DNA of 64,000 bases from Azorhizobium caulinodans ORS 571 (GTDB taxonomy: Bacteria; Pseudomonadota; Alphaproteobacteria; Rhizobiales; Xanthobacteraceae). Shown piece by piece: positions 1 to 64,000 of this stretch; the first letter of the stretch is position 1, and each line of letters opens with the position of its first letter. The notes under the pieces were generated by a model, which saw only the letters and a list, made by a program, of their open reading frames with translations, searched no databases and had not been told where the DNA came from. A program made the translations under genes and the position numbers. Location: positions 1,245,501-1,309,500 of the forward strand of contig NC_009937.1 of NCBI RefSeq assembly GCF_000010525.1, read 5' to 3'.

Positions 1-2
1 AG

Positions 3-476
3 GGGCGCGATCTCGATACGGTGCTGGCGGGGCTGGGCCAGCGGCTTTCCGGCATGGCGCTGAATGCGGCGCTGAAGCCGCTGGAGCAGGGGATCAGCAA
101 CAGCATCGGCCAGCTCTTCTCCGGCGCCTTCGCAAACGGCGGGGTGCTGGAGGCGGGCGCGGTGCGCGCCTTCGCGGACGGCGGCGTGGTGTCCGGTGTC
201 CGGGCCTTTGCCGAGGGCGGGGTGGTGGCGGCGCCGACCTATTTTCCCATGGCGTCCGGCGTCGGCCTCATGGGGGAGGCGGGGGCGGAAGCCATCCTGC
301 CTCTGGCGCGTGGGGCGGACGGGGCGCTCGGCGTACGCACACAGGCGAGCGGCGGTGGGACGACGACGGTGAATGTCTCGGTATCAACGCCCGATGCGGG
401 CGCCTTCCGCCGCTCCGATGCCTATCTGTCCGGGCTCATTGCCCGCGCCGTGGCGCGCGGTCAGCGCAGCCTGTGA
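3..476 (+). CDS. GTA/phage tail tape-measure-like protein, C-terminal part
   Basis: This is the last ~157 codons of a gene that enters from the left edge; the frame is open back to base 3, so the true start lies outside the window. The protein carries repeats of the type FANGGVL, FADGGVV and FAEGGVV, followed by GLMGEAGAEAILPL, which is the usual end of lambda-type tail tape-measure or minor tail proteins. In gene transfer agents this protein precedes the DUF2460 and DUF2163 tail proteins, and both follow here from 1977. It would sit in the tail tube and set its length or aid injection. A GTG at 21 could be misread as the start. Confidence 0.75.
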   Translation, partial: GRDLDTVLAGLGQRLSGMALNAALKPLEQGISNSIGQLFSGAFANGGVLEAGAVRAFADGGVVSGVRAFAEGGVVAAPTYFPMASGVGLMGEAGAEAILPLARGADGALGVRTQASGGGTTTVNVSVSTPDAGAFRRSDAYLSGLIARAVARGQRSL

Positions 477-493
477 GACGGTGGGCGGTTCCT

Positions 494-802
494 TCAGCGC
501 ATCTGCTTCCAGGGATCACCGGCCGGTGCCGGCGTGCCGGACGCGGCGGCGGTGGGCGTGTTGGTGAAACCCTGGTTGGGCGCATTGCTGGGCGCGGTGC
601 CGCGGGCCGCGGTCATCTCCACGCTGCCGCTGAGCTGCATGCAGGTGTCGGAGCCTGAAATCCGCTTGAATCCCGGCCCCATGGCCGCGCAGGCGACATC
701 CGCCGCGGTCGGCTTGGTCTGTGCCAGAGCGGGAAGGGCGAGCGACGGCGCCAGAGCCAGCAGTGCGACACTGAGGCGGCCAAGGCGCGGGACAAAACGC
801 AT
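494..802 (-). CDS. Secreted porin-like mini-protein (102 aa)
   Basis: A Sec signal peptide (about residues 1-25, ending ALPALAQ) is followed by CAAMGPGFKRISGSDTCMQL. This closely matches the N-terminal Cys-loop motif of alphaproteobacterial porins (porin_2 family: a Cys, GxGF, then GTDTC and a first strand). The rest of the barrel is absent: after the motif come about 45 Asn/Thr/Ala/Pro-rich residues. A full porin has around 350-500 residues, so this is either a porin remnant or a small periplasmic protein that reuses the motif. A GGAG sits about 8 bases before the ATG. It faces against the flanking GTA genes, between the tape-measure end and the DUF2460 gene. Confidence 0.6.
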   Translation of the reverse strand: MRFVPRLGRLSVALLALAPSLALPALAQTKPTAADVACAAMGPGFKRISGSDTCMQLSGSVEMTAARGTAPSNAPNQGFTNTPTAAASGTPAPAGDPWKQMR

Positions 803-1106
803 GGGGCAACTCCGGCAGGCAGATCGCGAAAAGACCGGGGCGATGAGCCTGGCGCGACCGAAGCCGCTGGCCGTGATCCATCCCACCCGATCCGTCACAA
901 CCGATCGACAGGAACGCTGGCATCCAATGATGGCGTAACAAGGACCGCCAACCGGTTGTGCGCGGTGGAGCGCGCGCCGCGACAGGCGGTTCGCATCGGC
1001 CTCTCCGCGAGAGAGGCCGAGCGAGCGGATAGCAAAACGGCGCGCGAGACCGCACGCCGTCGATAAGGACCACATGACGGGGACCGGTGGGCCGGTCCCC
1101 CGCCGA
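803..1106. other. Intergenic region with two hairpins
   Basis: This gap of about 300 bases separates two minus-strand genes. It contains an 8-bp hairpin (998-1005 with 1011-1018) and a terminator-like 9-bp hairpin just after the stop of the histone-like gene (listed separately). The promoter of the porin-like gene is expected here, but no convincing -35/-10 pair was recognised. Confidence 0.4.
1079..1100 (-). terminator. Hairpin after the histone-like gene
   Basis: GGGGACCGG (1079-1087) pairs perfectly with CCGGTCCCC (1092-1100) around a 4-base loop, 6 bases beyond the stop codon of the histone-like gene. No T-run follows on the minus strand, so it may be a Rho-dependent end or mRNA stabiliser rather than a classical terminator. 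Confidence 0.4.
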
Positions 1107-1871
1107 TCACTTCGCCTTGGCGGCCTTCTTGGCCGGGGCCTTCGCAGCGGCGGGCTTTGCAGGCGCGGCCTTCGCGGCGGGAGCCTTGGCGACAGCCGCC
1201 TTGGCCGGGGCCGCCTTCGCCTTCGGCGCAGCCTTCGCAGCAGGTGCCTTCGCGGCCGGGGCCTTCGCCTCGGCGGCGGGCGCGGCCTCCTTGGCAGCCG
1301 CCTTCTTGGCGGGCGCCTTTGCCGGCTTGGCGGGTTCGGTCTTCGCCGCTTCGACCTTCGCGGCCTTCGGCGCCGGCGCGGCCTTCGGAGCGGCCGACTT
1401 GGCGGCCGTGGCCTTCGGCGCCGCAGCCTTCGCGGCGGCGGGCTTGGCAGCGGCCTTCGGCGCGGCAGCGGTCTTCGGAGCCGCCGCCTTGGGTGCCGCA
1501 GCGGTCTTGGCAGCGGCAGCCTTGGGCGCGGCGGCCTTGGCGGGAGCCTTCGCCTTGGTGGCGGGCTTCGCGGCCGCAGCCTTGGCGGGCGCCGGCTCAG
1601 CAGCCTTGGCCGGGGCCTTCGCCGCCTTCGCGGGTGCCTTGGCTGCGGGCTTCTCGGCCGCCTTGGCGGGAGCCTTCGCAGCCGCTTTCGCAGGGGCCTT
1701 GGCCGGCGCCTTGGCAGCGGCGGGCTTCTTCGCGGCAGCGGGCTTGGCGGAAGCGGTCTTCACCGGAGCGGTCTCGGCGGCCGGCGTGGGAGCGGCCGGG
1801 GGCGCAGCTTCGGTCTTCTTGGCAGCCGGCGCCTTGGCGGCGGCGGTCGTCGTCCGGGTCGTCTTGGCCAT
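1107..1871 (-). CDS. Histone H1-like Lys/Ala/Pro-rich protein (254 aa)
   Basis: After MAKTTRTTTAAAK the protein consists almost entirely of A, K and P in irregular PAKA, AAPKA and KAPAK repeats, ending PAKKAAKAK. It has no Cys, Trp or Tyr, is strongly basic, and should be disordered. It resembles the C-terminal tail of eukaryotic H1 and bacterial H1-like or AlgP-like proteins, which bind DNA or other polyanions; DNA binding here is inferred from composition only. A GGAG lies about 10 bases before the ATG. The repetitive GC-rich composition leaves the opposite strand open too, but the lysine-rich frame is the credible one. It lies in reverse orientation inside the GTA tail cluster. Confidence 0.8.
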   Translation of the reverse strand: MAKTTRTTTAAAKAPAAKKTEAAPPAAPTPAAETAPVKTASAKPAAAKKPAAAKAPAKAPAKAAAKAPAKAAEKPAAKAPAKAAKAPAKAAEPAPAKAAAAKPATKAKAPAKAAAPKAAAAKTAAAPKAAAPKTAAAPKAAAKPAAAKAAAPKATAAKSAAPKAAPAPKAAKVEAAKTEPAKPAKAPAKKAAAKEAAPAAEAKAPAAKAPAAKAAPKAKAAPAKAAVAKAPAAKAAPAKPAAAKAPAKKAAKAK

Positions 1872-1976
1872 CAGGCGGCTCCATCCTTCGATGGTTGGAA
1901 GTCAAAGCGCGGCTCTCAACTATGTCAAGACTGAAACTATTAACGGAACGCCAGAATTGAGCGGAGTAGACATAAG

Positions 1977-2618
1977 ATGCCCTCCTTTCATGAGGTTTTG
2001 TTTCCGCTCGATGTGGCACTCGGTGCCGCAGGTGGCCCAGAACGGGTGACGGAGGTCGTCACAACCGCTTCCGGCCGCGAGGAACGCAACACCCGGCGCG
2101 CTGATTCGCGGCGCAGGTGGGACGCCGGATACGGCGTGAAAAGCCTCCGCGCGCTGCACGAGGTGCTGGCCTTTTTCGAGGAGCGCAGGGGCCGCCTCCA
2201 CGGCTTTCGCTGGCGCGATCCGACCGACCCGTCCTCGGGCGCCCCGGATGCCGCCCCGACCCCCTTCGATCAGCGTATCGGCACCGGCGATGGAACGACC
2301 CGCGCCTTCCAGCTGGTGAAGACCTACGGCAGCCATTTCGCGCCTTATGTGCGGACCATTGCGAAGCCCGTCGCGGGCAGCGTGCGGGTCGCGGTGGGCG
2401 GCGTGGTGATGGCCGAGGGGACAGCGTTTTCCTGCGATCCGGCGAGCGGGCGCGTGACCTTTGCGGAGGGGCATGTGCCGCCCGCCGGGGCGACCATCAC
2501 CGCCGGCTTCCGCTTCGACGTTCCGGTGCGCTTCGACACCGATTTCCTCGAGATCAATCTCACCCATTTCGCTGCCGGGGAGATCCCCCGCATTCCCATC
2601 ATCGAGATCCATCCGTGA
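1977..2618 (+). CDS. GTA tail protein, DUF2460 (TIGR02217 / ORFG12-like)
   Basis: The 213-residue protein opens FHEVLFPLDVALGAAGGPE and contains RRWDAGYGVKSL and RGRLHGFRWRDPTD, the signature of the DUF2460 family encoded as ORFG12 of Rhodobacter-type gene transfer agents (distal tail protein). The length matches the family. A GGAG lies about 10 bases upstream of the ATG. It restarts the plus-strand structural operon after the two reversed genes and is followed 7 bases later by the DUF2163 gene. In the GTA particle it would form part of the tail tip/hub; the assignment is by family recognition. Confidence 0.85.
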   Translation: MPSFHEVLFPLDVALGAAGGPERVTEVVTTASGREERNTRRADSRRRWDAGYGVKSLRALHEVLAFFEERRGRLHGFRWRDPTDPSSGAPDAAPTPFDQRIGTGDGTTRAFQLVKTYGSHFAPYVRTIAKPVAGSVRVAVGGVVMAEGTAFSCDPASGRVTFAEGHVPPAGATITAGFRFDVPVRFDTDFLEINLTHFAAGEIPRIPIIEIHP

Positions 2619-2625
2619 GGATGCC

Positions 2626-3510
2626 ATGCGCCGCTTTCCGGATGCCCTCTCCGCCGCTCTCCAGGCGGGCGCCACGACGTTCTGCAACGGCTGGCGCATC
2701 ACCCGCCGCGACGGCCGCGTGCAGGGCTTCACCGACCACGACCGCGACCTCGTCATCGATGGCGTCACCTTCCATGCGGCCAGCGGCATTTCCGCCAGCG
2801 AGAGCACGCTCGCGGCGGGCCTTGCGGTGACCGGCATGGAAGTGTCCGGCGCCCTCTCCGGCGAGACGCTTGAAGAGACCGCGCTGGCCGCCGGCCTCTA
2901 TGACAGCGCCCTCCTCGACTTCCTGCTCATCGATTGGCAGGCCCCGGAAACGCACGTCCTGCTCCGGCGGGGTACGCTGGGCGAGGTGCGCCGCCAGGGC
3001 CTGTCCTTCACCGCGGAATTGCGCGGCCTCGCCGATGGGCTCAACCAGACGCGCGGCCGCGTCTTCAGCGCCCTGTGCGATGCGGACCTCGGCGATGCCC
3101 GCTGCGGCATCGTGCTTTCGGATGGCCATATGACCACCGGCGTGATCGCAGCGATGGGCGCGGACAATCGCCTCGTCGTCTCCGGTCCGGACGTCGCGGC
3201 GGGCAGCTACACCCGCGGGCGCTTCCGCCTCACCGGCGGGATCGGAGCGGGCTTCGCCTGCGAGGTGAAGGCCCACGCGGTGGACGCGGCAGGTGTGGTG
3301 CTCGATCTGTGGCAGGCGCTGCCCGAGGGTGTCGTCGCAGGCGATGCGTTCGAGGTGACGGCCGGCTGCGACAAGCAGTTTGCCACCTGCCGTGACCGGT
3401 TTGCCAACGCCCGCAATTTTCGCGGCTGCCCGCACATGCCGGGCAATGACTTCGTCTTCTCCGTCGCTGCGCTCGGGGAGGCCGCCTATGACGGCGGCAC
3501 CCTCGCGTGA
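2626..3510 (+). CDS. GTA tail protein, DUF2163 (ORFG13-like hub protein)
   Basis: The 294-residue protein begins MRRFPDALSAALQAGATTFC and includes WRITRRDG, GFTDHDRDL, a central CDADLGDARCG and a late CDKQFATCRDRFANARNFRGCPH. The Cys-rich CD..C and C..RF.N..NFRG.PH motifs are diagnostic of DUF2163/phage BR0599-type proteins (GTA ORFG13), which sit in the tail hub and carry an Fe-S-like cysteine cluster in the Rhodobacter particle. An upstream in-frame start at 2461 overlaps the previous gene and gives a non-homologous N-terminus, so the ATG at 2626 is preferred. It overlaps the NlpC/P60 gene by 4 bases (GTGA). Confidence 0.85.
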   Translation: MRRFPDALSAALQAGATTFCNGWRITRRDGRVQGFTDHDRDLVIDGVTFHAASGISASESTLAAGLAVTGMEVSGALSGETLEETALAAGLYDSALLDFLLIDWQAPETHVLLRRGTLGEVRRQGLSFTAELRGLADGLNQTRGRVFSALCDADLGDARCGIVLSDGHMTTGVIAAMGADNRLVVSGPDVAAGSYTRGRFRLTGGIGAGFACEVKAHAVDAAGVVLDLWQALPEGVVAGDAFEVTAGCDKQFATCRDRFANARNFRGCPHMPGNDFVFSVAALGEAAYDGGTLA

Positions 3511-3944
3511 CGGGCGCCGCGCGCCGCGCCGCCATCGTAGCGGAAGCCCGTGCCTGGATCGGCACGCCCTATCATCACCGGGCCTCCGTGAGGGGCGAGG
3601 GGACCGATTGCCTCGGCCTGGTGCGCGGCGTCTGGCGGGCGGTGATGGGCGCGGAGCCCGAGCCTCTTCCGCCCTATGCCGCCGACTGGGCGGAGGCGTC
3701 GCGCACGGAGACGCTCATCGCCGCCGCCGGCCGCCATCTGGTGCCGGTCCAGACGGCAGCCATGCAGCCCGGCGACGTGCTGCTCTTCCGCTTCCGCACC
3801 CACCTTCCCGCCAAGCACTGCGCCCTGTTGAGCGCACCGGGGCGGATGATCCATGCCTATGACGGCGCGGCGGTGTGCGAGGGCGACTTCGCCCCGTGGT
3901 GGCAGCGGCATCTGGCGGCGGTCTTCGCCTTTCCGGGCCGCTGA
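3507..3944 (+). CDS. GTA NlpC/P60 peptidase (ORFG14-like)
   Basis: A GTG start overlaps the stop of the previous gene. The 145-residue protein shows the NlpC/P60 fold motifs: the catalytic Cys in EGTDCLGLVRGVW (Cys35), QPGDVLLFRF, the catalytic His in AKHCALL (His104), and a further His at MIHAYD. In gene transfer agents this small cell-wall hydrolase sits at the tail tip and opens the recipient's peptidoglycan. It lies between the DUF2163 hub gene and the large baseplate gene, the standard GTA order. It is full length, with no sign of decay. Confidence 0.85.
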   Translation: MTGAARRAAIVAEARAWIGTPYHHRASVRGEGTDCLGLVRGVWRAVMGAEPEPLPPYAADWAEASRTETLIAAAGRHLVPVQTAAMQPGDVLLFRFRTHLPAKHCALLSAPGRMIHAYDGAAVCEGDFAPWWQRHLAAVFAFPGR

Positions 3945-3983
3945 GCCGGCGCGGCCTGCCTTCCTGAACTCCGGAGACACATC

Positions 3984-6900
3984 ATGGCGACGCTCCTTCT
4001 CGGCGCGGCGGGCAGCGCCGTCGGCAGCCTGTTTGGTCCCATCGGCGCGCTGGCGGGCCGGGCGCTCGGGGCGCTCGGCGGTGCGGCGCTCGACCAGATG
4101 CTGCTCTCCGGCGGCGGCTCTTCCCGAACGGTGGTTGGGCCGCGCCTGTCCAGCCTCGATGTGATGACCTCGGCGGCGGGCGCCAGCCTCCCGCGCATCT
4201 ATGGCCGGGTGCGCGTCGGCGGACAGGTCATCTGGGCGACGCAACTGGAGGAAGTGGCCTCCGCCTCCACGCCCCGCAGCGGCGGCAAGAGCGCGGTGTC
4301 CGGCAGCCGCACCACCACCGTCTCCTACAGCTATTTCGGCAGCTTCGCGGTCGGCCTGTGCGAGGGACCGGTGACGCGGATCGGCCGCATCTGGGCCGAT
4401 GGCAAGCCGCTCGACCTGACCGGCGTCACGGTGCGCTGCTATACGGGCAGCGAGGCCCAGTCGCCCGATCCCTGGATCGAGGCCAAGCAGGGCGCAGGCA
4501 ACACGCCCGCCTATCGCGGCCTTGCCTATGTGGTGTTCGAGCGCCTGCCCCTTGCACGCTATGGCAACCGCCTGCCGCAGATCACCGTGGAGGTGGAGCG
4601 CGCCATCGGCCAACTGGAGCAGCAGGTGCGGGCGGTGACGCTGATCCCCGGCGCCACCGAATTCGGCTATCAGCCGGACCTCGTGCAGCGGGTCACCGGC
4701 TATGCTGCCTACGCGCCCGAGAACAGGCATACCGTGAGTGCGCCCACCGACCTTGCGGCCGCCCTCGACCAGTTGCAGGCGCAGTGCCCGAACGTGAAGC
4801 GCGTGTCGCTCGTCGTCACCTGGGTCGGCAGCGATCTGCGGGCGGGCGTATGTCGCATCGAGCCCAAGGTGGAGCGACAGGACAAGGAGACGCTGGGAGC
4901 CCAGTGGCGCGTCGCCGGCCTCTCCCGCGCCGAGGTCGCGACCGTCTCCTGGTATGGCGGATCGGCGGCCTATGGCGGCACGCCCTCCGACTCCAGCGTG
5001 ATGGGCGCCATCGCCGCCCTCAAGGCGCGCGGGCTGGAGGTGGCGCTCAATCCCTTCATCATGATGGACATCCCCGCCGGCAACGGCCTGCCGGACCCGT
5101 GGACGCTCGGCCCCGATCAGGCACCCTATCCCTGGCGCGGGCGCATCACCTGTGATCCCGCACCCGAACGCCCCGGCTCGCCCGATGGATCTGCTCAGGC
5201 GGAAGCGCAGATCGATGCGCTTTTCGGCAGCGCGCGGGCGGAGCACTTCCTGCGCTTCGGCACCGACCTCTTCTATATCGGCCCGCTGGAATGGAGCCTC
5301 AGGCGCATGGTGCTGCACTATGCCCATCTCGCGGTGATGGCGGGCGGTGTCGAGACCCTGCTCATCGGCTCCGAGATGGCTGCGCTCACCCGCGTGCGTG
5401 GGCCGGGCGGGAGCTTCCCCGCGGCCGAGCGCTTCGCGCGCCTCGCCGCCGACGTGAAAGGCATCGTGGGCGCGGGAACGAACGTCTCCTATGGCGCCAA
5501 CTGGGACGAATATGGCGGGCAAGCCTTCGCCGACGGCACGCTCGCCTTTCCGCTCGACATATTGTGGGGATCGCCGGCGGTGGATTTCGTCGGCATCGAC
5601 TATTACGCCCCGCTCGCCGACTGGCGGGACGGTGCGGATCATCTCGACGCCGCCCGCGCCGTCACGCTTTATGACCGCGCCTATCTGAAGGCGAACCTGC
5701 GCGGCGGCGAGAGTTACGACTGGTTCTATGCGGACGAGGCCGCCCGCGCGGCGCAGGTGCGCACGCCCATCACCGATGGTGCCTATGGCGAGCCCTGGGT
5801 CTTCCGCCAGAAGGACCTCTGGTCCTGGTGGGCGAACGCCCATCACGCGCGGCCGGGAGGCGTGCGCGATGGCGCCCCCACCGCCTGGGTGCCGGGCGCG
5901 AAGCCCATCCGCCTCATGGAGATGGGCTGCGGCGCTGTGGACAAGGGGCCGAACCGCCCCAGCACCTTTCCCGACGCCAAATCCTCCGAGGGCGGCTTCC
6001 CGCCCTTCTCCAACCGGGGACGGGATGATTTCATCCAGCGCCGCACGCTGGAGATGATGACGGCAGCCTTCGATCCCGCCTTCGGCGCGAGCGATGCGGA
6101 CAATCCGCCCGCGTGCGTGCCCGGCGGGCGGATGGTGGACCCCGGCATCTATCTGTGGACCTGGGATGCCCGGCCCTTTCCCTATTTCCCGCTCGCGACC
6201 TCCGTCTGGGCGGACGGCGAGAACTGGGAGACGGGCCACTGGCTCCCCGGCCGCCTCGGCACCGCCCCGCTCGACGCGCTGGTGGCACGCATCTGCGCCG
6301 ACCATGGCCTCTCCGATGTGGATGCCAGTGCGCTCGAAGGCGTGGTGGATGGCTATGTGGTGAGCGATCCCACCACCGCTCGAGCGGCCATCGAACCGCT
6401 GGCCCGCGCCTTCGCCTTCGATGCGGTGGAGGAGGGGGCGACGCTTGTCTTCCGTCCGCGCGGGCGGCGCGTCGTCACGTCGCTCGACGAGGACGACCTT
6501 GTGGCGCAGGAGGATGCCGCGCCGCTGCTGCTCACCCGCGCGCAGGAGACCGAACTGCCGCTGGAAGTGGAGATCGCCTTTGGTGACGGCGGCGCGGACT
6601 ATCGGCGCCGCACGGTGTCATCCCGCCGTCTCGCCGGTGCCGCGCGCCATGTGACGCGGCTGGAGGTGCCGGCGATGGCGAGCGACGCGCTGATGGTGCG
6701 CGCCGCCGACATGCTCCTCCAGGACACATGGGCGGGGCGCGAGGAGGCCCGTTTCACCCTGCCGCCGTCCTTGCGGGCGCTCCAGCCGGGCGACGTGGTG
6801 GACCTCACCTGCGACGGGCGCACCCGGCGCCTCGAAATCCGCGAGATCAGCGATGGCGAGGGGCGGGCGGTGACGGCCCGCACCGTCGATCTTTCTGTCT

Positions 6901-7891
6901 TCCGCTCCGCTCTGCGGCGCGCCTCGGCGCCGCCCGTGCCGGTGGCGCGCGCGTCGGGGCCGCCGGGCGTGCTGCTGCTCGACCTGCCGCCGCTCGACGC
7001 TGGCGATCCGCCGGTGCTTCAGTATCTCGCCGCCACCGCCACCCCATGGCCGGGGGCGCTCACCGTCTGGCGCTCCAGCGATGGTGCGAGCTTCACGACG
7101 CTCGCCAGCGTCACCACCCCGGCGACCGTCCTCTCACTCCTCGATCCGCTGCCGCCGGGGCCGCTCTGGCGCTTCGACCGCTCCACCCGTGTGCGCGTGG
7201 AGCTGCTGGCCGGCGCCCTTGTCGGCCGCAGCGAGGCGGAGGTTCTGGAGAAGGCCAACGCGCTGGCGCTGGTGGCGGAGGGGCGCGCGAGCGAGGTCCT
7301 GCATTCGCACAGGCGGAGCTGCTGGGGTCGGGCGTTTATGAACTCGCCGGCCTGCTCCGTGGGCAGGCTGGCACCGAGGCTGAGGTGGCGCAGAGCTGGC
7401 CCGCCGGTACGCGGGCCGTGCTGCTGGATGCGGCTCTGGTGCCGCTCACTTCGGACCTCTCGCCGCTCGGCCGCAGCGTGCTCTATCGCATCGGCCGGGC
7501 CGACCGGGACCATGGCGACGCGCAGGTGCTCGAAATCTCCACCACCGTACCGGACACCGCGCTCCGACCCTATGCGCCGGTGCATCTTGCCGGGACGCGC
7601 ACCTCGGCGGGCATCGCGCTCTCCTGGGTCCGCCGGACGCGCTTCGACGGCGATGGCTGGGCCGGCGTCGAAGTGCCACTCGGGGAAGGGGCCGAGCGCT
7701 ACCGCGTGGAGATCCTCTCCGGCGAAGCGGTGCTGCGGACAGTCGAAACGCCGGAGACGGCCTTTCTCTATCCGGCTGCCGACGAACTGCTGGATTTCGG
7801 CACGCCGCAGGCCCGGATCACCGTGCGCATCACCCAGCTCTCCGCACTCATCGGCGCCGGTCGCCCGGCGGTTGCGACGCTGAGCGTCTGA
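3984..7891 (+). CDS. GTA baseplate/host-specificity megaprotein (ORFG15-like), apparently frameshifted
   Basis: The N-terminus (MATLLLGAAGSAVGSLFGPIG), GASLPRIYGRVRVGGQVIWA, a central TIM-barrel-like glycosidase region (YGANWDEYGG; WGSPAVDFVGIDYYAPLADW) and a tail-protein region identify the largest GTA tail protein (about 1,300 residues, phage tail-fibre J-like). The first frame reads correctly to EGRASEVL near 7301. The expected continuation FAQAELLGSGVYELAGLLRG is in the third frame from 7304 and ends at TGA 7889-7891. One base is missing between CTG and TTC (only CA at 7302-7303, where homologues read EVLQFA). If the base is truly absent, the first frame runs to a stop at 7881-7883 with about 190 nonsense residues. 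Translation starts at 3984, 39 bases after the peptidase gene, with a GGAG upstream. Confidence 0.8.
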
Positions 7892-7914
7892 TCTTTCTGG
7901 ACAAGGAAACCGTC

Positions 7915-9390
7915 ATGGCCTCCGAGACCACCGCCAATCTCGCGCTGCCCTATCTCGCGGCGGCGCAGGCGCAGAAGCATGTCACCCACAATGAGGCGCT
8001 GCGGGCCCTGGACGCACAGGTGCACCTGCGGCTCGAAAGCCTGACCGCGCTGACTCCGCCGGCTGCGCCCGCGCATGGCGCGCGATGGTTCGTGCCTGTG
8101 GGCGCGAGCGGCGTCTTCGCGGGGCATGCCGGGCGCATCGCCGCCTATGAGGCGGGTGCGTGGGACCTCCTGCCCTGCGTGCCGGGAACGCTGGCTTACG
8201 TCGCCGATCAACGCCGCCTGCGGCTCTTTGATGGCACCGCCTGGGTGTCGCCCCTCGCCAGTGCCGCCCGCGGCGGCATGCTGGAAGCGGTCGTGCTTGA
8301 GGAGGACGTGTTCCTGTTCGGAACGAGTGTCGCCACCACGACGGTCATTCCGGCCCGTGCGGTGGTGATCGGCGTCTCCACGCGGACGCTGGAAACGGTC
8401 ACCGGCGCCACCGCCTATCACTGCGGCATCGCGGGGGAGCCGTCCGCCTTCGGTGGTTCTCTGGGCGCGGCAGCGGGAAATGCCAATGCCGGCGTCATCG
8501 GCCCCCGCGCCTTCTATACGGATACGCCGGTGGTTCTCACCGCGCAGGGCGCGGCCTTCACGGGCGGGCAGGTGCGCGTGGCGATCCATTATCTTCTCTG
8601 CGCCGTGCCTGGCGCCTCGGGCGGCGGCTATGTGCCGGCGCGGGCCGAGACGGTGGCGCTGGTCGCCCGCATGCCCGCTCCGGCGCCGTCGCGGCAATAT
8701 CTCATGGACCGGCTGGTGGGGGCGCTGGTGGATGCCGGCGTGTGGGCCAAGCTCGATGCGCTCTATGTCCTCGCCGCACCCGATTCCGCCTCGGCGCGGT
8801 TGAACTGGGTCTCCGCCGCCTATGGTCTCACCGAGGTGAACAGCCCCGCCTTCAGTGTCGATCGCGGCTATCGGTCGGACGGCGCCACCTCCCATCTGCG
8901 CACGGGCTTCGTGCCGAGCGGCGCGACCCGCTTCCGTCAGGCCTCCGCCAGTCTCGGCGTGTGGGTGGCGGAGAACGGCCGGCGGGGCCTCGCGATCGGC
9001 GCCCTCCAGTTGCCTGGCTATCAGGGCAGCCATATCGCCCGCTACGGCGCCGGGGATGGTGACTATTGTGCGCTGACGATCAACCAGTCGGGCATCATCC
9101 CCGTGGCCAATTACAGCGCCTTCCTCGACCCAGGATTTTATGCGGCGACCCGGACCGACAGCGCTTCGGTCGTGCGTTATCGCAACGGTGCGAACGTGGA
9201 GAGCGTGTCCGCCGCGGCCGTGCCGCCGCCCGCGCTCGAATTCTTCCTGCTCGCGATCAATCTCGGCAGTGCTTACGTCAATGGCACCAGCCGCGTCTCC
9301 GCGGCCTTCATCGGCGGCGGACTGACGGCGGCGGAGGTGGCGGCCCTTGACGCGGCGCTGCGCGCTTATCTCACGGCGCTCGGCGCATGA
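7915..9390 (+). CDS. DUF2793 spike/fibre-like protein with a phage-type C-terminal domain (491 aa)
   Basis: Residues 1-115 carry the DUF2793 signature (ETTANLALPYLAAAQAQKHV, HNEALRALDAQV, GARWFVPVGASG, RRLRLFDGTAWV). This domain occurs in the RcGTA head-spike protein GhsA and in many phage structural proteins. From about residue 255 (MDRLVGALVDAGVWAKLDAL, later NSPAFSVDRGYRSDGATS) a domain appears that is common on phage tail or decoration proteins and looks like a jelly-roll binding module. I infer a host-surface attachment protein of the particle. It follows the megaprotein by 23 bases and overlaps the next ORF by 4 bases. Confidence 0.7.
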   Translation: MASETTANLALPYLAAAQAQKHVTHNEALRALDAQVHLRLESLTALTPPAAPAHGARWFVPVGASGVFAGHAGRIAAYEAGAWDLLPCVPGTLAYVADQRRLRLFDGTAWVSPLASAARGGMLEAVVLEEDVFLFGTSVATTTVIPARAVVIGVSTRTLETVTGATAYHCGIAGEPSAFGGSLGAAAGNANAGVIGPRAFYTDTPVVLTAQGAAFTGGQVRVAIHYLLCAVPGASGGGYVPARAETVALVARMPAPAPSRQYLMDRLVGALVDAGVWAKLDALYVLAAPDSASARLNWVSAAYGLTEVNSPAFSVDRGYRSDGATSHLRTGFVPSGATRFRQASASLGVWVAENGRRGLAIGALQLPGYQGSHIARYGAGDGDYCALTINQSGIIPVANYSAFLDPGFYAATRTDSASVVRYRNGANVESVSAAAVPPPALEFFLLAINLGSAYVNGTSRVSAAFIGGGLTAAEVAALDAALRAYLTALGA

Positions 9391-9653
9391 GTGTGGAGGA
9401 GATCATGACCGATGTTCCCGTGGCGGATGACGCCATCGCTTGCCTGATCCTGACCCCGGCCCAGGCCGACATGCTGCGCGGCGAAACGACGCCGGGCGCG
9501 GCGCTGGAGCCGGTGTGTCTCGCGGATGGCGAGACCTTGGTGCTGCCCTCGGCCGTGCGGGACGATCCCGCACATGCAACCCGGCGCGAGATGCTGGCGG
9601 ATCTGCCGGTGCGCGTGCTGGCGCGCGAAGCGTTCGCCCGTCCGGCCGTCTGA
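9387..9653 (+). CDS. Small acidic protein coupled to the spike gene (88 aa)
   Basis: The ATG overlaps the stop of the DUF2793 gene in an ATGA, so translation is probably coupled. The protein (MSVEEIMTDVPVADDAIACL...ARPAV) is acidic, has no signal or membrane segment, and contains no family motif I recognise. Its place as last gene of the GTA structural operon suggests a particle component, a chaperone for the spike protein or an assembly factor, but this is position-based inference only. Confidence 0.6.
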   Translation: MSVEEIMTDVPVADDAIACLILTPAQADMLRGETTPGAALEPVCLADGETLVLPSAVRDDPAHATRREMLADLPVRVLAREAFARPAV

Positions 9654-9655
9654 CC

Positions 9656-9868
9656 TCACCAGGATTTACGCACCCAGGGGCATTCCATGCGCGAGCGGTG
9701 GTAGGTGACCTCGTGCAGCGCCAGGCCGGAAAAATAGCTGCAGGTCATTTCGTCGCCCCGGAAGGAGCGCCAATAGAGCAGGCCCATTGAGTTGGCGTGC
9801 AGGAAGAAGATGACCGACACCGCGATCACGATCAGCCCAAGAAACGCCACGGCGAGGGCCCGTTCCAT
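9656..9868 (-). CDS. Small single-pass membrane protein (70 aa)
   Basis: An N-terminal hydrophobic segment (residues about 5-25, ALAVAFLGLIVIAVSVIFFL) is followed by a short hydrophilic tail with TCSYFSG, HEVTY and CPWV. Small alphaproteobacterial proteins with a Cys-x-YF-(T/S)G motif and a second Cys are common, but their function is unknown. It is convergent with the GTA operon (stop codons 2 bases apart) and divergent from the two-component genes. It probably marks the end of the GTA cluster. Confidence 0.55.
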   Translation of the reverse strand: MERALAVAFLGLIVIAVSVIFFLHANSMGLLYWRSFRGDEMTCSYFSGLALHEVTYHRSRMECPWVRKSW

Positions 9869-10144
9869 TTATGCACCCCGGAAGGAACTGCTTTCCGTAA
9901 GGACGTTGCAACCAACTCATAGGATACGGGCGCGGGTGCCGTCCAGCTTCCGTTGCCGCGTCGGTGCCGCGTGGGCTGTGCCGCTCCATGATACCGAAGC
10001 GGCTCGGGCCCTGCGGTTGCAGCAAAAGCCAAGCTCGCGCCTGGCGCGGGGAGCGTCCCGAGATGTACACAGCAGACCTGACAGAAGCCGCGCGCTCTGG
10101 CATTCTCCCGCCCGGCCTGAGGTGTGGTCGGCGAGGACGAAGAC

Positions 10145-10816
10145 GTGCGTCTGCTGGTGATAGAAGACGATCCGGATCTGAACCGGCAATTGGTGAATGC
10201 GCTGGGTGAAGCGGGATACGCGGTCGATACGGCCTTCGACGGGGAGGAGGGGCACTTCCTCGGCGACAGCGAGCCGTATGACGCGGTGGTGCTAGACATC
10301 GGCCTGCCCAAGCTCGACGGCATCTCCGTCCTGGAGCATTGGCGCCGGGCCGGCCGCCGCATGCCGGTACTGATCCTCACTGCCCGCGACCGCTGGAGCG
10401 ACAAGGTGCAGGGCTTCGATGCTGGCGCCGACGACTATGTGGCCAAGCCCTTCCACATGGAGGAGGTGCTCGCCCGCCTGCGGGCGCTGCTGCGCCGCGC
10501 CAGCGGCCATGCCTCCAGCGAGCTGACCTGCGGCCCCGTACGTCTCGATACACGTTCCGGCCGCGTCTCGGTGGGTGGCTCGCCGGTGAAGCTCACCAGC
10601 CATGAATATCGCCTGCTCTCCTATCTCATGCACCATGCCGGCCGCGTCGTCTCCCGCGCCGAACTGGTGGAGCATCTCTACGAGCAGGATTTCGACCGCG
10701 ACTCGAACACCATCGAGGTGTTCGTCGGCCGCCTGCGCAAGAAGATCGACTGTGATGTGATCCAGACCGTCCGTGGCCTGGGCTATCTTCTGGCAGCGCC
10801 GGAGACCGCGCGCTGA
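10145..10816 (+). CDS. OmpR/PhoP-type response regulator (FeuP-like)
   Basis: Receiver domain with acidic pocket ED (VIEDD), phospho-acceptor Asp51 in VLDIGLPKLDG, Thr in LTARD and Lys in VAKPF, followed by a winged-helix DNA-binding domain (LTSHEYRLLSYLMHHAG, SNTIEVFVGRLRKKI, TVRGLGYLL). The GTG at 10145 is preferred over the in-frame GTG at 10124 because it begins the receiver directly (VRLLVIEDD) and has GAGGA 7-12 bases upstream. The kinase gene follows after 28 bases. In rhizobia a FeuPQ pair neighbours the cyc/ccm genes, as here; identity with FeuP is inferred from that synteny. Confidence 0.88.
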   Translation: MRLLVIEDDPDLNRQLVNALGEAGYAVDTAFDGEEGHFLGDSEPYDAVVLDIGLPKLDGISVLEHWRRAGRRMPVLILTARDRWSDKVQGFDAGADDYVAKPFHMEEVLARLRALLRRASGHASSELTCGPVRLDTRSGRVSVGGSPVKLTSHEYRLLSYLMHHAGRVVSRAELVEHLYEQDFDRDSNTIEVFVGRLRKKIDCDVIQTVRGLGYLLAAPETAR

Positions 10817-10844
10817 GCATGCCCGCCTTCCGGCAGACCGTCCC

Positions 10845-12239
10845 ATGATCCTGCCGCGCACGCCCGGCTCGCTTGCCTTCCGCCTGTTCCTCTCGGCGGT
10901 GGTGGTCACGGCGCTGATCCTGCTCGTGGTGGGCGTCGTGCTGTCCTCGCTCTATCGCGACGGCGCCGAGCGCGCCTTCGACCGGCGCCTCGACGTCTAT
11001 CTGAAGACCATCGTGGGTGGCCTTGCGACCGGCGACATGCCCGACACCGGCGAACTGCCGGAGCCGCAGGGCCTCACGGACCCGCTGTTCCTTTTCCCCT
11101 TTTCCGGCTGGTACTGGCAGATGAGCCGGCTCGATGGTCCCGAGCCAGCCTCCCGCCGTTCGCGCTCACTGCCCGAGGGCGGCCTGCCGAGCCTCGAAGC
11201 TCTGGGGGTCGTAGAGCGGCCGGGCGGCGTGCGCGAGGGCTATGCGCCGGGTCCCGAAAAGCAGATGCTGCGCCTCGTGGAGCGCACCCTCGACCTGGGG
11301 CAGGACGGACGCTACCGCATCACGGTGGCGGGCGATGCCTCCGAGATCGAGGACGAGATCACCAATTTCAATCTCGCCCTGGTCGGCACCTTCGGCGTGT
11401 TGGGCCTCGCCTTCCTGCTCACCGTGCTGTTCCAGGTCCGCTTCGGTCTGCGGCCGCTGGTGCGTATCCGCGAGGCGCTGTCCGCCGTGCGGTCCGGCAA
11501 GGCGGAACGGCTCGAGGGAGAATATCCGGAGGAGGTCGCCCCGCTGGTGGCGGAGGTGAACGCCCTCATCGACGCGAACAAGGAGATCGTGGACCGCGCC
11601 CGCACCCATGTGGGCAATCTCGCCCATGCGCTGAAGACGCCCCTCTCCGTCCTGCTCAACGAGGCCGGCAATCGCGACGATCCGCTGGCGGTGCGCGTGC
11701 GCGACCAGGCGACGCTCATGCGCGACCAGGTGGGGCACCATCTGGAACGCGCCCGCATGGCCGCCCGCGTCTCGGTGGTGGTGAGCGTGTGCGATGTCAT
11801 CCCCATCGTCACCGGCCTTTCGCGCACCATGGAGAAGATCCACCGGACGCGCGATCTCTCCATCGAGGTGGAAGTGGTGGGCGAGGACATCCGTTTCCGG
11901 GGCGAGCGGCACGATCTGGAGGAGATGATCGGCAATCTCATCGACAATGCCTGCAAATGGGCGGCGGGACGGGTGTTCGTGCGGGTGGCGATGGAGCCGC
12001 GCGGCGCCAGCGACCGGGCCTATTTCCGGGTGGTGATCGATGATGACGGCCCTGGCCTCAGCCCCGGCAAGCGGGCCGAGGTGCGCCGGCGCGGGCGTCG
12101 GCTCGACGAATCCAAGCCGGGTTCCGGCCTCGGCCTGTCCATCGTCCATGAACTCGCCTCGCTCTACGGGGGACGGTTCGACATGAACACCGCGCCTCTT
12201 GGCGGATTGCGTACGGAACTGGTATTGCCCGCAGCCTGA
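10845..12239 (+). CDS. Sensor histidine kinase (PhoQ/FeuQ-like)
   Basis: The 464-residue protein has two membrane segments (about residues 10-32 and 170-195) bounding a periplasmic sensor domain. A HAMP-like linker follows, then a dimerisation helix with the phospho-acceptor His261 in LAHALKTPLSVLL, and an ATPase domain with N-box IGNLIDNACKWA and G-boxes DDGPGL and GSGLGLSIVHELA. The H-box form AHALKTPL is typical of PhoQ-type kinases. The ATG at 10845 places the first TM segment near the N-terminus; an in-frame upstream ATG at 10773 lies inside the regulator gene and is rejected. It is the partner of the regulator just upstream. Confidence 0.88.
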   Translation: MILPRTPGSLAFRLFLSAVVVTALILLVVGVVLSSLYRDGAERAFDRRLDVYLKTIVGGLATGDMPDTGELPEPQGLTDPLFLFPFSGWYWQMSRLDGPEPASRRSRSLPEGGLPSLEALGVVERPGGVREGYAPGPEKQMLRLVERTLDLGQDGRYRITVAGDASEIEDEITNFNLALVGTFGVLGLAFLLTVLFQVRFGLRPLVRIREALSAVRSGKAERLEGEYPEEVAPLVAEVNALIDANKEIVDRARTHVGNLAHALKTPLSVLLNEAGNRDDPLAVRVRDQATLMRDQVGHHLERARMAARVSVVVSVCDVIPIVTGLSRTMEKIHRTRDLSIEVEVVGEDIRFRGERHDLEEMIGNLIDNACKWAAGRVFVRVAMEPRGASDRAYFRVVIDDDGPGLSPGKRAEVRRRGRRLDESKPGSGLGLSIVHELASLYGGRFDMNTAPLGGLRTELVLPAA

Positions 12240-12348
12240 CCCGAAGGTGGGGCGGTCCGCCGCAGGCAGGCCCCTCCGCTTTCTCGTAAATTTTGTATCC
12301 TGTGCGTGCTCCGGTCCGTCCGCCGGAGACCCGAGCGAAGGCTCAGCC

Positions 12349-12762
12349 ATGATCGCGCCGAAGGTCATCTGTGTGTCGTTCCTTGCCCTTGCGCTCGCCG
12401 GCTGCGTCAGCACGTCCGACGATGGGCCCAAGGTCGCCTCGGCGCCGGCGCCCGTGGTGTCCACCTCGCCCGTGCTCGGCGTGACGGCGGGTTATGCCAA
12501 TGCGCCGCTGGACGAGACGGACAAGCAGCGCGCCTATGCCGCCGAAGTACAGGCGCTGGAATATGGCGGTCCCGGCAGCCCCGTGGGCTGGAAGGGCGAC
12601 AGCGGTGCCTACGGCACGGTCATTGCCGGCCCCGCGTATGCCCGGCCGGGCAATCCCCAGTGTCGAGACTACTCACATACCATTTATGTGCAGGGTCGGC
12701 CCCTGACGACCCGCGGGGTCGCCTGCCGGGCGGCGGACGGCACCTGGGGCGCGCCAAGCTGA
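12349..12762 (+). CDS. Outer-membrane surface lipoprotein (17 kDa antigen-like, 137 aa)
   Basis: The N-terminus is a lipoprotein signal with lipobox LAGC (Cys about residue 19). The C-terminal motif CRDYSHTIYVQGRPLTTRGV followed by CRAADGTW is typical of the RT0821/Lpp0805 surface-antigen family found beside ccm genes and two-component genes in Hyphomicrobiales. It would be anchored to the outer membrane; its role is structural or unknown. The start at 12349 is the ATG that begins the signal peptide. It lies 109 bases after the kinase stop, with an AT-rich stretch (around 12288-12300) that could hold its promoter. Confidence 0.75.
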   Translation: MIAPKVICVSFLALALAGCVSTSDDGPKVASAPAPVVSTSPVLGVTAGYANAPLDETDKQRAYAAEVQALEYGGPGSPVGWKGDSGAYGTVIAGPAYARPGNPQCRDYSHTIYVQGRPLTTRGVACRAADGTWGAPS

Positions 12763-12893
12763 CGCAGGGTCGCCCCACAGCGCCCAGTCTTCCGGCGGCT
12801 ATCTAATGACGCTTGCGTGAGACGCCGTCGCTGCGAAGGCCCGCGACGGAAAGCAGCGTTGCATTTCCGTCCTGCTCCGATACGGCAGTTGTC

Positions 12894-14063
12894 ATGATGT
12901 CCCTTCCGCTGTTCATCGCCTTTGCGCTGATGACCGCCGCCGCGGTCATGGCCGTGCTGTGGCCCCTGAGCCGCAGGCGCGAGGCGCACAGCGAGCGCGA
13001 GGCGGACCTTGCGGTCTATCGCGACCAGCTCGCCGAGATCGGCCGCGATCAGGCGGCCGGACGCCTGCCGGCCGAGCAGGCCGAAGCGGCCCGCATTGAG
13101 GTCAGCCGCCGAATCCTTGCCGCCGCGGGCACCGCAGGGGCGGCTTCGCCTGCGGAAGCGAATGGCGTGCGCCGGCGCCGGCTCGCCGCCATCTTCGTGC
13201 TCATCCTGATTCCCGTGGTGGCCGCCGGCATCTACGGCTTCACCGGCGCGCCGACCGTGCCGGGCGCACCTCTGGCCGCGCGCCTCACTGCGCCCCCGGA
13301 TGGCAACGACATCGCCATTCTCGTGCGGCGGGTGGAGGAGCATCTCGCCGCCAACCCCAATGACGGGCAGGGCTATGAACTGCTCGCCCCCGTCTATGCC
13401 CGCATGGGCCGGCTCGACGACGCGGCGCGCGCCTATCGGCAGGCCATCCGCCTGCTCGGCAACAGCGCCGAGCGGCAGGTGGCGCTCGGCGAGGTGCTGA
13501 CGCTGGCCGCCAACGGCATGGTCACGCAGGAGGCCGCGCAGGCCTTCGCCGCTGCCGCGGCGCTGGACCCGCAGTCGGTGAAGGCCCGCTATTTCCTCGG
13601 CCTCGCCGCCGAGCAGGACGGGCGCAAGGCCGATGCCGCCGCCCTCTGGTCGAGCCTGCTCCAGAGCGCGCCGGCCGATGCGCCGTGGCGCCCGATCGTC
13701 ACGGCGGCGCTGGCGCGCGTGGGTGGCAGGGCCCCGTCCACCTCCGTCCTGCGCCTGCCGCAGCCCGCGACTCCGGCGACGGCACCGGGCCCTTCCGCCG
13801 AGGACGTGGCCGCGGCTGCCCAGCAGACGCCGGAGCAGCGTTCCGCCATGATCATGGGCATGGTCTCGCGGCTGGAGGAGCGGCTCGCCGCCGATCCGAA
13901 GGATCTCGACGGCTGGCTGCGGCTCGCACGGGCCTGGAGCGTGCTCGGCGACAAGACCAAGGCGGAGGCCGCGCTGCAATCTGCGCGCAAGGCCTTCGCC
14001 GATGATGCGGAGGCGGGCCGTCGCCTCGATGCGGCGCGGCAGGAACTGGGGCTCGGGGGTTAG
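12894..14063 (+). CDS. ccmI: Cytochrome c maturation protein CcmI/CycH (heme-lyase TPR subunit)
   Basis: An N-terminal membrane helix (MMSLPLFIAFALMTAAAVMAVL), a cytoplasmic Arg/Glu-rich loop (LAVYRDQLAEIGRDQAAGRL, the CcmI signature), a second TM helix (residues about 98-116) and a long periplasmic TPR domain (GYELLAPVYARMGRLDDAARAYRQAI) define CcmI. It holds apocytochrome c for the CcmF-CcmH heme ligation complex. The length of 389 residues fits the family. Two adjacent ATG codons (12894, 12897) are possible starts. It begins the ccmI-ccmE-ccmF-ccmH operon. Confidence 0.92.
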   Translation: MMSLPLFIAFALMTAAAVMAVLWPLSRRREAHSEREADLAVYRDQLAEIGRDQAAGRLPAEQAEAARIEVSRRILAAAGTAGAASPAEANGVRRRRLAAIFVLILIPVVAAGIYGFTGAPTVPGAPLAARLTAPPDGNDIAILVRRVEEHLAANPNDGQGYELLAPVYARMGRLDDAARAYRQAIRLLGNSAERQVALGEVLTLAANGMVTQEAAQAFAAAAALDPQSVKARYFLGLAAEQDGRKADAAALWSSLLQSAPADAPWRPIVTAALARVGGRAPSTSVLRLPQPATPATAPGPSAEDVAAAAQQTPEQRSAMIMGMVSRLEERLAADPKDLDGWLRLARAWSVLGDKTKAEAALQSARKAFADDAEAGRRLDAARQELGLGG

Positions 14064-14142
14064 GCTGCAACCAGCCGATGCAGGTCAAGGATCGGGCTGG
14101 AGAACTGCTGTATGAGGGCTGGAGCTTGGAGACGTTAAGACC

Positions 14143-14667
14143 GTGACCCGTAAAAGCCGCCGCCTCATTCTCATCGGCGCGGGCCTCGGCGTGCTCGCGC
14201 TCGCTGCCGGCCTGATCCTGACCGCCCTCAACGACACCATCGTCTTCTTCCGCACGCCCACGGAAGTGGCGCAGCAGCAGATCGCGCCCGGCGCCCGCCT
14301 GCGCCTCGGCGGCCTTGTGGAGCCGGGCAGCGTCGCCAAGAGCGGTGCGTCCGTGCGCTTTGCGGTGACGGACGGCAATTCCAAGGTCACGGTGGCTTAC
14401 ACGGGCCTCCTGCCGGACCTGTTCCGGGAAGGGCAGGGCGTGGTGGCCGAAGGCGTGCTCCAGAGCGACGGCACCGTGAAGGCCGATAGCGTGCTCGCAA
14501 AGCATGACGAGCGCTACATGCCCCGCGAGGTGGCCGACGCACTGAAGAAGTCCGGCCACTGGAAGGAAGGCGAGGAGGGCGGCCCCGTGCCGCCAGCCGC
14601 CAAGACGCCCGGTCCCCAGTCCTCCGCCGCCCCGCCCGCCGTCTCTCCTGCCCGGAGCACCCCATGA
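14143..14667 (+). CDS. ccmE: Heme chaperone CcmE/CycJ
   Basis: A GTG start is followed by a cationic N-terminus and a single TM helix ([19 protein letters not shown]), then the OB-fold domain ([42 protein letters not shown]). The heme-binding motif HxxxY is present as HDERY; this His forms a covalent bond with heme b in the periplasm before transfer to CcmF. A Pro/Ala-rich tail follows. The gene overlaps ccmF by 4 bases (ATGA), so the two are coupled. Confidence 0.93.
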
Positions 14668-16649
14668 TCGCGGAACTCGGCCATTACGCCCTCGTCCTCG
14701 CGCTCGCTCTGTCGCTGGTGCAGATGGTGGTGCCGGCCTGGGGCGCGGCGAAGCAGGACCCGGTTCTCATGGGCGTCGCCGGGCCGGTGGCGCTGGCGCT
14801 GCTGCTGTTCGTCTCCGCCGCCTTTGCGGCGCTGGTCGCGGTCTATGTGACCTCCGATTTCTCGGTGGCGAACGTGGTGGAGAATTCCCACTCGCAGATG
14901 CCGCTCGTCTACAAGATCACCAGCACCTGGGGGAACCACGAGGGTTCCATGATGCTCTGGGTGCTCGTGCTGGCGGTGTTCGGCGCGCTGGTGGCGGTGT
15001 TCGGGACCAATCTGCCCGACCGCCTGAAGGCCAATGCGCTGGCCGTGCAGGGCGCCATCGCCACAGCCTTCCTCGCCTTCATCCTGCTCACCTCCAATCC
15101 CTTCCTGCGCATTCTCCAGCCGCCGGCGGAAGGCCGCAGCCTCAATCCGGTCCTGCAGGACCCCGGCCTCGCCATCCATCCCCCGCTGCTCTATCTCGGC
15201 TATGTGGGCCTCTCCATCGCCTTCTCCTTCGCCATGGCGGCGCTGATCGAGGGCCGGATCGATGCCGCCTGGGCGCGTTGGGTGCGGCCCTGGACGCTGG
15301 CCGCCTGGGTGTTCCTGACGCTCGGCATCGCCATGGGCTCCTACTGGGCCTATTACGAGCTCGGCTGGGGCGGCTGGTGGTTCTGGGACCCGGTGGAGAA
15401 CGCCTCCCTGATGCCCTGGCTCGCCGCCACCGCGCTCCTCCATTCGGCGGTGGTGATGGAAAAGCGGGACGCGCTGAAGATCTGGACGGTGCTGCTCGCC
15501 ATCCTCGCCTTCTCGCTGTCGCTGATCGGCACCTTCCTCGTGCGGTCCGGCGTCCTCACCTCGGTCCACGCCTTCGCCACCGATCCGGCGCGCGGCGTCT
15601 TCATCCTCGGCATTCTCACCGTCTTCATCGGCGGCAGCCTGCTGCTGTTCGCGCTGCGGGCCGGAGAGTTGCGGCAGGGCGGCCTGTTCGCGCCCGTCTC
15701 CCGCGAGGGGGCGCTGGTGATGAACAATCTGTTCCTCACCGCCGCCACCGCCTCGGTCTTCGTCGGCACGCTTTATCCGCTGGCGCTGGAGGCCTTCACG
15801 GACAGCAAGATCACGGTGGGCCCGCCCTTCTTCAATCTCACCTTCGGCGGGCTGATGCTGCCGCTGGTCTTCGCCATTCCGTTCGGCCCGCTGCTGGCCT
15901 GGAAGCGCGGCGACCTGCTGGGCGTCGCCCAGCGCCTCACCCTTGCCGCTGGCCTTGCGGTGGTGGCCATCGTCGTTACGGCGGCAGCCGCTGGCGGGGG
16001 ACCGATCACGCCGGCCATCCTCATCGGCCTCGGCGTCTTCATCATCGCCGGCGCGTTGACCGAGCTGGCCGAGCGGGCCGGCGTCGGCCGGGTGCCGGCG
16101 CGGGTCGCCTGGGCGCGCTTCCGGGGCGTGCCGCTCTCGGCGCTGGGGACCGCCGTGGCCCATCTCGGGGTCGGCGTCTGTCTCATCGGCATCGTCTCGG
16201 AGAGCGCCTGGAGCCTGGAGCGCATCGCCTCCATGAAGGTGGGCGATACGGTCACCATCGGCACCCGCAGCCTGACGCTGGACCGCCTGGAGAACCGCTC
16301 CGGCCCCAATTATGCGGCGCGTGTGGCGGTGTTCGACATCCGCTCCGGCGGCACGCCGGCCGGCACCGTGGAGACCTCCAGGCGCAGCTTCGAGGCGCGG
16401 GCCATGGCCACCACCGAATCCGGCATCCGCACCTATGGCTTCAGCCAGCTCTACGTTTCCATGGGCGAGGAAACGCCGGACGGCCATCTCTCCATCCGCG
16501 CCACGTGGAAGCCGCTCGTCACGCTCATCTGGCTCGGCGCCGTGGTGATGGCGCTGGGCGGAGGCCTGTCGCTGGCCGACCGGCGCCTGCGCGTCGGCGC
16601 GCCGCGTCCCGCCCGCCGCCGGACCCCGGCTGCGGTTCCGGCGGAGTAG
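14664..16649 (+). CDS. ccmF: Heme lyase subunit CcmF/CycK
   Basis: A 661-residue polytopic membrane protein with the tryptophan-rich WWD motif [20 protein letters not shown] and flanking periplasmic His residues, the hallmark of the heme-handling protein family. Other family motifs include [33 protein letters not shown] and [17 protein letters not shown]. It receives heme from holo-CcmE, reduces it and ligates it to apocytochrome c with CcmH and CcmI. ccmH starts 4 bases after its stop. Length and motifs are complete. Confidence 0.95.
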
Positions 16650-16653
16650 GGCC

Positions 16654-17139
16654 ATGACGCGCGTGATCCGCCTTCTTGCGGCGCTGTTCCTCACCTTCAG
16701 CGTCCTGCCGGCGCTGGCCGTCCAGCCGGATGAGGTGCTGCCCGATCCGGCAATGGAAGCGCGGGCGCGCGAGCTCTCCAAGGAGCTGCGCTGCATGGTC
16801 TGCCAGAACCAGTCCATCGACGATTCCGATGCGCAGCTCGCCCGCGACCTGCGCATCCTCGTACGCGAGCGGCTGAAGGCGGGTGACAGCAACAGCCAGG
16901 TGCTGGATTTCCTCGTCGCCCGCTATGGCGAGTTCGTGCTGATGCGCCCGGTCTTCTCCTGGCGCAACGCCCTGCTCTGGGGCACGCCCGGCCTCGTCCT
17001 GGTGCTCGGCGCCTGCGCCGCCTTCTTCGCCCTGCGCCGCCGGCCGACGTCCGCGAGCCAGGCCCTGACGCCCGAGGAGGAAGCACGCGTGAAGGCGCTG
17101 CTCGCGGCCTCCGAGGAGCCCGGCACGCGGCCGGAATAG
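16654..17139 (+). CDS. ccmH: Cytochrome c biogenesis thiol protein CcmH/CycL
   Basis: A signal peptide (residues about 1-21) precedes the CcmH domain with the redox motif LRCMVCQNQSIDDSDAQLA (CxxC), then DLRILVRERLKAGDSNSQV and a C-terminal TM helix (LLWGTPGLVLVLGACAAFFA). It reduces the apocytochrome CXXCH disulfide for the CcmF heme lyase. It is the short form (161 aa), as expected when CcmI is a separate protein. Last gene of the ccm operon. Confidence 0.93.
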   Translation: MTRVIRLLAALFLTFSVLPALAVQPDEVLPDPAMEARARELSKELRCMVCQNQSIDDSDAQLARDLRILVRERLKAGDSNSQVLDFLVARYGEFVLMRPVFSWRNALLWGTPGLVLVLGACAAFFALRRRPTSASQALTPEEEARVKALLAASEEPGTRPE

Positions 17140-17160
17140 TCGGGCTGCGCCCTCACGGAG

Positions 17161-17208
17161 CCGTGACGCGTCTTACAGAACCGTAATCTTTCAGCCAGCG
17201 GACCGTAA
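17161..17208 (+). promoter_or_regulatory. Possible response-regulator operator: CCGTRA repeats before degP
   Basis: CCGTGA at 17161-17166, CCGTAA at 17181-17186 and CCGTAA at 17203-17208 are direct repeats with spacings of 20 and 22 bases, about two helical turns. OmpR-family regulators bind such direct repeats, and an OmpR-type regulator is encoded just downstream (19305). The link is inference. Confidence 0.3.
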
Positions 17209-17273
17209 GGCGCGCGGGCCTAGGTTCTCTCTCACGCCCGCCGGACATGGCGGGGATGACCAGAGAGAGACGC

Positions 17274-18824
17274 ATGACCCGCTCCACCAACTCCTCCTTC
17301 CTGACGAAGCGCCGCACCGCCCTGATGGCGGGTGTCGTCGGTCTCGCGGTTGCCGGCGTCGCGGTCGGCCAGTTCGGCTACGGGAGCACGCCGGCGCTCG
17401 CGCAGGCCACCACCGCCGCCCCCGTCACCGCCCAGAGCTTCTCCTTCGCCGACGTGGTGCAGAAGGTGACCCCGGCCGTGGTGTCGGTGAAGATCAAGAA
17501 GGACGTGTCCGCCCAGCAGATGGCCATGGGCGGCGATGACGAATTCGGCGGTGCCGACGTGCCGCCCCAGATCGAGCGCTTCCTGAAGCGCTTCGGGTTC
17601 GAAAACGGCCAGGGCGGTCCCGGCGGCATGCAGCGCATGCCCCGCGGCGGCGGCGCCGGCGAGCGCCGGGTCGTGGGCCAGGGCTCCGGCTTCATCATCT
17701 CGCCCGACGGCTATGTGGTGACCAACAACCACGTGGTGGATGGCGCGTCCGAGGTGGACGTGACCATGACCGATGGCAAGGAATACACCGCCAAGGTGAT
17801 CGGCACCGATCCGCGCACGGACGTCGCCCTCATCAAGATCGACGGCAAGAACGACCTGCCCTTCGTGAAGCTCGCGGACGGCGCGCCGCGCGTCGGCGAC
17901 TGGGTGATCGCGGTGGGCAATCCCTTCGGCCTCGGCGGCACGGTCACGGCGGGCATCGTCTCGGCCCGCGGCCGCGACATCGGCTCCGGCCCCTATGACG
18001 ACTTCGTGCAGATCGATGCGCCGATCAACCGGGGCAACTCGGGCGGCCCGACCTTCGATCTCAACGGCAACGTCATCGGCATGAACACCGCCATCGTGTC
18101 GCCCTCCGGCGGCAACGTGGGCATCGCCTTCGCCATCCCGTCCGAGACGGTGAAGACGGTGGTGGACCAGCTCCGCCAGGACGGCAAGGTGGCGCGCGGC
18201 TATATCGGCGTGCAGATCCAGCCCGTGACGGATGATCTCGCCTCCGGTCTCGGCCTCAATGCCGCCGAAGGCGCCCTCGTGGCCCAGGTGCAGCCGGACA
18301 CCCCGGCGGCCAAGGCGGGCCTCAAGAGCGGTGACGTGGTGACCAAGGTCAATGGCGATGCCGTGAAGGACGCCCGCGACCTCAGCCGCAAGATCGGCAT
18401 GATGAAGCCCGGCGCCTCCGTTGCCCTCACTGTGGTGCGGGACGGCAAGACGCAGGCCTTCAACGTGAAGCTCGAGCAGCTGCCCACCGATCAGCAGATG
18501 GCGAGCGCCGACGGCAACGGGCCGGCCACGCATGACGTGCCGCGCCTCGGCCTCCAGCTCGCCCCGGCCAAGAGCGTCCAGGGCGCCGGCGCCCAGGGCG
18601 TGGTGGTGACGGAAGTGGACCCGAACGGCCCTGCGGCCGCCCGCGGCATCCGCTCCGGCGACGTGATCCTCGACGTGGGCGGCAAGACGGTCTCCAACCC
18701 GTCCGATGTCCGCGAGGGGCTCGCCGCTGCCAAGGCCGAGAACCGCAAGGCGGTCCTCATGCGGGTGAAGGGCGAGCAGGGCGTGCGCTTCGTCGCCATC
18801 ACCCTCGACAAGTCCAAGGGCTGA
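17274..18824 (+). CDS. degP: Periplasmic serine protease of the DegP/HtrA family
   Basis: A signal sequence (residues about 20-45) is followed by a trypsin-like domain with catalytic His153 (VTNNHVVDGA), Asp183 (DPRTDVALIKID) and Ser256 (RGNSGGPTFDLNGN), and two PDZ domains (GYIGVQIQPVT..., PRLGLQLAPAK...). A flexible Gly/Met/Arg-rich insert lies between strands near residue 120. It degrades or refolds misfolded envelope proteins. The ATG at 17274 is chosen for its AGAGAG site; in-frame ATGs at 17247 and 17256 would add 6-9 residues. It is located between ccmH and the second two-component pair, an arrangement known in rhizobia. Confidence 0.93.
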   Translation: MTRSTNSSFLTKRRTALMAGVVGLAVAGVAVGQFGYGSTPALAQATTAAPVTAQSFSFADVVQKVTPAVVSVKIKKDVSAQQMAMGGDDEFGGADVPPQIERFLKRFGFENGQGGPGGMQRMPRGGGAGERRVVGQGSGFIISPDGYVVTNNHVVDGASEVDVTMTDGKEYTAKVIGTDPRTDVALIKIDGKNDLPFVKLADGAPRVGDWVIAVGNPFGLGGTVTAGIVSARGRDIGSGPYDDFVQIDAPINRGNSGGPTFDLNGNVIGMNTAIVSPSGGNVGIAFAIPSETVKTVVDQLRQDGKVARGYIGVQIQPVTDDLASGLGLNAAEGALVAQVQPDTPAAKAGLKSGDVVTKVNGDAVKDARDLSRKIGMMKPGASVALTVVRDGKTQAFNVKLEQLPTDQQMASADGNGPATHDVPRLGLQLAPAKSVQGAGAQGVVVTEVDPNGPAAARGIRSGDVILDVGGKTVSNPSDVREGLAAAKAENRKAVLMRVKGEQGVRFVAITLDKSKG

Positions 18825-18834
18825 TCCTCCGCCA

Positions 18835-18856
18835 CCCGGAGGCTGAGGCCTCCGGG
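18835..18856 (+). terminator. Hairpin downstream of degP
   Basis: CCCGGAGGC (18835-18843) pairs with GCCTCCGGG (18848-18856) around a TGAG loop, 10 bases after the degP stop. No T-run follows. Confidence 0.5.
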
Positions 18857-18903
18857 ACCGGCGACAACCGGCACCGGGTGGCCTCGGAAGGTTAAGGCAG
18901 GTG

Positions 18904-19119
18904 GCACGGGTGCGGGGAACCCCGTGCTTCGCGCCTGCCGGAGCCGGATCTGGGCACATTGCATCGCCACGCGATGCAATGTGCCCAGTGAATCCGTCTC
19001 CCTTCATGGAGACAGAGGGCGATTCACTGCTCGGATTGCTGCAATCCGAGCAGATCGCGCTCTGGCGCGCCGGCCTGCGGGGGATCGGCGCGCCCCCGGT
19101 CGGACCCGCCTGAAGCGGG
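18904..19119. repeat. Tandem chain of palindromes (REP/BIME-like element)
   Basis: Successive hairpins share edges. 18904-18910/18921-18927 is a 7-bp stem. 18950-18967/18971-18988 is a perfect 18-bp stem with a 3-base loop. 18986-18994/19021-19029 encloses an inner stem 18996-19001/19008-19013. 19027-19039/19041-19053 is a perfect 13-bp stem. Two GGCGCGCC blocks (19064-19071, 19087-19094) can pair, and CCCGC/GCGGG (19105-19119) forms a last small stem. Neighbouring hairpins overlap at CAG and CTG joints. Whether this is a dispersed chromosomal repeat or an RNA structure cannot be decided from one copy. Confidence 0.7.
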
Positions 19120-19304
19120 CCGGCCGGGCGGAATTCCAGATTGGTGCCGAGGCGGTCCCTTCCGTCGCCCCAACAGCCGCCAAGGTCCAATCGGCGCGGG
19201 GAGCCCTTGCTTCCCGCGCCGTCATCGTTTGGGGGCCTCGCGATTTCGCGGACCCGAGAGCTGCAACCGTGCTGCGCCAGCCCGCAATGGTGATCTAGAC
19301 TGAC

Positions 19305-20021
19305 ATGGACGCGAATCTCGAAACGGACTTCAGCCTTTCCATGCGACTGCTCCTCGTCGAGGACGACCAAGACGCGGCCGACTACCTGCGCAAGGCCTTC
19401 CGCGAGGCGGGCCATGTGGTGGACCATGCGGCCGACGGCGAGGACGGCCTCGCCTATGCGCTCGACGGCAAATATGACGTGCTGGTGGTGGACCGCATGC
19501 TGCCCCGCCGCGACGGCCTCTCGCTGGTCGCCGAACTGCGTGGGCGCGGCGATGCCACGCCTGTGCTCATCCTCTCGGCGCTGGGACAGGTGGACGACCG
19601 CGTGGTCGGACTGCGGGCCGGCGGCGACGATTATCTGCCCAAGCCCTATGCCTTCACCGAACTGCTTGCCCGCGTCGAGGCGCTGTCGCGCCGGGGGGCG
19701 CCGCAGGCAGCCGAGACCGTCTATCGGGTGGGCGACCTTGAACTCGATCGCCTCGCCCATCGCGTCGCGCGCGGCGGCAAGGAGATCCCGCTCCAGCCGC
19801 GCGAATTCCGCCTGCTCGAATATCTCATGCGGCACGCGGGGCAGGTGGTGACGCGCACCATGCTGCTGGAAAACGTCTGGGACTATCACTTCGACCCCCA
19901 GACCAACGTCATCGACGTCCACGTCTCCCGCCTGCGCTCCAAGATCGACAAGGGCTTCGACGTGCCGCTGATCCACACCGTGCGCGGCGCCGGCTACATG
20001 GTCCGCGTGGGCTTGCGCTAA
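19305..20021 (+). CDS. OmpR-type response regulator near degP
   Basis: Receiver (MRLLLVEDDQDAADYLRKAF; phospho-acceptor Asp63 in VVDRMLPRRDG; Lys in LPKPYAF) followed by a winged-helix domain (LQPREFRLLEYLMRHAG, TNVIDVHVSRLRSKID, TVRGAGYMV). An internal ATG at 19341 would start exactly at the receiver; neither start has a strong ribosome-binding site, and the longer form is given. The kinase gene follows after about 330 bases of repeats, an unusual gap for a two-component pair. The pair lies between degP and glnE, so envelope stress sensing is plausible but unproven. Confidence 0.88.
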   Translation: MDANLETDFSLSMRLLLVEDDQDAADYLRKAFREAGHVVDHAADGEDGLAYALDGKYDVLVVDRMLPRRDGLSLVAELRGRGDATPVLILSALGQVDDRVVGLRAGGDDYLPKPYAFTELLARVEALSRRGAPQAAETVYRVGDLELDRLAHRVARGGKEIPLQPREFRLLEYLMRHAGQVVTRTMLLENVWDYHFDPQTNVIDVHVSRLRSKIDKGFDVPLIHTVRGAGYMVRVGLR

Positions 20022-20048
20022 GGGGCGTCCGGCATGGCTGAGGCGGCA

Positions 20049-20176
20049 TTACCCCCCTCCCAACCCTCCCCCGCAAGGGGGGAGGGCTTTGTCGCGCATT
20101 GTCTCGGGCGATCCATCTCTCCCTTGCGCACCCGACTCCCTCCCCCCTTGCGGGGGAGGGCTGGGGAGGGGGGTAA
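20049..20176. repeat. Large inverted repeat of a C/G-rich interspersed element
   Basis: TTACCCCCCTCCC at 20049 is mirrored by GGGAGGGGGGTAA ending at 20176. Each arm also contains an internal hairpin of CCCTCCCCC-GCAA-GGGGGGAGGG type. Related sequence recurs at 20249-20284 and 51834-51995 in this window, so this is a dispersed repeat typical of GC-rich alphaproteobacterial genomes. Confidence 0.75.
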
Positions 20177-20248
20177 GGTCCTCTCCCCTTGCCGCACCCG
20201 CCTGCCACGGCGCGCAATGTCCTTACGTTTCGCAAGAAGCGCGCGTTC

Positions 20249-20284
20249 TACCCCCCTCCCAACCCTCCCCCAAAAGGGGGAAGG
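20249..20284. repeat. Half copy of the C/G-rich interspersed repeat
   Basis: TACCCCCCTCCCAACCCTCC continues into CCCAAAAGGGGGAAGG, the same unit as one arm of the 20049-20176 element with a different loop. Confidence 0.7.
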
Positions 20285-20350
20285 ACTTCGGGGGGCGCTC
20301 CGAGCTCCCTCCAATCCCCCTCGTCCCCTCCAGCCGTCGCGGCGCCCGTC

Positions 20351-21784
20351 ATGATGCTTCCGCGCGACCTGTCGCGCCTCGTCCGCACCACCGCCTTCAA
20401 GCTGCTGGCGGTCTATCTCGTCATCTTCGCCCTCTTTGCCGTCTCCATGATCGGCTATGTGGCCTGGCATACGCGCCGGCTGGTCGAGAGCCAGGTGACC
20501 GAGAATGTGGATGCGGAGGTGCGCTTCCTCGCCGAGCAGTATCGCCTCGGCGGCATCCAGCGGCTTGTGCTGGTCATCGACCGGCGGGCGCGGCGGCCCG
20601 GCTCGTCCATCTATCTGCTGACGAATTTCGCCGGCGAGGTGCTGGCCTCCAACGTTTCCGAACTGCCCATCGGCCTGCTCGACCAGCAGGGTACGCGTGT
20701 CACCACCTACAAGCGCTCCGAGGAGCCGGGCGCGAAGGAGAACCTCGCTTATGTCGAGGTCTTCATGCTGCCCGGCGGCTACCGGCTGCTGGTGGGCAAG
20801 GATATCGAGGACCGCGACACCCTCCGGCAGCTCGTGGTGCGGCCGGCGCAGGGCGCGCTGGTGATGATCCTCATCCTCGGCCTCGCCGGTGGCGTGTTCG
20901 TTACCCGCCGGGTGCTGAAGCGCATCGATGCCATGAACGCCACCACCGAGCGCATCATGGCGGGCGATCTCACAGGCCGCCTGCAGGTGAACGGCACGGG
21001 TGACGAGTTCGACCGCCTCGCCCAGAGCCTCAATGCCATGCTGGAGCGCATCGAGAGCCTGATGGCCGGGCTGAAGGAAGTCTCCGACAACATCGCCCAC
21101 GACCTCAAGACGCCGCTCACCCGCCTGCGCAACCGCGCGGAAGAGGCGCTCAGGGGCGCGACCACCGAGGACGAATGGCGGTCGGCGCTGGAGACGACGA
21201 TCGAGGAAAGCGATGGGCTGATCCGCACCTTCGATGCCCTGCTGATGATCGCCCGCGCAGAGGCGGGACAGGCGCGCGCCAGCATGGTGGAGGTGGACCT
21301 CGCCGACATCACCGAGAACGTCGCCGAACTCTATGAGCCGCTGGCCGATGAGCAGGGGCTCGACCTCGTGACCGAGATTGCCCCGGCGTCCATCGTCGGC
21401 CTGCGCGAACTGCTGGCGCAGGCGCTCTCCAATCTCATCGACAATGCCATCAAATACGGCGTTCCCCGCGATGGCGTGCGCGGGCGAATCGTCGTCTCCC
21501 TGCACCGTCAGGATGGCTTTGCCGTCCTCTCCGTGACCGACAGCGGGCCGGGCATTCCCGATGCCGACCGGGACCGGGTGGTGGAGCGCTTCGTGCGGCT
21601 GGAGGCGAGCCGGTCGCGGCCGGGCTCGGGCCTCGGCCTGTCGCTGGTGGCTGCCGTGGCGCGGCTTCACGGGGGACAGCTCTCGTTCAGCGACGCCGCG
21701 CCGGGCCTGCGGGCGACGCTGCGCCTGCCGATCCGCGCCCTGCCCAGCGAGATGACCATCGCGCGCACTCCGGACGGCCGCTGA
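20351..21784 (+). CDS. Sensor histidine kinase, partner of the degP-linked regulator
   Basis: The 477-residue kinase has an N-terminal TM helix (LLAVYLVIFALFAVSMIGYV), a periplasmic domain, a second TM (LVMILILGLAGGVFV), a HAMP domain, a His-kinase domain with His250 in SDNIAHDLKTPLTRLRNRAE, N-box LSNLIDNAIKYG, and G-boxes DSGPGIP and GSGLGLSLVAAVARLHGG. The paired ATGs at 20351/20354 start it at the conserved region. It acts with the response regulator upstream. The stop is followed by about 240 bases before glnE. Confidence 0.88.
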   Translation: MMLPRDLSRLVRTTAFKLLAVYLVIFALFAVSMIGYVAWHTRRLVESQVTENVDAEVRFLAEQYRLGGIQRLVLVIDRRARRPGSSIYLLTNFAGEVLASNVSELPIGLLDQQGTRVTTYKRSEEPGAKENLAYVEVFMLPGGYRLLVGKDIEDRDTLRQLVVRPAQGALVMILILGLAGGVFVTRRVLKRIDAMNATTERIMAGDLTGRLQVNGTGDEFDRLAQSLNAMLERIESLMAGLKEVSDNIAHDLKTPLTRLRNRAEEALRGATTEDEWRSALETTIEESDGLIRTFDALLMIARAEAGQARASMVEVDLADITENVAELYEPLADEQGLDLVTEIAPASIVGLRELLAQALSNLIDNAIKYGVPRDGVRGRIVVSLHRQDGFAVLSVTDSGPGIPDADRDRVVERFVRLEASRSRPGSGLGLSLVAAVARLHGGQLSFSDAAPGLRATLRLPIRALPSEMTIARTPDGR

Positions 21785-22023
21785 CGGGTGCGGCGTTTTC
21801 ACGCTTAAGTGCGCAGGATGCGCGCGACTCTCTCCGGCGGTGCGGCCGCGCCGCCGGCTGCGGCAGGCGGTGATGCTTGACTGGGCGGTGCCGGCGGCGT
21901 GCGAAAGCCGGCTCTAAATCCTTGATGCGCCACACGGGACGCGCGCAAATTTTGCCGTAAAGCGGCCGGCGCGGCGTCTATGGGCTTGCGCGCGGGGCGT
22001 ACCTTGTGCCTTTAAGACAGGCA

Positions 22024-24996
22024 ATGACCGCATTGACCTCCCCTTCTCCTGAACTCGGGCCTGGTCTCGCCGCTGCGATCCGGGAAGCGCCGGTGCTTTT
22101 CGATGAAGCGGCGGCGGCGGTGAAGCTCTCCCACACCCTCGAGCGGTTCGCGGACCACGACCGCGCGAGCCTCGATGCCCTTCTCGTTGCCCATCCCATG
22201 GCACGGCAGGTGGTGCTCGGCGTCATGGAGGGAGCGCCCTTCCTCACCGACGTCATCCGCCGGGAGCCCGCCCGCCTCTTGCGCGCGCTTGAGACCGATC
22301 CCGTCGCCCGGGTGGCCGCGCTCGTCGCGGCGGCGGGCGTGCAGGTGCGCGAGGCCGAGGACGAGGCAGCGGTGATGCGGGCGCTGCGCCGCATGCGCAG
22401 CGAGGCGGCCCTCGTCATCGCCCTCGCCGATATCGGCGGTGTGCTGCCGCTCATGGACGTGACGCGGGCCCTGACCCGCGTGGCCGATACGGCGGTCGCG
22501 CTGGCGCTGGATTTCCTGCTGCGCGAGGCGGCGGGCAGCGGCAAGCTGCTGCTGCCGGACCTCAACGTGCCCGGCAAGGGTTCGGGTCTCGCCGCCATCG
22601 CCATGGGCAAGCACGGGGCGGGCGAACTCAACTATTCCAGCGATGTGGACCTGATCCTGGTCTATGACCGGGCCGTGGCCCCGCTCGGCCCCGATGCCGA
22701 GGCGAGCCCCACCTATGTGCGCATCGCCAAGGGCCTCGTGCGTCTGCTCCAGGAGCGCACCGAGGACGGTTATGTCCTGCGCGTGGACCTGCGCCTCCGG
22801 CCTGATCCGGGCTCGACGCAGGTGGCGCTCTCCACCGCCTCGGCGCTCGCTTATTACGAGCGCGAGGGCGCGACCTGGGAGCGCGCGGCCTATATCAAGG
22901 CGCGGCCGGTCGCCGGCGACCTTGTGGTGGGCCGGGAGTATCTCGACGAGCTCGCCCCCTTCGTCTGGCGCCGGGTGCTGGATTATCAGGCCATCTCCGA
23001 CGTCCACGCCATGAAGCGCGAGATTCATGCCTTCCGCGGGCATGAGGTGGTGGCGGTCGAGGGGCACAATGTGAAGCTCGGCCGGGGCGGCATCCGCGAG
23101 GTCGAGTTCTTCGTCCAGACCCAGCAACTGATCGCCGGCGGCCGGGACCGCGACCTGCGCTCGCCGCGCACGCTGGAGGCGCTGGGCGCGCTGGTGGACC
23201 ACCGCTGGATCGCCCCCGAGGTGCGGGACGATCTGTCCGAGGCCTATGTCTTCCTGCGCCGGGTCGAGCATCGCCTCCAGATGGTGGCCGACGCCCAGAC
23301 CCACACGCTGCCGGAAGGGCGCGAGGCCCTGGAGGCCTTCGCCCGCTTCATGGGCTACAAGGACCGCGACAGCTTCGCGGCCGCCCTCGTGGAGCGGCTC
23401 CAGCGGGTGCAGGGCCATTACGCCCATCTGTTCGAGGACAGCGTCACCCATCCCTGCCTCCAGGGCGAACTCCACTTCCCGCTGGACCGGGACGACCGCG
23501 CGACGCTCGGCACCCTGTCCCGCCTCGGCTTCCGCGATCCGCCCGCCGCCAGCCGTCTGGTCCGCGAGTGGCTGGCCGGCCAGCCGCGTGCGCTGCGCAC
23601 GGACGCGGCGCGTGAGCATCTCGCCCGCATCGTGGCCCTTCTCATCGAGCAACTGTCCCATGGCGGCGACCCGGACGGCGCACTCAATGCCATGGACAGC
23701 TTCCTGCGCGACCTGCCCGGTCCGCACCTGCTGGCGGCGCTGGAGCACAATCCGGACCTCGTGCGCCTCATCGCCACCATCGTCAGCGCCGCCCCGCGCC
23801 TCGGCGAGACGCTGGCCCGGCGCCCCTCGCTCGCCGATGCGCTGCTCGATCCCGCCTTCTTCGACGTGCTGCCCGACGAGCCGGCCCTCGCCGCCCATCT
23901 CGAAGCCTTGCTCGATGCGGCGCCGAATGAGGAAGAACAGTTCGACCGCGCCCGCCGCTTCCGGCAGGAACAGCACGTTCTGATCGGCGTGCGCATCGTC
24001 TCCGGCACGCTGCCGGCGGCGCGGGCGGGCGAGGCCTATGCCCGCGTGGCGGAGGTCATCATCCGCGCCCTGCACGCCCGCGTCTGGGCGCGCTTCGTGG
24101 AGGCGCACGGCAGCATTCCCGGCGCGGATACGGCAGTGCTCTCCATGGGCAAGCTCGGCAGCCGCGAGATGACCGCCGGCTCCGACCTCGATCTCATCGT
24201 GCTCTACGATTTCGATCCGGCCTCGGACGGCACGTCGGATGGCCCGCGCCCGCTGGTCGGAGCGCAGTATTTCGCCCGCTTCACCCAGCGCCTCGTCACC
24301 GCGCTGACCAGCCTCACCAATGCCGGCAAGCTCTATGACGTGGACCTGCGCCTGCGCCCGTCCGGCCGGTCAGGCCCGGTGGCGACGCGCATCGGCTCCT
24401 TCGAGAATTACCAGCGCACCGAGGCCTGGACCTGGGAGCACATGGCGCTGACCCGGGCGCGGATCATCTCCGCCAGCCCCGCCTTTGCCCGGCGGGTGGA
24501 GCAGGTGATCCTGCAGGTGCTCGCCCATCCGCGTGATCCCCGCCGCATCGCCGGCGACATTCTCGACATGCGCCGGGCCATCGCGGCGGAGAAGGGCGAA
24601 AGCGACCGCTGGAATCTCAAGCACGCGGCCGGCGGACAGGTGGACGCGGAGTTCCTCGCCCAGTTCCTCGTGCTCATCCATGCCGAACGGCATCCGGAGA
24701 TCGTCGATACCGCGACGGCGCGCATCCTCACCGTGGCGGGCTGGCTTCAGCTCCTGAGTCCCGAGGATTGCCAGACCCTCTCCAACGCCTGCCGGCTCTA
24801 TCAGGATCTCACGCAGGTGCTCCGCCTCGCCATCGACCGGCCATTCGTGCCGGCGCAGGCGAGCCCGGCGCTGAAAGCGCTGCTGGCGCGGGCGGGCGAG
24901 ATGCCGGACTTCTCCTCCCTCGACGCCCATCTCACCGACACGGAAGCGCGCGTGCGGGCCATCTTCGAGCGCATTCTGGAAGCCGCTTCCGCCTGA
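22024..24996 (+). CDS. glnE: Glutamine synthetase adenylyltransferase / deadenylylase GlnE
   Basis: The 990-residue protein contains both nucleotidyltransferase active sites: SSDVDLILVYD at about residue 205 (deadenylylating half) and AGSDLDLIVLYDFD near residue 718 (adenylylating half), each followed by the RLRP motif (VDLRLRPDPGSTQ; VDLRLRPSGRSGP), with GRGGIREVEFFVQTQQLI between them. It modifies glutamine synthetase in answer to PII and glutamine, adjusting nitrogen assimilation. The ATG at 22024 is taken; a GTG at 22006 in frame is an alternative. Length is normal, and the domains are complete. Confidence 0.95.
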   Translation: MTALTSPSPELGPGLAAAIREAPVLFDEAAAAVKLSHTLERFADHDRASLDALLVAHPMARQVVLGVMEGAPFLTDVIRREPARLLRALETDPVARVAALVAAAGVQVREAEDEAAVMRALRRMRSEAALVIALADIGGVLPLMDVTRALTRVADTAVALALDFLLREAAGSGKLLLPDLNVPGKGSGLAAIAMGKHGAGELNYSSDVDLILVYDRAVAPLGPDAEASPTYVRIAKGLVRLLQERTEDGYVLRVDLRLRPDPGSTQVALSTASALAYYEREGATWERAAYIKARPVAGDLVVGREYLDELAPFVWRRVLDYQAISDVHAMKREIHAFRGHEVVAVEGHNVKLGRGGIREVEFFVQTQQLIAGGRDRDLRSPRTLEALGALVDHRWIAPEVRDDLSEAYVFLRRVEHRLQMVADAQTHTLPEGREALEAFARFMGYKDRDSFAAALVERLQRVQGHYAHLFEDSVTHPCLQGELHFPLDRDDRATLGTLSRLGFRDPPAASRLVREWLAGQPRALRTDAAREHLARIVALLIEQLSHGGDPDGALNAMDSFLRDLPGPHLLAALEHNPDLVRLIATIVSAAPRLGETLARRPSLADALLDPAFFDVLPDEPALAAHLEALLDAAPNEEEQFDRARRFRQEQHVLIGVRIVSGTLPAARAGEAYARVAEVIIRALHARVWARFVEAHGSIPGADTAVLSMGKLGSREMTAGSDLDLIVLYDFDPASDGTSDGPRPLVGAQYFARFTQRLVTALTSLTNAGKLYDVDLRLRPSGRSGPVATRIGSFENYQRTEAWTWEHMALTRARIISASPAFARRVEQVILQVLAHPRDPRRIAGDILDMRRAIAAEKGESDRWNLKHAAGGQVDAEFLAQFLVLIHAERHPEIVDTATARILTVAGWLQLLSPEDCQTLSNACRLYQDLTQVLRLAIDRPFVPAQASPALKALLARAGEMPDFSSLDAHLTDTEARVRAIFERILEAASA

Positions 24997-25107
24997 GCGG
25001 GGTGGCGGCGCACGTCCGCGCGAGCGGGCGGACCTGCGGCGCGGCTTTGGGGTTATGATCGTCGCAAGGCACGGACGCTTCCGTGCCGTTCCGCGGAGGA
25101 TCGCCCC

Positions 25108-25842
25108 ATGGACGCCACGCCCACCGCTTCCTTGCTCAACGCCTCCTTGCCCGCCGCTTCGTCCCGCCCCGCCGTCTCCCGCCGTACCGCTCTGGCCCTC
25201 GGGGCCGGCGCCATGGCGAGCGTGCTCGCCGCGCCCCATGTCGCCCGCGCCGCCGTGCCCTTCGTGCTGCCGCCGCTGCCCTATCCCGAGGATGCGCTGG
25301 TGCCGACCATCTCGGCCCGCACGGTCGGCCTGCACTATGGCAAGCATCACAAGGGTTATTACGACAAGCTGAACGTGCTCGTGCAGGGCAAGCCCTATGC
25401 GGACATGACGCTGGCCGAAGTGGTGGTCTCCGCCCGCAAGGCCAATGACGCGGACGTCTTCAACAATGCCGCTCAGGCCTGGAACCACAATCTCTACTGG
25501 GAGAGCTTCAAGGGCGGCCCCGCGGCGCCGAAGGGCACCTTTGCCCAGCAGGTGGAGAAGGATTTCCAGTCCCTCGTCGGTCTCCAGCGCAAACTGGTGG
25601 AGCAGGGCGACAAGGTGTTCGGCACCGGGTGGGTCTGGCTCGTGCGCGATGGCGACAAGCTCGACATCATCGGCATGAAGGACGCCATCAACCCGCTGCC
25701 GGACGGCAAGACGGTGCTGCTCGGCATCGACGTGTGGGAGCACGCTTATTATCTCGACTATGAGAACCGCCGCACCGCCCATGTGGAGGCGGTGGTGAAG
25801 GACCGCGTGAACTGGCAGGTGGTCGGCGAGCGCTGGGGCTGA
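25108..25842 (+). CDS. sodB: Exported Fe/Mn superoxide dismutase with Tat signal
   Basis: Residues about 22-49 form a twin-arginine signal (SRRTALALGAGAM...APHVARA), followed by an Fe/Mn SOD domain. Metal ligands are recognisable as His76 (LHYGKHHKGYY), His127 (AWNHNLYW), Asp208 and His212 (IDVWEHAYYLDY). It converts superoxide to peroxide and oxygen. Most FeSODs are cytosolic, so the Tat signal suggests a folded, metal-loaded enzyme sent to the periplasm. The choice between iron and manganese cannot be made here. It is convergent with the MFS gene across a strong hairpin. Confidence 0.88.
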   Translation: MDATPTASLLNASLPAASSRPAVSRRTALALGAGAMASVLAAPHVARAAVPFVLPPLPYPEDALVPTISARTVGLHYGKHHKGYYDKLNVLVQGKPYADMTLAEVVVSARKANDADVFNNAAQAWNHNLYWESFKGGPAAPKGTFAQQVEKDFQSLVGLQRKLVEQGDKVFGTGWVWLVRDGDKLDIIGMKDAINPLPDGKTVLLGIDVWEHAYYLDYENRRTAHVEAVVKDRVNWQVVGERWG

Positions 25843-25873
25843 GGCGCGAAACTTCCATCGTTTTCGAGAGATC

Positions 25874-25904
25874 GACGGCGCGCGGGATGTCCCCGCGCGC
25901 CGTC
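25874..25904. terminator. Bidirectional hairpin between sodB and the MFS gene
   Basis: A 13-bp perfect stem (25874-25886 with 25892-25904) and a 5-base loop lie in the 60-base gap between two convergent genes; its right edge overlaps the stop codon of the MFS gene. Confidence 0.6.
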
Positions 25905-27426
25905 ACAGGCCCACGTCGTCGAGCCGGCGGCCCTTGGTCTCGATCCGCAGCAGCCAGGTGATGAGCGCCCCGAGGAGCGAGGTCGCCACCAGCATGTAGA
26001 GCAGGTTCGACGTGCCGAGCGTGCTGAGCAGGATGGGGAAGAGGAAGGCGGTCAGCACCGCCCCCACCTTGCCGAAGGCGGCGGCAAAGCCCGCCCCGAT
26101 CCCGCGGATGTGGGTGGGAAACACCTCGCCTGCCAGCAGGTAGGTCTGGGCGTTGGGGCCCATGTTGCACATGAAGTTGAAAAGCATGAAGCCGGCATAG
26201 ATGAGCGCGATCTGCGCCGGGCCGGTGAAGGCGTCGTGGAACGAGGCGAGCAGCAGGCCGGCGGCGCAGCCGAGGAAGCCGAACACCTGCAACAGCACGC
26301 GGCCCACCTTGTCCGCCAGCATCACTGCCGCCACCATGCCGACGATCAGAAGGATGTCGATGAAGGCCGCGCCCTGGGCGGCGCGCATGTCACCCGCAAT
26401 GAGACCGGCGACACCGGGCATGCGGATGGAGGTGTCGGCCCCCAGTGCGGCGGCAAGGATGGTGGGGGTGAAGATGCCGATGCCGTAGGTGCCGAGGTCC
26501 TGAAGGAACCACGGCAGGGAGGCGAACAGCGTCGCCCGCAGGTTCTTGCGGCGGAACAGCACCAGAAGGTGGCTTTCCGGTCGGGCGAGGCCGGGCTCGT
26601 GCAGGCCCTTGAGACGGATGTGCTTGGGGTAGCGCGGCTGGCGGGTCAGCAGCCGCTTGAGATTGTGCTCGGCCTCCGGCACCCGGCCCTTCGCCAGCAG
26701 CCAGTGGCTGCTCTCGGTGATGAAGAAGCGGCCGGCGAGCACGATCAGCGCGGGGACGATGGCCACGGCGTACATGAGCCGCCAGGCGCTGAGGGTCGGA
26801 TCGAAGACGAGCACCAGATAGCCGACGGCCGTTCCGCTGAGCGCGCCCAGCGCCTGGAAGGAGAAGGCGCCGAGCACGAGCCGGCCGCGCGAGGAACTCG
26901 GGATGCTTTCCGAGATGACGAGATGGGCTGTCGGATAATCGCAGCCGAGCGCCAGACCGATGCCGAAGAGGAAGATGAGCATCCAGCTGAAATTCGGCGC
27001 TGCGGCGAGCAGGCCGAGAAACAGGATGAACAGCGCCATCTCGAACACGAACATGGGCTTGCGGCCGAACTGGTCGGCAAGGCCGCCCAGCGCCAGCGCA
27101 CCCACGAGGATGCCGAACAGGGTGGCGGCGCTGACGAGGCCATGCTGGAGCGGCGTCATGCCGAACTCGGCGCCCATGAGCGGCAGGGCGACGCCGGTCA
27201 TGAACACGACGAGACCCTCGAAGAACTTGCCGGCGGCGGCGAGGCTCCAGATCCGCCACTGCATGGCCGTCATGGGCGCCGCCGGAACGACCGTGCCGTC
27301 GCGCCAGATGGGCGTCTCGTCGATATAGTCCTGCACCCGCTGCACGTCCTCGGGCGTGCCGTGCAGGGACTGGCCGTGCGGCCGTGTGGCGTGGCTGTGG
27401 GCGCTGTCGCTGGTTTCGGTACGCAT
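25903..27426 (-). CDS. MFS transporter (sugar/organic-acid:H+ symporter type)
   Basis: The 507-residue protein has twelve predicted membrane helices and the MFS motif A equivalent GGLADQFGRKP between TM2 and TM3, plus a conserved SSRGRLVLGAFSFQALGALSG and the C-terminal motif PTHIRGIGAGFAAAFGKVGA. These fit the sugar-porter/aromatic-acid branch, but the substrate cannot be told. A long hydrophilic N-terminus (about 60 residues, His-rich) precedes TM1. The divergent promoter region with the lipoprotein gene holds a 13-base palindrome. Confidence 0.82.
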   Translation of the reverse strand: MRTETSDSAHSHATRPHGQSLHGTPEDVQRVQDYIDETPIWRDGTVVPAAPMTAMQWRIWSLAAAGKFFEGLVVFMTGVALPLMGAEFGMTPLQHGLVSAATLFGILVGALALGGLADQFGRKPMFVFEMALFILFLGLLAAAPNFSWMLIFLFGIGLALGCDYPTAHLVISESIPSSSRGRLVLGAFSFQALGALSGTAVGYLVLVFDPTLSAWRLMYAVAIVPALIVLAGRFFITESSHWLLAKGRVPEAEHNLKRLLTRQPRYPKHIRLKGLHEPGLARPESHLLVLFRRKNLRATLFASLPWFLQDLGTYGIGIFTPTILAAALGADTSIRMPGVAGLIAGDMRAAQGAAFIDILLIVGMVAAVMLADKVGRVLLQVFGFLGCAAGLLLASFHDAFTGPAQIALIYAGFMLFNFMCNMGPNAQTYLLAGEVFPTHIRGIGAGFAAAFGKVGAVLTAFLFPILLSTLGTSNLLYMLVATSLLGALITWLLRIETKGRRLDDVGL

Positions 27427-27472
27427 GCTCGATCTCCGCGGCCCGCACCCTCTCCGTCACCCATGAACGGCG

Positions 27473-27485
27473 TGTGACGGTCACA
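27473..27485. promoter_or_regulatory. Palindrome TGTGAC-G-GTCACA in a divergent promoter
   Basis: Perfect 6-bp half-sites around one base, 47 bases upstream of the MFS start and about 108 bases upstream of the lipoprotein gene. It could be the operator of a GntR-, CRP- or other dimeric regulator; which one is unknown. Confidence 0.35.
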
Positions 27486-27592
27486 GCTTACCTAATCGCG
27501 CTTCTAAACCATAAGCATGCGTGGGAAGCGCCGGCTCTGGAGACTTCGACCCGCCTCGTCTATGACCGAGGGGAGAAAGCTGGGAGGCTGGC

Positions 27593-28300
27593 ATGGTTAA
27601 GGGCGCACGCGCGATCGCTGCGACGATGGTGATGGGCTTGTTCGCGGCCGGCTGCCAGGCTCCGGGCGGTCCTCCGAGCTGGGGCACCTCCGTGGTCAAG
27701 GAGACCGACGGCTTCGGCGACTATTACGAGACGGTCATCAACGTGCCCGCGCCCACCGGCGCGCCGCGGGCCTTCTCCTGCGCGGGGCCGTGGGGGCCGT
27801 CCACCAGTGACACCGTGCTCAAGGGCATCTTCGGCGGCGGCCGGGCCGTGCAGGCCACCGACGTGCTGCGGCCCGACGGCACCACCGGCCCCGGCACGAT
27901 CGTGCTGCCGAACGATCCCCAGCTGCGCGTCTCCGTGGCCTGGGCGGACGGCTTCGCCTATGCCGGTCCCATCCGCTTCAACTTCACCGAGCAGTCGGCC
28001 TGGTCGGTCAACGGCGTGCGCATCGGCTCGACCATCGCCGATCTCGAACGGGCCAACGGCAAGCCGTTCCGTCTCGTCGGCTTCGGCGGCGATGCCGGCG
28101 GCGTGGTGACGGACTGGCAGGGCGGCGCGCTCGCCAACCTGCCCGGCGGCTGCAACCTCACCGTCCAGCTCGCCATCTCCGCCCTCGCGCCGGCGAGCGC
28201 GCAGGCCAAGGTGGTGGGGCCGAAGGTCTTCCTCTCCACCGATCGCAACGTGCGGGCGCTCAAGCCGACGGTCGGCCGCTTCTGGGTCATGTACAACTGA
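27593..28300 (+). CDS. Predicted lipoprotein of unknown function (235 aa)
   Basis: The signal ends in a lipobox (LFAAGCQ, Cys about residue 21). The mature part has no family motif I recognise; it is rich in Gly and Thr with short beta-like stretches (VRIGSTIADLERANGKPFRLVG). Two Cys in the mature part (FSCAGPWG; GGCNLTV) may form a disulfide in the periplasm. The start at 27593 follows a GGGAGG-type site (AGCTGGGAGGCTGGC). It is divergent from the MFS gene. Confidence 0.65.
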   Translation: MVKGARAIAATMVMGLFAAGCQAPGGPPSWGTSVVKETDGFGDYYETVINVPAPTGAPRAFSCAGPWGPSTSDTVLKGIFGGGRAVQATDVLRPDGTTGPGTIVLPNDPQLRVSVAWADGFAYAGPIRFNFTEQSAWSVNGVRIGSTIADLERANGKPFRLVGFGGDAGGVVTDWQGGALANLPGGCNLTVQLAISALAPASAQAKVVGPKVFLSTDRNVRALKPTVGRFWVMYN

Positions 28301-28394
28301 TGGGCGCGATCGGGGGTTGATTGACGACGGTATGACCTTGGGGTGTCATGCGGACGGGCTGGTTTCTCCGGCCGCGTCTCATTGAAGGTGCTTC

Positions 28395-28661
28395 ATGTCT
28401 CTGTCCCGCCTTTTCAATCCGTCCCTGGCCGTTGGTGCCGTGCTTGGCGTGAGCGTTGTCCTCGGCGCCCAGGCCTTCTTCGACGGCCGCGCGCTGGCCA
28501 ACCAGCCCTTCATGGACGCCGCGCTGGCCTCGCTGCGGGCGGCGCGGGAAAATCTGGTGCAGGCGACCCCCAACAAGGGCGGCCATCGCGACCGGGCCAT
28601 CGATCTGGTGGATCGGGCCATCGAACAGGTCAAGGAAGGCATCGCCTACGCCGCCCAGTGA
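28395..28661 (+). CDS. Small secreted helical protein (88 aa)
   Basis: The first ~35 residues form a signal or membrane anchor (LAVGAVLGVSVVLGAQAFF). The mature part is a helical hairpin-like stretch (MDAALASLRAARENLVQA, NKGGHRDRAIDLVDRAIEQV). Small alphaproteobacterial proteins with the sequence ATPNKGGHR are common and uncharacterised. AGG lies 6-9 bases before the ATG. No link with its neighbours is evident. Confidence 0.65.
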   Translation: MSLSRLFNPSLAVGAVLGVSVVLGAQAFFDGRALANQPFMDAALASLRAARENLVQATPNKGGHRDRAIDLVDRAIEQVKEGIAYAAQ

Positions 28662-28789
28662 GGGGAGGCGGAAGCCGGACGCCGTGTCCGGCTTCCCGTT
28701 CGCGCAAGGCCGCAAAAACGCCGCCTGCGCATGCTGGATCAGGAAGGTAGAAGCCGCGACAGCGGCAACGGCAGACAGCCGGAGGACGC

Positions 28790-29476
28790 ATGGATTGGGT
28801 GACGTTCTGGGATGGAGCCCATTCCATCTATGTGAACGACCGGCACAAGATGGTGCATTACCAGCGCATCACCGCCGACATCGTTTCCCTTATTCCCGAT
28901 CCGTCCAGCCGCGTGATGGACTATGGGTGCGGCGAAGCGCTGGGCGCGCCGACGCTGGCCGACAATTGCGCGCAACTGATCCTCGCCGATGCGGCGCCGA
29001 CCGTGCGGGCGACCTTGAAGGACCGGCTCGGCGGCGAGCCGAACATCTCCGTCCTCTCCCCGGAGGAAACGGCGGAACTCCCCCCGGCCAGCCTCGATCT
29101 CATCATCGCCAATTCGCTGCTCCAGTATATTTCCAAGGCCGATCTCAAGGCCTTGCTGGCGCAGTGGCGGGGCCTGCTGGCGCCCGGCGGCGCGGTCATC
29201 CTGGCGGACGTGATCCCGCCCAACGTCAGCGCGGTGCAGGATGCGGCGGCACTCCTCACCTTCGGCGCGCGCGAGGGCTTCTTCTTCTCTGCGCTCCTCG
29301 GTCTCGCCAGGACGGCAGTCTCGCCCTATCGCAAGCTCAGGGCCGACCTCGGGCTGACCACCTATGAGGAAGGCGAGATGATCACGCTGCTGCGGGGCGC
29401 CGGCTATCTGCCCCAGCGCCTGCCGAAGAACATCGGCCACAACCAGCGCCGCATGGCCTTCCGGGCCGTTCTGTAA
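28790..29476 (+). CDS. Class I SAM-dependent methyltransferase
   Basis: The Rossmann SAM-binding motif I is RVMDYGCGEAL (about residues 41-51), followed by LILADAAPTVRA (acidic end of strand 2), a motif II-like LDLIIANSLLQYI and a post-II LLAPGGAVILADVIPP. The 228-residue protein resembles Methyltransf_11/25 enzymes. The substrate is not indicated. A GGAGG precedes the ATG by about 6 bases. A convergent GtrA gene follows. Confidence 0.8.
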   Translation: MDWVTFWDGAHSIYVNDRHKMVHYQRITADIVSLIPDPSSRVMDYGCGEALGAPTLADNCAQLILADAAPTVRATLKDRLGGEPNISVLSPEETAELPPASLDLIIANSLLQYISKADLKALLAQWRGLLAPGGAVILADVIPPNVSAVQDAAALLTFGAREGFFFSALLGLARTAVSPYRKLRADLGLTTYEEGEMITLLRGAGYLPQRLPKNIGHNQRRMAFRAVL

Positions 29477-29486
29477 GGGCGGCGGG

Positions 29487-29930
29487 CTATTCGGCCCGCT
29501 GCTCGCGCGCACCGGCCTTATGGGCGAAGGCCCAGATCCGGTAGGCACTGAAGGTCCAGATCATCACCAGCCCGGTCGTGATGGCCTGCGCCAGCAGGTA
29601 ATAGAGCCCGATGCGGTGCACCAGCAGGTCCATCAGCACCCCGGTCATGATGAAGGCAATACCGGCCACCGTGGCGAAGCGGGGCAGGGCGCCCGCGTGG
29701 CTGCGCGTCGATTCGAAGGTGAAACGACGGTTGAGGCTATAGGAAATGACGCTGCCGACGATGAAGCCCGCCAGGGAGGCAAGAACCGGCCCTGCCCAAT
29801 TGCGCTCCACCATGATGGCCAGCGTGGTGAAATGGCCGGCCGCCGCGGTCAAGCCCACGCCCACGAACGTCGCGAACTGAAGGAAGAAGGCGCGGTGACG
29901 CTGGGCGAGGCGGGTCAGGAGGGCGAACAC
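29487..29930 (-). CDS. GtrA-family membrane protein
   Basis: Four membrane helices, with the GtrA pattern FLQFATFVGVGLTAAAGHF near the start and VGSVISYSLNRRFTF in the middle (the NRRFTF motif is diagnostic). GtrA-like proteins help move lipid-linked sugars across the membrane for cell-surface glycan modification. The GTG at 29930 has GGAG 8 bases upstream and gives a family-typical 147 residues; the frame is open to 30077, but that extension has no homology-like content. Confidence 0.78.
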   Translation of the reverse strand: MFALLTRLAQRHRAFFLQFATFVGVGLTAAAGHFTTLAIMVERNWAGPVLASLAGFIVGSVISYSLNRRFTFESTRSHAGALPRFATVAGIAFIMTGVLMDLLVHRIGLYYLLAQAITTGLVMIWTFSAYRIWAFAHKAGAREQRAE

Positions 29931-30132
29931 GAAACAGGCTCCGGTGGGCCGGGACGATCGAGGCGTCTTCCGTCGCGAGAAATTATGGTCTAAGGAAGCC
30001 CAATCCGCGTGCAGGGGCGGAGAAATTTCTGCGTCCCCCGCATTGCCGCCGCCGTCCACAAGGACGGATCCACTCATTCAGGGGCGCGTGACCCGCGGCC
30101 CTTTTTTTGCGCCCGTCGAGCGCCAGAGATAG

Positions 30133-33456
<3,324 letters not shown>

Positions 33457-33799
33457 TGGCAGGCCGGCGGCGGCGGGAGAGCCTTGGTTCTCCCGGCGCC
33501 TGACCGGAGCGGAACCGTGGTATTCAGCCTCGCATCGGCCGTGGGCCGGTGCGAGCTATTCGGCTTTTGTCCGGGCACAACGAAGCCCGCCAGGCGTTGC
33601 CGGCGGGACCCCTTCGGGCAGCTTCGGCGTTGGGGGTGGAATGTCCGCGGAGATTGCGGGACGCTCCTTCCGTCCGATTCCCGGACGGGGCCGCAATGTC
33701 TGGATGCCGGACGTGTTGAGATCGACGTGTGGGCGCGGGTGGCGGGTCGAACCGGCCATCGCGCGCATCGCCGGCATGAGGAGGTTCTAGGTAGGACCC
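33457..33799. other. carB-greA intergenic region with hairpins
   Basis: The 343 bases hold a hairpin after carB (33474-33480 with 33489-33495) and a 12-bp, one-wobble hairpin near 33530-33556 (CTCGCATCGGCC / GGCCGGTGCGAG). The rest is presumed greA promoter DNA. Open frames here have no recognisable content. Confidence 0.45.
33474..33495 (+). terminator. Hairpin after carB
   Basis: CGGGAGA (33474-33480) pairs with TCTCCCG (33489-33495), loop of 8 bases, 18 bases after the carB stop; no T-run. Confidence 0.4.
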
Positions 33800-34273
33800 A
33801 TGGAAAAGATTCCCATGACGGGGGCGGGTTTCGTCGCCCTTGAGGAAGAGTTGCGTTTCCGTCAGCAGGTGGAGCGCCCGCGGATCATCAGCGCCATTTC
33901 CGAAGCGCGCGCCCATGGCGACCTCTCCGAGAATGCCGAATATCACGCGGCCAAGGAGCTTCAGTCCCTGAACGAGGGCCGGATCGCGGAGCTCGAGGAC
34001 AAGATCTCGCGCGCCGAGGTCATCGACGTGTCCAAGCTCTCGGGCGACATCGTGAAGTTCGGCGCCACCGTCACGCTGGTGGACGAGGACACCGAGGAAG
34101 AGCGCGTGTGGCAGATCGTCGGCGACAGCGAGGCTGACGCGAAGGCGGGCCGCATTTCCATCTCCTCGCCGGTGGCGCGTGCGCTGATCGGCAAGAAGAA
34201 GGGCTCGTCCGTCGAGGTCGTGACGCCCAAGGGTGCGCGCTCGTTCGAGATCGTCGAGGTCCGCTGGGCCTGA
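33800..34273 (+). CDS. greA: Transcription elongation factor GreA
   Basis: The 157-residue protein has the N-terminal coiled coil with the acidic tip region [17 protein letters not shown] (the GreA signature, DLSENAEY) and the C-terminal FKBP-like domain ([21 protein letters not shown]...[10 protein letters not shown]). It binds in the RNA polymerase secondary channel and rescues backtracked complexes by stimulating transcript cleavage. The ATG has a GGTAGGA-type site upstream. Full length. Confidence 0.96.
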
Positions 34274-34346
34274 GGGCGTCCGGAGTGGCGTCTCTGTTCT
34301 GGGGCGTCGGAGTGTTCCGCAGCGCGGGGCCTCCGGCGCCCTTTTT
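34273..34346 (+). terminator. Terminator after greA
   Basis: AGGGCGTCCGGAG (34273-34285) can pair with CTCCGGCGCCCT (34331-34342) with one bulge, directly followed by TTTTT. It lies in the gap between convergent greA and the Lrp gene, and probably ends greA transcription. Confidence 0.55.
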
Positions 34347-34422
34347 GCGTGGGCCGAGGCGTACGAAACGTCTGTTTTGCCGGGACTTTACGTCGCAACG
34401 GCGACCGGTCTCGGCGGTCCGC

Positions 34423-34941
34423 TCACTCCGGGGGCGGGGAGCCCTCTTCCAAGGGCACGATGGGCGCGTTCTTGGACTGCTTCAGCGTCAGCGCCGTCTT
34501 CACATTGCGCACGTTGGGCGCGGAGGTGATCTCCAGCACGAATTTCTGGAAGGTCGGCAGGTCGGGCGCGACGCAGAGCATCAGGAAGTCCACGTCGCCC
34601 GAGAGCATCCAGGAGGCGCGCACCAGTGGCCAGTGTTCGATCCGCGCCTCGAAGGCAGCAAGGTCGGACCCCGCCTGGCTGATGAGATGCACCATGGCAA
34701 AGGCCATGAGGTCGTAGCCGAGCTGCTTCTCGTCCAGCAGCGCCCGGTAACCCTTGATGATTCCGTCTTCCTCGAGGCTGCGGACGCGGCGCAGGCAGGG
34801 CGGAGCGGAAATGCCGACGCGGCGCGACAGCTCCACGTTGGTCATGCGGCCGTCCCGTTGCAGCTCGGCCAGGATCTTCCAGTCCACGGCATCGAGACGA
34901 ACGGTCAAGGGGGAATCCTCCGGGGCGATTTCGTCAGGCAC
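34423..34941 (-). CDS. Lrp/AsnC-family transcriptional regulator
   Basis: HTH domain LDAVDWKILAELQRDGRMTN, VELSRRVGISAPPCLRRVRS, followed by a RAM/ACT-like ligand domain (YRALLDEKQLGYDLMAFAMV; WMLSGDVDFLMLCVAPDLP). The protein would sense amino acids and act as an octameric DNA-bending regulator. The GTG at 34941 gives 172 residues, close to family length; the frame is open further upstream to 35127 without homology-like content. It is divergent from trxB; in rhizobia an lrp gene also sits next to trxB. Confidence 0.85.
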   Translation of the reverse strand: MPDEIAPEDSPLTVRLDAVDWKILAELQRDGRMTNVELSRRVGISAPPCLRRVRSLEEDGIIKGYRALLDEKQLGYDLMAFAMVHLISQAGSDLAAFEARIEHWPLVRASWMLSGDVDFLMLCVAPDLPTFQKFVLEITSAPNVRNVKTALTLKQSKNAPIVPLEEGSPPPE

Positions 34942-35223
34942 CTTAGTGAAGCCTAGACGCAGCGCAACGAAATAATATTGCGCGACGCCGCGGTGCACCG
35001 ATTCGATGCGTTCGCACGGTGGGATCGCGGCGAATTGTCTGCGGGAACTGGGGACATCCCCCGGTGGCGCGACTGCAACGCGTGTTGAGCCTTGTCGCCT
35101 GCGCAACCCGCCCCTACATTCCCGCATAGCTCTTTGTCAATGCGTCCGATCTCGGCTGCGCCTACGCGCCGGCGCCGGATGCGGGCGGTCCCGCATGGGC
35201 ACCGTCGAGGTTCGAGGACGGAA

Positions 35224-36183
35224 ATGGCTTCCCACAGCAAGGTCATCATCATCGGGTCCGGCCCGGCCGGGTACACGGCGGCGATCTACGCCGCCCGCGC
35301 CATGCTGGAGCCGATCCTGTTCGAAGGCATCCAGCCCGGCGGCCAGCTGACCATCACCACCGATGTCGAGAACTACCCTGGTTTCGCCGATGTCATTCAG
35401 GGGCCATGGCTCATGGAGCAGATGCGCGCGCAGGCCGAGCACGTCGGCACGCGCATCCTCTCCGAGCATGTGGCGAGCCTCGACCTCTCCCGGCGTCCGT
35501 TCAAGATGGTGACGGAAGGCGGGGAGACCTATGTGGCGGACGTCGTGATCCTCGCCACCGGCGCGCAGGCCCGCTGGCTCGGCCTCGGGTCGGAGGAAGC
35601 CTATCGCGGCTTCGGCGTTTCCGCCTGCGCCACCTGCGACGGCTTCTTCTATCGCGGCAAGGACGTGGTGGTGGTGGGCGGCGGCAACACGGCCGTCGAG
35701 GAAGCGCTCTTCCTCACCAATTTCGCCAGCAAGGTCACGCTGGTGCACCGCCGCGACAAGCTGAGGGCCGAGCGCATCCTCCAGGACCGCCTGTTCGCCC
35801 ACCCGAAGGTCTCGGTGGTGTGGAATGCGGCCATCGATGAAATCCTCGGCGTCAGCGAGCCCGTATCGAAGGTGACGGGCGTGCGGCTGAAGGACGTGAA
35901 CACCGGCGCCCATGCGGAGCTGGCCACCGATGGCGTGTTCATCGCCATCGGCCATGCCCCCTCGACGGCGCTGGTGGAAGGTCAGCTTCGGATCAAGTCC
36001 GGCGGTTATGTTTGGACGGCGCCGGATTCCACGGCCACCTCCGTGCCCGGCGTCTTCGCCGCCGGAGACGTGGCCGACGACGTGTTCCGACAGGCGGTGA
36101 CGGCCGCCGGCCGGGGCTGCATGGCGGCGCTGGAGGCGGAACGCTTCCTCGCGCAGCACGAGGTGGCGGAAGCCGCAGAGTAG
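35224..36183 (+). CDS. trxB: Thioredoxin reductase
   Basis: FAD-binding [16 protein letters not shown] at residue 11 on, the redox motif CATC (Cys135, Cys138) in [20 protein letters not shown]-binding [14 protein letters not shown], and a C-terminal FAD motif [20 protein letters not shown]. It passes electrons from NADPH to thioredoxin in the cytoplasm. The ATG at 35224 has a GAGGACGG site and starts the conserved region; a GTG upstream at 35092 is rejected. 319 residues, normal for low-molecular-weight TrxR. Confidence 0.96.
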
Positions 36184-36250
36184 GCCGCTGGAGTACGCGG
36201 CGTTTCGCACGGGCCTCAGGCCGTCGGAGCGCGCGTCCTCTTCCAACAAG

Positions 36251-36305
36251 TTAGGGGGCGATCCCTCAGGTCGTGTTGGCTCAACAGGACCGGATCGCGC
36301 CCTAA
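36251..36305. promoter_or_regulatory. Long imperfect inverted repeat before the LysR gene
   Basis: TTAGGGGGCGATCC (36251-36264) and GGATCGCGCCCTAA (36292-36305) match in 13 of 14 bases across a 27-base spacer, ending 12 bases before the LysR start. It could be an autoregulatory LysR operator, a trxB terminator without T-run, or a 5' UTR hairpin. Confidence 0.4.
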
Positions 36306-36317
36306 GGGCAGGGTGTG

Positions 36318-37208
36318 ATGGACTGGGACAAGCTCAAGGTTTTTCACGTGGCCGCCGAGGCCGGGTCCTTCACCCATGCGGGCGAGACACTGGGCCTGTC
36401 CCAGTCCGCCGTCAGCCGCCAGGTTTCGGCGCTGGAGCAGGAACTGAAGGTTCCCCTGTTCCACCGCCATGCCCGCGGCCTGATCCTGACGGAGCAGGGC
36501 GAACTGCTCTATCGCACCGCCCATGAGGTGTTCCTCAAGCTGGAATCGGCCCGCGCCCAGCTCACCGACAGCCGCGAGAAGCCGAACGGCGAACTGCGCG
36601 TCACCACAACGGTCGGCCTCGGCACCCATTGGCTGACCGCCCGCGTGGGCGAGTTCGTGGAGCTTTATCCGGACATCCGCATCCAGCTCATCCTCACCGA
36701 CGAGGAACTGGATCTCGCCATGCGCGAGGCGGACGTCGCCATCCGCATGCGCCAGCCGGTGCAGCCGGATCTGGTGCAGCGCAAGCTCTTCACCGTGCAT
36801 TTCCACGCCTATGCCTCGGTGGATTATCTCAAGCGCCATGGCCAGCCGCGCACGCTGGAAGAACTGGACAAGCACCGCATCCTCCTGCTCGGCGGGCCGA
36901 TCCCGAGCTATTTCCAGGGCCTCAACTGGCTGGAGCATGCGGGCCGCGACGGTTCGACGCCCCGCGTGCCGGCCTTCGAGGTCAACAGCGTGCTCGGCCT
37001 GAAGCGGGCCGTGGAGCGCGGCGTCGGCATCGGCACGCTGCCCGATTATCTCTCGGATGACTCTTCGTCGCTCGTGCAGCTCTTCACCGACCGCGAGACG
37101 CCTCAACTGGAGGCTTACTTCACCTATGCTCAGGAAATGCGCTCCGTGGCGCGCATCCAGGTGTTCCGGGACTTCCTGATTTCGAAGGCGCAGCGCTGGA
37201 GCTACTGA
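36318..37208 (+). CDS. LysR-family regulator (LsrB/VtlR-like by position)
   Basis: A LysR winged helix (LKVFHVAAEAGSFTHAGETL, LSQSAVSRQVSALEQELKVP) precedes an effector domain (GELRVTTTVGLGTHWLTARV...). The 296-residue protein lies directly downstream of trxB and upstream of a terminator-ended small RNA candidate. In Sinorhizobium, Agrobacterium and Brucella the LysR regulator LsrB/VtlR occupies the same position (trxB - lsrB - abcR) and activates an AbcR small RNA. Identity with LsrB/VtlR is therefore a synteny-based inference. The ATG at 36318 is preferred to the GTG at 36315. Confidence 0.82.
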   Translation: MDWDKLKVFHVAAEAGSFTHAGETLGLSQSAVSRQVSALEQELKVPLFHRHARGLILTEQGELLYRTAHEVFLKLESARAQLTDSREKPNGELRVTTTVGLGTHWLTARVGEFVELYPDIRIQLILTDEELDLAMREADVAIRMRQPVQPDLVQRKLFTVHFHAYASVDYLKRHGQPRTLEELDKHRILLLGGPIPSYFQGLNWLEHAGRDGSTPRVPAFEVNSVLGLKRAVERGVGIGTLPDYLSDDSSSLVQLFTDRETPQLEAYFTYAQEMRSVARIQVFRDFLISKAQRWSY

Positions 37209-37330
37209 GCGTGACAGGGGAATGACGCGGGCGTCGTTGGATCACAAATGAGCCAAGCGCCGCGCACATGCCTGACATGCGGTCATTCCGCATTGCATTA
37301 TGCCTACAGGACGTGCACTTTGCACTTGCA

Positions 37331-37436
37331 CTGATCGCGCCGTGAGCGGCGCAGTCAGGTGTTCCCCTCTGGAAGGTTCGCCGCTCTGCGGCGATACTTG
37401 CCGGGCCTCTCGCGAGGTCCGGCATTTTTCTTTTCT
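37331..37436 (+). ncRNA. AbcR-like (alpha-r15 type) trans-acting small RNA candidate
   Basis: Three stems in about 105 bases: GCGCCG-TGAG-CGGCGC (37337-37352), CGCCGC-TCT-GCGGCG (37379-37393) and an 11-bp terminator stem (37399-37424) followed by TTTTTCTTTT. Between the first two stems is an unpaired C/U-rich stretch (TTCCCCTCT, 37362-37370) able to pair with Shine-Dalgarno sequences. Hfq-dependent AbcR RNAs of rhizobia have this layout and lie downstream of a LysR gene next to trxB, as here. The 5' end is an estimate; only one copy is seen. Confidence 0.55.
37399..37436 (+). terminator. Strong Rho-independent terminator
   Basis: TGCCGGGCCTC and GAGGTCCGGCA form an 11-bp stem with one G-T pair and a TCGC loop, then TTTTTCTTTT. 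It is the best intrinsic terminator in the window and sits about 190 bases past the LysR stop with no ORF before it. Confidence 0.85.
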
Positions 37437-37661
37437 ACTCCCGTGTTGCTGTCCCCGACGCCGATACCGGCCACCGGCGTGCGTTGCCCTGGCCTGCTGC
37501 GGCCCGGCGCATGCGCCATGCAACGAATCCCATGCGACGGGGCGCGTTGTGTGCGCTGCACAAGAGGCCGACATCTTCCGCTGTGTGCGCTGTGTGCGGG
37601 TGCCTCCGGCGGAACCCGGCACCGGACGGCGGGTTCCTGTTTCCTGAGACAGGAGACCTGG

Positions 37662-37904
37662 ATGGCGCAACACCTTCTCCCGGCGGACAACGCGCTTGCG
37701 TTTCCGCTTCTGGCCGGGCCTTTTCCGCCGCCCGAGCCGCCCGAGCCCATTCCCCCCATGCCACCACTCACGCCGCCGCCTCCGACCCGCGAGCCGGACG
37801 ATCTGCCGGAGCCTGGCCCGGATCTGCCGCCCCTTCCCGAGGGCGATCCCTCCCGCGAGCCGCGGGAAGAGCCCGGCCCGCCGCCTATGCCAATGAACGC
37901 ATGA
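37662..37904 (+). CDS. Small proline-rich protein (80 aa)
   Basis: The ATG has a perfect AGGAGA site 5 bases upstream. After MAQHLLPADNALAFPLL the protein is almost entirely PPxP, PEPP and EPGP repeats (PPPEPPEPIPPMPPLTPPPP). No membrane or signal sequence. It probably forms a polyproline-II rod or binding linker; no family recognised. It lies between the small RNA candidate and the dipeptidase gene, both of which it may precede or follow transcriptionally. Confidence 0.55.
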   Translation: MAQHLLPADNALAFPLLAGPFPPPEPPEPIPPMPPLTPPPPTREPDDLPEPGPDLPPLPEGDPSREPREEPGPPPMPMNA

Positions 37905-37989
37905 CCCTTCGAGGCTCGGGTGGCCGCTGACGGATCGGTGCATGGACACGGGCTCTCGAACGGGCTCTATGGAGCGCGGAGGTGCTTCC

Positions 37990-38622
37990 ATGTCCGTGTC
38001 CGCCGAACCTGTCCTGCCTGCGCTCTTCGTCGACGTCCCCGCAGTGGTCCCGAACGTGATCGTGGATCTGCGCTATGCCGGGCCGAACAATTTCGTCGGG
38101 GTGCGGGTGGACGGGTATGAAGCCGAGCGGGCGCTGCTGACCCGGCCGGCGGCGGAAGCGGCCGCCCGCGTTGCCGAAGGGCTGGCGCGGCAGGGATTGG
38201 TGCTGAAGCTGCTGGATTGCTATCGCCCCACGCGGGCCGTTGCGCATTTTGCCCGCTGGGCCGCGGATACGAACGACCTCGGCACCAAGGCCGATTTCTA
38301 TCCCGACCATGACAAGCCGGAGCTGTTCGATCTCGGCTATATCGCCGGCCGCTCCAGCCATTCGCGCGGCTCGACCCTCGACCTGACGCTGGCCCATGCC
38401 TCGGACGGCACCGAGCTCGACATGGGCACGCCGTTCGACCTCTTCAGCGAGCGCTCCTGGCCGGCCTCGCTGGCGGTGACGGACGCGCAGCGCGACAACC
38501 GCCGTCTGCTCGCTGCTGCCATGACGGACGCGGGCTTCGAGCCCTTCCTCATGGAATGGTGGCACTTCACCCTGAAGGGCGAGCCGTTTCCCGACACCTA
38601 TTTCGACGCGCCGATCCGCTGA
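37990..38622 (+). CDS. D-alanyl-D-alanine dipeptidase (VanX/DdpX family)
   Basis: The VanX/peptidase M15D motifs are present: VDLRYAGPNNFVG, LLDCYRPTRAV, SSHSRGSTLDLTLA (SxHxxGxAxD zinc motif) and EWWHF (third zinc ligand with the catalytic Glu). The enzyme cleaves D-Ala-D-Ala, and in Gram-negatives DdpX is used for peptidoglycan recycling. The ATG at 37990 has GGAGG 8 bases upstream; an in-frame ATG at 37942 adds 16 non-conserved residues. No signal peptide, so cytoplasmic. It is convergent with the selenium cluster, stops 9 bases apart. Confidence 0.88.
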   Translation: MSVSAEPVLPALFVDVPAVVPNVIVDLRYAGPNNFVGVRVDGYEAERALLTRPAAEAAARVAEGLARQGLVLKLLDCYRPTRAVAHFARWAADTNDLGTKADFYPDHDKPELFDLGYIAGRSSHSRGSTLDLTLAHASDGTELDMGTPFDLFSERSWPASLAVTDAQRDNRRLLAAAMTDAGFEPFLMEWWHFTLKGEPFPDTYFDAPIR

Positions 38623-38631
38623 CCGGCAGCG

Positions 38632-39036
38632 TCAGGAGAGGTTGATTTCCTCGATCTGGAGCCGGCGGCCCCAGGCATCGAAGAACTGGCCTTCGTTCAG
38701 CACCAGGCGATCCTCGCGCACGCGGCTTTCCACCTCGCGCAGGCGGGCGCGGGCGTCCTCGTTCTCCAGCGGGCCGTCCGGATCGAACTGCGCGAAGAAG
38801 GCGGCACCGTCCCACTTCAGGCCCGAACCTGCAAACAGGGCGACGATCTGGCCCCAGGTGATCTCGTCGCCGATGATGTTCAGGAAGGTGGAGGCGAGCG
38901 GCTTCACCTGCGTCTCGCCGATCTCCACCAGAATGACGAGCGCGGTGAACGGGCCTTCCTCCGAGAAGGACTCCTGAAGCCAGGCCTCGAACTCGTTCGC
39001 GCTTCCCGGCCGGGTGGACTTGTCAGTAATCGACAC
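38632..39036 (-). CDS. Unknown acidic protein at the end of the selenium cluster (134 aa)
   Basis: A GTG start with GGAG 8 bases upstream overlaps the preceding ORF by 14 bases. The protein (VSITDKSTRPGSANEFEAWL...) contains PLASTFLNIIGDEITWGQIV and a C-terminal LNEGQFFDAWGRRLQIEEIN. It is soluble, without Cys or metal motifs, and matches no family I can name. Its overlap with the upstream ORF, itself coupled to selB, suggests it is the last gene of the fdo-sel operon and works with formate dehydrogenase or selenium use; that is context-based inference. Confidence 0.6.
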   Translation of the reverse strand: MSITDKSTRPGSANEFEAWLQESFSEEGPFTALVILVEIGETQVKPLASTFLNIIGDEITWGQIVALFAGSGLKWDGAAFFAQFDPDGPLENEDARARLREVESRVREDRLVLNEGQFFDAWGRRLQIEEINLS

Positions 39037-39487
39037 GCGGCGTCTCCGGCATGTAGTAATCGAAAAGCTGCCAGAAGGAGCTTGCGCGAGTCTGTTCATA
39101 CCAAGCTTCAAAGGCGGCCATCTCCGCCGCCGGGTCGGCTTCCACCGGGCTCGCGCCATCCTCGGCCGGATGCGCCGCGCCGAACAGGGCCAGCGCCAGC
39201 GGCGTGAGACGCTCCAGAACCTGCGTGCGCGCCTCGCTCTCGCTCTGCCAGTCGAAACGCTCGCGCACATGGGCCTGCGCGGCCGCGACCGCCGCTTCCG
39301 GCGTCTCGGCGGCGGTGACGCGCGCCACGAGGGCGCGGAGGAAGTTCAGGCGGCGATAGGCAATGGTGCGCTCGGTTGCGAGGCGTGCGGTCGTCTCCGC
39401 CACCTCCTTGCGGAAGGCTTCCTCGCGCAGGTCGGCGGCACGGGCGGCCTCATCGAGGCGCGCGATCATCGCGTCGGCTGGGGTCAT
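39023..39487 (-). CDS. Unknown helical protein coupled to selB (154 aa)
   Basis: Its ATG overlaps the selB stop in an ATGA, with AGAGAAG about 8 bases upstream. Residues 1-110 are predicted helical (ARLDEAARAADLREEAFRKE, VAETTARLATERTIAYRRLN) and the C-terminus is aromatic (YEQTRASSFWQLFDYYMPET). No signal, TM or metal site. No family recognised. The overlap chain selB - this ORF - the next ORF argues that all three are translated from one message and that both unknown proteins serve the selenium/formate pathway. Confidence 0.62.
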   Translation of the reverse strand: MTPADAMIARLDEAARAADLREEAFRKEVAETTARLATERTIAYRRLNFLRALVARVTAAETPEAAVAAAQAHVRERFDWQSESEARTQVLERLTPLALALFGAAHPAEDGASPVEADPAAEMAAFEAWYEQTRASSFWQLFDYYMPETPRVDY

Positions 39488-41589
39488 TGCCGCTTCTCTT
39501 TGGGGGGCGTCGGGGAAAGTGGCGGAAGAGAGTGGGAGTCGAACCCACCAAGGACCGGCTCGCGGCCCCTCCCGGATTTGAAGTCCGGACGCCCCACCAG
39601 GGACGCTTCTCCTCCGTGCGCCGCAACCGCATCTGGGGCGGCGGGCGAATTGTCAGCCGGCGCATCATCGCTGCTCGTGCGGAACAGGTCCAGCCGGTGC
39701 GGATTGATGCGACGAAGATCGCCCCGGCGCAAGGTCACGCCGTGCCGATCGAAGAATTCCAGGATCTGGATCGCCACCTTGCGCCCGTTTTCCACTTCAT
39801 CGCGGAACTGGGCGGCGGTGAAGTTGCCGTGGGCGGCGGACAGGCGGGCGATGATGCCGACCATCTCGCCAACGGTGGCGCGCAGGAAGAAATGGTCGTG
39901 CGCCACCTCGTCCACGCGGGCAAGGCGCCCGAGCAGCTTCATCAGGCGGCGGATTTCCGCCTCCGGCACCTCGATCAGACCGGCGATGTCGCGCACGCGC
40001 GGTGGGCGGAAGCGCTCCTCGCCGGCGAGCAGCGGGGCGACCCGTGCCCAGTTCGCCTCATCGAGCGGCGTCAGGCGCACCTCGAAGCCGGCGCGCCTCA
40101 CCCAGGCGCCGTCGAGCGCGATCTCGCGCGCCTGCGCCAGCGCCTGAAGGGCCGCCTTGAAGGCGGGCGCCGGGAGGCGCGGTTCCGCCTGCATGCGCAG
40201 CCGTTCGATGCCGATGCCGGGCAGGTCGGGATTGTCCGCGTGAAAGGTGTCGAGCGTGCCGAGCAGCCGCTCATGGAAGGTCGCCCAGCGCGCGCCGGAG
40301 AGCACGACCGCCGTGTCGCCCACGGAAAGCGCCTTGAGGTCGAGATCGCGGATCAGGGCCGGCACGGCATCGCTGGCCAGCGCCCGGTCGCGGGCGAAGG
40401 TGGCAAGGTCGAGATGGAAGGGCGGCAGATCCAGCAGGTGGGCTAGGGCAACGGCGGCATCCGGTTCGGCGATTGCGCCGAGTTGTGCGAGGCGTTCCGG
40501 TGTGCGGCGCTTGCGGGCGGGGCCGCGCAGATCGAGAAACACGCCGCCGCCGATGGTGCGCTGGGCGGAGGTGTCGCGGATGACGAAGCGGTCGCCCGCC
40601 GCCGCCGCGATGGGGGCGTCCAGCACCAGTTGCACGAGCCCGGTCTCGCCGGGCTTCACGGCCTCTTCCAGCAGCACGATGCGGGCGCCCACCTCGCGGG
40701 CGGCGTGGTGCAGGCGCACCGGGAACCACTGGCCGACGGGCTTGGGCTCGCCGGGGAGCACGCGCAGTCGCGCGTCGATATGGTCGGCGGGGGCGTGGAG
40801 CGTGTCGGCTAGCAGCACGTCGCCGCGCGAGAGGTCATCTTTGGAGAGGCCGTCGCCGGCAATGTTGATGCCGCAGCGGTCGCCCGCACGGCCGATGTCG
40901 GAGGCGCGGTCCTGCGCGCGGATGGAGCGCACGCGGGCGGGACGGCCGCTCGGGCTCAGCATCACCCGGTCGCCCACCCTGACCTCACCGGACAGGACAG
41001 TGCCCGTCACCACGGTGCCGGTGCCGGAGAGGGTGAAGGCGCGGTCCACGGCAAGGCGGAAACGGCCCTCGGCGGCGCGTCTGGCAAGGCGCGCGTTCGC
41101 CGCCTCAAGCCGGGCGCGGATGTCCGCGACGCCGGCGCCGGTCACGGTGGAGACGGGCAGGATCTCCGCACCCGCCAGCACCGTGCCGTCCAGCGTGGCG
41201 GCGATTTCGGCGGTCACGGCGGCAAGGCGATCTGCGTCCACCAGATCGGCCTTGGTGAGGGCAACGAGGCCGTGGCGCACGCCCAGCAGGTCGATGATGG
41301 CGAGATGCTCGCGGGTCTGGGGCATCACGCCGTCATCGGCGGCCACCACCAGCACCACGAAATCGATGCCGCCGGCGCCCGCCAGCATGGTGTGGACGAA
41401 CTTCTCGTGCCCCGGCACGTCGATGAAGCCCAGCACCGCGCCATCGCCCGCCGGCATGTAGGCGAAGCCGAGGTCGATGGAGATGCCGCGGGCCTTCTCC
41501 TCCTTCAGCCGGTCCGTATCGACGCCGGTGATCGCCCGCACCAGCGAGGTCTTGCCGTGGTCGATATGTCCTGCTGTGCCGATGATCAT
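39484..41589 (-). CDS. selB: Selenocysteine-specific elongation factor SelB, reading through the tRNA-Sec gene
   Basis: N-terminal GTPase with G1 [10 protein letters not shown]3 DVPGHE and G4 TKAD, EF-Tu-like domains II-III ([20 protein letters not shown]), then four winged-helix domains that bind SECIS RNA (last recognisable part around [20 protein letters not shown], residue ~640). The frame continues about 60 residues further, and codons 659-690 are the tRNA-Sec gene itself, before a TGA at 39484-39486 that overlaps the next ATG. Total 701 residues; E. coli SelB has 614. The start is 5 bases after the Sel1-repeat gene. It brings Sec-tRNA to the UGA of fdoG. Confidence 0.93.
39520..39615 (-). 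tRNA. selC: tRNA-Sec (anticodon UCA)
   Basis: The 96-base gene encodes GGAGGAGA at the 5' end, pairing as an 8-bp acceptor stem (one G-T pair) with TCTCTTCC at the 3' end, followed by G and an encoded CCA (39522-39520). The anticodon TCA lies at 39581-39579 in the loop CTTCAAA between CCGGA and TCCGG, and the T arm reads GGGTTCGACTCCC. A long variable arm is present. These are the hallmarks of bacterial selenocysteine tRNA. It lies entirely inside the selB reading frame, same strand. Confidence 0.95.
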
Positions 41590-41594
41590 GGTGC

Positions 41595-42392
41595 TCAGCC
41601 CGCGCCGGGCAGTGGCGCCGCCGCGATGCGTTCCGCTTCGGCCTGCTGATCGGGCGAAAGCGCCTCGCGCGCGCTGGTCATGAAGGGGGCGGCAAGCTGG
41701 CTGCCGCCGGCCTGTGCGCGCAGCAGCCAGGCATAAGCGGCGACGGGATCGCGCGGCACGCCGGAGCCGATGTGATAGGCGGCGCCCAGCATGGCCTGCC
41801 CGTCCGCATCGTCTCCCTCGGCGCCCTTCTGCCACCAGCGGGCCGCCTCGGCGGCATCGCGCTCGACGCCCAGCGCGTTGTGATAGAGCATCCCCATGCG
41901 GGTCATGGAGGAGGCGACGCCCTGTTCGGCGGCGGCTTCCGCCCAGCGGCGGGCTTCCGCCACATCGGCCGGGATGACTTCGCCCTCGAGCAGCATCCAG
42001 CTCAGCATGTCCTGCGCCGGGGCATCGCCCTGCGCGGCGGCGGCGCCATAAAGCTCGGCGGCGTGGACGTAATCCTGCGGCACGCCCTCGCCCTTGAAAT
42101 AGAGGGCAGCGAGATTGCGCTGGCCCACCGGATCGCCCGACTGGGCCGACAGGCTCAGCCACTTCTGCGCCATCTCGGGATCGCGGGCGACGCCGAGCCC
42201 CTCGGCGAAGCAGGCGCCGATATTGTTCTGGGCGCGGGCGATGCCTTCGCGCGCCAGCGGCTCCCAGAGCGCCAGCGCGCCCTCATAATCGCCGCTCGCG
42301 GCGGCATCGAGGGCGCGGCCCATGCGCGCCTCCACGCTCTCGCTCGGGGGCGGGCAGGGGGCGGGGCGGCGGAGAAAATCGAACAGGCCCAT
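41595..42392 (-). CDS. Sel1-like repeat (SLR) protein in the sel operon
   Basis: The 265-residue protein holds about five to six Sel1-type repeats with the A..G....A..W...A...G consensus, for example [40 protein letters not shown] and [23 protein letters not shown] proteins scaffold protein complexes; the name derives from C. elegans sel-1 and is unrelated to selenium. No signal peptide. It sits between selA (1-base overlap, ATG on its TGA) and selB (5-base gap), so it is co-translated with both. Its role in selenoprotein synthesis is unknown. Confidence 0.85.
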
Positions 42393-43807
42393 CAGGCAGG
42401 CTCCAGATGCGCGAGGCTGGCGGCAAAGCCCGCCTCATCCTCCAGGCAGCGCAGGTCCAGCAGCAGCGCGCCGTCTTCCACGCGCCCGACGACGGGCACG
42501 GGCAGGCCGCGCAGCGCGTCGGCAAGCGCGGCCAGCCGGCGACCGCTGCCGTCGGCGGGAATGAGGGCGAGCGCCGTGCTCGCCAGCGTTTCGAGCGGCA
42601 GCGCGCCGGAGCCGATCTGGCTCTTGCACGCCCGCTCCTCGATGGTGAAGGCCTCCCCGAGCTTCGCCGCCAGCACGGGGCGCACGCGGGCCGCCACGGC
42701 CGCCATTTCGGCGGGCTGGCGGGTGAGCAGGCGCAGGGTCGGCAGGCGGCGGGCGAGGCGGTCGGGGTCGAGATAGAGCTTTAGCGTTGCTTCCAGCGCC
42801 GCGAGGCGGATCTTGTCCACCCGCAGCGCCCGCTTCATGGGGTTCTTGTTGATGGCGGCGATGAGATCGCGCCGGCCGACGATGAAGCCGGTCTGCGGCC
42901 CGCCCAGCAGCTTGTCGCCGGAGAAGGTCACGATGTCCGCGCCTTCCGCCACCGCCTCGCGGACGGTGGGCTCGTGGACGAGGCCATAGGCGGCAAGGTC
43001 CGCCAGCGTGCCGGAGCCGAGGTCGTTGAACAGCGGCACATGCGCCTCATGGCCGATGGCGGCCAGCTCCTTCGGCGGCACTTCGGCGGTGAAGCCCTCG
43101 ATGCGGTAATTGGAGGTGTGCACCTTCACGATCAGCCCGGTTTCGGGCGAGAGCGCGCCGCGATAGTCCTTCGGGTGGGTGCGGTTGGTGGTGCCCACTT
43201 CCACAAGGCGCGTGCCGGCGCGGGCCATGATGTCCGGCATGCGGAAGGCGCCGCCGATCTCGATCAACTCGCCGCGCGAGACGATGCTGTCGCGCCCCGC
43301 CGCCAGCGTGTTCAGCACCAGCAGCACGGCGGCGGCGTTGTTGTTGACGACGGTGGCGTCCTCCGCGCCCGTGAGGCGGCAGAGCAGGTCGCGCACATGG
43401 TCGTCGCGCTCGCCGCGCTTGCCGCTGTCGAGGTCATATTCCAGGGCCACGGCCGAGCGCATGGCAGCCACCGCCGCCTCCACCGCCTCTTCCGCCAGCA
43501 GCGCCCGGCCGAGATTGGTGTGCAGTACCGTGCCGGTGAGATTGAACACCGGACAGAGGGAGGCGCGCGCATCCGCCGCCAGCGCCGCGAGGGCGGCAGC
43601 GGCGATGCCCTCCGCATCCACTGGTGCCGGAGTGCCCGCGCGCAAGGCGGCGCGGGCGGCGTCAAGGGCGGTGCGCACGGCTTCCGTCGCCTCGGCGCGG
43701 CCGAAGCGCTCCACTGCCGCAAGGGCGGGGCCGGCTTTCAGCACCTGATCGACGGACGGCAGGCGCCGCAAGGCGGAGACGTCCGCCACGCTCGAACCGC
43801 TGCTCAT
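42392..43807 (-). CDS. selA: L-seryl-tRNA(Sec) selenium transferase
   Basis: The 471-residue PLP enzyme shows [11 protein letters not shown] and [20 protein letters not shown] at the N-terminus, [20 protein letters not shown] in the middle, and the PLP-lysine motif [20 protein letters not shown] (Lys299). It converts Ser-tRNA(Sec) to Sec-tRNA(Sec) with selenophosphate made by SelD (gene at 52078). It starts 7 bases after fdhE. Length matches bacterial SelA (about 460-470). Confidence 0.95.
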
Positions 43808-43814
43808 GGCCGCC

Positions 43815-44735
43815 TCAATAGCCGATCAGGAAGGGATTGAACGCGGCGCGCTTGTAGGGCCGATCCCGCATCAGCATGTCGAGCCCGAGCGTCGCCACGT
43901 CGTCCGCGAGCACTTCGGCGGCCGGATCCTTGTTCTGGTAGAAGACCTTCGCATAGGAGTGGCACTCCTCGCAGGTCTCCGCCTTGCAGGCGCCGGTGCC
44001 GCCCTCGATCTCCTCAAGGCCCATGCCCTTGGTGGAGCCGCAGGCGGTGCAGCGCACCCGCACATAGTTCCACAGCGTGCCGCAGAGCGCGCAGCCGCAA
44101 TAGCGGGCGCCCGGCGCGTGCGGCCAGTCCACGATGAGGCTCGCCACCGGCGGCCCGCCGCAGCAGGGGCAGGCGCCATCGCCCACCGGCACGAGCGAAG
44201 CGCCATCAAGGCCGGCGGCCCGGCGGGCGAAATGCACCTGAAGAGCGGCAGCGACGAAGACGTGCTCGGCGAGCTTCTCCACCGGAATGGCGTCGGCCAG
44301 CACATTGCGGATCATCAACTCGCGGCCGACGACACCGCCCTCCTTCACCGCATGGAGCGCTGCGCGGGCGGCGTCCGGCATCTCGATGGCACGCACCTCG
44401 GCCAGCAGGCGGTCGAACGTCGCCTCGAAGGCGGCATCGGAGGTGAATTTGTTGCGGTCGAGCGGGGGCATGGCGTGCTCGCGTGCCCGCGCCAGGATGT
44501 CCGGCTCCACCGGCTCCACGGCGGGCAGGCCCGCCTGGATGTCCCGCTGCACGCCCGAAAGGGCGGCGAGGAAGGTGAGATAGGGCTTGAGCAGGTTGCC
44601 CTCGGCGAGATGGGCAAAGCGTTTCGCGCGCGCATCGAACAGCCCGACAGGATCGGGCAGTTGCACGAGCGGCGGCTGGGCGATGCCGCCGATGACGCTG
44701 GGATCGGGCTGGATGGCGCCGGAAAAACTGGACAT
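43815..44735 (-). CDS. fdhE: Formate dehydrogenase accessory protein FdhE
   Basis: Four Cys motifs of the rubredoxin-like FdhE domain are present: [42 protein letters not shown] and [15 protein letters not shown]; the C-terminus [20 protein letters not shown] is also typical. FdhE is needed for assembly of respiratory formate dehydrogenase (FdoGHI/FdnGHI) in the cytoplasm before export. It lies between fdoI and selA, separated from fdoI by a hairpin-containing gap of 193 bases, so it may have its own promoter. Confidence 0.93.
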
Positions 44736-44879
44736 GGAACCTCACGAACCCCACGGGCCACGTGGAACATCAGGTTGTGGCGAGAAGCGCCGCGTCACGG
44801 GCGCGGCCACTGCCCATCCGTCATCATATAGGCCTCTGCACGCATTGCGCGAGGGCGACGGATCGCGGCAGGAACGAAA

Positions 44880-44906
44880 GCCCGCGCGGCTGGGGGCCGC
44901 GCGGGC
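44880..44906 (-). terminator. Hairpin downstream of fdoI
   Basis: An 11-bp perfect stem (44880-44890 with 44896-44906) with a 5-base loop lies 22 bases after the fdoI stop, followed on the minus strand by CTTTCG. It likely attenuates transcription from fdoGHI into fdhE-selA. Confidence 0.5.
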
Positions 44907-44928
44907 GGATGACGTCAGAAGGCGGGGC

Positions 44929-45636
44929 TCACTCGGCCGGGGTGCCGCCGGCGCGCTTGCCGGCCACGAGCTCCCGCAGCCACTTGCGGTGATGCCGCCA
45001 GGCCCAGCCGCCCGTCACCTTGCCGCTGGTCATGGCGCTCATGGTGCCCTTGACCCAGATGGCCGCGTAGACGTGGATGATCCAGATGCAGATGATGCCG
45101 ACCGCCGCCAGCGAGTGGACGATGAGCGCCACACGCTGCGTGGGAATGCTCGTGTAGGTGAAGAAATATCGCTCCCACACGATCAGGCCGCTGACGATCA
45201 GAACGATGATCAGCGCCGACATGCCCCAGAACACCACCTTTTGACCGGCATTGTACTTGCCGAGTTCAGGAAGACGTTCCTCGTGACCCATCAGGACATC
45301 GCCGCTGCGCGCGACCCATGTCACGTCTTCCCGCTTGGGCAGGTTCGCCCGCCAGAAGCGGATGAACAGGATGGAGAAGGAGAAGAACAGCACCACGCCG
45401 ATCCAGGGATGGATGGCGCGGGTGAGCTGTCCGCCACCGAACAGGTTGGTCAGGAAGAACAGGCTCGGCGTGAACAGCGACAGGCCGGACAACGCCAGCA
45501 GGATCAGGCTGATGGCGGTGATCCAGTGGTTGATCCGCGCCCCGACGGTGTATCGGTTCACAGTCACCGGACGGCCCGGCTGCACGCTGTCGCCGGGCAT
45601 GACATCGCTGGGGGCGGGGCGGGGATTATCGCTCAT
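44929..45636 (-). CDS. fdoI: Formate dehydrogenase gamma subunit, cytochrome b556
   Basis: Four membrane helices of the FdnI/FdoI cytochrome b type: [20 protein letters not shown] near residue 34, [40 protein letters not shown] and [20 protein letters not shown], carrying the histidines that bind two b hemes. It receives electrons from FdoH and reduces quinone. The start overlaps the fdoH stop by 4 bases. Length 235, slightly longer than E. coli FdoI (211). Confidence 0.93.
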
Positions 45637-46592
45637 GCCTTGTCCCCTTTCGTACCCTTGACGCCTTCTGCCAGCTTCTGGGCCTGTTCCTCATCTTCCG
45701 GGCTCACCTTGTTGGCGCCCGCGACGAGGTAATGGAAGACGCCTGCGATGGCGGCGAAGCCCATGACGCCCATGCCGACATACTTGGTGACGCCCTTCCA
45801 GGCTTCCACGATCGGGGAGATGCGCGGATTGTCCGGAAGGCCGGCATAGATGCTCGGCTTGTCAGCATGCTGGAGCACGTACATGACGTGCGTGCCGGAG
45901 ACGCCCGGCGGATCATAGAGGCCCGCGTTCTTGTAGCCGCGGGACTTCAGATCCGTGACGCGCTCGGCGGCATGCTTCTTCATGTCCTCCTTGGAGCCGA
46001 AGGCGATGGCCTGGGTGGGGCACGCCTTGGCGCAGGCGGGCCACTGGCCCACCGCCACGCGGTCGGAACACAGCGTGCACTTGTACGCCTTGTTGTCGAC
46101 CTTGGAGATGCGGGGAATGTTGAAGGGACAGCCCTTCACGCAATAGCCGCAGCCGATGCAGTTATCGTGGACGAAATCCACGATGCCGTTGGTGTACTGC
46201 ACGATGGCGCCGGGGGCCGGGCAGGCCTTGAGGCAGCCCGGGTCCTCGCAATGCATGCAGCCGTCCTTGCGGATCAGCCACTCAAGGTTGTCGGTCTCCG
46301 GGTTCACCCACTCGGTGAACCGCATCAGCGTGAAGCTGTTGGCGGTCAGGTCCGGCGGGTTGGTGTAGGACCCGTTGAAGGTGCCGATATCCTCGTGGAG
46401 GTTGTTCCACTCAAGACATGCCGCCTGGCAGGCCTTGCAGCCGATGCACTTCGACACGTCGATGAGCTTGGCCACCTCCGTCTGGCGCTGGGCCGGCGGG
46501 GTGATGGTGGACGCCGACTTCCGCAGCAGATCCTGGTCCGAGAACTTCGCCGGGGTGGGGGCGACCGGAGGGTTCGGTGCTGGTTGCAACAT
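45633..46592 (-). CDS. fdoH: Formate dehydrogenase beta subunit (Fe-S protein)
   Basis: Four ferredoxin-type cluster motifs: [35 protein letters not shown] and [20 protein letters not shown]; then a C-terminal membrane anchor ([20 protein letters not shown]). It wires FdoG to the cytochrome b subunit. The ATG at 46592 has GGGAGG nearby and starts 14 bases after the fdoG stop. 319 residues, against about 300 in E. coli. Confidence 0.94.
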
Positions 46593-46606
46593 GGTTCGAC
46601 CCTCCC

Positions 46607-49600
46607 TCACGCCACCGGCCCGGTCGTGGGCTCGATATTGACCAGAAACGCCTTGAACTCCGGCGTCTCGATGTTCGCGTCACCGACGAACGGGGTGAGC
46701 ACGTTCGCGGGGAAGCCCTTCTTGGCCGCGCCCACGAAGCCCCAGTGGATCGGGATGCCGACCACGTGCACCGGCTTGCCGTCGCAGATGAGCGGACGGA
46801 TGCGCTTCGTCACATAGGCCTTGGCAAACACCGAGCCGCGCTTGGACCACACGCGCACCCAGCCGCCATTGTTGATGGACTTCTCCTTCGCGAGCTCTTC
46901 CGAGATCTCCACGAAGAATTCCGGCTGCAGGACCGAGTTCACATGGTTGTTCTTGGTCCAGTAGTGGAAGTGCTCCGTGAGACGATAGGAGGTCGCCGCA
47001 TAGGGGAACTCCTTCGACGCCGGCTCCGCGAACTGGGCGAAGTCGTCCTTGAACACGCGCGCCACCGGATTGCCCCGCACCTTGGGGGCGATCACATTGA
47101 CCAGCGGGCTCTCGAACGGCTCGTAATGCACCGGGAAGGGACCGTCGCGCATCATGCCCCGGGCGAACAGGCGGGACACGCCTTCCGGGTTCATGATGAA
47201 GGGGCCGACGTCCTGCGGCTTCGCCGTGGGGGCGATGTCGGGCACGTCGTAGCCGGTCCACTTGGCCCCGTCCCACCACAGCAGCTTGCGGGTGTCATCC
47301 CACGGCTTGCCGTTGATGTCGGCGGAGGCGCGGTTGTAGATGATGCGGCGGTTCGCCGGCCAGGCGAACGACCACTTCAGATACGCTCCGGTGTTGTCGG
47401 GATCGGAATTGTCCCGACGGGCCATCATGTTGCCGTCCTCGGTGAAGGAGCCGGAGTAGATCCAGCAGCCCGCAGCCGTGGAACCGTCGTCGCGCAGCAC
47501 GCCGAAGTTCGGCACCTGCTTGCCGGCGGTCAGCAGCTTCTTGGTGGGATCGTTCGGATCCAGCACGTCGGAGACCACATAGCCGTTGAGCTCCTTGGTG
47601 AGCTCCTCGGGCGTCGGCTCGTCCGGGTTCTTGTAGGTCCAGGAGAGGTTGACGATGGGGTCCGGCAGGGCCCCGCCTTCCTTCCGGTACATCTCCTTCA
47701 GCCGCAGATGGATCTGCGACATGATCCAGGCGTCGGTGCGCGCCTCGCCCGGAGGCGAGCCGGCCGGCCAGTGCCACTGGAGCCAGCGGCCGGAGTTCAC
47801 CAGCGAGCCCTCATCCTCCGCAAAGCAGGTGGTGGGGAGCTGGATGACCTCGGTCTGGATCTTGGAGGGATCGACGTCGTTATAGACGCCGTGGTTTTCC
47901 CAGAAACGGGCGGTCTCCGTTTCCAGCGGGTCCATGATGACCAGCATCTTCAGCCTGGACAGCGCCGCCGACAGCTTGTTCCGGTTGGGGAACGCCTGCA
48001 GCGGGTTGAAGCCCTGGCAGAAGTAGAGGTTCATCTTCCCCTGCTTCATGAGCTCGAACGCGCGCAGGATGTCGTAGGTCGGGACATCCAGCTTGGGCAG
48101 CCAGTCGAACGCGAAGTTGTTCTCCGCGGTCGCCGCCGGGCCCCACATGGACTTCAGGAAGCTCACCATGAACTTCTTGTAGTTCTGCCAGTAGCTCATC
48201 TGGTTCGGCCGCAACGGCTTGAAGCCGCGGGTCGACATGTAGGTGGCGAAGTCCGGTTCCCGTTCCGTGGGCAGGTTCAGGTAGCCGGGGATCATGTTCG
48301 ACATCAGGCCGATGTCGGTGAGGCCCTGGATGTTGGAGTGACCACGCAGGGCGTTCATGCCGCCGCCGCGCACGCCGATGTTGCCCAGGATGAGCTGGAG
48401 CATCGCCATGCAGCGGATGTTCTGCGAGCCCTTGGAGTGCTGGGTCCAGCCGAGCGCGTACATGGAGGTCATCGTCTTGGTGGGCGATGAGCACTCCGCG
48501 ATCATGGCGGCGACCTTCAGGAACTTGTCCTTCGGCGTGCCGCTGATGCGCTCGACCATTTCGGGCGTGTACTGGGCGACGTGGGCCTTGAGCAGGTTCC
48601 AGACGCAGCGCGGATTCTCCAGCGTCTCGTCCACCATGGCATAGCCATCGGGGCCGATCTGGTAATCCCAGGTGGAGCGGTTGTAGTCGCGCTTCTCCTC
48701 GTCATAGCCCGTGAACAGGCCGTCCCGATACTCGAAGCCGTCCTTCACGAGGTACGTCGCGTTGGTGAAGGCTTTGACGTAATCCCACTGCACCTTGTTG
48801 TTCTGGATGCAGTAATTGATCACGCCGAGCAGGAAGGCGATGTCGGAGCCCTGACGGATGGGGGCGTAATAGTCGGCGACCGCCGCGGACCGCGTGAAGC
48901 GCGGATCAACGACGACAAGCTTCGCGCCGCGGTTGGCCTTCGCCTCCACGACCCACTTGAAACCGCAAGGATGTGCTTCGGCGGCATTGCCGCCCATGAT
49001 CACGACAAGATCCGTGTTCCGAATATCGGTCCACGAATTGGTCATCGCGCCACGGCCAAAAGTTGGGCCCAAACTGGACACCGTGGGGCCGTGTCAGACG
49101 CGCGCCTGATTGTCGAAAACCACCATGCCGAGACTGCGAACGACCTTGTAGGTCGCCCAGGCGGTCTCGTTCGTCGTTGCAGAAGCTGCGAGGAAGCCGG
49201 TCGTGGTCCAGCGGTTGACCGTCACGCCGTCGGCATTCTTCGCGATGAAGTTCGCGTCGCGATCGTCCTTCATGGCGCGGGCGATCTTGTCGAGCGCCGC
49301 ATCCCAGGAGATGGCTTCGAACTTGTTCGAGCCCGCGCGCCGGATCATCGGCTGCTTGAGACGGGTCTCGGACTTCACGATGTCCAGAAGGGCGGCGCCC
49401 TTCGGGCAGAGCGTGCCGCGGTTGGTCGGATGGTCGACGTCACCCTCGATGTGGGTGATGTCCGCCTTCTCGCCCTTCTTCAGGTCGCCCTTGGAGAAGA
49501 TGAGGATACCGCACGCCACGGAACAGTAGGTGCAGGTGTTTCTGGTCTCGGTGGTGTTGAAAAGCTTGAAGGGGCGAATCGCAGCTGCCTGCGCCTCTTC

Positions 49601-49693
49601 AGCCGGCCCGAAGCCAAGCGCTCCGAGCGTCGTACCCGCGAGACCCGCGCCGGCCGTTCCTAGGAACTGGCGCCGCGAGAGCTCCATATTCAT
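46607..49693 (-). CDS. fdoG: Formate dehydrogenase major subunit, selenoprotein (UGA = Sec200)
   Basis: The gene reads as two open frames separated only by TGA at 49096-49094. The first ends [13 protein letters not shown] and the second continues [19 protein letters not shown], which together match the Sec site of E. coli FdoG/FdnG. A Tat signal ([19 protein letters not shown]), an Fe-S motif [14 protein letters not shown] and a molybdopterin domain follow. The start at 49693 has GGAGG 9 bases upstream. The full protein is 1,028 residues, near the E. coli length (1,016). It oxidises formate in the periplasm with a Mo/W-bis-MGD cofactor. Automated annotation may split it into two genes. Confidence 0.95.
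49051..49093 (-). promoter_or_regulatory. SECIS-like hairpin next to the fdoG UGA
   Basis: Directly after the UGA the message reads CACGGCC, which pairs perfectly with GGCCGTG 29 bases later. The interior contains further pairing (AGTT with AACT around GGGCCC). Bacterial SECIS elements lie at this position and are bound by SelB. The apical loop could not be folded reliably by eye. Confidence 0.65.
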
Positions 49694-50095
49694 CGAAGTG
49701 TGCCTCCGACACGATTGCCCCACACGGGGGACCGGGAATGGGTTGGAGAACCGGTCGCCAACCTGCATTCCGGCTTGCTGGCAAGCTATTTTGTAACTGG
49801 AACGATGTCAAACTACAGATGAGCATACTTTGGTATGGGCATCCGCTGCGCTTTCTTGGACGCTGCGAAGTCAATGACGTTTCATTCCGCATCGGAAGCA
49901 AAGAAGATCAGAAGAAATAATGCTAAGGCGAAATGAGCATTTTGCGGTGCATCAATCTTTGATCACGCTGTCGTGTTGTTGACGCCTCTCAATTGCCCGG
50001 CGTAGCTTGCGCGCGTGAACCGTATGGCGGCTCCCGAGGCTCGGGGCAACAGGCACACTTCAGACATCGTCCGAACGGCATCCGCGGGCCCGCCG
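49694..50095. other. AT-richer divergent region between fdoG and the thioredoxin gene
   Basis: The 402 bases are visibly lower in GC than the surroundings, most clearly at 49780-49990. They hold the proposed fdo promoter, an ATCAA-TCT-TTGAT palindrome (49951-49963), and the unassigned start of the thioredoxin gene transcript. A short frame at 49738-49920 has no protein-like content. Confidence 0.5.
49783..49811 (-). promoter_or_regulatory. Candidate sigma-70 promoter of the fdo operon
   Basis: TTGACA (49811-49806) and TAGCTT (49788-49783) are separated by 17 bases, giving a 5' UTR of roughly 80 bases before fdoG. The -35 is perfect; the -10 is poor. Confidence 0.4.
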
Positions 50096-50704
50096 ATGCG
50101 GGACCTCACGCGTCGCACGGTGCTGTGCGCAGGTGTTGCGGGCGTGCTGCTTCCGGCGCTGCCGGTGCCGCTGCGCGCGGCGTCCGAGCCCCCCGGGCAG
50201 GCCATCCTTGAGCGCACCGCAGCGGAGACGCTGCCGTCCTTCACCTTGCCGGAGCTCGGCGGTCGCGACGTGGCGCTGTCCGCGCAGGCCGGACGCGTGG
50301 TGCTGGTGCATTTTTTCGCCACCTGGTGCGAGCCCTGCCGGGAGGAACTGCCGGCCCTGTCGCGGCTCGCCACGGACCATCCACAGGACGTGACTATCCT
50401 TGCCGTGGATGTGGGCGAGGTGGATCTGCGCGTGCGCCGCTTCTTCGAAGGGCTGCCGGTGCCGTTCACGGTTGCCCTCGACCGCGACCGGGCGGTGACG
50501 CGGCAGTGGGGCATCTCGGCTTTGCCGTCCACCGTCATTCTCGATCGTGCGCTCCGCCCCCGTTGGCGGGCGGCTGGCGATGTGGCATGGGACGCCCCCG
50601 CCGCGCGCGCCGTCATCGCCGAGCTTCTCTCTTCATCCTCAAACCCTGTCCCCGGCGCCGCCGCGCCGGAGCCTTCCCCGTCTTCCGGAGGACTGACCCA
50701 ATGA
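50096..50704 (+). CDS. Exported TlpA/ResA-like thioredoxin
   Basis: A twin-Arg-like signal (LTRRTVLCAGVAGVLLPALP) precedes a thioredoxin fold with the redox motif ATWCEPCREELPALS and the cis-Pro ALPSTVIL. It would reduce or oxidise thiols in the periplasm. The ATG at 50096 gives the best signal peptide, but no clear ribosome-binding site supports it; in-frame starts at 50015 and 50024 remain possible. It overlaps the transglutaminase gene by 4 bases. Nearness to fdo and selD suggests, without proof, a link with respiratory enzyme maturation. Confidence 0.8.
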   Translation: MRDLTRRTVLCAGVAGVLLPALPVPLRAASEPPGQAILERTAAETLPSFTLPELGGRDVALSAQAGRVVLVHFFATWCEPCREELPALSRLATDHPQDVTILAVDVGEVDLRVRRFFEGLPVPFTVALDRDRAVTRQWGISALPSTVILDRALRPRWRAAGDVAWDAPAARAVIAELLSSSSNPVPGAAAPEPSPSSGGLTQ

Positions 50705-51804
50705 TCTCCCGCCGCACGTTCCTCGCATCCGGCGCCGCCGCTGCCGTGGCCCTGCCGAGCCTTGCCCGCGCGCAGGGCGCCGCCGCGCCGGCCTTCGCGC
50801 CGAAGGCCGGCGACTGGCGCACCTTCCAGGTGGTGACCCGCCTCGAAGTGCAGGCGGCGGGCGGGGCCTCGCAGGCCTGGGTGCCGCTGCCGGTCTTCGC
50901 TGCGCAGGACTGGTTCAAGCCGCTCGGCAACACCTGGACCACCAATGGCGCCACCGTCGAGGCGGTGAAGGATGCGCAGGGCGCCGAAATGCTCCATGTG
51001 CGCTGGAATGCCGGCGAGCAGCCGCCGGTGGTGGAAGTGACCAGCCGCTTTTCCACCCGCGACCGCTCCGTGGACCTGTCGAAGCCCGGCTCCGCCGCGC
51101 CGCTCTCTGCCGAGGAGCGCGCGAAATACATCGCCGCCACCGACCTTATCCCAACCACGGGCATCGTGAAGACGACGGCCGACAAGATCACCGCCGGCAA
51201 GGACGGCGATCTCGCCAAGGCGCGCGCCATCTATGAATGGGTGGTGGAGAACACCTTCCGCAACGCCGCCACCCGCGGCTGCGGCACGGGGGATGTCGCC
51301 TCCATGCTGGAGAGCGGCACGCTGGGCGGCAAGTGCGCCGATCTCAACGCGCTGTTCGTCGGCCTGCTGCGCGCCTCCGACATTCCCGCCCGCGACATCT
51401 ATGGCGTGCGCGTTGCCCCGTCGAAGTTCGGCTACAAGAGCCTCGGCGCCAATTCCGACATCATCACCAAGGCCCAGCACTGCCGCGCCGAAGTGTTCCT
51501 TTCCGGTTATGGCTGGGTGCCGGCCGACCCGGCGGACGTGCGCAAGGTGGTTCTCGAAGAGCCGCCGGGCAAGCTGGAGATCAACGACGCCAAGGTGGTC
51601 GCCGCCCGCGCCGCGCTGTTCGGCAGCTGGGAAGGCAACTGGATGGCCTACAACACCGCCCACGACGTGGTGCTGCCCGGCGCCACCGGCGGCAAGGTGG
51701 CCTTCCTCATGTATCCGCAGGCGGAGACGGTCGCGGGCCGTCTGGATTGCCTCGATCCGGATACGTTCAAGTACACCCTGCGATCGGCTGAAATCTCGGC
51801 CTGA
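50701..51804 (+). CDS. Secreted transglutaminase-like cysteine protease
   Basis: A signal peptide (MISRRTFLASGAAAAVALPS, also Tat-like) is followed by a transglutaminase core: GTLGGKCADLNALFVGLLR with the catalytic Cys, TKAQHCRAEVFLSGYGWVP with the catalytic His, and the Asp in PADPADVR. Such bacterial proteins are usually peptidases rather than cross-linkers. It is translationally coupled to the thioredoxin gene (ATGA overlap). The 367-residue length fits the family. Confidence 0.82.
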   Translation: MISRRTFLASGAAAAVALPSLARAQGAAAPAFAPKAGDWRTFQVVTRLEVQAAGGASQAWVPLPVFAAQDWFKPLGNTWTTNGATVEAVKDAQGAEMLHVRWNAGEQPPVVEVTSRFSTRDRSVDLSKPGSAAPLSAEERAKYIAATDLIPTTGIVKTTADKITAGKDGDLAKARAIYEWVVENTFRNAATRGCGTGDVASMLESGTLGGKCADLNALFVGLLRASDIPARDIYGVRVAPSKFGYKSLGANSDIITKAQHCRAEVFLSGYGWVPADPADVRKVVLEEPPGKLEINDAKVVAARAALFGSWEGNWMAYNTAHDVVLPGATGGKVAFLMYPQAETVAGRLDCLDPDTFKYTLRSAEISA

Positions 51805-51833
51805 GGGGGACTGGGGCGTTTCGCGAGCCGAAT

Positions 51834-51995
51834 GCCCCCTCCCTAGCCCTCCCCCGCGAGCGGGAGAGGGGACGGAGCCCGACTGAGAGTGGTGCTGATC
51901 CTGATCGCCAATGGGTCAAAATCCCTCTCCCCCAAACCGGCCTGCGCGACAGGCTCCCTCTCCCGCTTGCGGGGGAGGGGAGGGGTGGGGAGGGG
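51834..51995. repeat. Second copy of the C/G-rich interspersed inverted repeat
   Basis: Arms GCCCCCTCCCTAGCCCTCCC (from 51834) and GCGGGGGAGGGG...AGGGG (to 51995) are inverted, each with an internal CTCCC-GC...GC-GGGAG hairpin. Related to the copies at 20049-20284. It occupies most of the gap between the transglutaminase gene and selD. Confidence 0.7.
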
Positions 51996-52077
51996 ACAGA
52001 ACGCGCCCTTCGTTTCTCGCCTGCCGCGCCCATATCAAGTGGCAGCTCATCCGCTTTCCCGTTCAACGGAATGTCCC

Positions 52078-53136
52078 ATGTCCCAGCCTGTGACCGAACA
52101 GCCCTTCCGCCTCACCAGCCTCGCCCACGGCGGCGGCTGCGGGTGCAAGCTCGCGCCTTCCGTGCTGCAGGAACTGCTGGCCGGCGCGCCGGCGGCGCAG
52201 CCCTATGCGCAGCTTCTGGTGGGGATGGAGACGGGCGACGACGCGGCGGTCTGGGATCTCGATGGCGAGACCTGCATCGTCGCCACCACGGACTTCTTCA
52301 TGCCGGTGGTGGATGATCCGGACCATTTCGGCCGCATCGCCGCCACCAACGCCATCTCCGATGTCTACGCCATGGGCGGCACGCCCATCATGGCGCTCGC
52401 CATCCTCGGCATGCCGCTCGGCAAGGTGGACACGGGCATCGTGCGTAAGATCCTCGAAGGGGGCAGCGCTGCCTGCGCCGCAGCCGGCATTCCGGTGGCG
52501 GGCGGGCACTCCATCGACAGCGTGGAGCCCATCTATGGGCTCGCGGTCATCGGCACGGTGCGCAAGGCGCTGGTCCGGCGCAATGCGGATGCCAGGCCCG
52601 GCGACGCGCTGATCCTCACCAAGGCTGTGGGCGTCGGCGTCTATTCGGCGGCCTTCAAGAAGGAGGCGCTGTCCTCCGACGCGTATGACGAGATGATCGC
52701 CTCCACCACCCTGCTCAACAAGGTGGGCAGCGCGCTCGCCAAGGACAGCGCCGTTCATGCCATGACCGACGTCACCGGCTTCGGCGTCATTGGCCATGCG
52801 CTGGAGGTGGCGCGCGGCTCGAAGCTCGCCGTCACCATCGAGGCCGACCGCGTGCCGCTCATGGCCCATGCGGAAGCCCTCGTGCGGCAGGGTTTCGTGA
52901 CCGGTGCCTCGATCCGCAACTGGGCGAGCTACGGCGCAGAGGCGCGCCTGCCGGCCGATTTTCCCGAATGGCGCCGCCATCTCCTCACCGATCCGCAGAC
53001 CTCTGGCGGTCTCCTCGTCTCCTGCGCGCCGGAAGAGGCGGACCGGCTGGTGGAGGAGATCCAGGCGGCCGGATATCCGAACGCCCGCCGCATCGGCGCC
53101 GTGACTGAGGGGGCGGTGGGGCTCACGGTCGCCTGA
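52078..53136 (+). CDS. selD: Selenide, water dikinase (selenophosphate synthetase)
   Basis: The catalytic loop reads [11 protein letters not shown] with Cys21 and Lys24, matching Cys17 and Lys20 of E. coli SelD (cysteine, not selenocysteine, at the active site). Further motifs: [55 protein letters not shown] and [11 protein letters not shown]. It makes selenophosphate for SelA (and SelU if present). The ATG at 52078 is in the conserved frame; a nearby ATG at 52071 is out of frame. It lies outside the fdo-sel operon on the other strand. Confidence 0.95.
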
Positions 53137-53226
53137 CGCGGCAGAGTGTACCGGGGGGCGTACCGGCGTAGGCGGGAACGGCCAGCGCTGCAGTGACGTT
53201 ACTTCAGCAATGGAGGACGTCATCCC

Positions 53227-53592
53227 ATGACCCGAGCGACTTTTCAGACTTCCAGACCGGCCCTGCTGGCGGGCGCGCTGCTGATCGGCCTCTGGCTCAG
53301 TGGCCCCGTGCCGGGCCTCTCCGGGCAGGCTTTTGCGGCGGAGACCACGAAGACGGGTGGGGCCGGCTGTGAGGCGGACACCTCCGGCCACGCTGCCACC
53401 CCGCCCTCGCAGGGTGCCTCGTCCGGCACGGCGGCGGGCAATGTGGGCAGCACCGGCTGGACCAACGGCATGGGCGGAACCCATATCGGCACCTCCAACC
53501 ATGCGCCGACGCCCGGCTCACCGCAGTCCCAGCCCGAGACCGTTACCGGCGCCAATCCCGGCTCTCCCGACCAGCCGAACAAGCCCTGCTAG
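53227..53592 (+). CDS. Small secreted Thr/Gly/Pro-rich protein (121 aa)
   Basis: A signal peptide (LLAGALLIGLWLSGPVPGLS, cleaved near FAAE) is followed by low-complexity sequence (SQGASSGTAAGNVGSTGWTN, HAPTPGSPQSQPETVTGANP) with a terminal Cys. No family recognised. AGGA lies upstream of the ATG. A 9-bp hairpin with one mismatch (53591-53613) overlaps the stop and may end transcription. It could be a periplasmic spacer or stress protein. Confidence 0.6.
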   Translation: MTRATFQTSRPALLAGALLIGLWLSGPVPGLSGQAFAAETTKTGGAGCEADTSGHAATPPSQGASSGTAAGNVGSTGWTNGMGGTHIGTSNHAPTPGSPQSQPETVTGANPGSPDQPNKPC

Positions 53593-53656
53593 AGCCTGAC
53601 TGGATCAGACTCTCAAGCCGAGATCGGGAGCGCTCTCTGAGCCGTGTCTTCTGTAC

Positions 53657-55228
53657 TCACGGGCGGTCCGCATCGCTCTCCGAACTCAGCTGCCGGTCGA
53701 TGTCGTGGAGGGCGGCATCGGCCCCTTCCGAGACATCCACGACCGTCCAGTCCATGGGGCCGAGGTCGTAATCGGCCTGCTTCATGACCACCTCAGGCGT
53801 CGCGTCAGAGGCGTCGTTCTTGCGGCGGGCGACACGGGCCTGCAGCAGGTCGAGCGGCGCCGTCAGCCACAGCCCCACAAAGCGCACGGCGTTCCTGTCC
53901 GCTACCGCACGGATGGCAGCGCGCTCATCCGGGCGTGCATGGACGGCATCCGCCACCGCCGCCTGTCCCGCCTTCAGCGCGAGATCGATCCGTTGCCGCA
54001 CCCGCTCATATACCTGCGCCGTCTGCTCGGGGGAATAGCCTGTTGCCGGCAGCCGCTCCGTCTCCGCCACCCCATTGAGGCTCTTGCGCTCCACATCGCT
54101 CCGCAGGACGACAGCGCCCGGCGCGCGCCCCAGCCTCGGTGCCGCCCGCGCCGCCAGCCGGCTTTTCCCCGTGCCCGACAGGCCGCCCACCGCCAGCAGC
54201 ACCGGCGGTGATGGGGCAAGGAAGTCGAGCGCGGCCGTGAAATAGGCGCGCACCTCCTGCTCCGCCTTCGCGCGTGCTTCGCCGGTGAGCCGCGCCAGCG
54301 CCGCCATGCCCACCTTCGCGCGGATGGCGGCCCGCAGGCTCAAGAACAGCGGCAGGGCTTTGAGCGCCTCATAGTGCCGCGCCTCGTCCTGTGCCCACAG
54401 ATAGCGGTTGAGTACGCCATTGGCTTCGAGGCGCAGTCCGCGCTGCCACAGGTCCATGATGAGGAAGGCGAGATCGTAGAGCACGTCGCAGGTGGCGAGC
54501 TCCGGATTGAACTCGATGGCGTCGAACAGCACCGGTTGGCCGTCGATGAGGGCGATGTTGCGCAGGTGCAGATCGCCATGGCAGCGCCGGACATCGCCGC
54601 CGTCTGCCCGCGCCCGCATCAATTCGGTGCAGGCGGCCAGCGCTGCCGCCGTCGCGGTGTCGAGCGCCTGTACCTGCGGGGGGGCGAACAGCTCCGGCGC
54701 GGCGCGGAAGCTTGCGGCATTGTCCGAGGCCACATCGGCCAGCGCCGCCACGGCGTCGAAGCTTGGCGGGCAGAGGGGCGCACGCCGGTGGGCGTCGGCG
54801 ATGGCGCGGGCAAGGGCGGAGAGCACCTCCCGTGGAAGCCCCTCCCGTGTGGCCACGCGGTCGAGCGTCTGGCCCTCGTCGAAGCGGCGCATGTGCACCA
54901 CCCACTCAACGGGCGTGCCGGCGCCGCCGAGCGTCAGTCGGCCGTCCTGCTCGGTGACCGGCAGGGCGGAAAGGTAGAGATCGGGCGCATTGGGGCGGTT
55001 GATGGCGATCTCGCCGGTGCAGGCCTCCCGCCTCTTGTCGAGGGTGGAGAAGTCCATGAACGGGAAGGCGACCGCCCGCTTCACCTTGTAGGCATCGGGG
55101 CCGACCAGAAAGACAGCCGCCCCGTGAGTGTCGATGCGGGTCACGGGTGCGGTGCCCCCATGGCTGGCGGGATCGGCCAGAAAGGCGAAGACGGCGCTCT
55201 GGTCCGCCACCACATGATCGTCGGTCAT
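53657..55228 (-). CDS. Aminoglycoside-phosphotransferase-like / P-loop kinase fusion (523 aa)
   Basis: Residues 1-330 resemble the COG2187 family (AYKVKRAVAFPFMDFSTLDK, RRCHGDLHLRNIALIDGQPV, DAIEFNPELATCDVLYDLAF, the last matching the HGDLH and D-x-x-x-x-N kinase motifs). Residues about 345-523 are a P-loop nucleoside-kinase-like domain (GGLSGTGKSRLA Walker A). The two domains occur together in many proteobacteria; the substrate is unknown. It is divergent in genomic sense from nothing obvious; the sensor kinase gene follows upstream on the same strand. Confidence 0.8.
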   Translation of the reverse strand: MTDDHVVADQSAVFAFLADPASHGGTAPVTRIDTHGAAVFLVGPDAYKVKRAVAFPFMDFSTLDKRREACTGEIAINRPNAPDLYLSALPVTEQDGRLTLGGAGTPVEWVVHMRRFDEGQTLDRVATREGLPREVLSALARAIADAHRRAPLCPPSFDAVAALADVASDNAASFRAAPELFAPPQVQALDTATAAALAACTELMRARADGGDVRRCHGDLHLRNIALIDGQPVLFDAIEFNPELATCDVLYDLAFLIMDLWQRGLRLEANGVLNRYLWAQDEARHYEALKALPLFLSLRAAIRAKVGMAALARLTGEARAKAEQEVRAYFTAALDFLAPSPPVLLAVGGLSGTGKSRLAARAAPRLGRAPGAVVLRSDVERKSLNGVAETERLPATGYSPEQTAQVYERVRQRIDLALKAGQAAVADAVHARPDERAAIRAVADRNAVRFVGLWLTAPLDLLQARVARRKNDASDATPEVVMKQADYDLGPMDWTVVDVSEGADAALHDIDRQLSSESDADRP

Positions 55229-55337
55229 GGCGCCTCGCTCTCCGCTTCGCGCCGCATGGGCGCTTCAGGCGCCATCTTGATCCGGATGGGACGTGCCGTC
55301 AGGCCCCCGTGGGGTCGCTGCGTCGATCCGCCGAGGG

Positions 55338-57455
55338 TCAGGCCCGCAGGCTCATGTCCTGCGGCGCCGGGAGAGACTGACTGTCCTGCATAGACGGGAG
55401 GCGGATGGTGAAGACCGCGCCCTCGAAGGCGTTCTCGACGCTCAGGGTGCCGCCATGGTCGCGGATGATGCCGAAGCTCACCGAAAGGCCGAGGCCGGTG
55501 CCCTGTCCCGGAGGCTTGGTGGTGAAGAAGGGCTGGAACACCTTGTCGATGACATTCTCGGGAATACCGCCGGCATTGTCCTTCACCCGGATGAGCACCT
55601 GCGGCGCCCGGTTTTCATCCTGGGCCTGCGAAACCTCGATGGTGATGGCGCCGAGATATTCCACACCGACCGAACGGCGGCGGTCGCGGATGGCGTCCCG
55701 GGCGTTCTGGAGGAGGTTGATGACCACCTGTTCGAGCTGGTCCTGCCGGCAGAGCACCCGCAAGCCGTCGCTGCCGCCGGAGACGGCAACCGACACGTTC
55801 TCCAGCCGCAACTGGGCGCCCACCACCTGAAGGGCGCCGTCCACGGCCTCCATCGGGTCGCTCGGCTCGAGCCGCATGCCGCTCTTGCGGCCGAAGATGC
55901 GCATGTGGTCGATGATGCGGCTCATGCGCACCGTCTGCTGGATGATGCGCTTGAGCTTGGCCTCCATATGCTCGACCGGCATGCCCTTCTGGAGGCCGGT
56001 GAGCGCATTGGTGGCCGCCAGCCGGATGACCCCGAGCGGCTGGTTGATCTCGTGCGCGAGCCCGGTCGCCACCTCGCCGAGCGATGCGAGCTTGGACATC
56101 TGGTAGAGGTTGTTCTCCTCGATGCGCTTGGAGGTCTGGTCCACGGCGAATACCACGAGGTCGCGCTTGCTGCCGTCGCCGTCTCCCATCTGGTCGATCT
56201 CTTCCAGCGGCGCGATCATCATCTGCACCTCGAATTCCTCGCCCTCCTTGGCGAAATATTCGACGCTGACCTGCGGGCCGGTGAGGGAGCGGGCGATGGA
56301 GCGGAAGCGGGGGCTCGCCACATAGTCGTGGATCAGCGCCGGCAGGACGCTGCCCGACGTGTCGCCCACCTGCCGGCTGCCCTGGTCCGTGACATGGACG
56401 ACGCAGACGCCGGGCACGCCGGCCATCGCCTCCAGGAAGTGCACCTCGCGCTGCCGGGCGCCTTCGCGCAGGGCGCTGGCGCGCACCCGCTGCTGTAGCC
56501 GATGGTAGGCCATGGCCACCACGCCGAGCACGAAAAGTACCGCACCGAGGCAGGCCGCGGTGATCCATACGGTGATGCGGAAATCATAGCTCAGGCCGCG
56601 GATATAGGCCTTGTCGTAGGCCACCAGCATGACGATGGGATAGCGGTCGGAACGGACGTAATAACCCACGCGGTCGATGCCATCGACGCCGCTGACCTGG
56701 TCATAGGGCACTTCCTGCGCGCGCAGGATGCGGGTGAAGGCGGGACTGTTGCGGACGTCCTCGCCGAAGCTGACCGTCGCGGCCGCGCGTGCCCGCACGA
56801 CGCCATCGGTGCCGATCAGCGAGATGAGCGAGTTCGGGTCGATGCGCAGCCGGCTGTAGAAGCTGATGAAGTCGAAGATGTTGTAGGAGGCGATCACCAC
56901 GCCGCGGAACTGGCCCGCATGGTCATACCAGGCGCGGGAAAATTGGATGGTCCAGCGCTTGGAAACGCGGCCGAGCACAGGCTTGCTGATGAACAGCCCG
57001 GAATGCGGATTGGGGCCCATATGGACCCGGATGTGCTCGCGATCGGACAGGTCCACCCGCTCACCCACCGGCGGGGACAGATTGCTGGCGATCATCATGC
57101 CGGTGGTATCGGCCACCGCCAGTTGGACAATGGACGGGGGAATGCTCAGCCCGCGCAGGAAGTCATAGACTTCGGTGGGCGTGTTGCTGCCGTCGATGGC
57201 ATTGGCGATGTTGAGAAGCAGTGCGTCGATGGGCTCTACGGTCTGCTCGAAATTGTGCAGGAGAATATAGGCCGTCTTCTGCGCATTCAGCTCGGCTTCT
57301 TCGATCTCGGAGCGCAGGTTCAGCTCGACGAGAACAGCGGCCGTGCCGCCCACCAGTGCCGCGATCAGGAGGAAGATCACGAACAGATTGATGGCGAGTT
57401 GATAGGAACCGTCGAATATCTCGCTGATCGCTCTCCGGGTGGCGGCCAGCCGCAT
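55338..57455 (-). CDS. dCache/PAS sensor histidine kinase (NtrB/DctB-like)
   Basis: The 705-residue protein has a TM helix near residue 20-42 (INLFVIFLLIAALVGGTAAV), an extracytoplasmic dCache-like domain, a second TM (VWITAACLGAVLFVLGVVAM) and a PAS-like linker. Its kinase domain has H-box GLAHEINQPLGVIRLAATNA, N-box VVINLLQNARDAI, and G-boxes DNAGGIPENVI and GTGLGLSVSFGIIRDHGG. The HEINQPL box is typical of DctB/NtrB kinases. The start at 57455 is 2 bases after the regulator stop, so the pair is co-transcribed. Confidence 0.86.
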   Translation of the reverse strand: MRLAATRRAISEIFDGSYQLAINLFVIFLLIAALVGGTAAVLVELNLRSEIEEAELNAQKTAYILLHNFEQTVEPIDALLLNIANAIDGSNTPTEVYDFLRGLSIPPSIVQLAVADTTGMMIASNLSPPVGERVDLSDREHIRVHMGPNPHSGLFISKPVLGRVSKRWTIQFSRAWYDHAGQFRGVVIASYNIFDFISFYSRLRIDPNSLISLIGTDGVVRARAAATVSFGEDVRNSPAFTRILRAQEVPYDQVSGVDGIDRVGYYVRSDRYPIVMLVAYDKAYIRGLSYDFRITVWITAACLGAVLFVLGVVAMAYHRLQQRVRASALREGARQREVHFLEAMAGVPGVCVVHVTDQGSRQVGDTSGSVLPALIHDYVASPRFRSIARSLTGPQVSVEYFAKEGEEFEVQMMIAPLEEIDQMGDGDGSKRDLVVFAVDQTSKRIEENNLYQMSKLASLGEVATGLAHEINQPLGVIRLAATNALTGLQKGMPVEHMEAKLKRIIQQTVRMSRIIDHMRIFGRKSGMRLEPSDPMEAVDGALQVVGAQLRLENVSVAVSGGSDGLRVLCRQDQLEQVVINLLQNARDAIRDRRRSVGVEYLGAITIEVSQAQDENRAPQVLIRVKDNAGGIPENVIDKVFQPFFTTKPPGQGTGLGLSVSFGIIRDHGGTLSVENAFEGAVFTIRLPSMQDSQSLPAPQDMSLRA

Positions 57456-57457
57456 GA

Positions 57458-57847
57458 TTACACCGGCAAGGCTTTGAGGGCGCGCTGTAGGGCATCCATG
57501 GACAGCGGTTTCGTCAGGCAATCGATCACGCCGGCGGCTTTCGCGCGCTCGATGTCCGCCTTGGCGGCATGGCCCGTGACCACGATGAACTGGAGGTCGC
57601 GATCGGAGAATTCCTGGCGCGCCGCTTCCATCAGCGCGATGCCGTCCATGTCGGGCATGCGGATATCGGTGACCACGAGGCGGATGTCCGGGCAGCGGCG
57701 CAGGGTCTGGACCGCGTCGATGCCGTTGGATGCGGAAATGGCGGAGACACCCTCGAACGCAAGCGCCTCGAGGATCTCGTCGAGATATTCCGGCTCGTCG
57801 TCAACGATGAGAAGCGGGCTCGTTTCGATCACACGGGCGCCCCCCAT
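57458..57847 (-). CDS. Single-domain response regulator (CheY-like)
   Basis: A receiver with acidic pocket LLIVDDEPEYLDEILEALAF, phospho-acceptor Asp in LVVTDIRMPDMDG, Thr in VVTGHA and Lys in CLTKPLSMDAL. No output domain is present, so it may hand phosphate on or bind partners. The frame is open to 58024; the ATG at 57847 is taken because the receiver begins just after it, but no strong ribosome-binding site decides the start. It directly precedes the kinase gene on the same strand. Confidence 0.8.
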   Translation of the reverse strand: MGGARVIETSPLLIVDDEPEYLDEILEALAFEGVSAISASNGIDAVQTLRRCPDIRLVVTDIRMPDMDGIALMEAARQEFSDRDLQFIVVTGHAAKADIERAKAAGVIDCLTKPLSMDALQRALKALPV

Positions 57848-58110
57848 GAACGGCGAGGCGTGAGGCCGGGTTGGCATCATGCCCATCAAATCGCAGGTCG
57901 CCAAAGAGAGATCCATCGTTTCTGCACATACGGATTCAGTACCCGGTTCCGGGCAGAATCGTTGGTTCGCATGCATCCGAGAGGACCGGCTTGGACCCCG
58001 ATCGTCAAGGATAGATACCTCCATTACGGAAGCATCGCCGGAGATGGTTTTTGTGTATCAGCGCGCGTGATTTTGGGGAATGCAGCCAGGGCGGGAGGTA
58101 TGTCTCTAGG

Positions 58111-58638
58111 TCAGTTTCCCGCCGCTTCCGCAGCGGTTTCCGTAGCGTCCAGAGTAACTTCCGACACGGTGTGACCGGTTGCCGCAAGGAAATGGCGGAG
58201 ATCCTGCGCGCTGAGCGAGGTGGTCTTGTCGTTGGTGAGGGGGTGGCAATTGATGCGCTCGGCGTCGAGGAGGCCGGCTTCCACGAAGACCCGTACCTGG
58301 CAGGCTTTATCGTTGATAAGGGCGAGGAGCGAGACCGAGCCCGGCCTGACGCCCAGGTGCTCGTAGAGCGCCTCGGGGGAGGCGAAGGACAGTCCGCTGC
58401 GGGCGCCGATCTTTCCCCGCAGGCCCTTCAGGTCCACCGCCGTGTTCTCTTCCAAAGTGACGAGGAAGTAGGTCTTTTTGCCGTCACGCAGGAACAGGTT
58501 TTTCGTGTTCGTTCCGGGGATTTCCCCGCGCAGCGCCTGGGATTCCGCCACCGTGAACACCGGCGGGTGTTCATAGGTGCGGGCCTCGATACCGTTCTCG
58601 GAGAGAAAGCGCAGCAGGTCGTCCGGAGTGAGGGGCAT
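58111..58638 (-). CDS. Prolyl-tRNA editing deacylase (YbaK/ProX family)
   Basis: The 175-residue protein has the YbaK/PrdX motifs: TYEHPPVFTVAESQAL, GTNTKNLFLRDGKKTYFLVT, LKGLRGKIGARSGLSFASPE (the catalytic-Lys region) and LTNDKTTSLSAQDLRHFLAA. It hydrolyses mischarged Ala-tRNA(Pro) (or Cys-tRNA) in trans. It follows soxG by 47 bases on the same strand. Confidence 0.88.
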   Translation of the reverse strand: MPLTPDDLLRFLSENGIEARTYEHPPVFTVAESQALRGEIPGTNTKNLFLRDGKKTYFLVTLEENTAVDLKGLRGKIGARSGLSFASPEALYEHLGVRPGSVSLLALINDKACQVRVFVEAGLLDAERINCHPLTNDKTTSLSAQDLRHFLAATGHTVSEVTLDATETAAEAAGN

Positions 58639-58685
58639 GATGTAACCGGCAAAGGAGGCGGGCCCGGAGGCTCCGCCGGAGGGGA

Positions 58686-59252
58686 TCAGGCGAATTCACG
58701 CGCGGCGTCGTTAAGGAAGCCTTGCACATAGGGGCCGAAGGATCGCCAGCACTCCACCCGGTAGGCCAGAGCCTCGGATGGACGCACCAGCACCACTTCC
58801 GCCTTGCCCAGCAGCGTACGGGTGGCGCTGCCGGCGGGAAAGGCGCCGTCCGCGAGATCGAGCGGGATGCCGGCGTTCAGCACCTCCCGCGCATGGGGAC
58901 CGGCGACCTCCAGGGCGACGTTGCGGTGACTCACCTCGACCAGAGCGTAGGTCCGGCCGGCGAGATCGGTTTCCAGCGCCAGCAACAGCCGCCCGGCATC
59001 CGCATCCGGGGCGATGAGGAGCCACTCGTCCGGGCCAAGGCGGCAGGCCAGATGCCCGCCCGTGGCGCGCACGCTGTTGATGCCGGCGGAGAGATCGAAG
59101 CCCCCGGCAGATCCCAGCGCTGCGGATTCCCCGCCATAGATGCGCAGCACGAAACGCAAAGCGGGCGGCAGGGCCTCCACCCGGATGCCCGCGCTGGTCG
59201 GGCCGAGGCCGAGGACGCTCGTGCGTCGGGCGGAAAGGGCGGTCTCAAGCAT
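58686..59252 (-). CDS. soxG: Sarcosine oxidase gamma subunit
   Basis: The 188-residue protein shows SoxG features: VLRIYGGESAALGSAGGFDL, LGPDEWLLIAPDADAGRLL, LVEVSHRNVALEVAGPHARE and VECWRSFGPYVQGFLNDAAR. It is the small subunit that completes the tetrahydrofolate-dependent heterotetrameric sarcosine oxidase. It overlaps the soxA stop by 8 bases. Last gene of the soxBDAG operon. Confidence 0.9.
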   Translation of the reverse strand: MLETALSARRTSVLGLGPTSAGIRVEALPPALRFVLRIYGGESAALGSAGGFDLSAGINSVRATGGHLACRLGPDEWLLIAPDADAGRLLLALETDLAGRTYALVEVSHRNVALEVAGPHAREVLNAGIPLDLADGAFPAGSATRTLLGKAEVVLVRPSEALAYRVECWRSFGPYVQGFLNDAAREFA

Positions 59253-62200
59253 GGGCGGGGGCTTCCACAGTTCCGTTCACCCGCTTGCCTTCCGCATCGA
59301 AGAAGACCGGCGGGACCACGCGGGCGGCGGCAAAGCCGTTGGGCGTGGTGACATGAAGCGTTTCATTGATGCGCGCGCGTCCGCCCGAGACGAGGGCGAG
59401 CGCGATGGGGCGGCCGCAGGCGGCGCTGTCATAGGAGGAGGTCACATGGCCGAGCATGGTCATGGGCACCGGCTGGTTCACGTCGGCGACGATCTGCGCG
59501 CCTTCCTCCAGCAGCGTGCGGCTGTCCTCGGAGAGGAGGCCGACCAACTGCTTGCGATCCGGCAGCAGCATGTCCGGCCGGGTGAGGGAGCGCTTGCCGA
59601 CGAAATCCGGTTTCTGCTTGGAAACCATGCCGCCGAGGCCGAGGTCGTCCGGCGTCACCGTTCCGTCCGTGTCCTGGCCGACGATGATGAAGCCGCGTTC
59701 GGCGCGCAGCACATGCATGGTCTCGGTGCCGTAGGGCGTGATGCCGAATTCGGCGCCCCGCGCATAGAGCGCCTCCCAGACCGTGCGGGCATAGTCCGTC
59801 GGCACGTTGATCTCGAAGCCGAGCTCGCCGGTGAAGGAGACCCGGAACAGCCGTGTCGGCACACCGAGGATGCGGCCGGTGCGCATGGCCATGTGCGGGA
59901 AGGCCTCGGGAGAAAGGTCGATCCCTTCAATGAACGGCGCGAGCACTTCGCGTGCCTTTGGACCTTGCAGCGCGATCACCGCCCACTGCTCGCTGGTGGA
60001 AGTGACGAAGACCTTGAGATCCGGCCATTCGGTCTGGAGATAGTCTTCCATATGGGCCAGCACGCGGGCGGCGCCGCCCGTGGTGGTGGTCACATGGAAG
60101 CGGTCGGGCGCCACGCGGGCCACCACGCCATCGTCGAAGACGAAGCCGTCTTCCTTCAGCATCAGGCCGTAGCGGCAGCGGCCGGGCTCCAGCTTCAGCC
60201 AGGCATTGGGATAGATGCGGTTGAGGAACTCCGCCGCATCCGGCCCCACCACCTCGATCTTGCCGAGCGTCGAGGCATCGAAAATGCCGACGCCCTCGCG
60301 CACCGCCTTGCACTCGCGCTTCACCGCCGCGTGCATGTCCTCGCCGGACCTGGGAAAGAACCAGGCGCGGCGCCACAAAGCGACGTTTTCGAAGACCGCG
60401 CCATGTTCCTGCGCCCACTCGTGAAGCGGCGCCTTGCGGATCGGGTCGAACAGTTCGTTGCGGCTGGAGCCGATGATGGCGCCGAAGGTGACGGGGGTAT
60501 AGGGCGGGCGGAAGGTGGTGGTGCCGACCTGCGGCACCGGCCGCTCCAGCGTCTCCGACAGGAGGCCGAGGGCCGTCATGTTGGAGGTCTTGCCCTGATC
60601 GGTCGCCATGCCGGTGGTGGTGTAGCGCTTCACATGCTCGACGCTCTCGAATCCCTCGCGCACCGCAAGGCGCACGTCCTTGGCCGTCACGTCGTTCTGG
60701 AAGTCGAGGAAGGCGCGCACCTTCAGCGGATTGGCGTTGGTGGGCAGCACCCGCACCGGCTTGAAGCCGACCGGCGTCGCGGGCTCTGCCGCAAAGCTGC
60801 GGGTTGTGTCCGCTTTGGCTGCCGTCGCGCCCCCGGCCCAGCCCTCGGCGAGAATGGCGGCAAGGTCGAACGTACCGTTGCAGGCGCCCACCGAGCGTTC
60901 GTTCTGCACCGAGGTCGCCGGCACGAAGATGTCGCCCTCCGGCTGGTAGGCGAGCTTGCCGCGCGACTGGGAGAACAGGTGAACGCTGGGCGTCCAGCCC
61001 CCCGACATGCCGACGCAATCGCAGGGCAGGGTCACGTGGGTACCGATGCCGCCGCTGGCCGAGACCGGCGCGACGATCAGGCCCGTTACCGCCTTGGTGC
61101 CGGTGGCGCCGATCACCGTATGGCCGGTGAGGTAGCGCAGGCCCGCCGCCAGCGCCCGCTCCGCGCCGATGGCGCTGTCGGGGCGCACGTCCACGAGCGT
61201 GACATCAAGCCCGGCGGCCTTGGCATCCGCGGCCGCCCGGTAGGCGGAGGCGCCGGAGGTGACGAAGACGATCCGCCGCCCCGGCGCGACGCCATAGCGG
61301 TTGATATACACCCGCACGCTCTCGGCCAGCATGATGCCGGGGCGGTCGTTGTCGGCGAAGGTGAGCGGGCGCTCATGGGCCCCGGTGGCGATCACCACTT
61401 CCTTCGCCCGCACCTGCCACAGCCGCTCGCGCGGCAGGTCGGCGGAGGGCGTAGCGAGATGATCGGTCACCCGCTCGGTGAGCACGATGTGGTTGTGGTT
61501 GTAATAGCCGAAGACGGTGGTGCGCGGCAGCAGCGTCACATTGGGCATCGACGCCAGCTCGGCGCGGGCCTCCTCCAGCCATCTGGCGGCGGGGAGGCCG
61601 TCGATGCTGGCGGTGGTCTCGTGCAGCAGGCTGCCGCCCAGTTCCGGCTGCTCGTCCGCGAGGATGACGCGGGCGCCCGTCTCCGCCGCCGCGCGGGCGG
61701 CGGCGAGACCGGCCGGGCCGGCGCCCGCCACCAGCACGTCGCAATGGGCATGGCGGTGGACATAGCGGTCGGGATCAGCCTCCGTGGGCGCGACACCGAG
61801 GCCGGCGGCGGAGCGGATGACCGGCTCGTAGAACTTGTCCCAGAAGCCGCGCGGCCACATGAAGGTCTTGTAGTAGAAGCCCGCCACGAACACCGGCGAG
61901 AGCAGGTCATTCACCGCGCCGATGTCATGCTCCAGCGAGGGCCAGTGGTTCTGCGAGGCGGTGCGCAGGCCCGGCACCGCTTCGACCATGGTGGCGCGGT
62001 TGTTCGGGTCGACCCGGCCCGGGCCGCGCGAGACGCTCAGCAGCGCATTCGGCTCGTCCGACCCATGGGTGAGGATGCCGCGCGGGCGGTGATACTTGAA
62101 GGAGCGGCCGGCGAGCTTCACGCCATTGGCGAGCAGTGCGGAGGCGACGGTGTCGCCCGCATAGCCCTCGATCAGGGTGCCGTTGAAGGAGAAGGTGAGC

Positions 62201-62253
62201 GGACGGGCGCGATCGATGCGGCCGCCGCGCGGCAGGCGGTGCGACTGGGGCAT
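59245..62253 (-). CDS. soxA: Sarcosine oxidase alpha subunit
   Basis: The 1,002-residue protein has a ferredoxin-like N-terminus (IDRARPLTFSFNGTLIEGYA, RSFKYHRPRGILTHGSDEPN), an NAD(P)/FAD Rossmann domain (VLVAGAGPAGLAAARAAAET) and a C-terminal GcvT-like folate-binding domain (GGAARVLAHMEDYLQTEWPD, LGFEINVPTDYA). Sarcosine oxidase demethylates N-methylglycine to glycine, with tetrahydrofolate as C1 acceptor. The ATG at 62253 overlaps the soxD TGA by one base. Confidence 0.94.
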   Translation of the reverse strand: MPQSHRLPRGGRIDRARPLTFSFNGTLIEGYAGDTVASALLANGVKLAGRSFKYHRPRGILTHGSDEPNALLSVSRGPGRVDPNNRATMVEAVPGLRTASQNHWPSLEHDIGAVNDLLSPVFVAGFYYKTFMWPRGFWDKFYEPVIRSAAGLGVAPTEADPDRYVHRHAHCDVLVAGAGPAGLAAARAAAETGARVILADEQPELGGSLLHETTASIDGLPAARWLEEARAELASMPNVTLLPRTTVFGYYNHNHIVLTERVTDHLATPSADLPRERLWQVRAKEVVIATGAHERPLTFADNDRPGIMLAESVRVYINRYGVAPGRRIVFVTSGASAYRAAADAKAAGLDVTLVDVRPDSAIGAERALAAGLRYLTGHTVIGATGTKAVTGLIVAPVSASGGIGTHVTLPCDCVGMSGGWTPSVHLFSQSRGKLAYQPEGDIFVPATSVQNERSVGACNGTFDLAAILAEGWAGGATAAKADTTRSFAAEPATPVGFKPVRVLPTNANPLKVRAFLDFQNDVTAKDVRLAVREGFESVEHVKRYTTTGMATDQGKTSNMTALGLLSETLERPVPQVGTTTFRPPYTPVTFGAIIGSSRNELFDPIRKAPLHEWAQEHGAVFENVALWRRAWFFPRSGEDMHAAVKRECKAVREGVGIFDASTLGKIEVVGPDAAEFLNRIYPNAWLKLEPGRCRYGLMLKEDGFVFDDGVVARVAPDRFHVTTTTGGAARVLAHMEDYLQTEWPDLKVFVTSTSEQWAVIALQGPKAREVLAPFIEGIDLSPEAFPHMAMRTGRILGVPTRLFRVSFTGELGFEINVPTDYARTVWEALYARGAEFGITPYGTETMHVLRAERGFIIVGQDTDGTVTPDDLGLGGMVSKQKPDFVGKRSLTRPDMLLPDRKQLVGLLSEDSRTLLEEGAQIVADVNQPVPMTMLGHVTSSYDSAACGRPIALALVSGGRARINETLHVTTPNGFAAARVVPPVFFDAEGKRVNGTVEAPAHA

Positions 62254-62561
62254 CACTGGCCTCCCGCCGGTGTGGGCTGCGAGGGGGAAAGGTCCGGACG
62301 GGGCTCGCCCATCTTGTAGGTGGCGATGAAACGGTCGCTCACCGTGTTGCGCAGAGCATTGAACCAGCGGCCGCAGCCATGGACGTGGCGCCAACGCTCC
62401 GCATGCACGCCCTTGGGATTGGCGCGGGTGTAGAGATAGCTGGCCCAGTCCGCATCATCGAGCGCGGCGGGCGTTTCGGGCCGGGCGATATGGGCCTCGC
62501 CGCCGCAGTGGAATTCGATTTCCGGGCGGGCGCCGCAATAGGGGCAGGTGACGAGCAGCAT
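62253..62561 (-). CDS. soxD: Sarcosine oxidase delta subunit
   Basis: The 102-residue protein has the zinc-binding SoxD motif MLLVTCPYCGARPEIEFHCG with His and Cys, WASYLYTRANPKGVHAERWR and HVHGCGRWFNALRNTVSDRF. It is a structural subunit between alpha and beta. The ATG at 62561 is 8 bases past soxB; the stop overlaps soxA. Length typical (about 90-110). Confidence 0.93.
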   Translation of the reverse strand: MLLVTCPYCGARPEIEFHCGGEAHIARPETPAALDDADWASYLYTRANPKGVHAERWRHVHGCGRWFNALRNTVSDRFIATYKMGEPRPDLSPSQPTPAGGQ

Positions 62562-62569
62562 GGCGGGCC

Positions 62570-63823
62570 TCAGTGCGCCACCGCCGCCGCCGCCGCCTCG
62601 TCGATGAGGCGGCCGGTGCGGAAGCGGTCCAGCGTGAAGGGCGCGTTGATGGGATGGGGTTCGTCGCGCGCGATGGTGTGGGCGAAGACATGGGCCGAGC
62701 CGGGGCTCGCCTTGAAGCCGCCGGTGCCCCAGCCGCAGTTCACATAGAGGCCCTGCACCGGCGTCTTGCCGATGATGGGCGAGCGGTCCGGCGTCACGTC
62801 CACGATGCCGCCCCAGGAGCGCATCATCTTCATGCGCGTGAACTGTGGGAAGAGTTCGCAGATGGCATCCAGCGTGTGGGTGGTGATGTGCAGGCCACCC
62901 TGCTGGCTGTAGGACACATACTGGTCCGTGCCGGCGCCGATGACGAGTTCGCCCTTGTCCGACTGCGAGATGTAGGCGTGCACCGCATTGGACATGAGCA
63001 CGCAGGGGAAGCAGGGCTTCACCGGCTCGGAGACGAGGGCCTGAAGGGGGAAGCTCTCCAGCGGCATGCGCACGTCCGCCATGGCCATCACCATGGAGGT
63101 GTGGCCGGCAGCGGAGACGCCGATCTTCTTCGTCTTGATGCTGCCGCGCGTCGTATCGACCCCCGTCACCGCCCCGTCCGGGCCGCGATGGATGGCGGTG
63201 ACCTCGCAATTCTCGATGATGTCCACGCCCCGCGCATCGGCGCCGCGGGCATAGCCCCACACCACGGCGTCATGGCGGGCGGTGCCGCCGCGCCGCTGGA
63301 GGGCGGCGCCCATCACCGGATAGCGGATGTCGGGCGAGATGTTGAGCGGCGGGCAGAATGCCTTGGCCTCGCGCGGGGTCAGCCACTCATTGTCGATGCC
63401 GTTGAGGCGGTTGGCATAGACGTGCCGCTTGAAGCTCTGCACGTCGTGCACATTGTGCGCGAGCATAAGCACGCCGCGCTGGGAGAACATGACGTTGTAG
63501 TTGAGCTCCTCGGAGAGCCCTTCCCACAGCTTCACCGCATGCTCATAGAGCGCGGCGCTTTCGTCATAGAGATAGTTGGAGCGGATGATGGTGGTGTTGC
63601 GGCCCGAATTGCCGCCACCGATCCATCCCTTCTCCAGCACGGCGATATTGGTGAGGCCGTGCTCCTTGGCCAGATAATAGGCCGCGCCGAGGCCGTGCGC
63701 GCCGCCACCGATGATGATGGCGTCATAGGCGGCCTTGGGCGTGGCCTTGCGCCACTGGCGCGGCCAGCCCTGATGGGCGTTCAAGGCCTCCGAGAGGAGG
63801 GAGCCGAGTGAAAAGCGCCGCAT
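62570..63823 (-). CDS. soxB: Sarcosine oxidase beta subunit
   Basis: FAD-binding motif DAIIIGGGAHGLGAAYYLAK and GWIGGGNSGRNTTIIRSNYL, then RRGGTARHDAVVWGYARGAD, whose His184 is the expected covalent FMN attachment site by analogy with Corynebacterium SoxB, and a C-terminal GLYVNCGWGTGGFKASPGSA. It carries the sarcosine oxidation site. The ATG at 63823 gives 417 residues, the family length; an ATG at 63877 is in frame but not conserved. First gene of soxBDAG. Confidence 0.94.
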   Translation of the reverse strand: MRRFSLGSLLSEALNAHQGWPRQWRKATPKAAYDAIIIGGGAHGLGAAYYLAKEHGLTNIAVLEKGWIGGGNSGRNTTIIRSNYLYDESAALYEHAVKLWEGLSEELNYNVMFSQRGVLMLAHNVHDVQSFKRHVYANRLNGIDNEWLTPREAKAFCPPLNISPDIRYPVMGAALQRRGGTARHDAVVWGYARGADARGVDIIENCEVTAIHRGPDGAVTGVDTTRGSIKTKKIGVSAAGHTSMVMAMADVRMPLESFPLQALVSEPVKPCFPCVLMSNAVHAYISQSDKGELVIGAGTDQYVSYSQQGGLHITTHTLDAICELFPQFTRMKMMRSWGGIVDVTPDRSPIIGKTPVQGLYVNCGWGTGGFKASPGSAHVFAHTIARDEPHPINAPFTLDRFRTGRLIDEAAAAAVAH

Positions 63824-64000
63824 GGGCCTGATGTTCCCCTGTTCTCGGCGCAGGATGCTCCAGCCGCGGGCAGCCATCTCGTGTCTTTGCGACTTCGCTC
63901 TGGAACAAATCCGACATCTGTCGGCGGTGCTGACGGTTGTCGGTATCAGGATAAAAATTGTCGCTTTTGGAAAAGCGCGACATTCTGTCCGCGTTGAACA

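Follow-up and report, generated by a model that had tools for sequence, protein, structure and literature searches.

Is the strong terminator that follows the lysR gene downstream of trxB in Azorhizobium caulinodans ORS 571 simply the end of that transcript, or does it close the gene of a small RNA? An earlier note on this DNA had proposed an AbcR-like RNA behind lsrB/vtlR and trxB. We analyzed a stretch of 64,000 nt (hereafter the window) of the genome of this strain, which consists of 5,369,772 bases in one contig; the AbcR-like small RNA at 37327-37432 on the + strand is called the sRNA, and Azorhizobium-Xanthobacter-Aquabacter-Ancylobacter is called the clade. The proposal is borne out by an exact aSD2 seed, lysR-linked conservation, a match to a separate covariance model (R1), a regulator box and covariation. 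Judged by homology and place, the locus is very probably a functional gene of an AbcR-type sRNA, which probably acts to turn down nutrient-uptake genes. We hold it highly probable that the product is a single-copy, trans-acting RNA of AbcR type that is activated by LsrB, is aided by Hfq, carries only the aSD2 seed and blocks translation of ABC-transporter mRNA. Homology, structure conservation, lysR linkage, copy number, the box and the seed state were computed, and we infer the expression, start site, LsrB activation, Hfq dependence and targets of the sRNA. The gene order around the sRNA is greA, an Lrp/AsnC-type gene on the opposite strand, trxB, lysR, the sRNA and a VanX-like dipeptidase gene, and the features are as follows.

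35224-36183, + strand: trxB, thioredoxin-disulfide reductase, the upstream neighbor (TIGR01292, 406.9 bits, above cut-off)
36318-37208, + strand: lysR, LsrB/VtlR ortholog of 296 aa (P0001), presumed activator of the sRNA (Pfam HTH_1 and LysR_substrate)
37266-37278, + strand: LsrB/VtlR box ACATGCCTGACAT, with one mismatch to the published consensus GCAT-N3-TG-N3-T
37293-37321, + strand: predicted core promoter from comparison of relatives, TTGCAT at 37293-37298, a 17-nt spacer and a weak -10 element CACTTT at 37316-37321
37327-37432, + strand: AbcR-like sRNA of about 105 nt; start estimated by taking the box to lie at -61 to -49, end set at the T run of the terminator
37331-37358, + strand: SL1, short 5' hairpin of 9 pairs without the aSD1 seed (CUCCUCCC)
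37362-37369, + strand: aSD2 targeting seed UUCCCCUC, eight letters identical to aSD2 of S. meliloti AbcR1/2
37378-37394, + strand: SL2, hairpin UCGCCGC-UCU-GCGGCGA of 7 pairs
37399-37432, + strand: Rho-independent terminator, 11-pair stem at 37399-37424 followed by the T tail TTTTTCTTTT

Farther downstream, the VanX-like D-Ala-D-Ala dipeptidase gene (37942-38622 (+)) matches Peptidase_M15 and stays under the NCBIfam cut-off for VanX proper. A small proline-rich frame (about 37662-37904 (+)) lies between the terminator and this gene; the longer frame enclosing it has no Pfam match. A selenocysteine cassette is also found near the sRNA, with tRNA-Sec and SECIS_3 both above Rfam thresholds (39524-39615 (-) and 49041-49099 (-)), and ORF 39484-42162 (-) is presumably the SelB-like frame of the cassette.

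The naming of lysR and trxB as neighbors in the earlier note was confirmed by Pfam and TIGR01292. The LysR protein (P0001) reached no NCBIfam model at cut-off among the best 25 matches listed, and for this reason the name LsrB/VtlR is given by place and orthology. Because P0001 was matched at E<=1e-80 in 275 of the 297 genomes of the order, and because trxB-lsrB is described as a constant gene pair in Rhizobiales (PMC11975290, section 31), we treat the protein as LsrB/VtlR. LsrB orthologs without any cysteine were observed at all 43 clade loci (36318-37208 (+), L145-L182 and L192) and also at 34 of the 69 sampled loci outside the clade. LsrB of A. tumefaciens is reported as a thiol redox sensor with four cysteines (PMC11975290); the cysteine-free LsrB of the clade must be controlled otherwise.

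The segment 37331-37432 folds as three hairpins, namely SL1, SL2 and the terminator, and the fold energy of 37320-37436 has a z score of -5.4, with none of 200 shuffles as low. A strong terminator after two GC stems had been pointed out before, and we found the same: 11 pairs, behind stems at 37331-37358 and 37378-37394. In the 4.5 kb around it, the other two terminator-like sites have 5 and 6 pairs, and the number of such sites is not beyond chance (3 versus 2.2 in shuffles). Nor is the occurrence of the 8-letter UUCCCCUC in the window (1 copy versus 2.0 expected by chance), so that its weight lies in its place and conservation and not in its presence. In S. meliloti AbcR1/2, aSD2 is UUCCCCUC between SL1 and SL2, and aSD1 is CUCCUCCC in the 5' loop (PMC8844928). 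The CU-rich stretch had been described as unpaired, which is correct for CCUCU at 37366-37370, that is, the 3' part of the seed and the next base (predicted unpaired, 0.80-1.0), but not for the first half of the seed at 37362-37365, which is mostly paired (unpaired probability only 0.22-0.46). Two overlapping + strand frames at the element matched no family when tested against Pfam.

A search of the window with the gathering thresholds of Rfam gave no small regulatory RNA at the sRNA locus. The alpha-r15 search that had been suggested as a check stayed below threshold: in the whole genome at E<=10, the sole match of ar15 (RF02345, AbcR) was 37324-37429, with 21.6 bits against a threshold of 40, over the full length of the model (1-112). 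This score says little because ar15 passes its threshold in only 17 of the 297 genomes of the order and at 1 of 20 sampled LysR loci; the curated model covers only part of the group and is by itself unable to decide for or against. In a permissive local Rfam search, from which one same-clan match was omitted, the best match was suhB/MmgR (RF00519) with 25.4 bits. It is very improbable that the sRNA belongs to this family rather than to AbcR, since the score lies under the threshold of 41, ar15 bears the same clan code (CL00108), and lysR linkage, aSD2 seed and LsrB box are all characteristic of AbcR. No lsrB linkage is known for suhB/MmgR. The two families share an Rfam clan, the match is weak, and alpha-r15 has been described as partly homologous to SuhB (PMC7143759).

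The relation of the sRNA to AbcR was assessed with R1, a covariance model made from 37 LysR-linked RNAs outside the clade and holding 11 pairs only. The seed weighs in this model by construction because the RNAs were picked by an exact seed near lysR, and its E-values are rough, the calibration having been short. R1 placed the sRNA at 37314-37432 in the window (50.9 bits, E 1.8e-11; next match 11.7 bits) and first in the genome (E 1.5e-9; second match 19.9 bits). It also matched four loci, L003-L006, at 38.7-41.4 bits, and at each of them a second copy at 30.2-34.9 bits. These are AbcR tandem pairs at Rfam level (115-127 bits with ar15) from family f24, presumably the Rhizobiaceae, which is absent from R1; the match thus forms a bridge from the sRNA to accepted AbcR RNAs.

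The genome holds one copy of the sRNA by this search, in agreement with the single copy seen earlier. The two R1 runner-ups, L226 and L229, were considered as candidates for a second copy but proved to be plain terminators without a seed and without an Rfam match at E<=0.1; 14 weaker genome matches exist besides. At E<=0.001, R1 matched 129 of the 297 genomes of the order, including the 11 genomes of the same family as A. caulinodans, each of which gave a single match. Separately, an ar35-like RNA was seen at L001:1501-1626 (-) (40.7 bits, threshold 45), overlapping a sub-threshold match to the cspA thermoregulator.

Does the element, then, lack a promoter and represent merely the 3' UTR and terminator of the trxB-lysR transcript, or a small RNA cut from that transcript? 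The sRNA starts about 118 nt after the lysR stop codon and in the same orientation, and between lysR and the element the scan gave no other same-strand terminator-like site, as this explanation would have it. The comparison of relatives is less favorable to it. Two sets of LysR loci were used, the first of 112 loci (32 from searches and 80 hand-picked among the matches listed) and the second of 80 loci taken from named records. In the first set, the exact seed occurred within 1 kb after lysR at 44 of 112 loci in sense versus 3 in antisense, and in the second within 1.5 kb at 63 of 80. The flanks of the seed, which lay outside the selection criterion, are conserved too (mostly CAGCUG before and UGGAAGG after). 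Among the 91 genomes in which both positions were available (of the 129 matching), 65 carry the R1 match on the lysR strand, 89-734 nt downstream of the gene; the other 26 are without such placement, nine of them with the match 21-28 kb off on the same strand. The seed lies 1089 nt from the lysR stop in Bosea sp. 117, at the far end of the range. Such distances, together with the near-constant distance between box and seed in the clade (86-96 nt) and the conservation of SL1 and the seed, neither of which a plain terminator needs, speak against a 3' UTR of trxB-lysR, which we consider improbable.

The nine genomes with a distant RNA belong to group f20/g23 (e.g. G019, G101, G184 and G279), in which the AbcR-like RNA lies 21-28 kb upstream of lysR; the pair was separated there, yet it stayed in the neighborhood.

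The consensus of LsrB/VtlR is GCAT-N3-TG-N3-T (PMC7486931), and in S. meliloti the box of abcR1 lies at -61 to -49 (PMC8844928); from this published spacing the sRNA would start near 37327. The earlier note had placed the element at 37320-37436, and the element is indeed present there, but its start is likelier near 37327 than 37320. A consensus promoter scan prefers CTGACA-N18-CATTAT at 37272-37301, from which the start would be near 37308. Zero-mismatch boxes are no more frequent over the window than expected (5 sites versus 6.4), and none is at the promoter; the one-mismatch box is meaningful only through comparison across loci. With single-letter shuffles as the control (50 per locus), a box with at most one mismatch was found upstream of the seed at all 43 clade loci (about 4 expected) and a perfect box at 24 of 43 (0.2 expected). 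The corresponding counts outside the clade were 56 of 60 (6.2 expected) and 27 of 60 (0.4 expected), although some of these one-mismatch boxes, at odd distances, are probably chance matches. The distance between box and seed, mostly 106-132 nt outside the clade, is shorter within it, more in keeping with a shortening of the 5' domain than with a displaced promoter. Through this one-mismatch box, which is conserved in the clade, LsrB/VtlR may activate the sRNA.

Conservation of structure was examined in three alignments: A1 (37 of the 62 seed-bearing loci outside the clade), A2 (the window and 34 loci) and A3 (the window and 18 loci from Azorhizobium, Xanthobacter, Aquabacter and close metagenome-derived genomes), the last two being drawn from 39 clade loci. 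Left out were L131 (from the box scan and A1), the second seed match of L155, and L137 and L203, which have no terminator by our rule; L203 looks like a true case overlooked by that rule. In the 19 sequences of A3, 96.8% of the cells of the proposed structure are paired, and the structure collapses on sliding by one column. Eleven of its 27 pairs changed on both sides versus 5.5 in shuffles, and none of 500 shuffles reached 11; further pair types in A3 were not above shuffles (326 of 500 as high). SL1 has 98.2% of its cells paired and 5 of 9 pairs changed on both sides, and SL2 has 99.2% of its cells paired, with one pair changed on both sides and five invariant. RNAalifold recovered SL1, SL2 and the terminator from A2, with 11 of 24 pairs changed on both sides. 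For A1 its prediction was limited to the terminator and a mini-hairpin at the seed, with neither SL1 nor SL2, and R1 is for this reason largely a sequence model.

These data also bear on whether the sRNA might be a remnant, a decaying AbcR gene that is no longer expressed. Decay would account for the missing aSD1 and the single copy, and the -10 element is weak. However, the seed and terminator are kept at 39 of 39 clade loci of the second set, and in SL1 5 of 9 pairs changed on both sides, so that a remnant is extremely improbable. A functional AbcR-type gene remains our reading of the locus.

Beyond what the earlier note had described, the 5' hairpin of the sRNA is without the aSD1 seed of known AbcR RNAs. 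An aSD1-type motif was found within 52 nt upstream of the seed at none of the 43 clade loci (the window included; 40 genomes, three met twice) and at 61 of the 62 seed-bearing loci outside the clade. The sole exception, L117, does not show the conserved surroundings of the seed and is possibly no AbcR gene; it was counted among the 62 but otherwise left out. In a tree of 74 LysR proteins (the distinct ones of 112 at full length), the aSD1 state changes once, on a branch with a support of 92; the tree was made by a quick method, 28 of its 71 branches are weak, and nine labels were assigned by hand from the sequences. From sequence comparison, the 5' hairpin of the clade seems to have been shortened, and aSD1 to have gone missing, in one loss. 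The opposite state was seen at L065-L073, nine genomes of the same family from two other genera, which are absent from the LysR tree: their aSD1 is strong and reads CCCCCUCCUCC (CCUCCUCCUCC in one genome), and their aSD2 is weakened, reading AAUCCCUC. Within one family, one seed seems to have been lost each way, the aSD2 half of this statement being drawn from nine genomes.

Which mRNAs could the remaining seed address? The hfq gene is present in the genome. GAGGGGA occurs 4-13 nt before ATG at 90 genome sites versus 12 for the reversed pattern, an excess for which a purine-rich ribosome-binding site suffices as explanation. Start codons in the target tests were set by a crude rule. The target sample held 89 stretches for the 90 sites (two overlapping), and the control was the first 90 of 214 GAGGAGA sites; ABC binding proteins were called by eye from the N-termini of frames of at least 100 aa, with one gene counted twice in each set. 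Binding proteins were not significantly more frequent at seed-complementary starts (8 of 54) than in the control (3 of 43; one-sided Fisher p 0.19). Likewise, PF13458 binding-protein genes (19 of 22 past the filter) showed no better seed pairing than 140 others (p 0.15). One seed-complementary site was noted at G000:C1:4367580-4367602 (-) (L337), 13 or 5 nt before an ATG. Its frame is one that we take to be a NodI-like ABC ATPase, and a link of the sRNA to Nod-factor export is possible.

The best predicted single target is the mRNA of a livK-type binding protein, whose leader carries ACCAGAGGGGAUGACCGU before the AUG; the predicted pairing energy of -27.1 is the lowest of 173 called genes. Close homologs were found in 13 of the 41 genomes searched (own included), at 14 loci. 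The leader site AGAGGGGA is common to five genomes, the three of Azorhizobium and two more from the family, with CCAGAGGGGA in four; their predicted pairing energies range from -24.3 to -27.1, although the four non-query proteins are only 70-89% identical to the query. Since conservation extends over the entire leader, there may be other reasons for it. The site is absent from nine of the 14 loci. At one of these the protein is 84% identical and the start codon ambiguous, and another belongs to a clade member, an Ancylobacter (G077), whose homolog is 60% identical and perhaps not the ortholog.

In S. meliloti, livK is a target of AbcR1 confirmed by reporter (PMC3712013), and its silencing is described as most likely acting via aSD1 and not aSD2 (PMC8844928), the two AbcR seeds acting independently in that species. 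The livK-type pairing predicted here, if real, would use aSD2, unlike that of S. meliloti. We lean slightly towards a reciprocal loss of seeds within the family, in which the clade, with one copy and one seed, lost aSD1 once, aSD2 decayed in the nine genomes, and livK-type control passed from aSD1 to aSD2. Our trust in this is slightly lowered by the site-less homolog of the Ancylobacter and by the report of aSD1 as the seed for livK.

The mechanism suggested by these comparisons may be outlined as follows. Transcription of the sRNA would start at a promoter of its own, under activation by the LsrB/VtlR-type regulator whose gene lies immediately upstream. Assisted by Hfq, the RNA would use its exposed CU-rich seed to pair with ribosome-binding sites of GAGGGGA type and block translation, the livK-type ABC-transporter mRNA being the best predicted target. 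With its 5' hairpin presumably shortened once in the clade and aSD1 gone, the RNA would act by the aSD2 seed only, unlike known AbcR RNAs.

The sRNA resembles AbcR1/AbcR2 of S. meliloti and A. tumefaciens (RF02345) in its site after lsrB/vtlR and trxB, its three hairpins including the terminator, the seed UUCCCCUC, the upstream LsrB/VtlR box and the livK-type candidate target. It differs from those tandem RNAs in its single copy, its shorter 5' hairpin without aSD1, its score under the Rfam threshold and an unpaired stretch before the terminator that is only short. Multiple AbcR copies per genome are reported for Rhizobiaceae and Brucellaceae (PMC3712013). The two AbcR RNAs of Brucella abortus, which use a short targeting motif (PMC5461406), are likened to the sRNA by description, as members of the AbcR family under VtlR control (PMC7486931). 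Pseudolabrys, Rhodoplanes and further relatives have AbcR-like RNAs that share the LysR linkage, the seed and the terminator, and many also the box, but these RNAs keep a C-rich 5' loop of aSD1 type (UCCUCCC, CCCCCC and similar). We do not file the sRNA as a standard alpha-r15 RNA, because it falls below the Rfam threshold, lacks aSD1 and occurs once.

Among the titles listed from the open-licence literature, none was on AbcR in Azorhizobium, Xanthobacter or Ancylobacter, and an earlier mention is possible. The results extend the nutrient-control RNA AbcR to a branch mostly overlooked by the curated model, including the stem-nodulating, nitrogen-fixing A. caulinodans. A system with one copy avoids the redundancy of AbcR1 and AbcR2 that complicates work in Sinorhizobium. 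The clade-wide absence of aSD1 amounts to a natural deletion experiment and predicts mRNAs that would leave AbcR control. If the reciprocal loss of seeds is true, the target set of each seed would become readable by comparative genomics.
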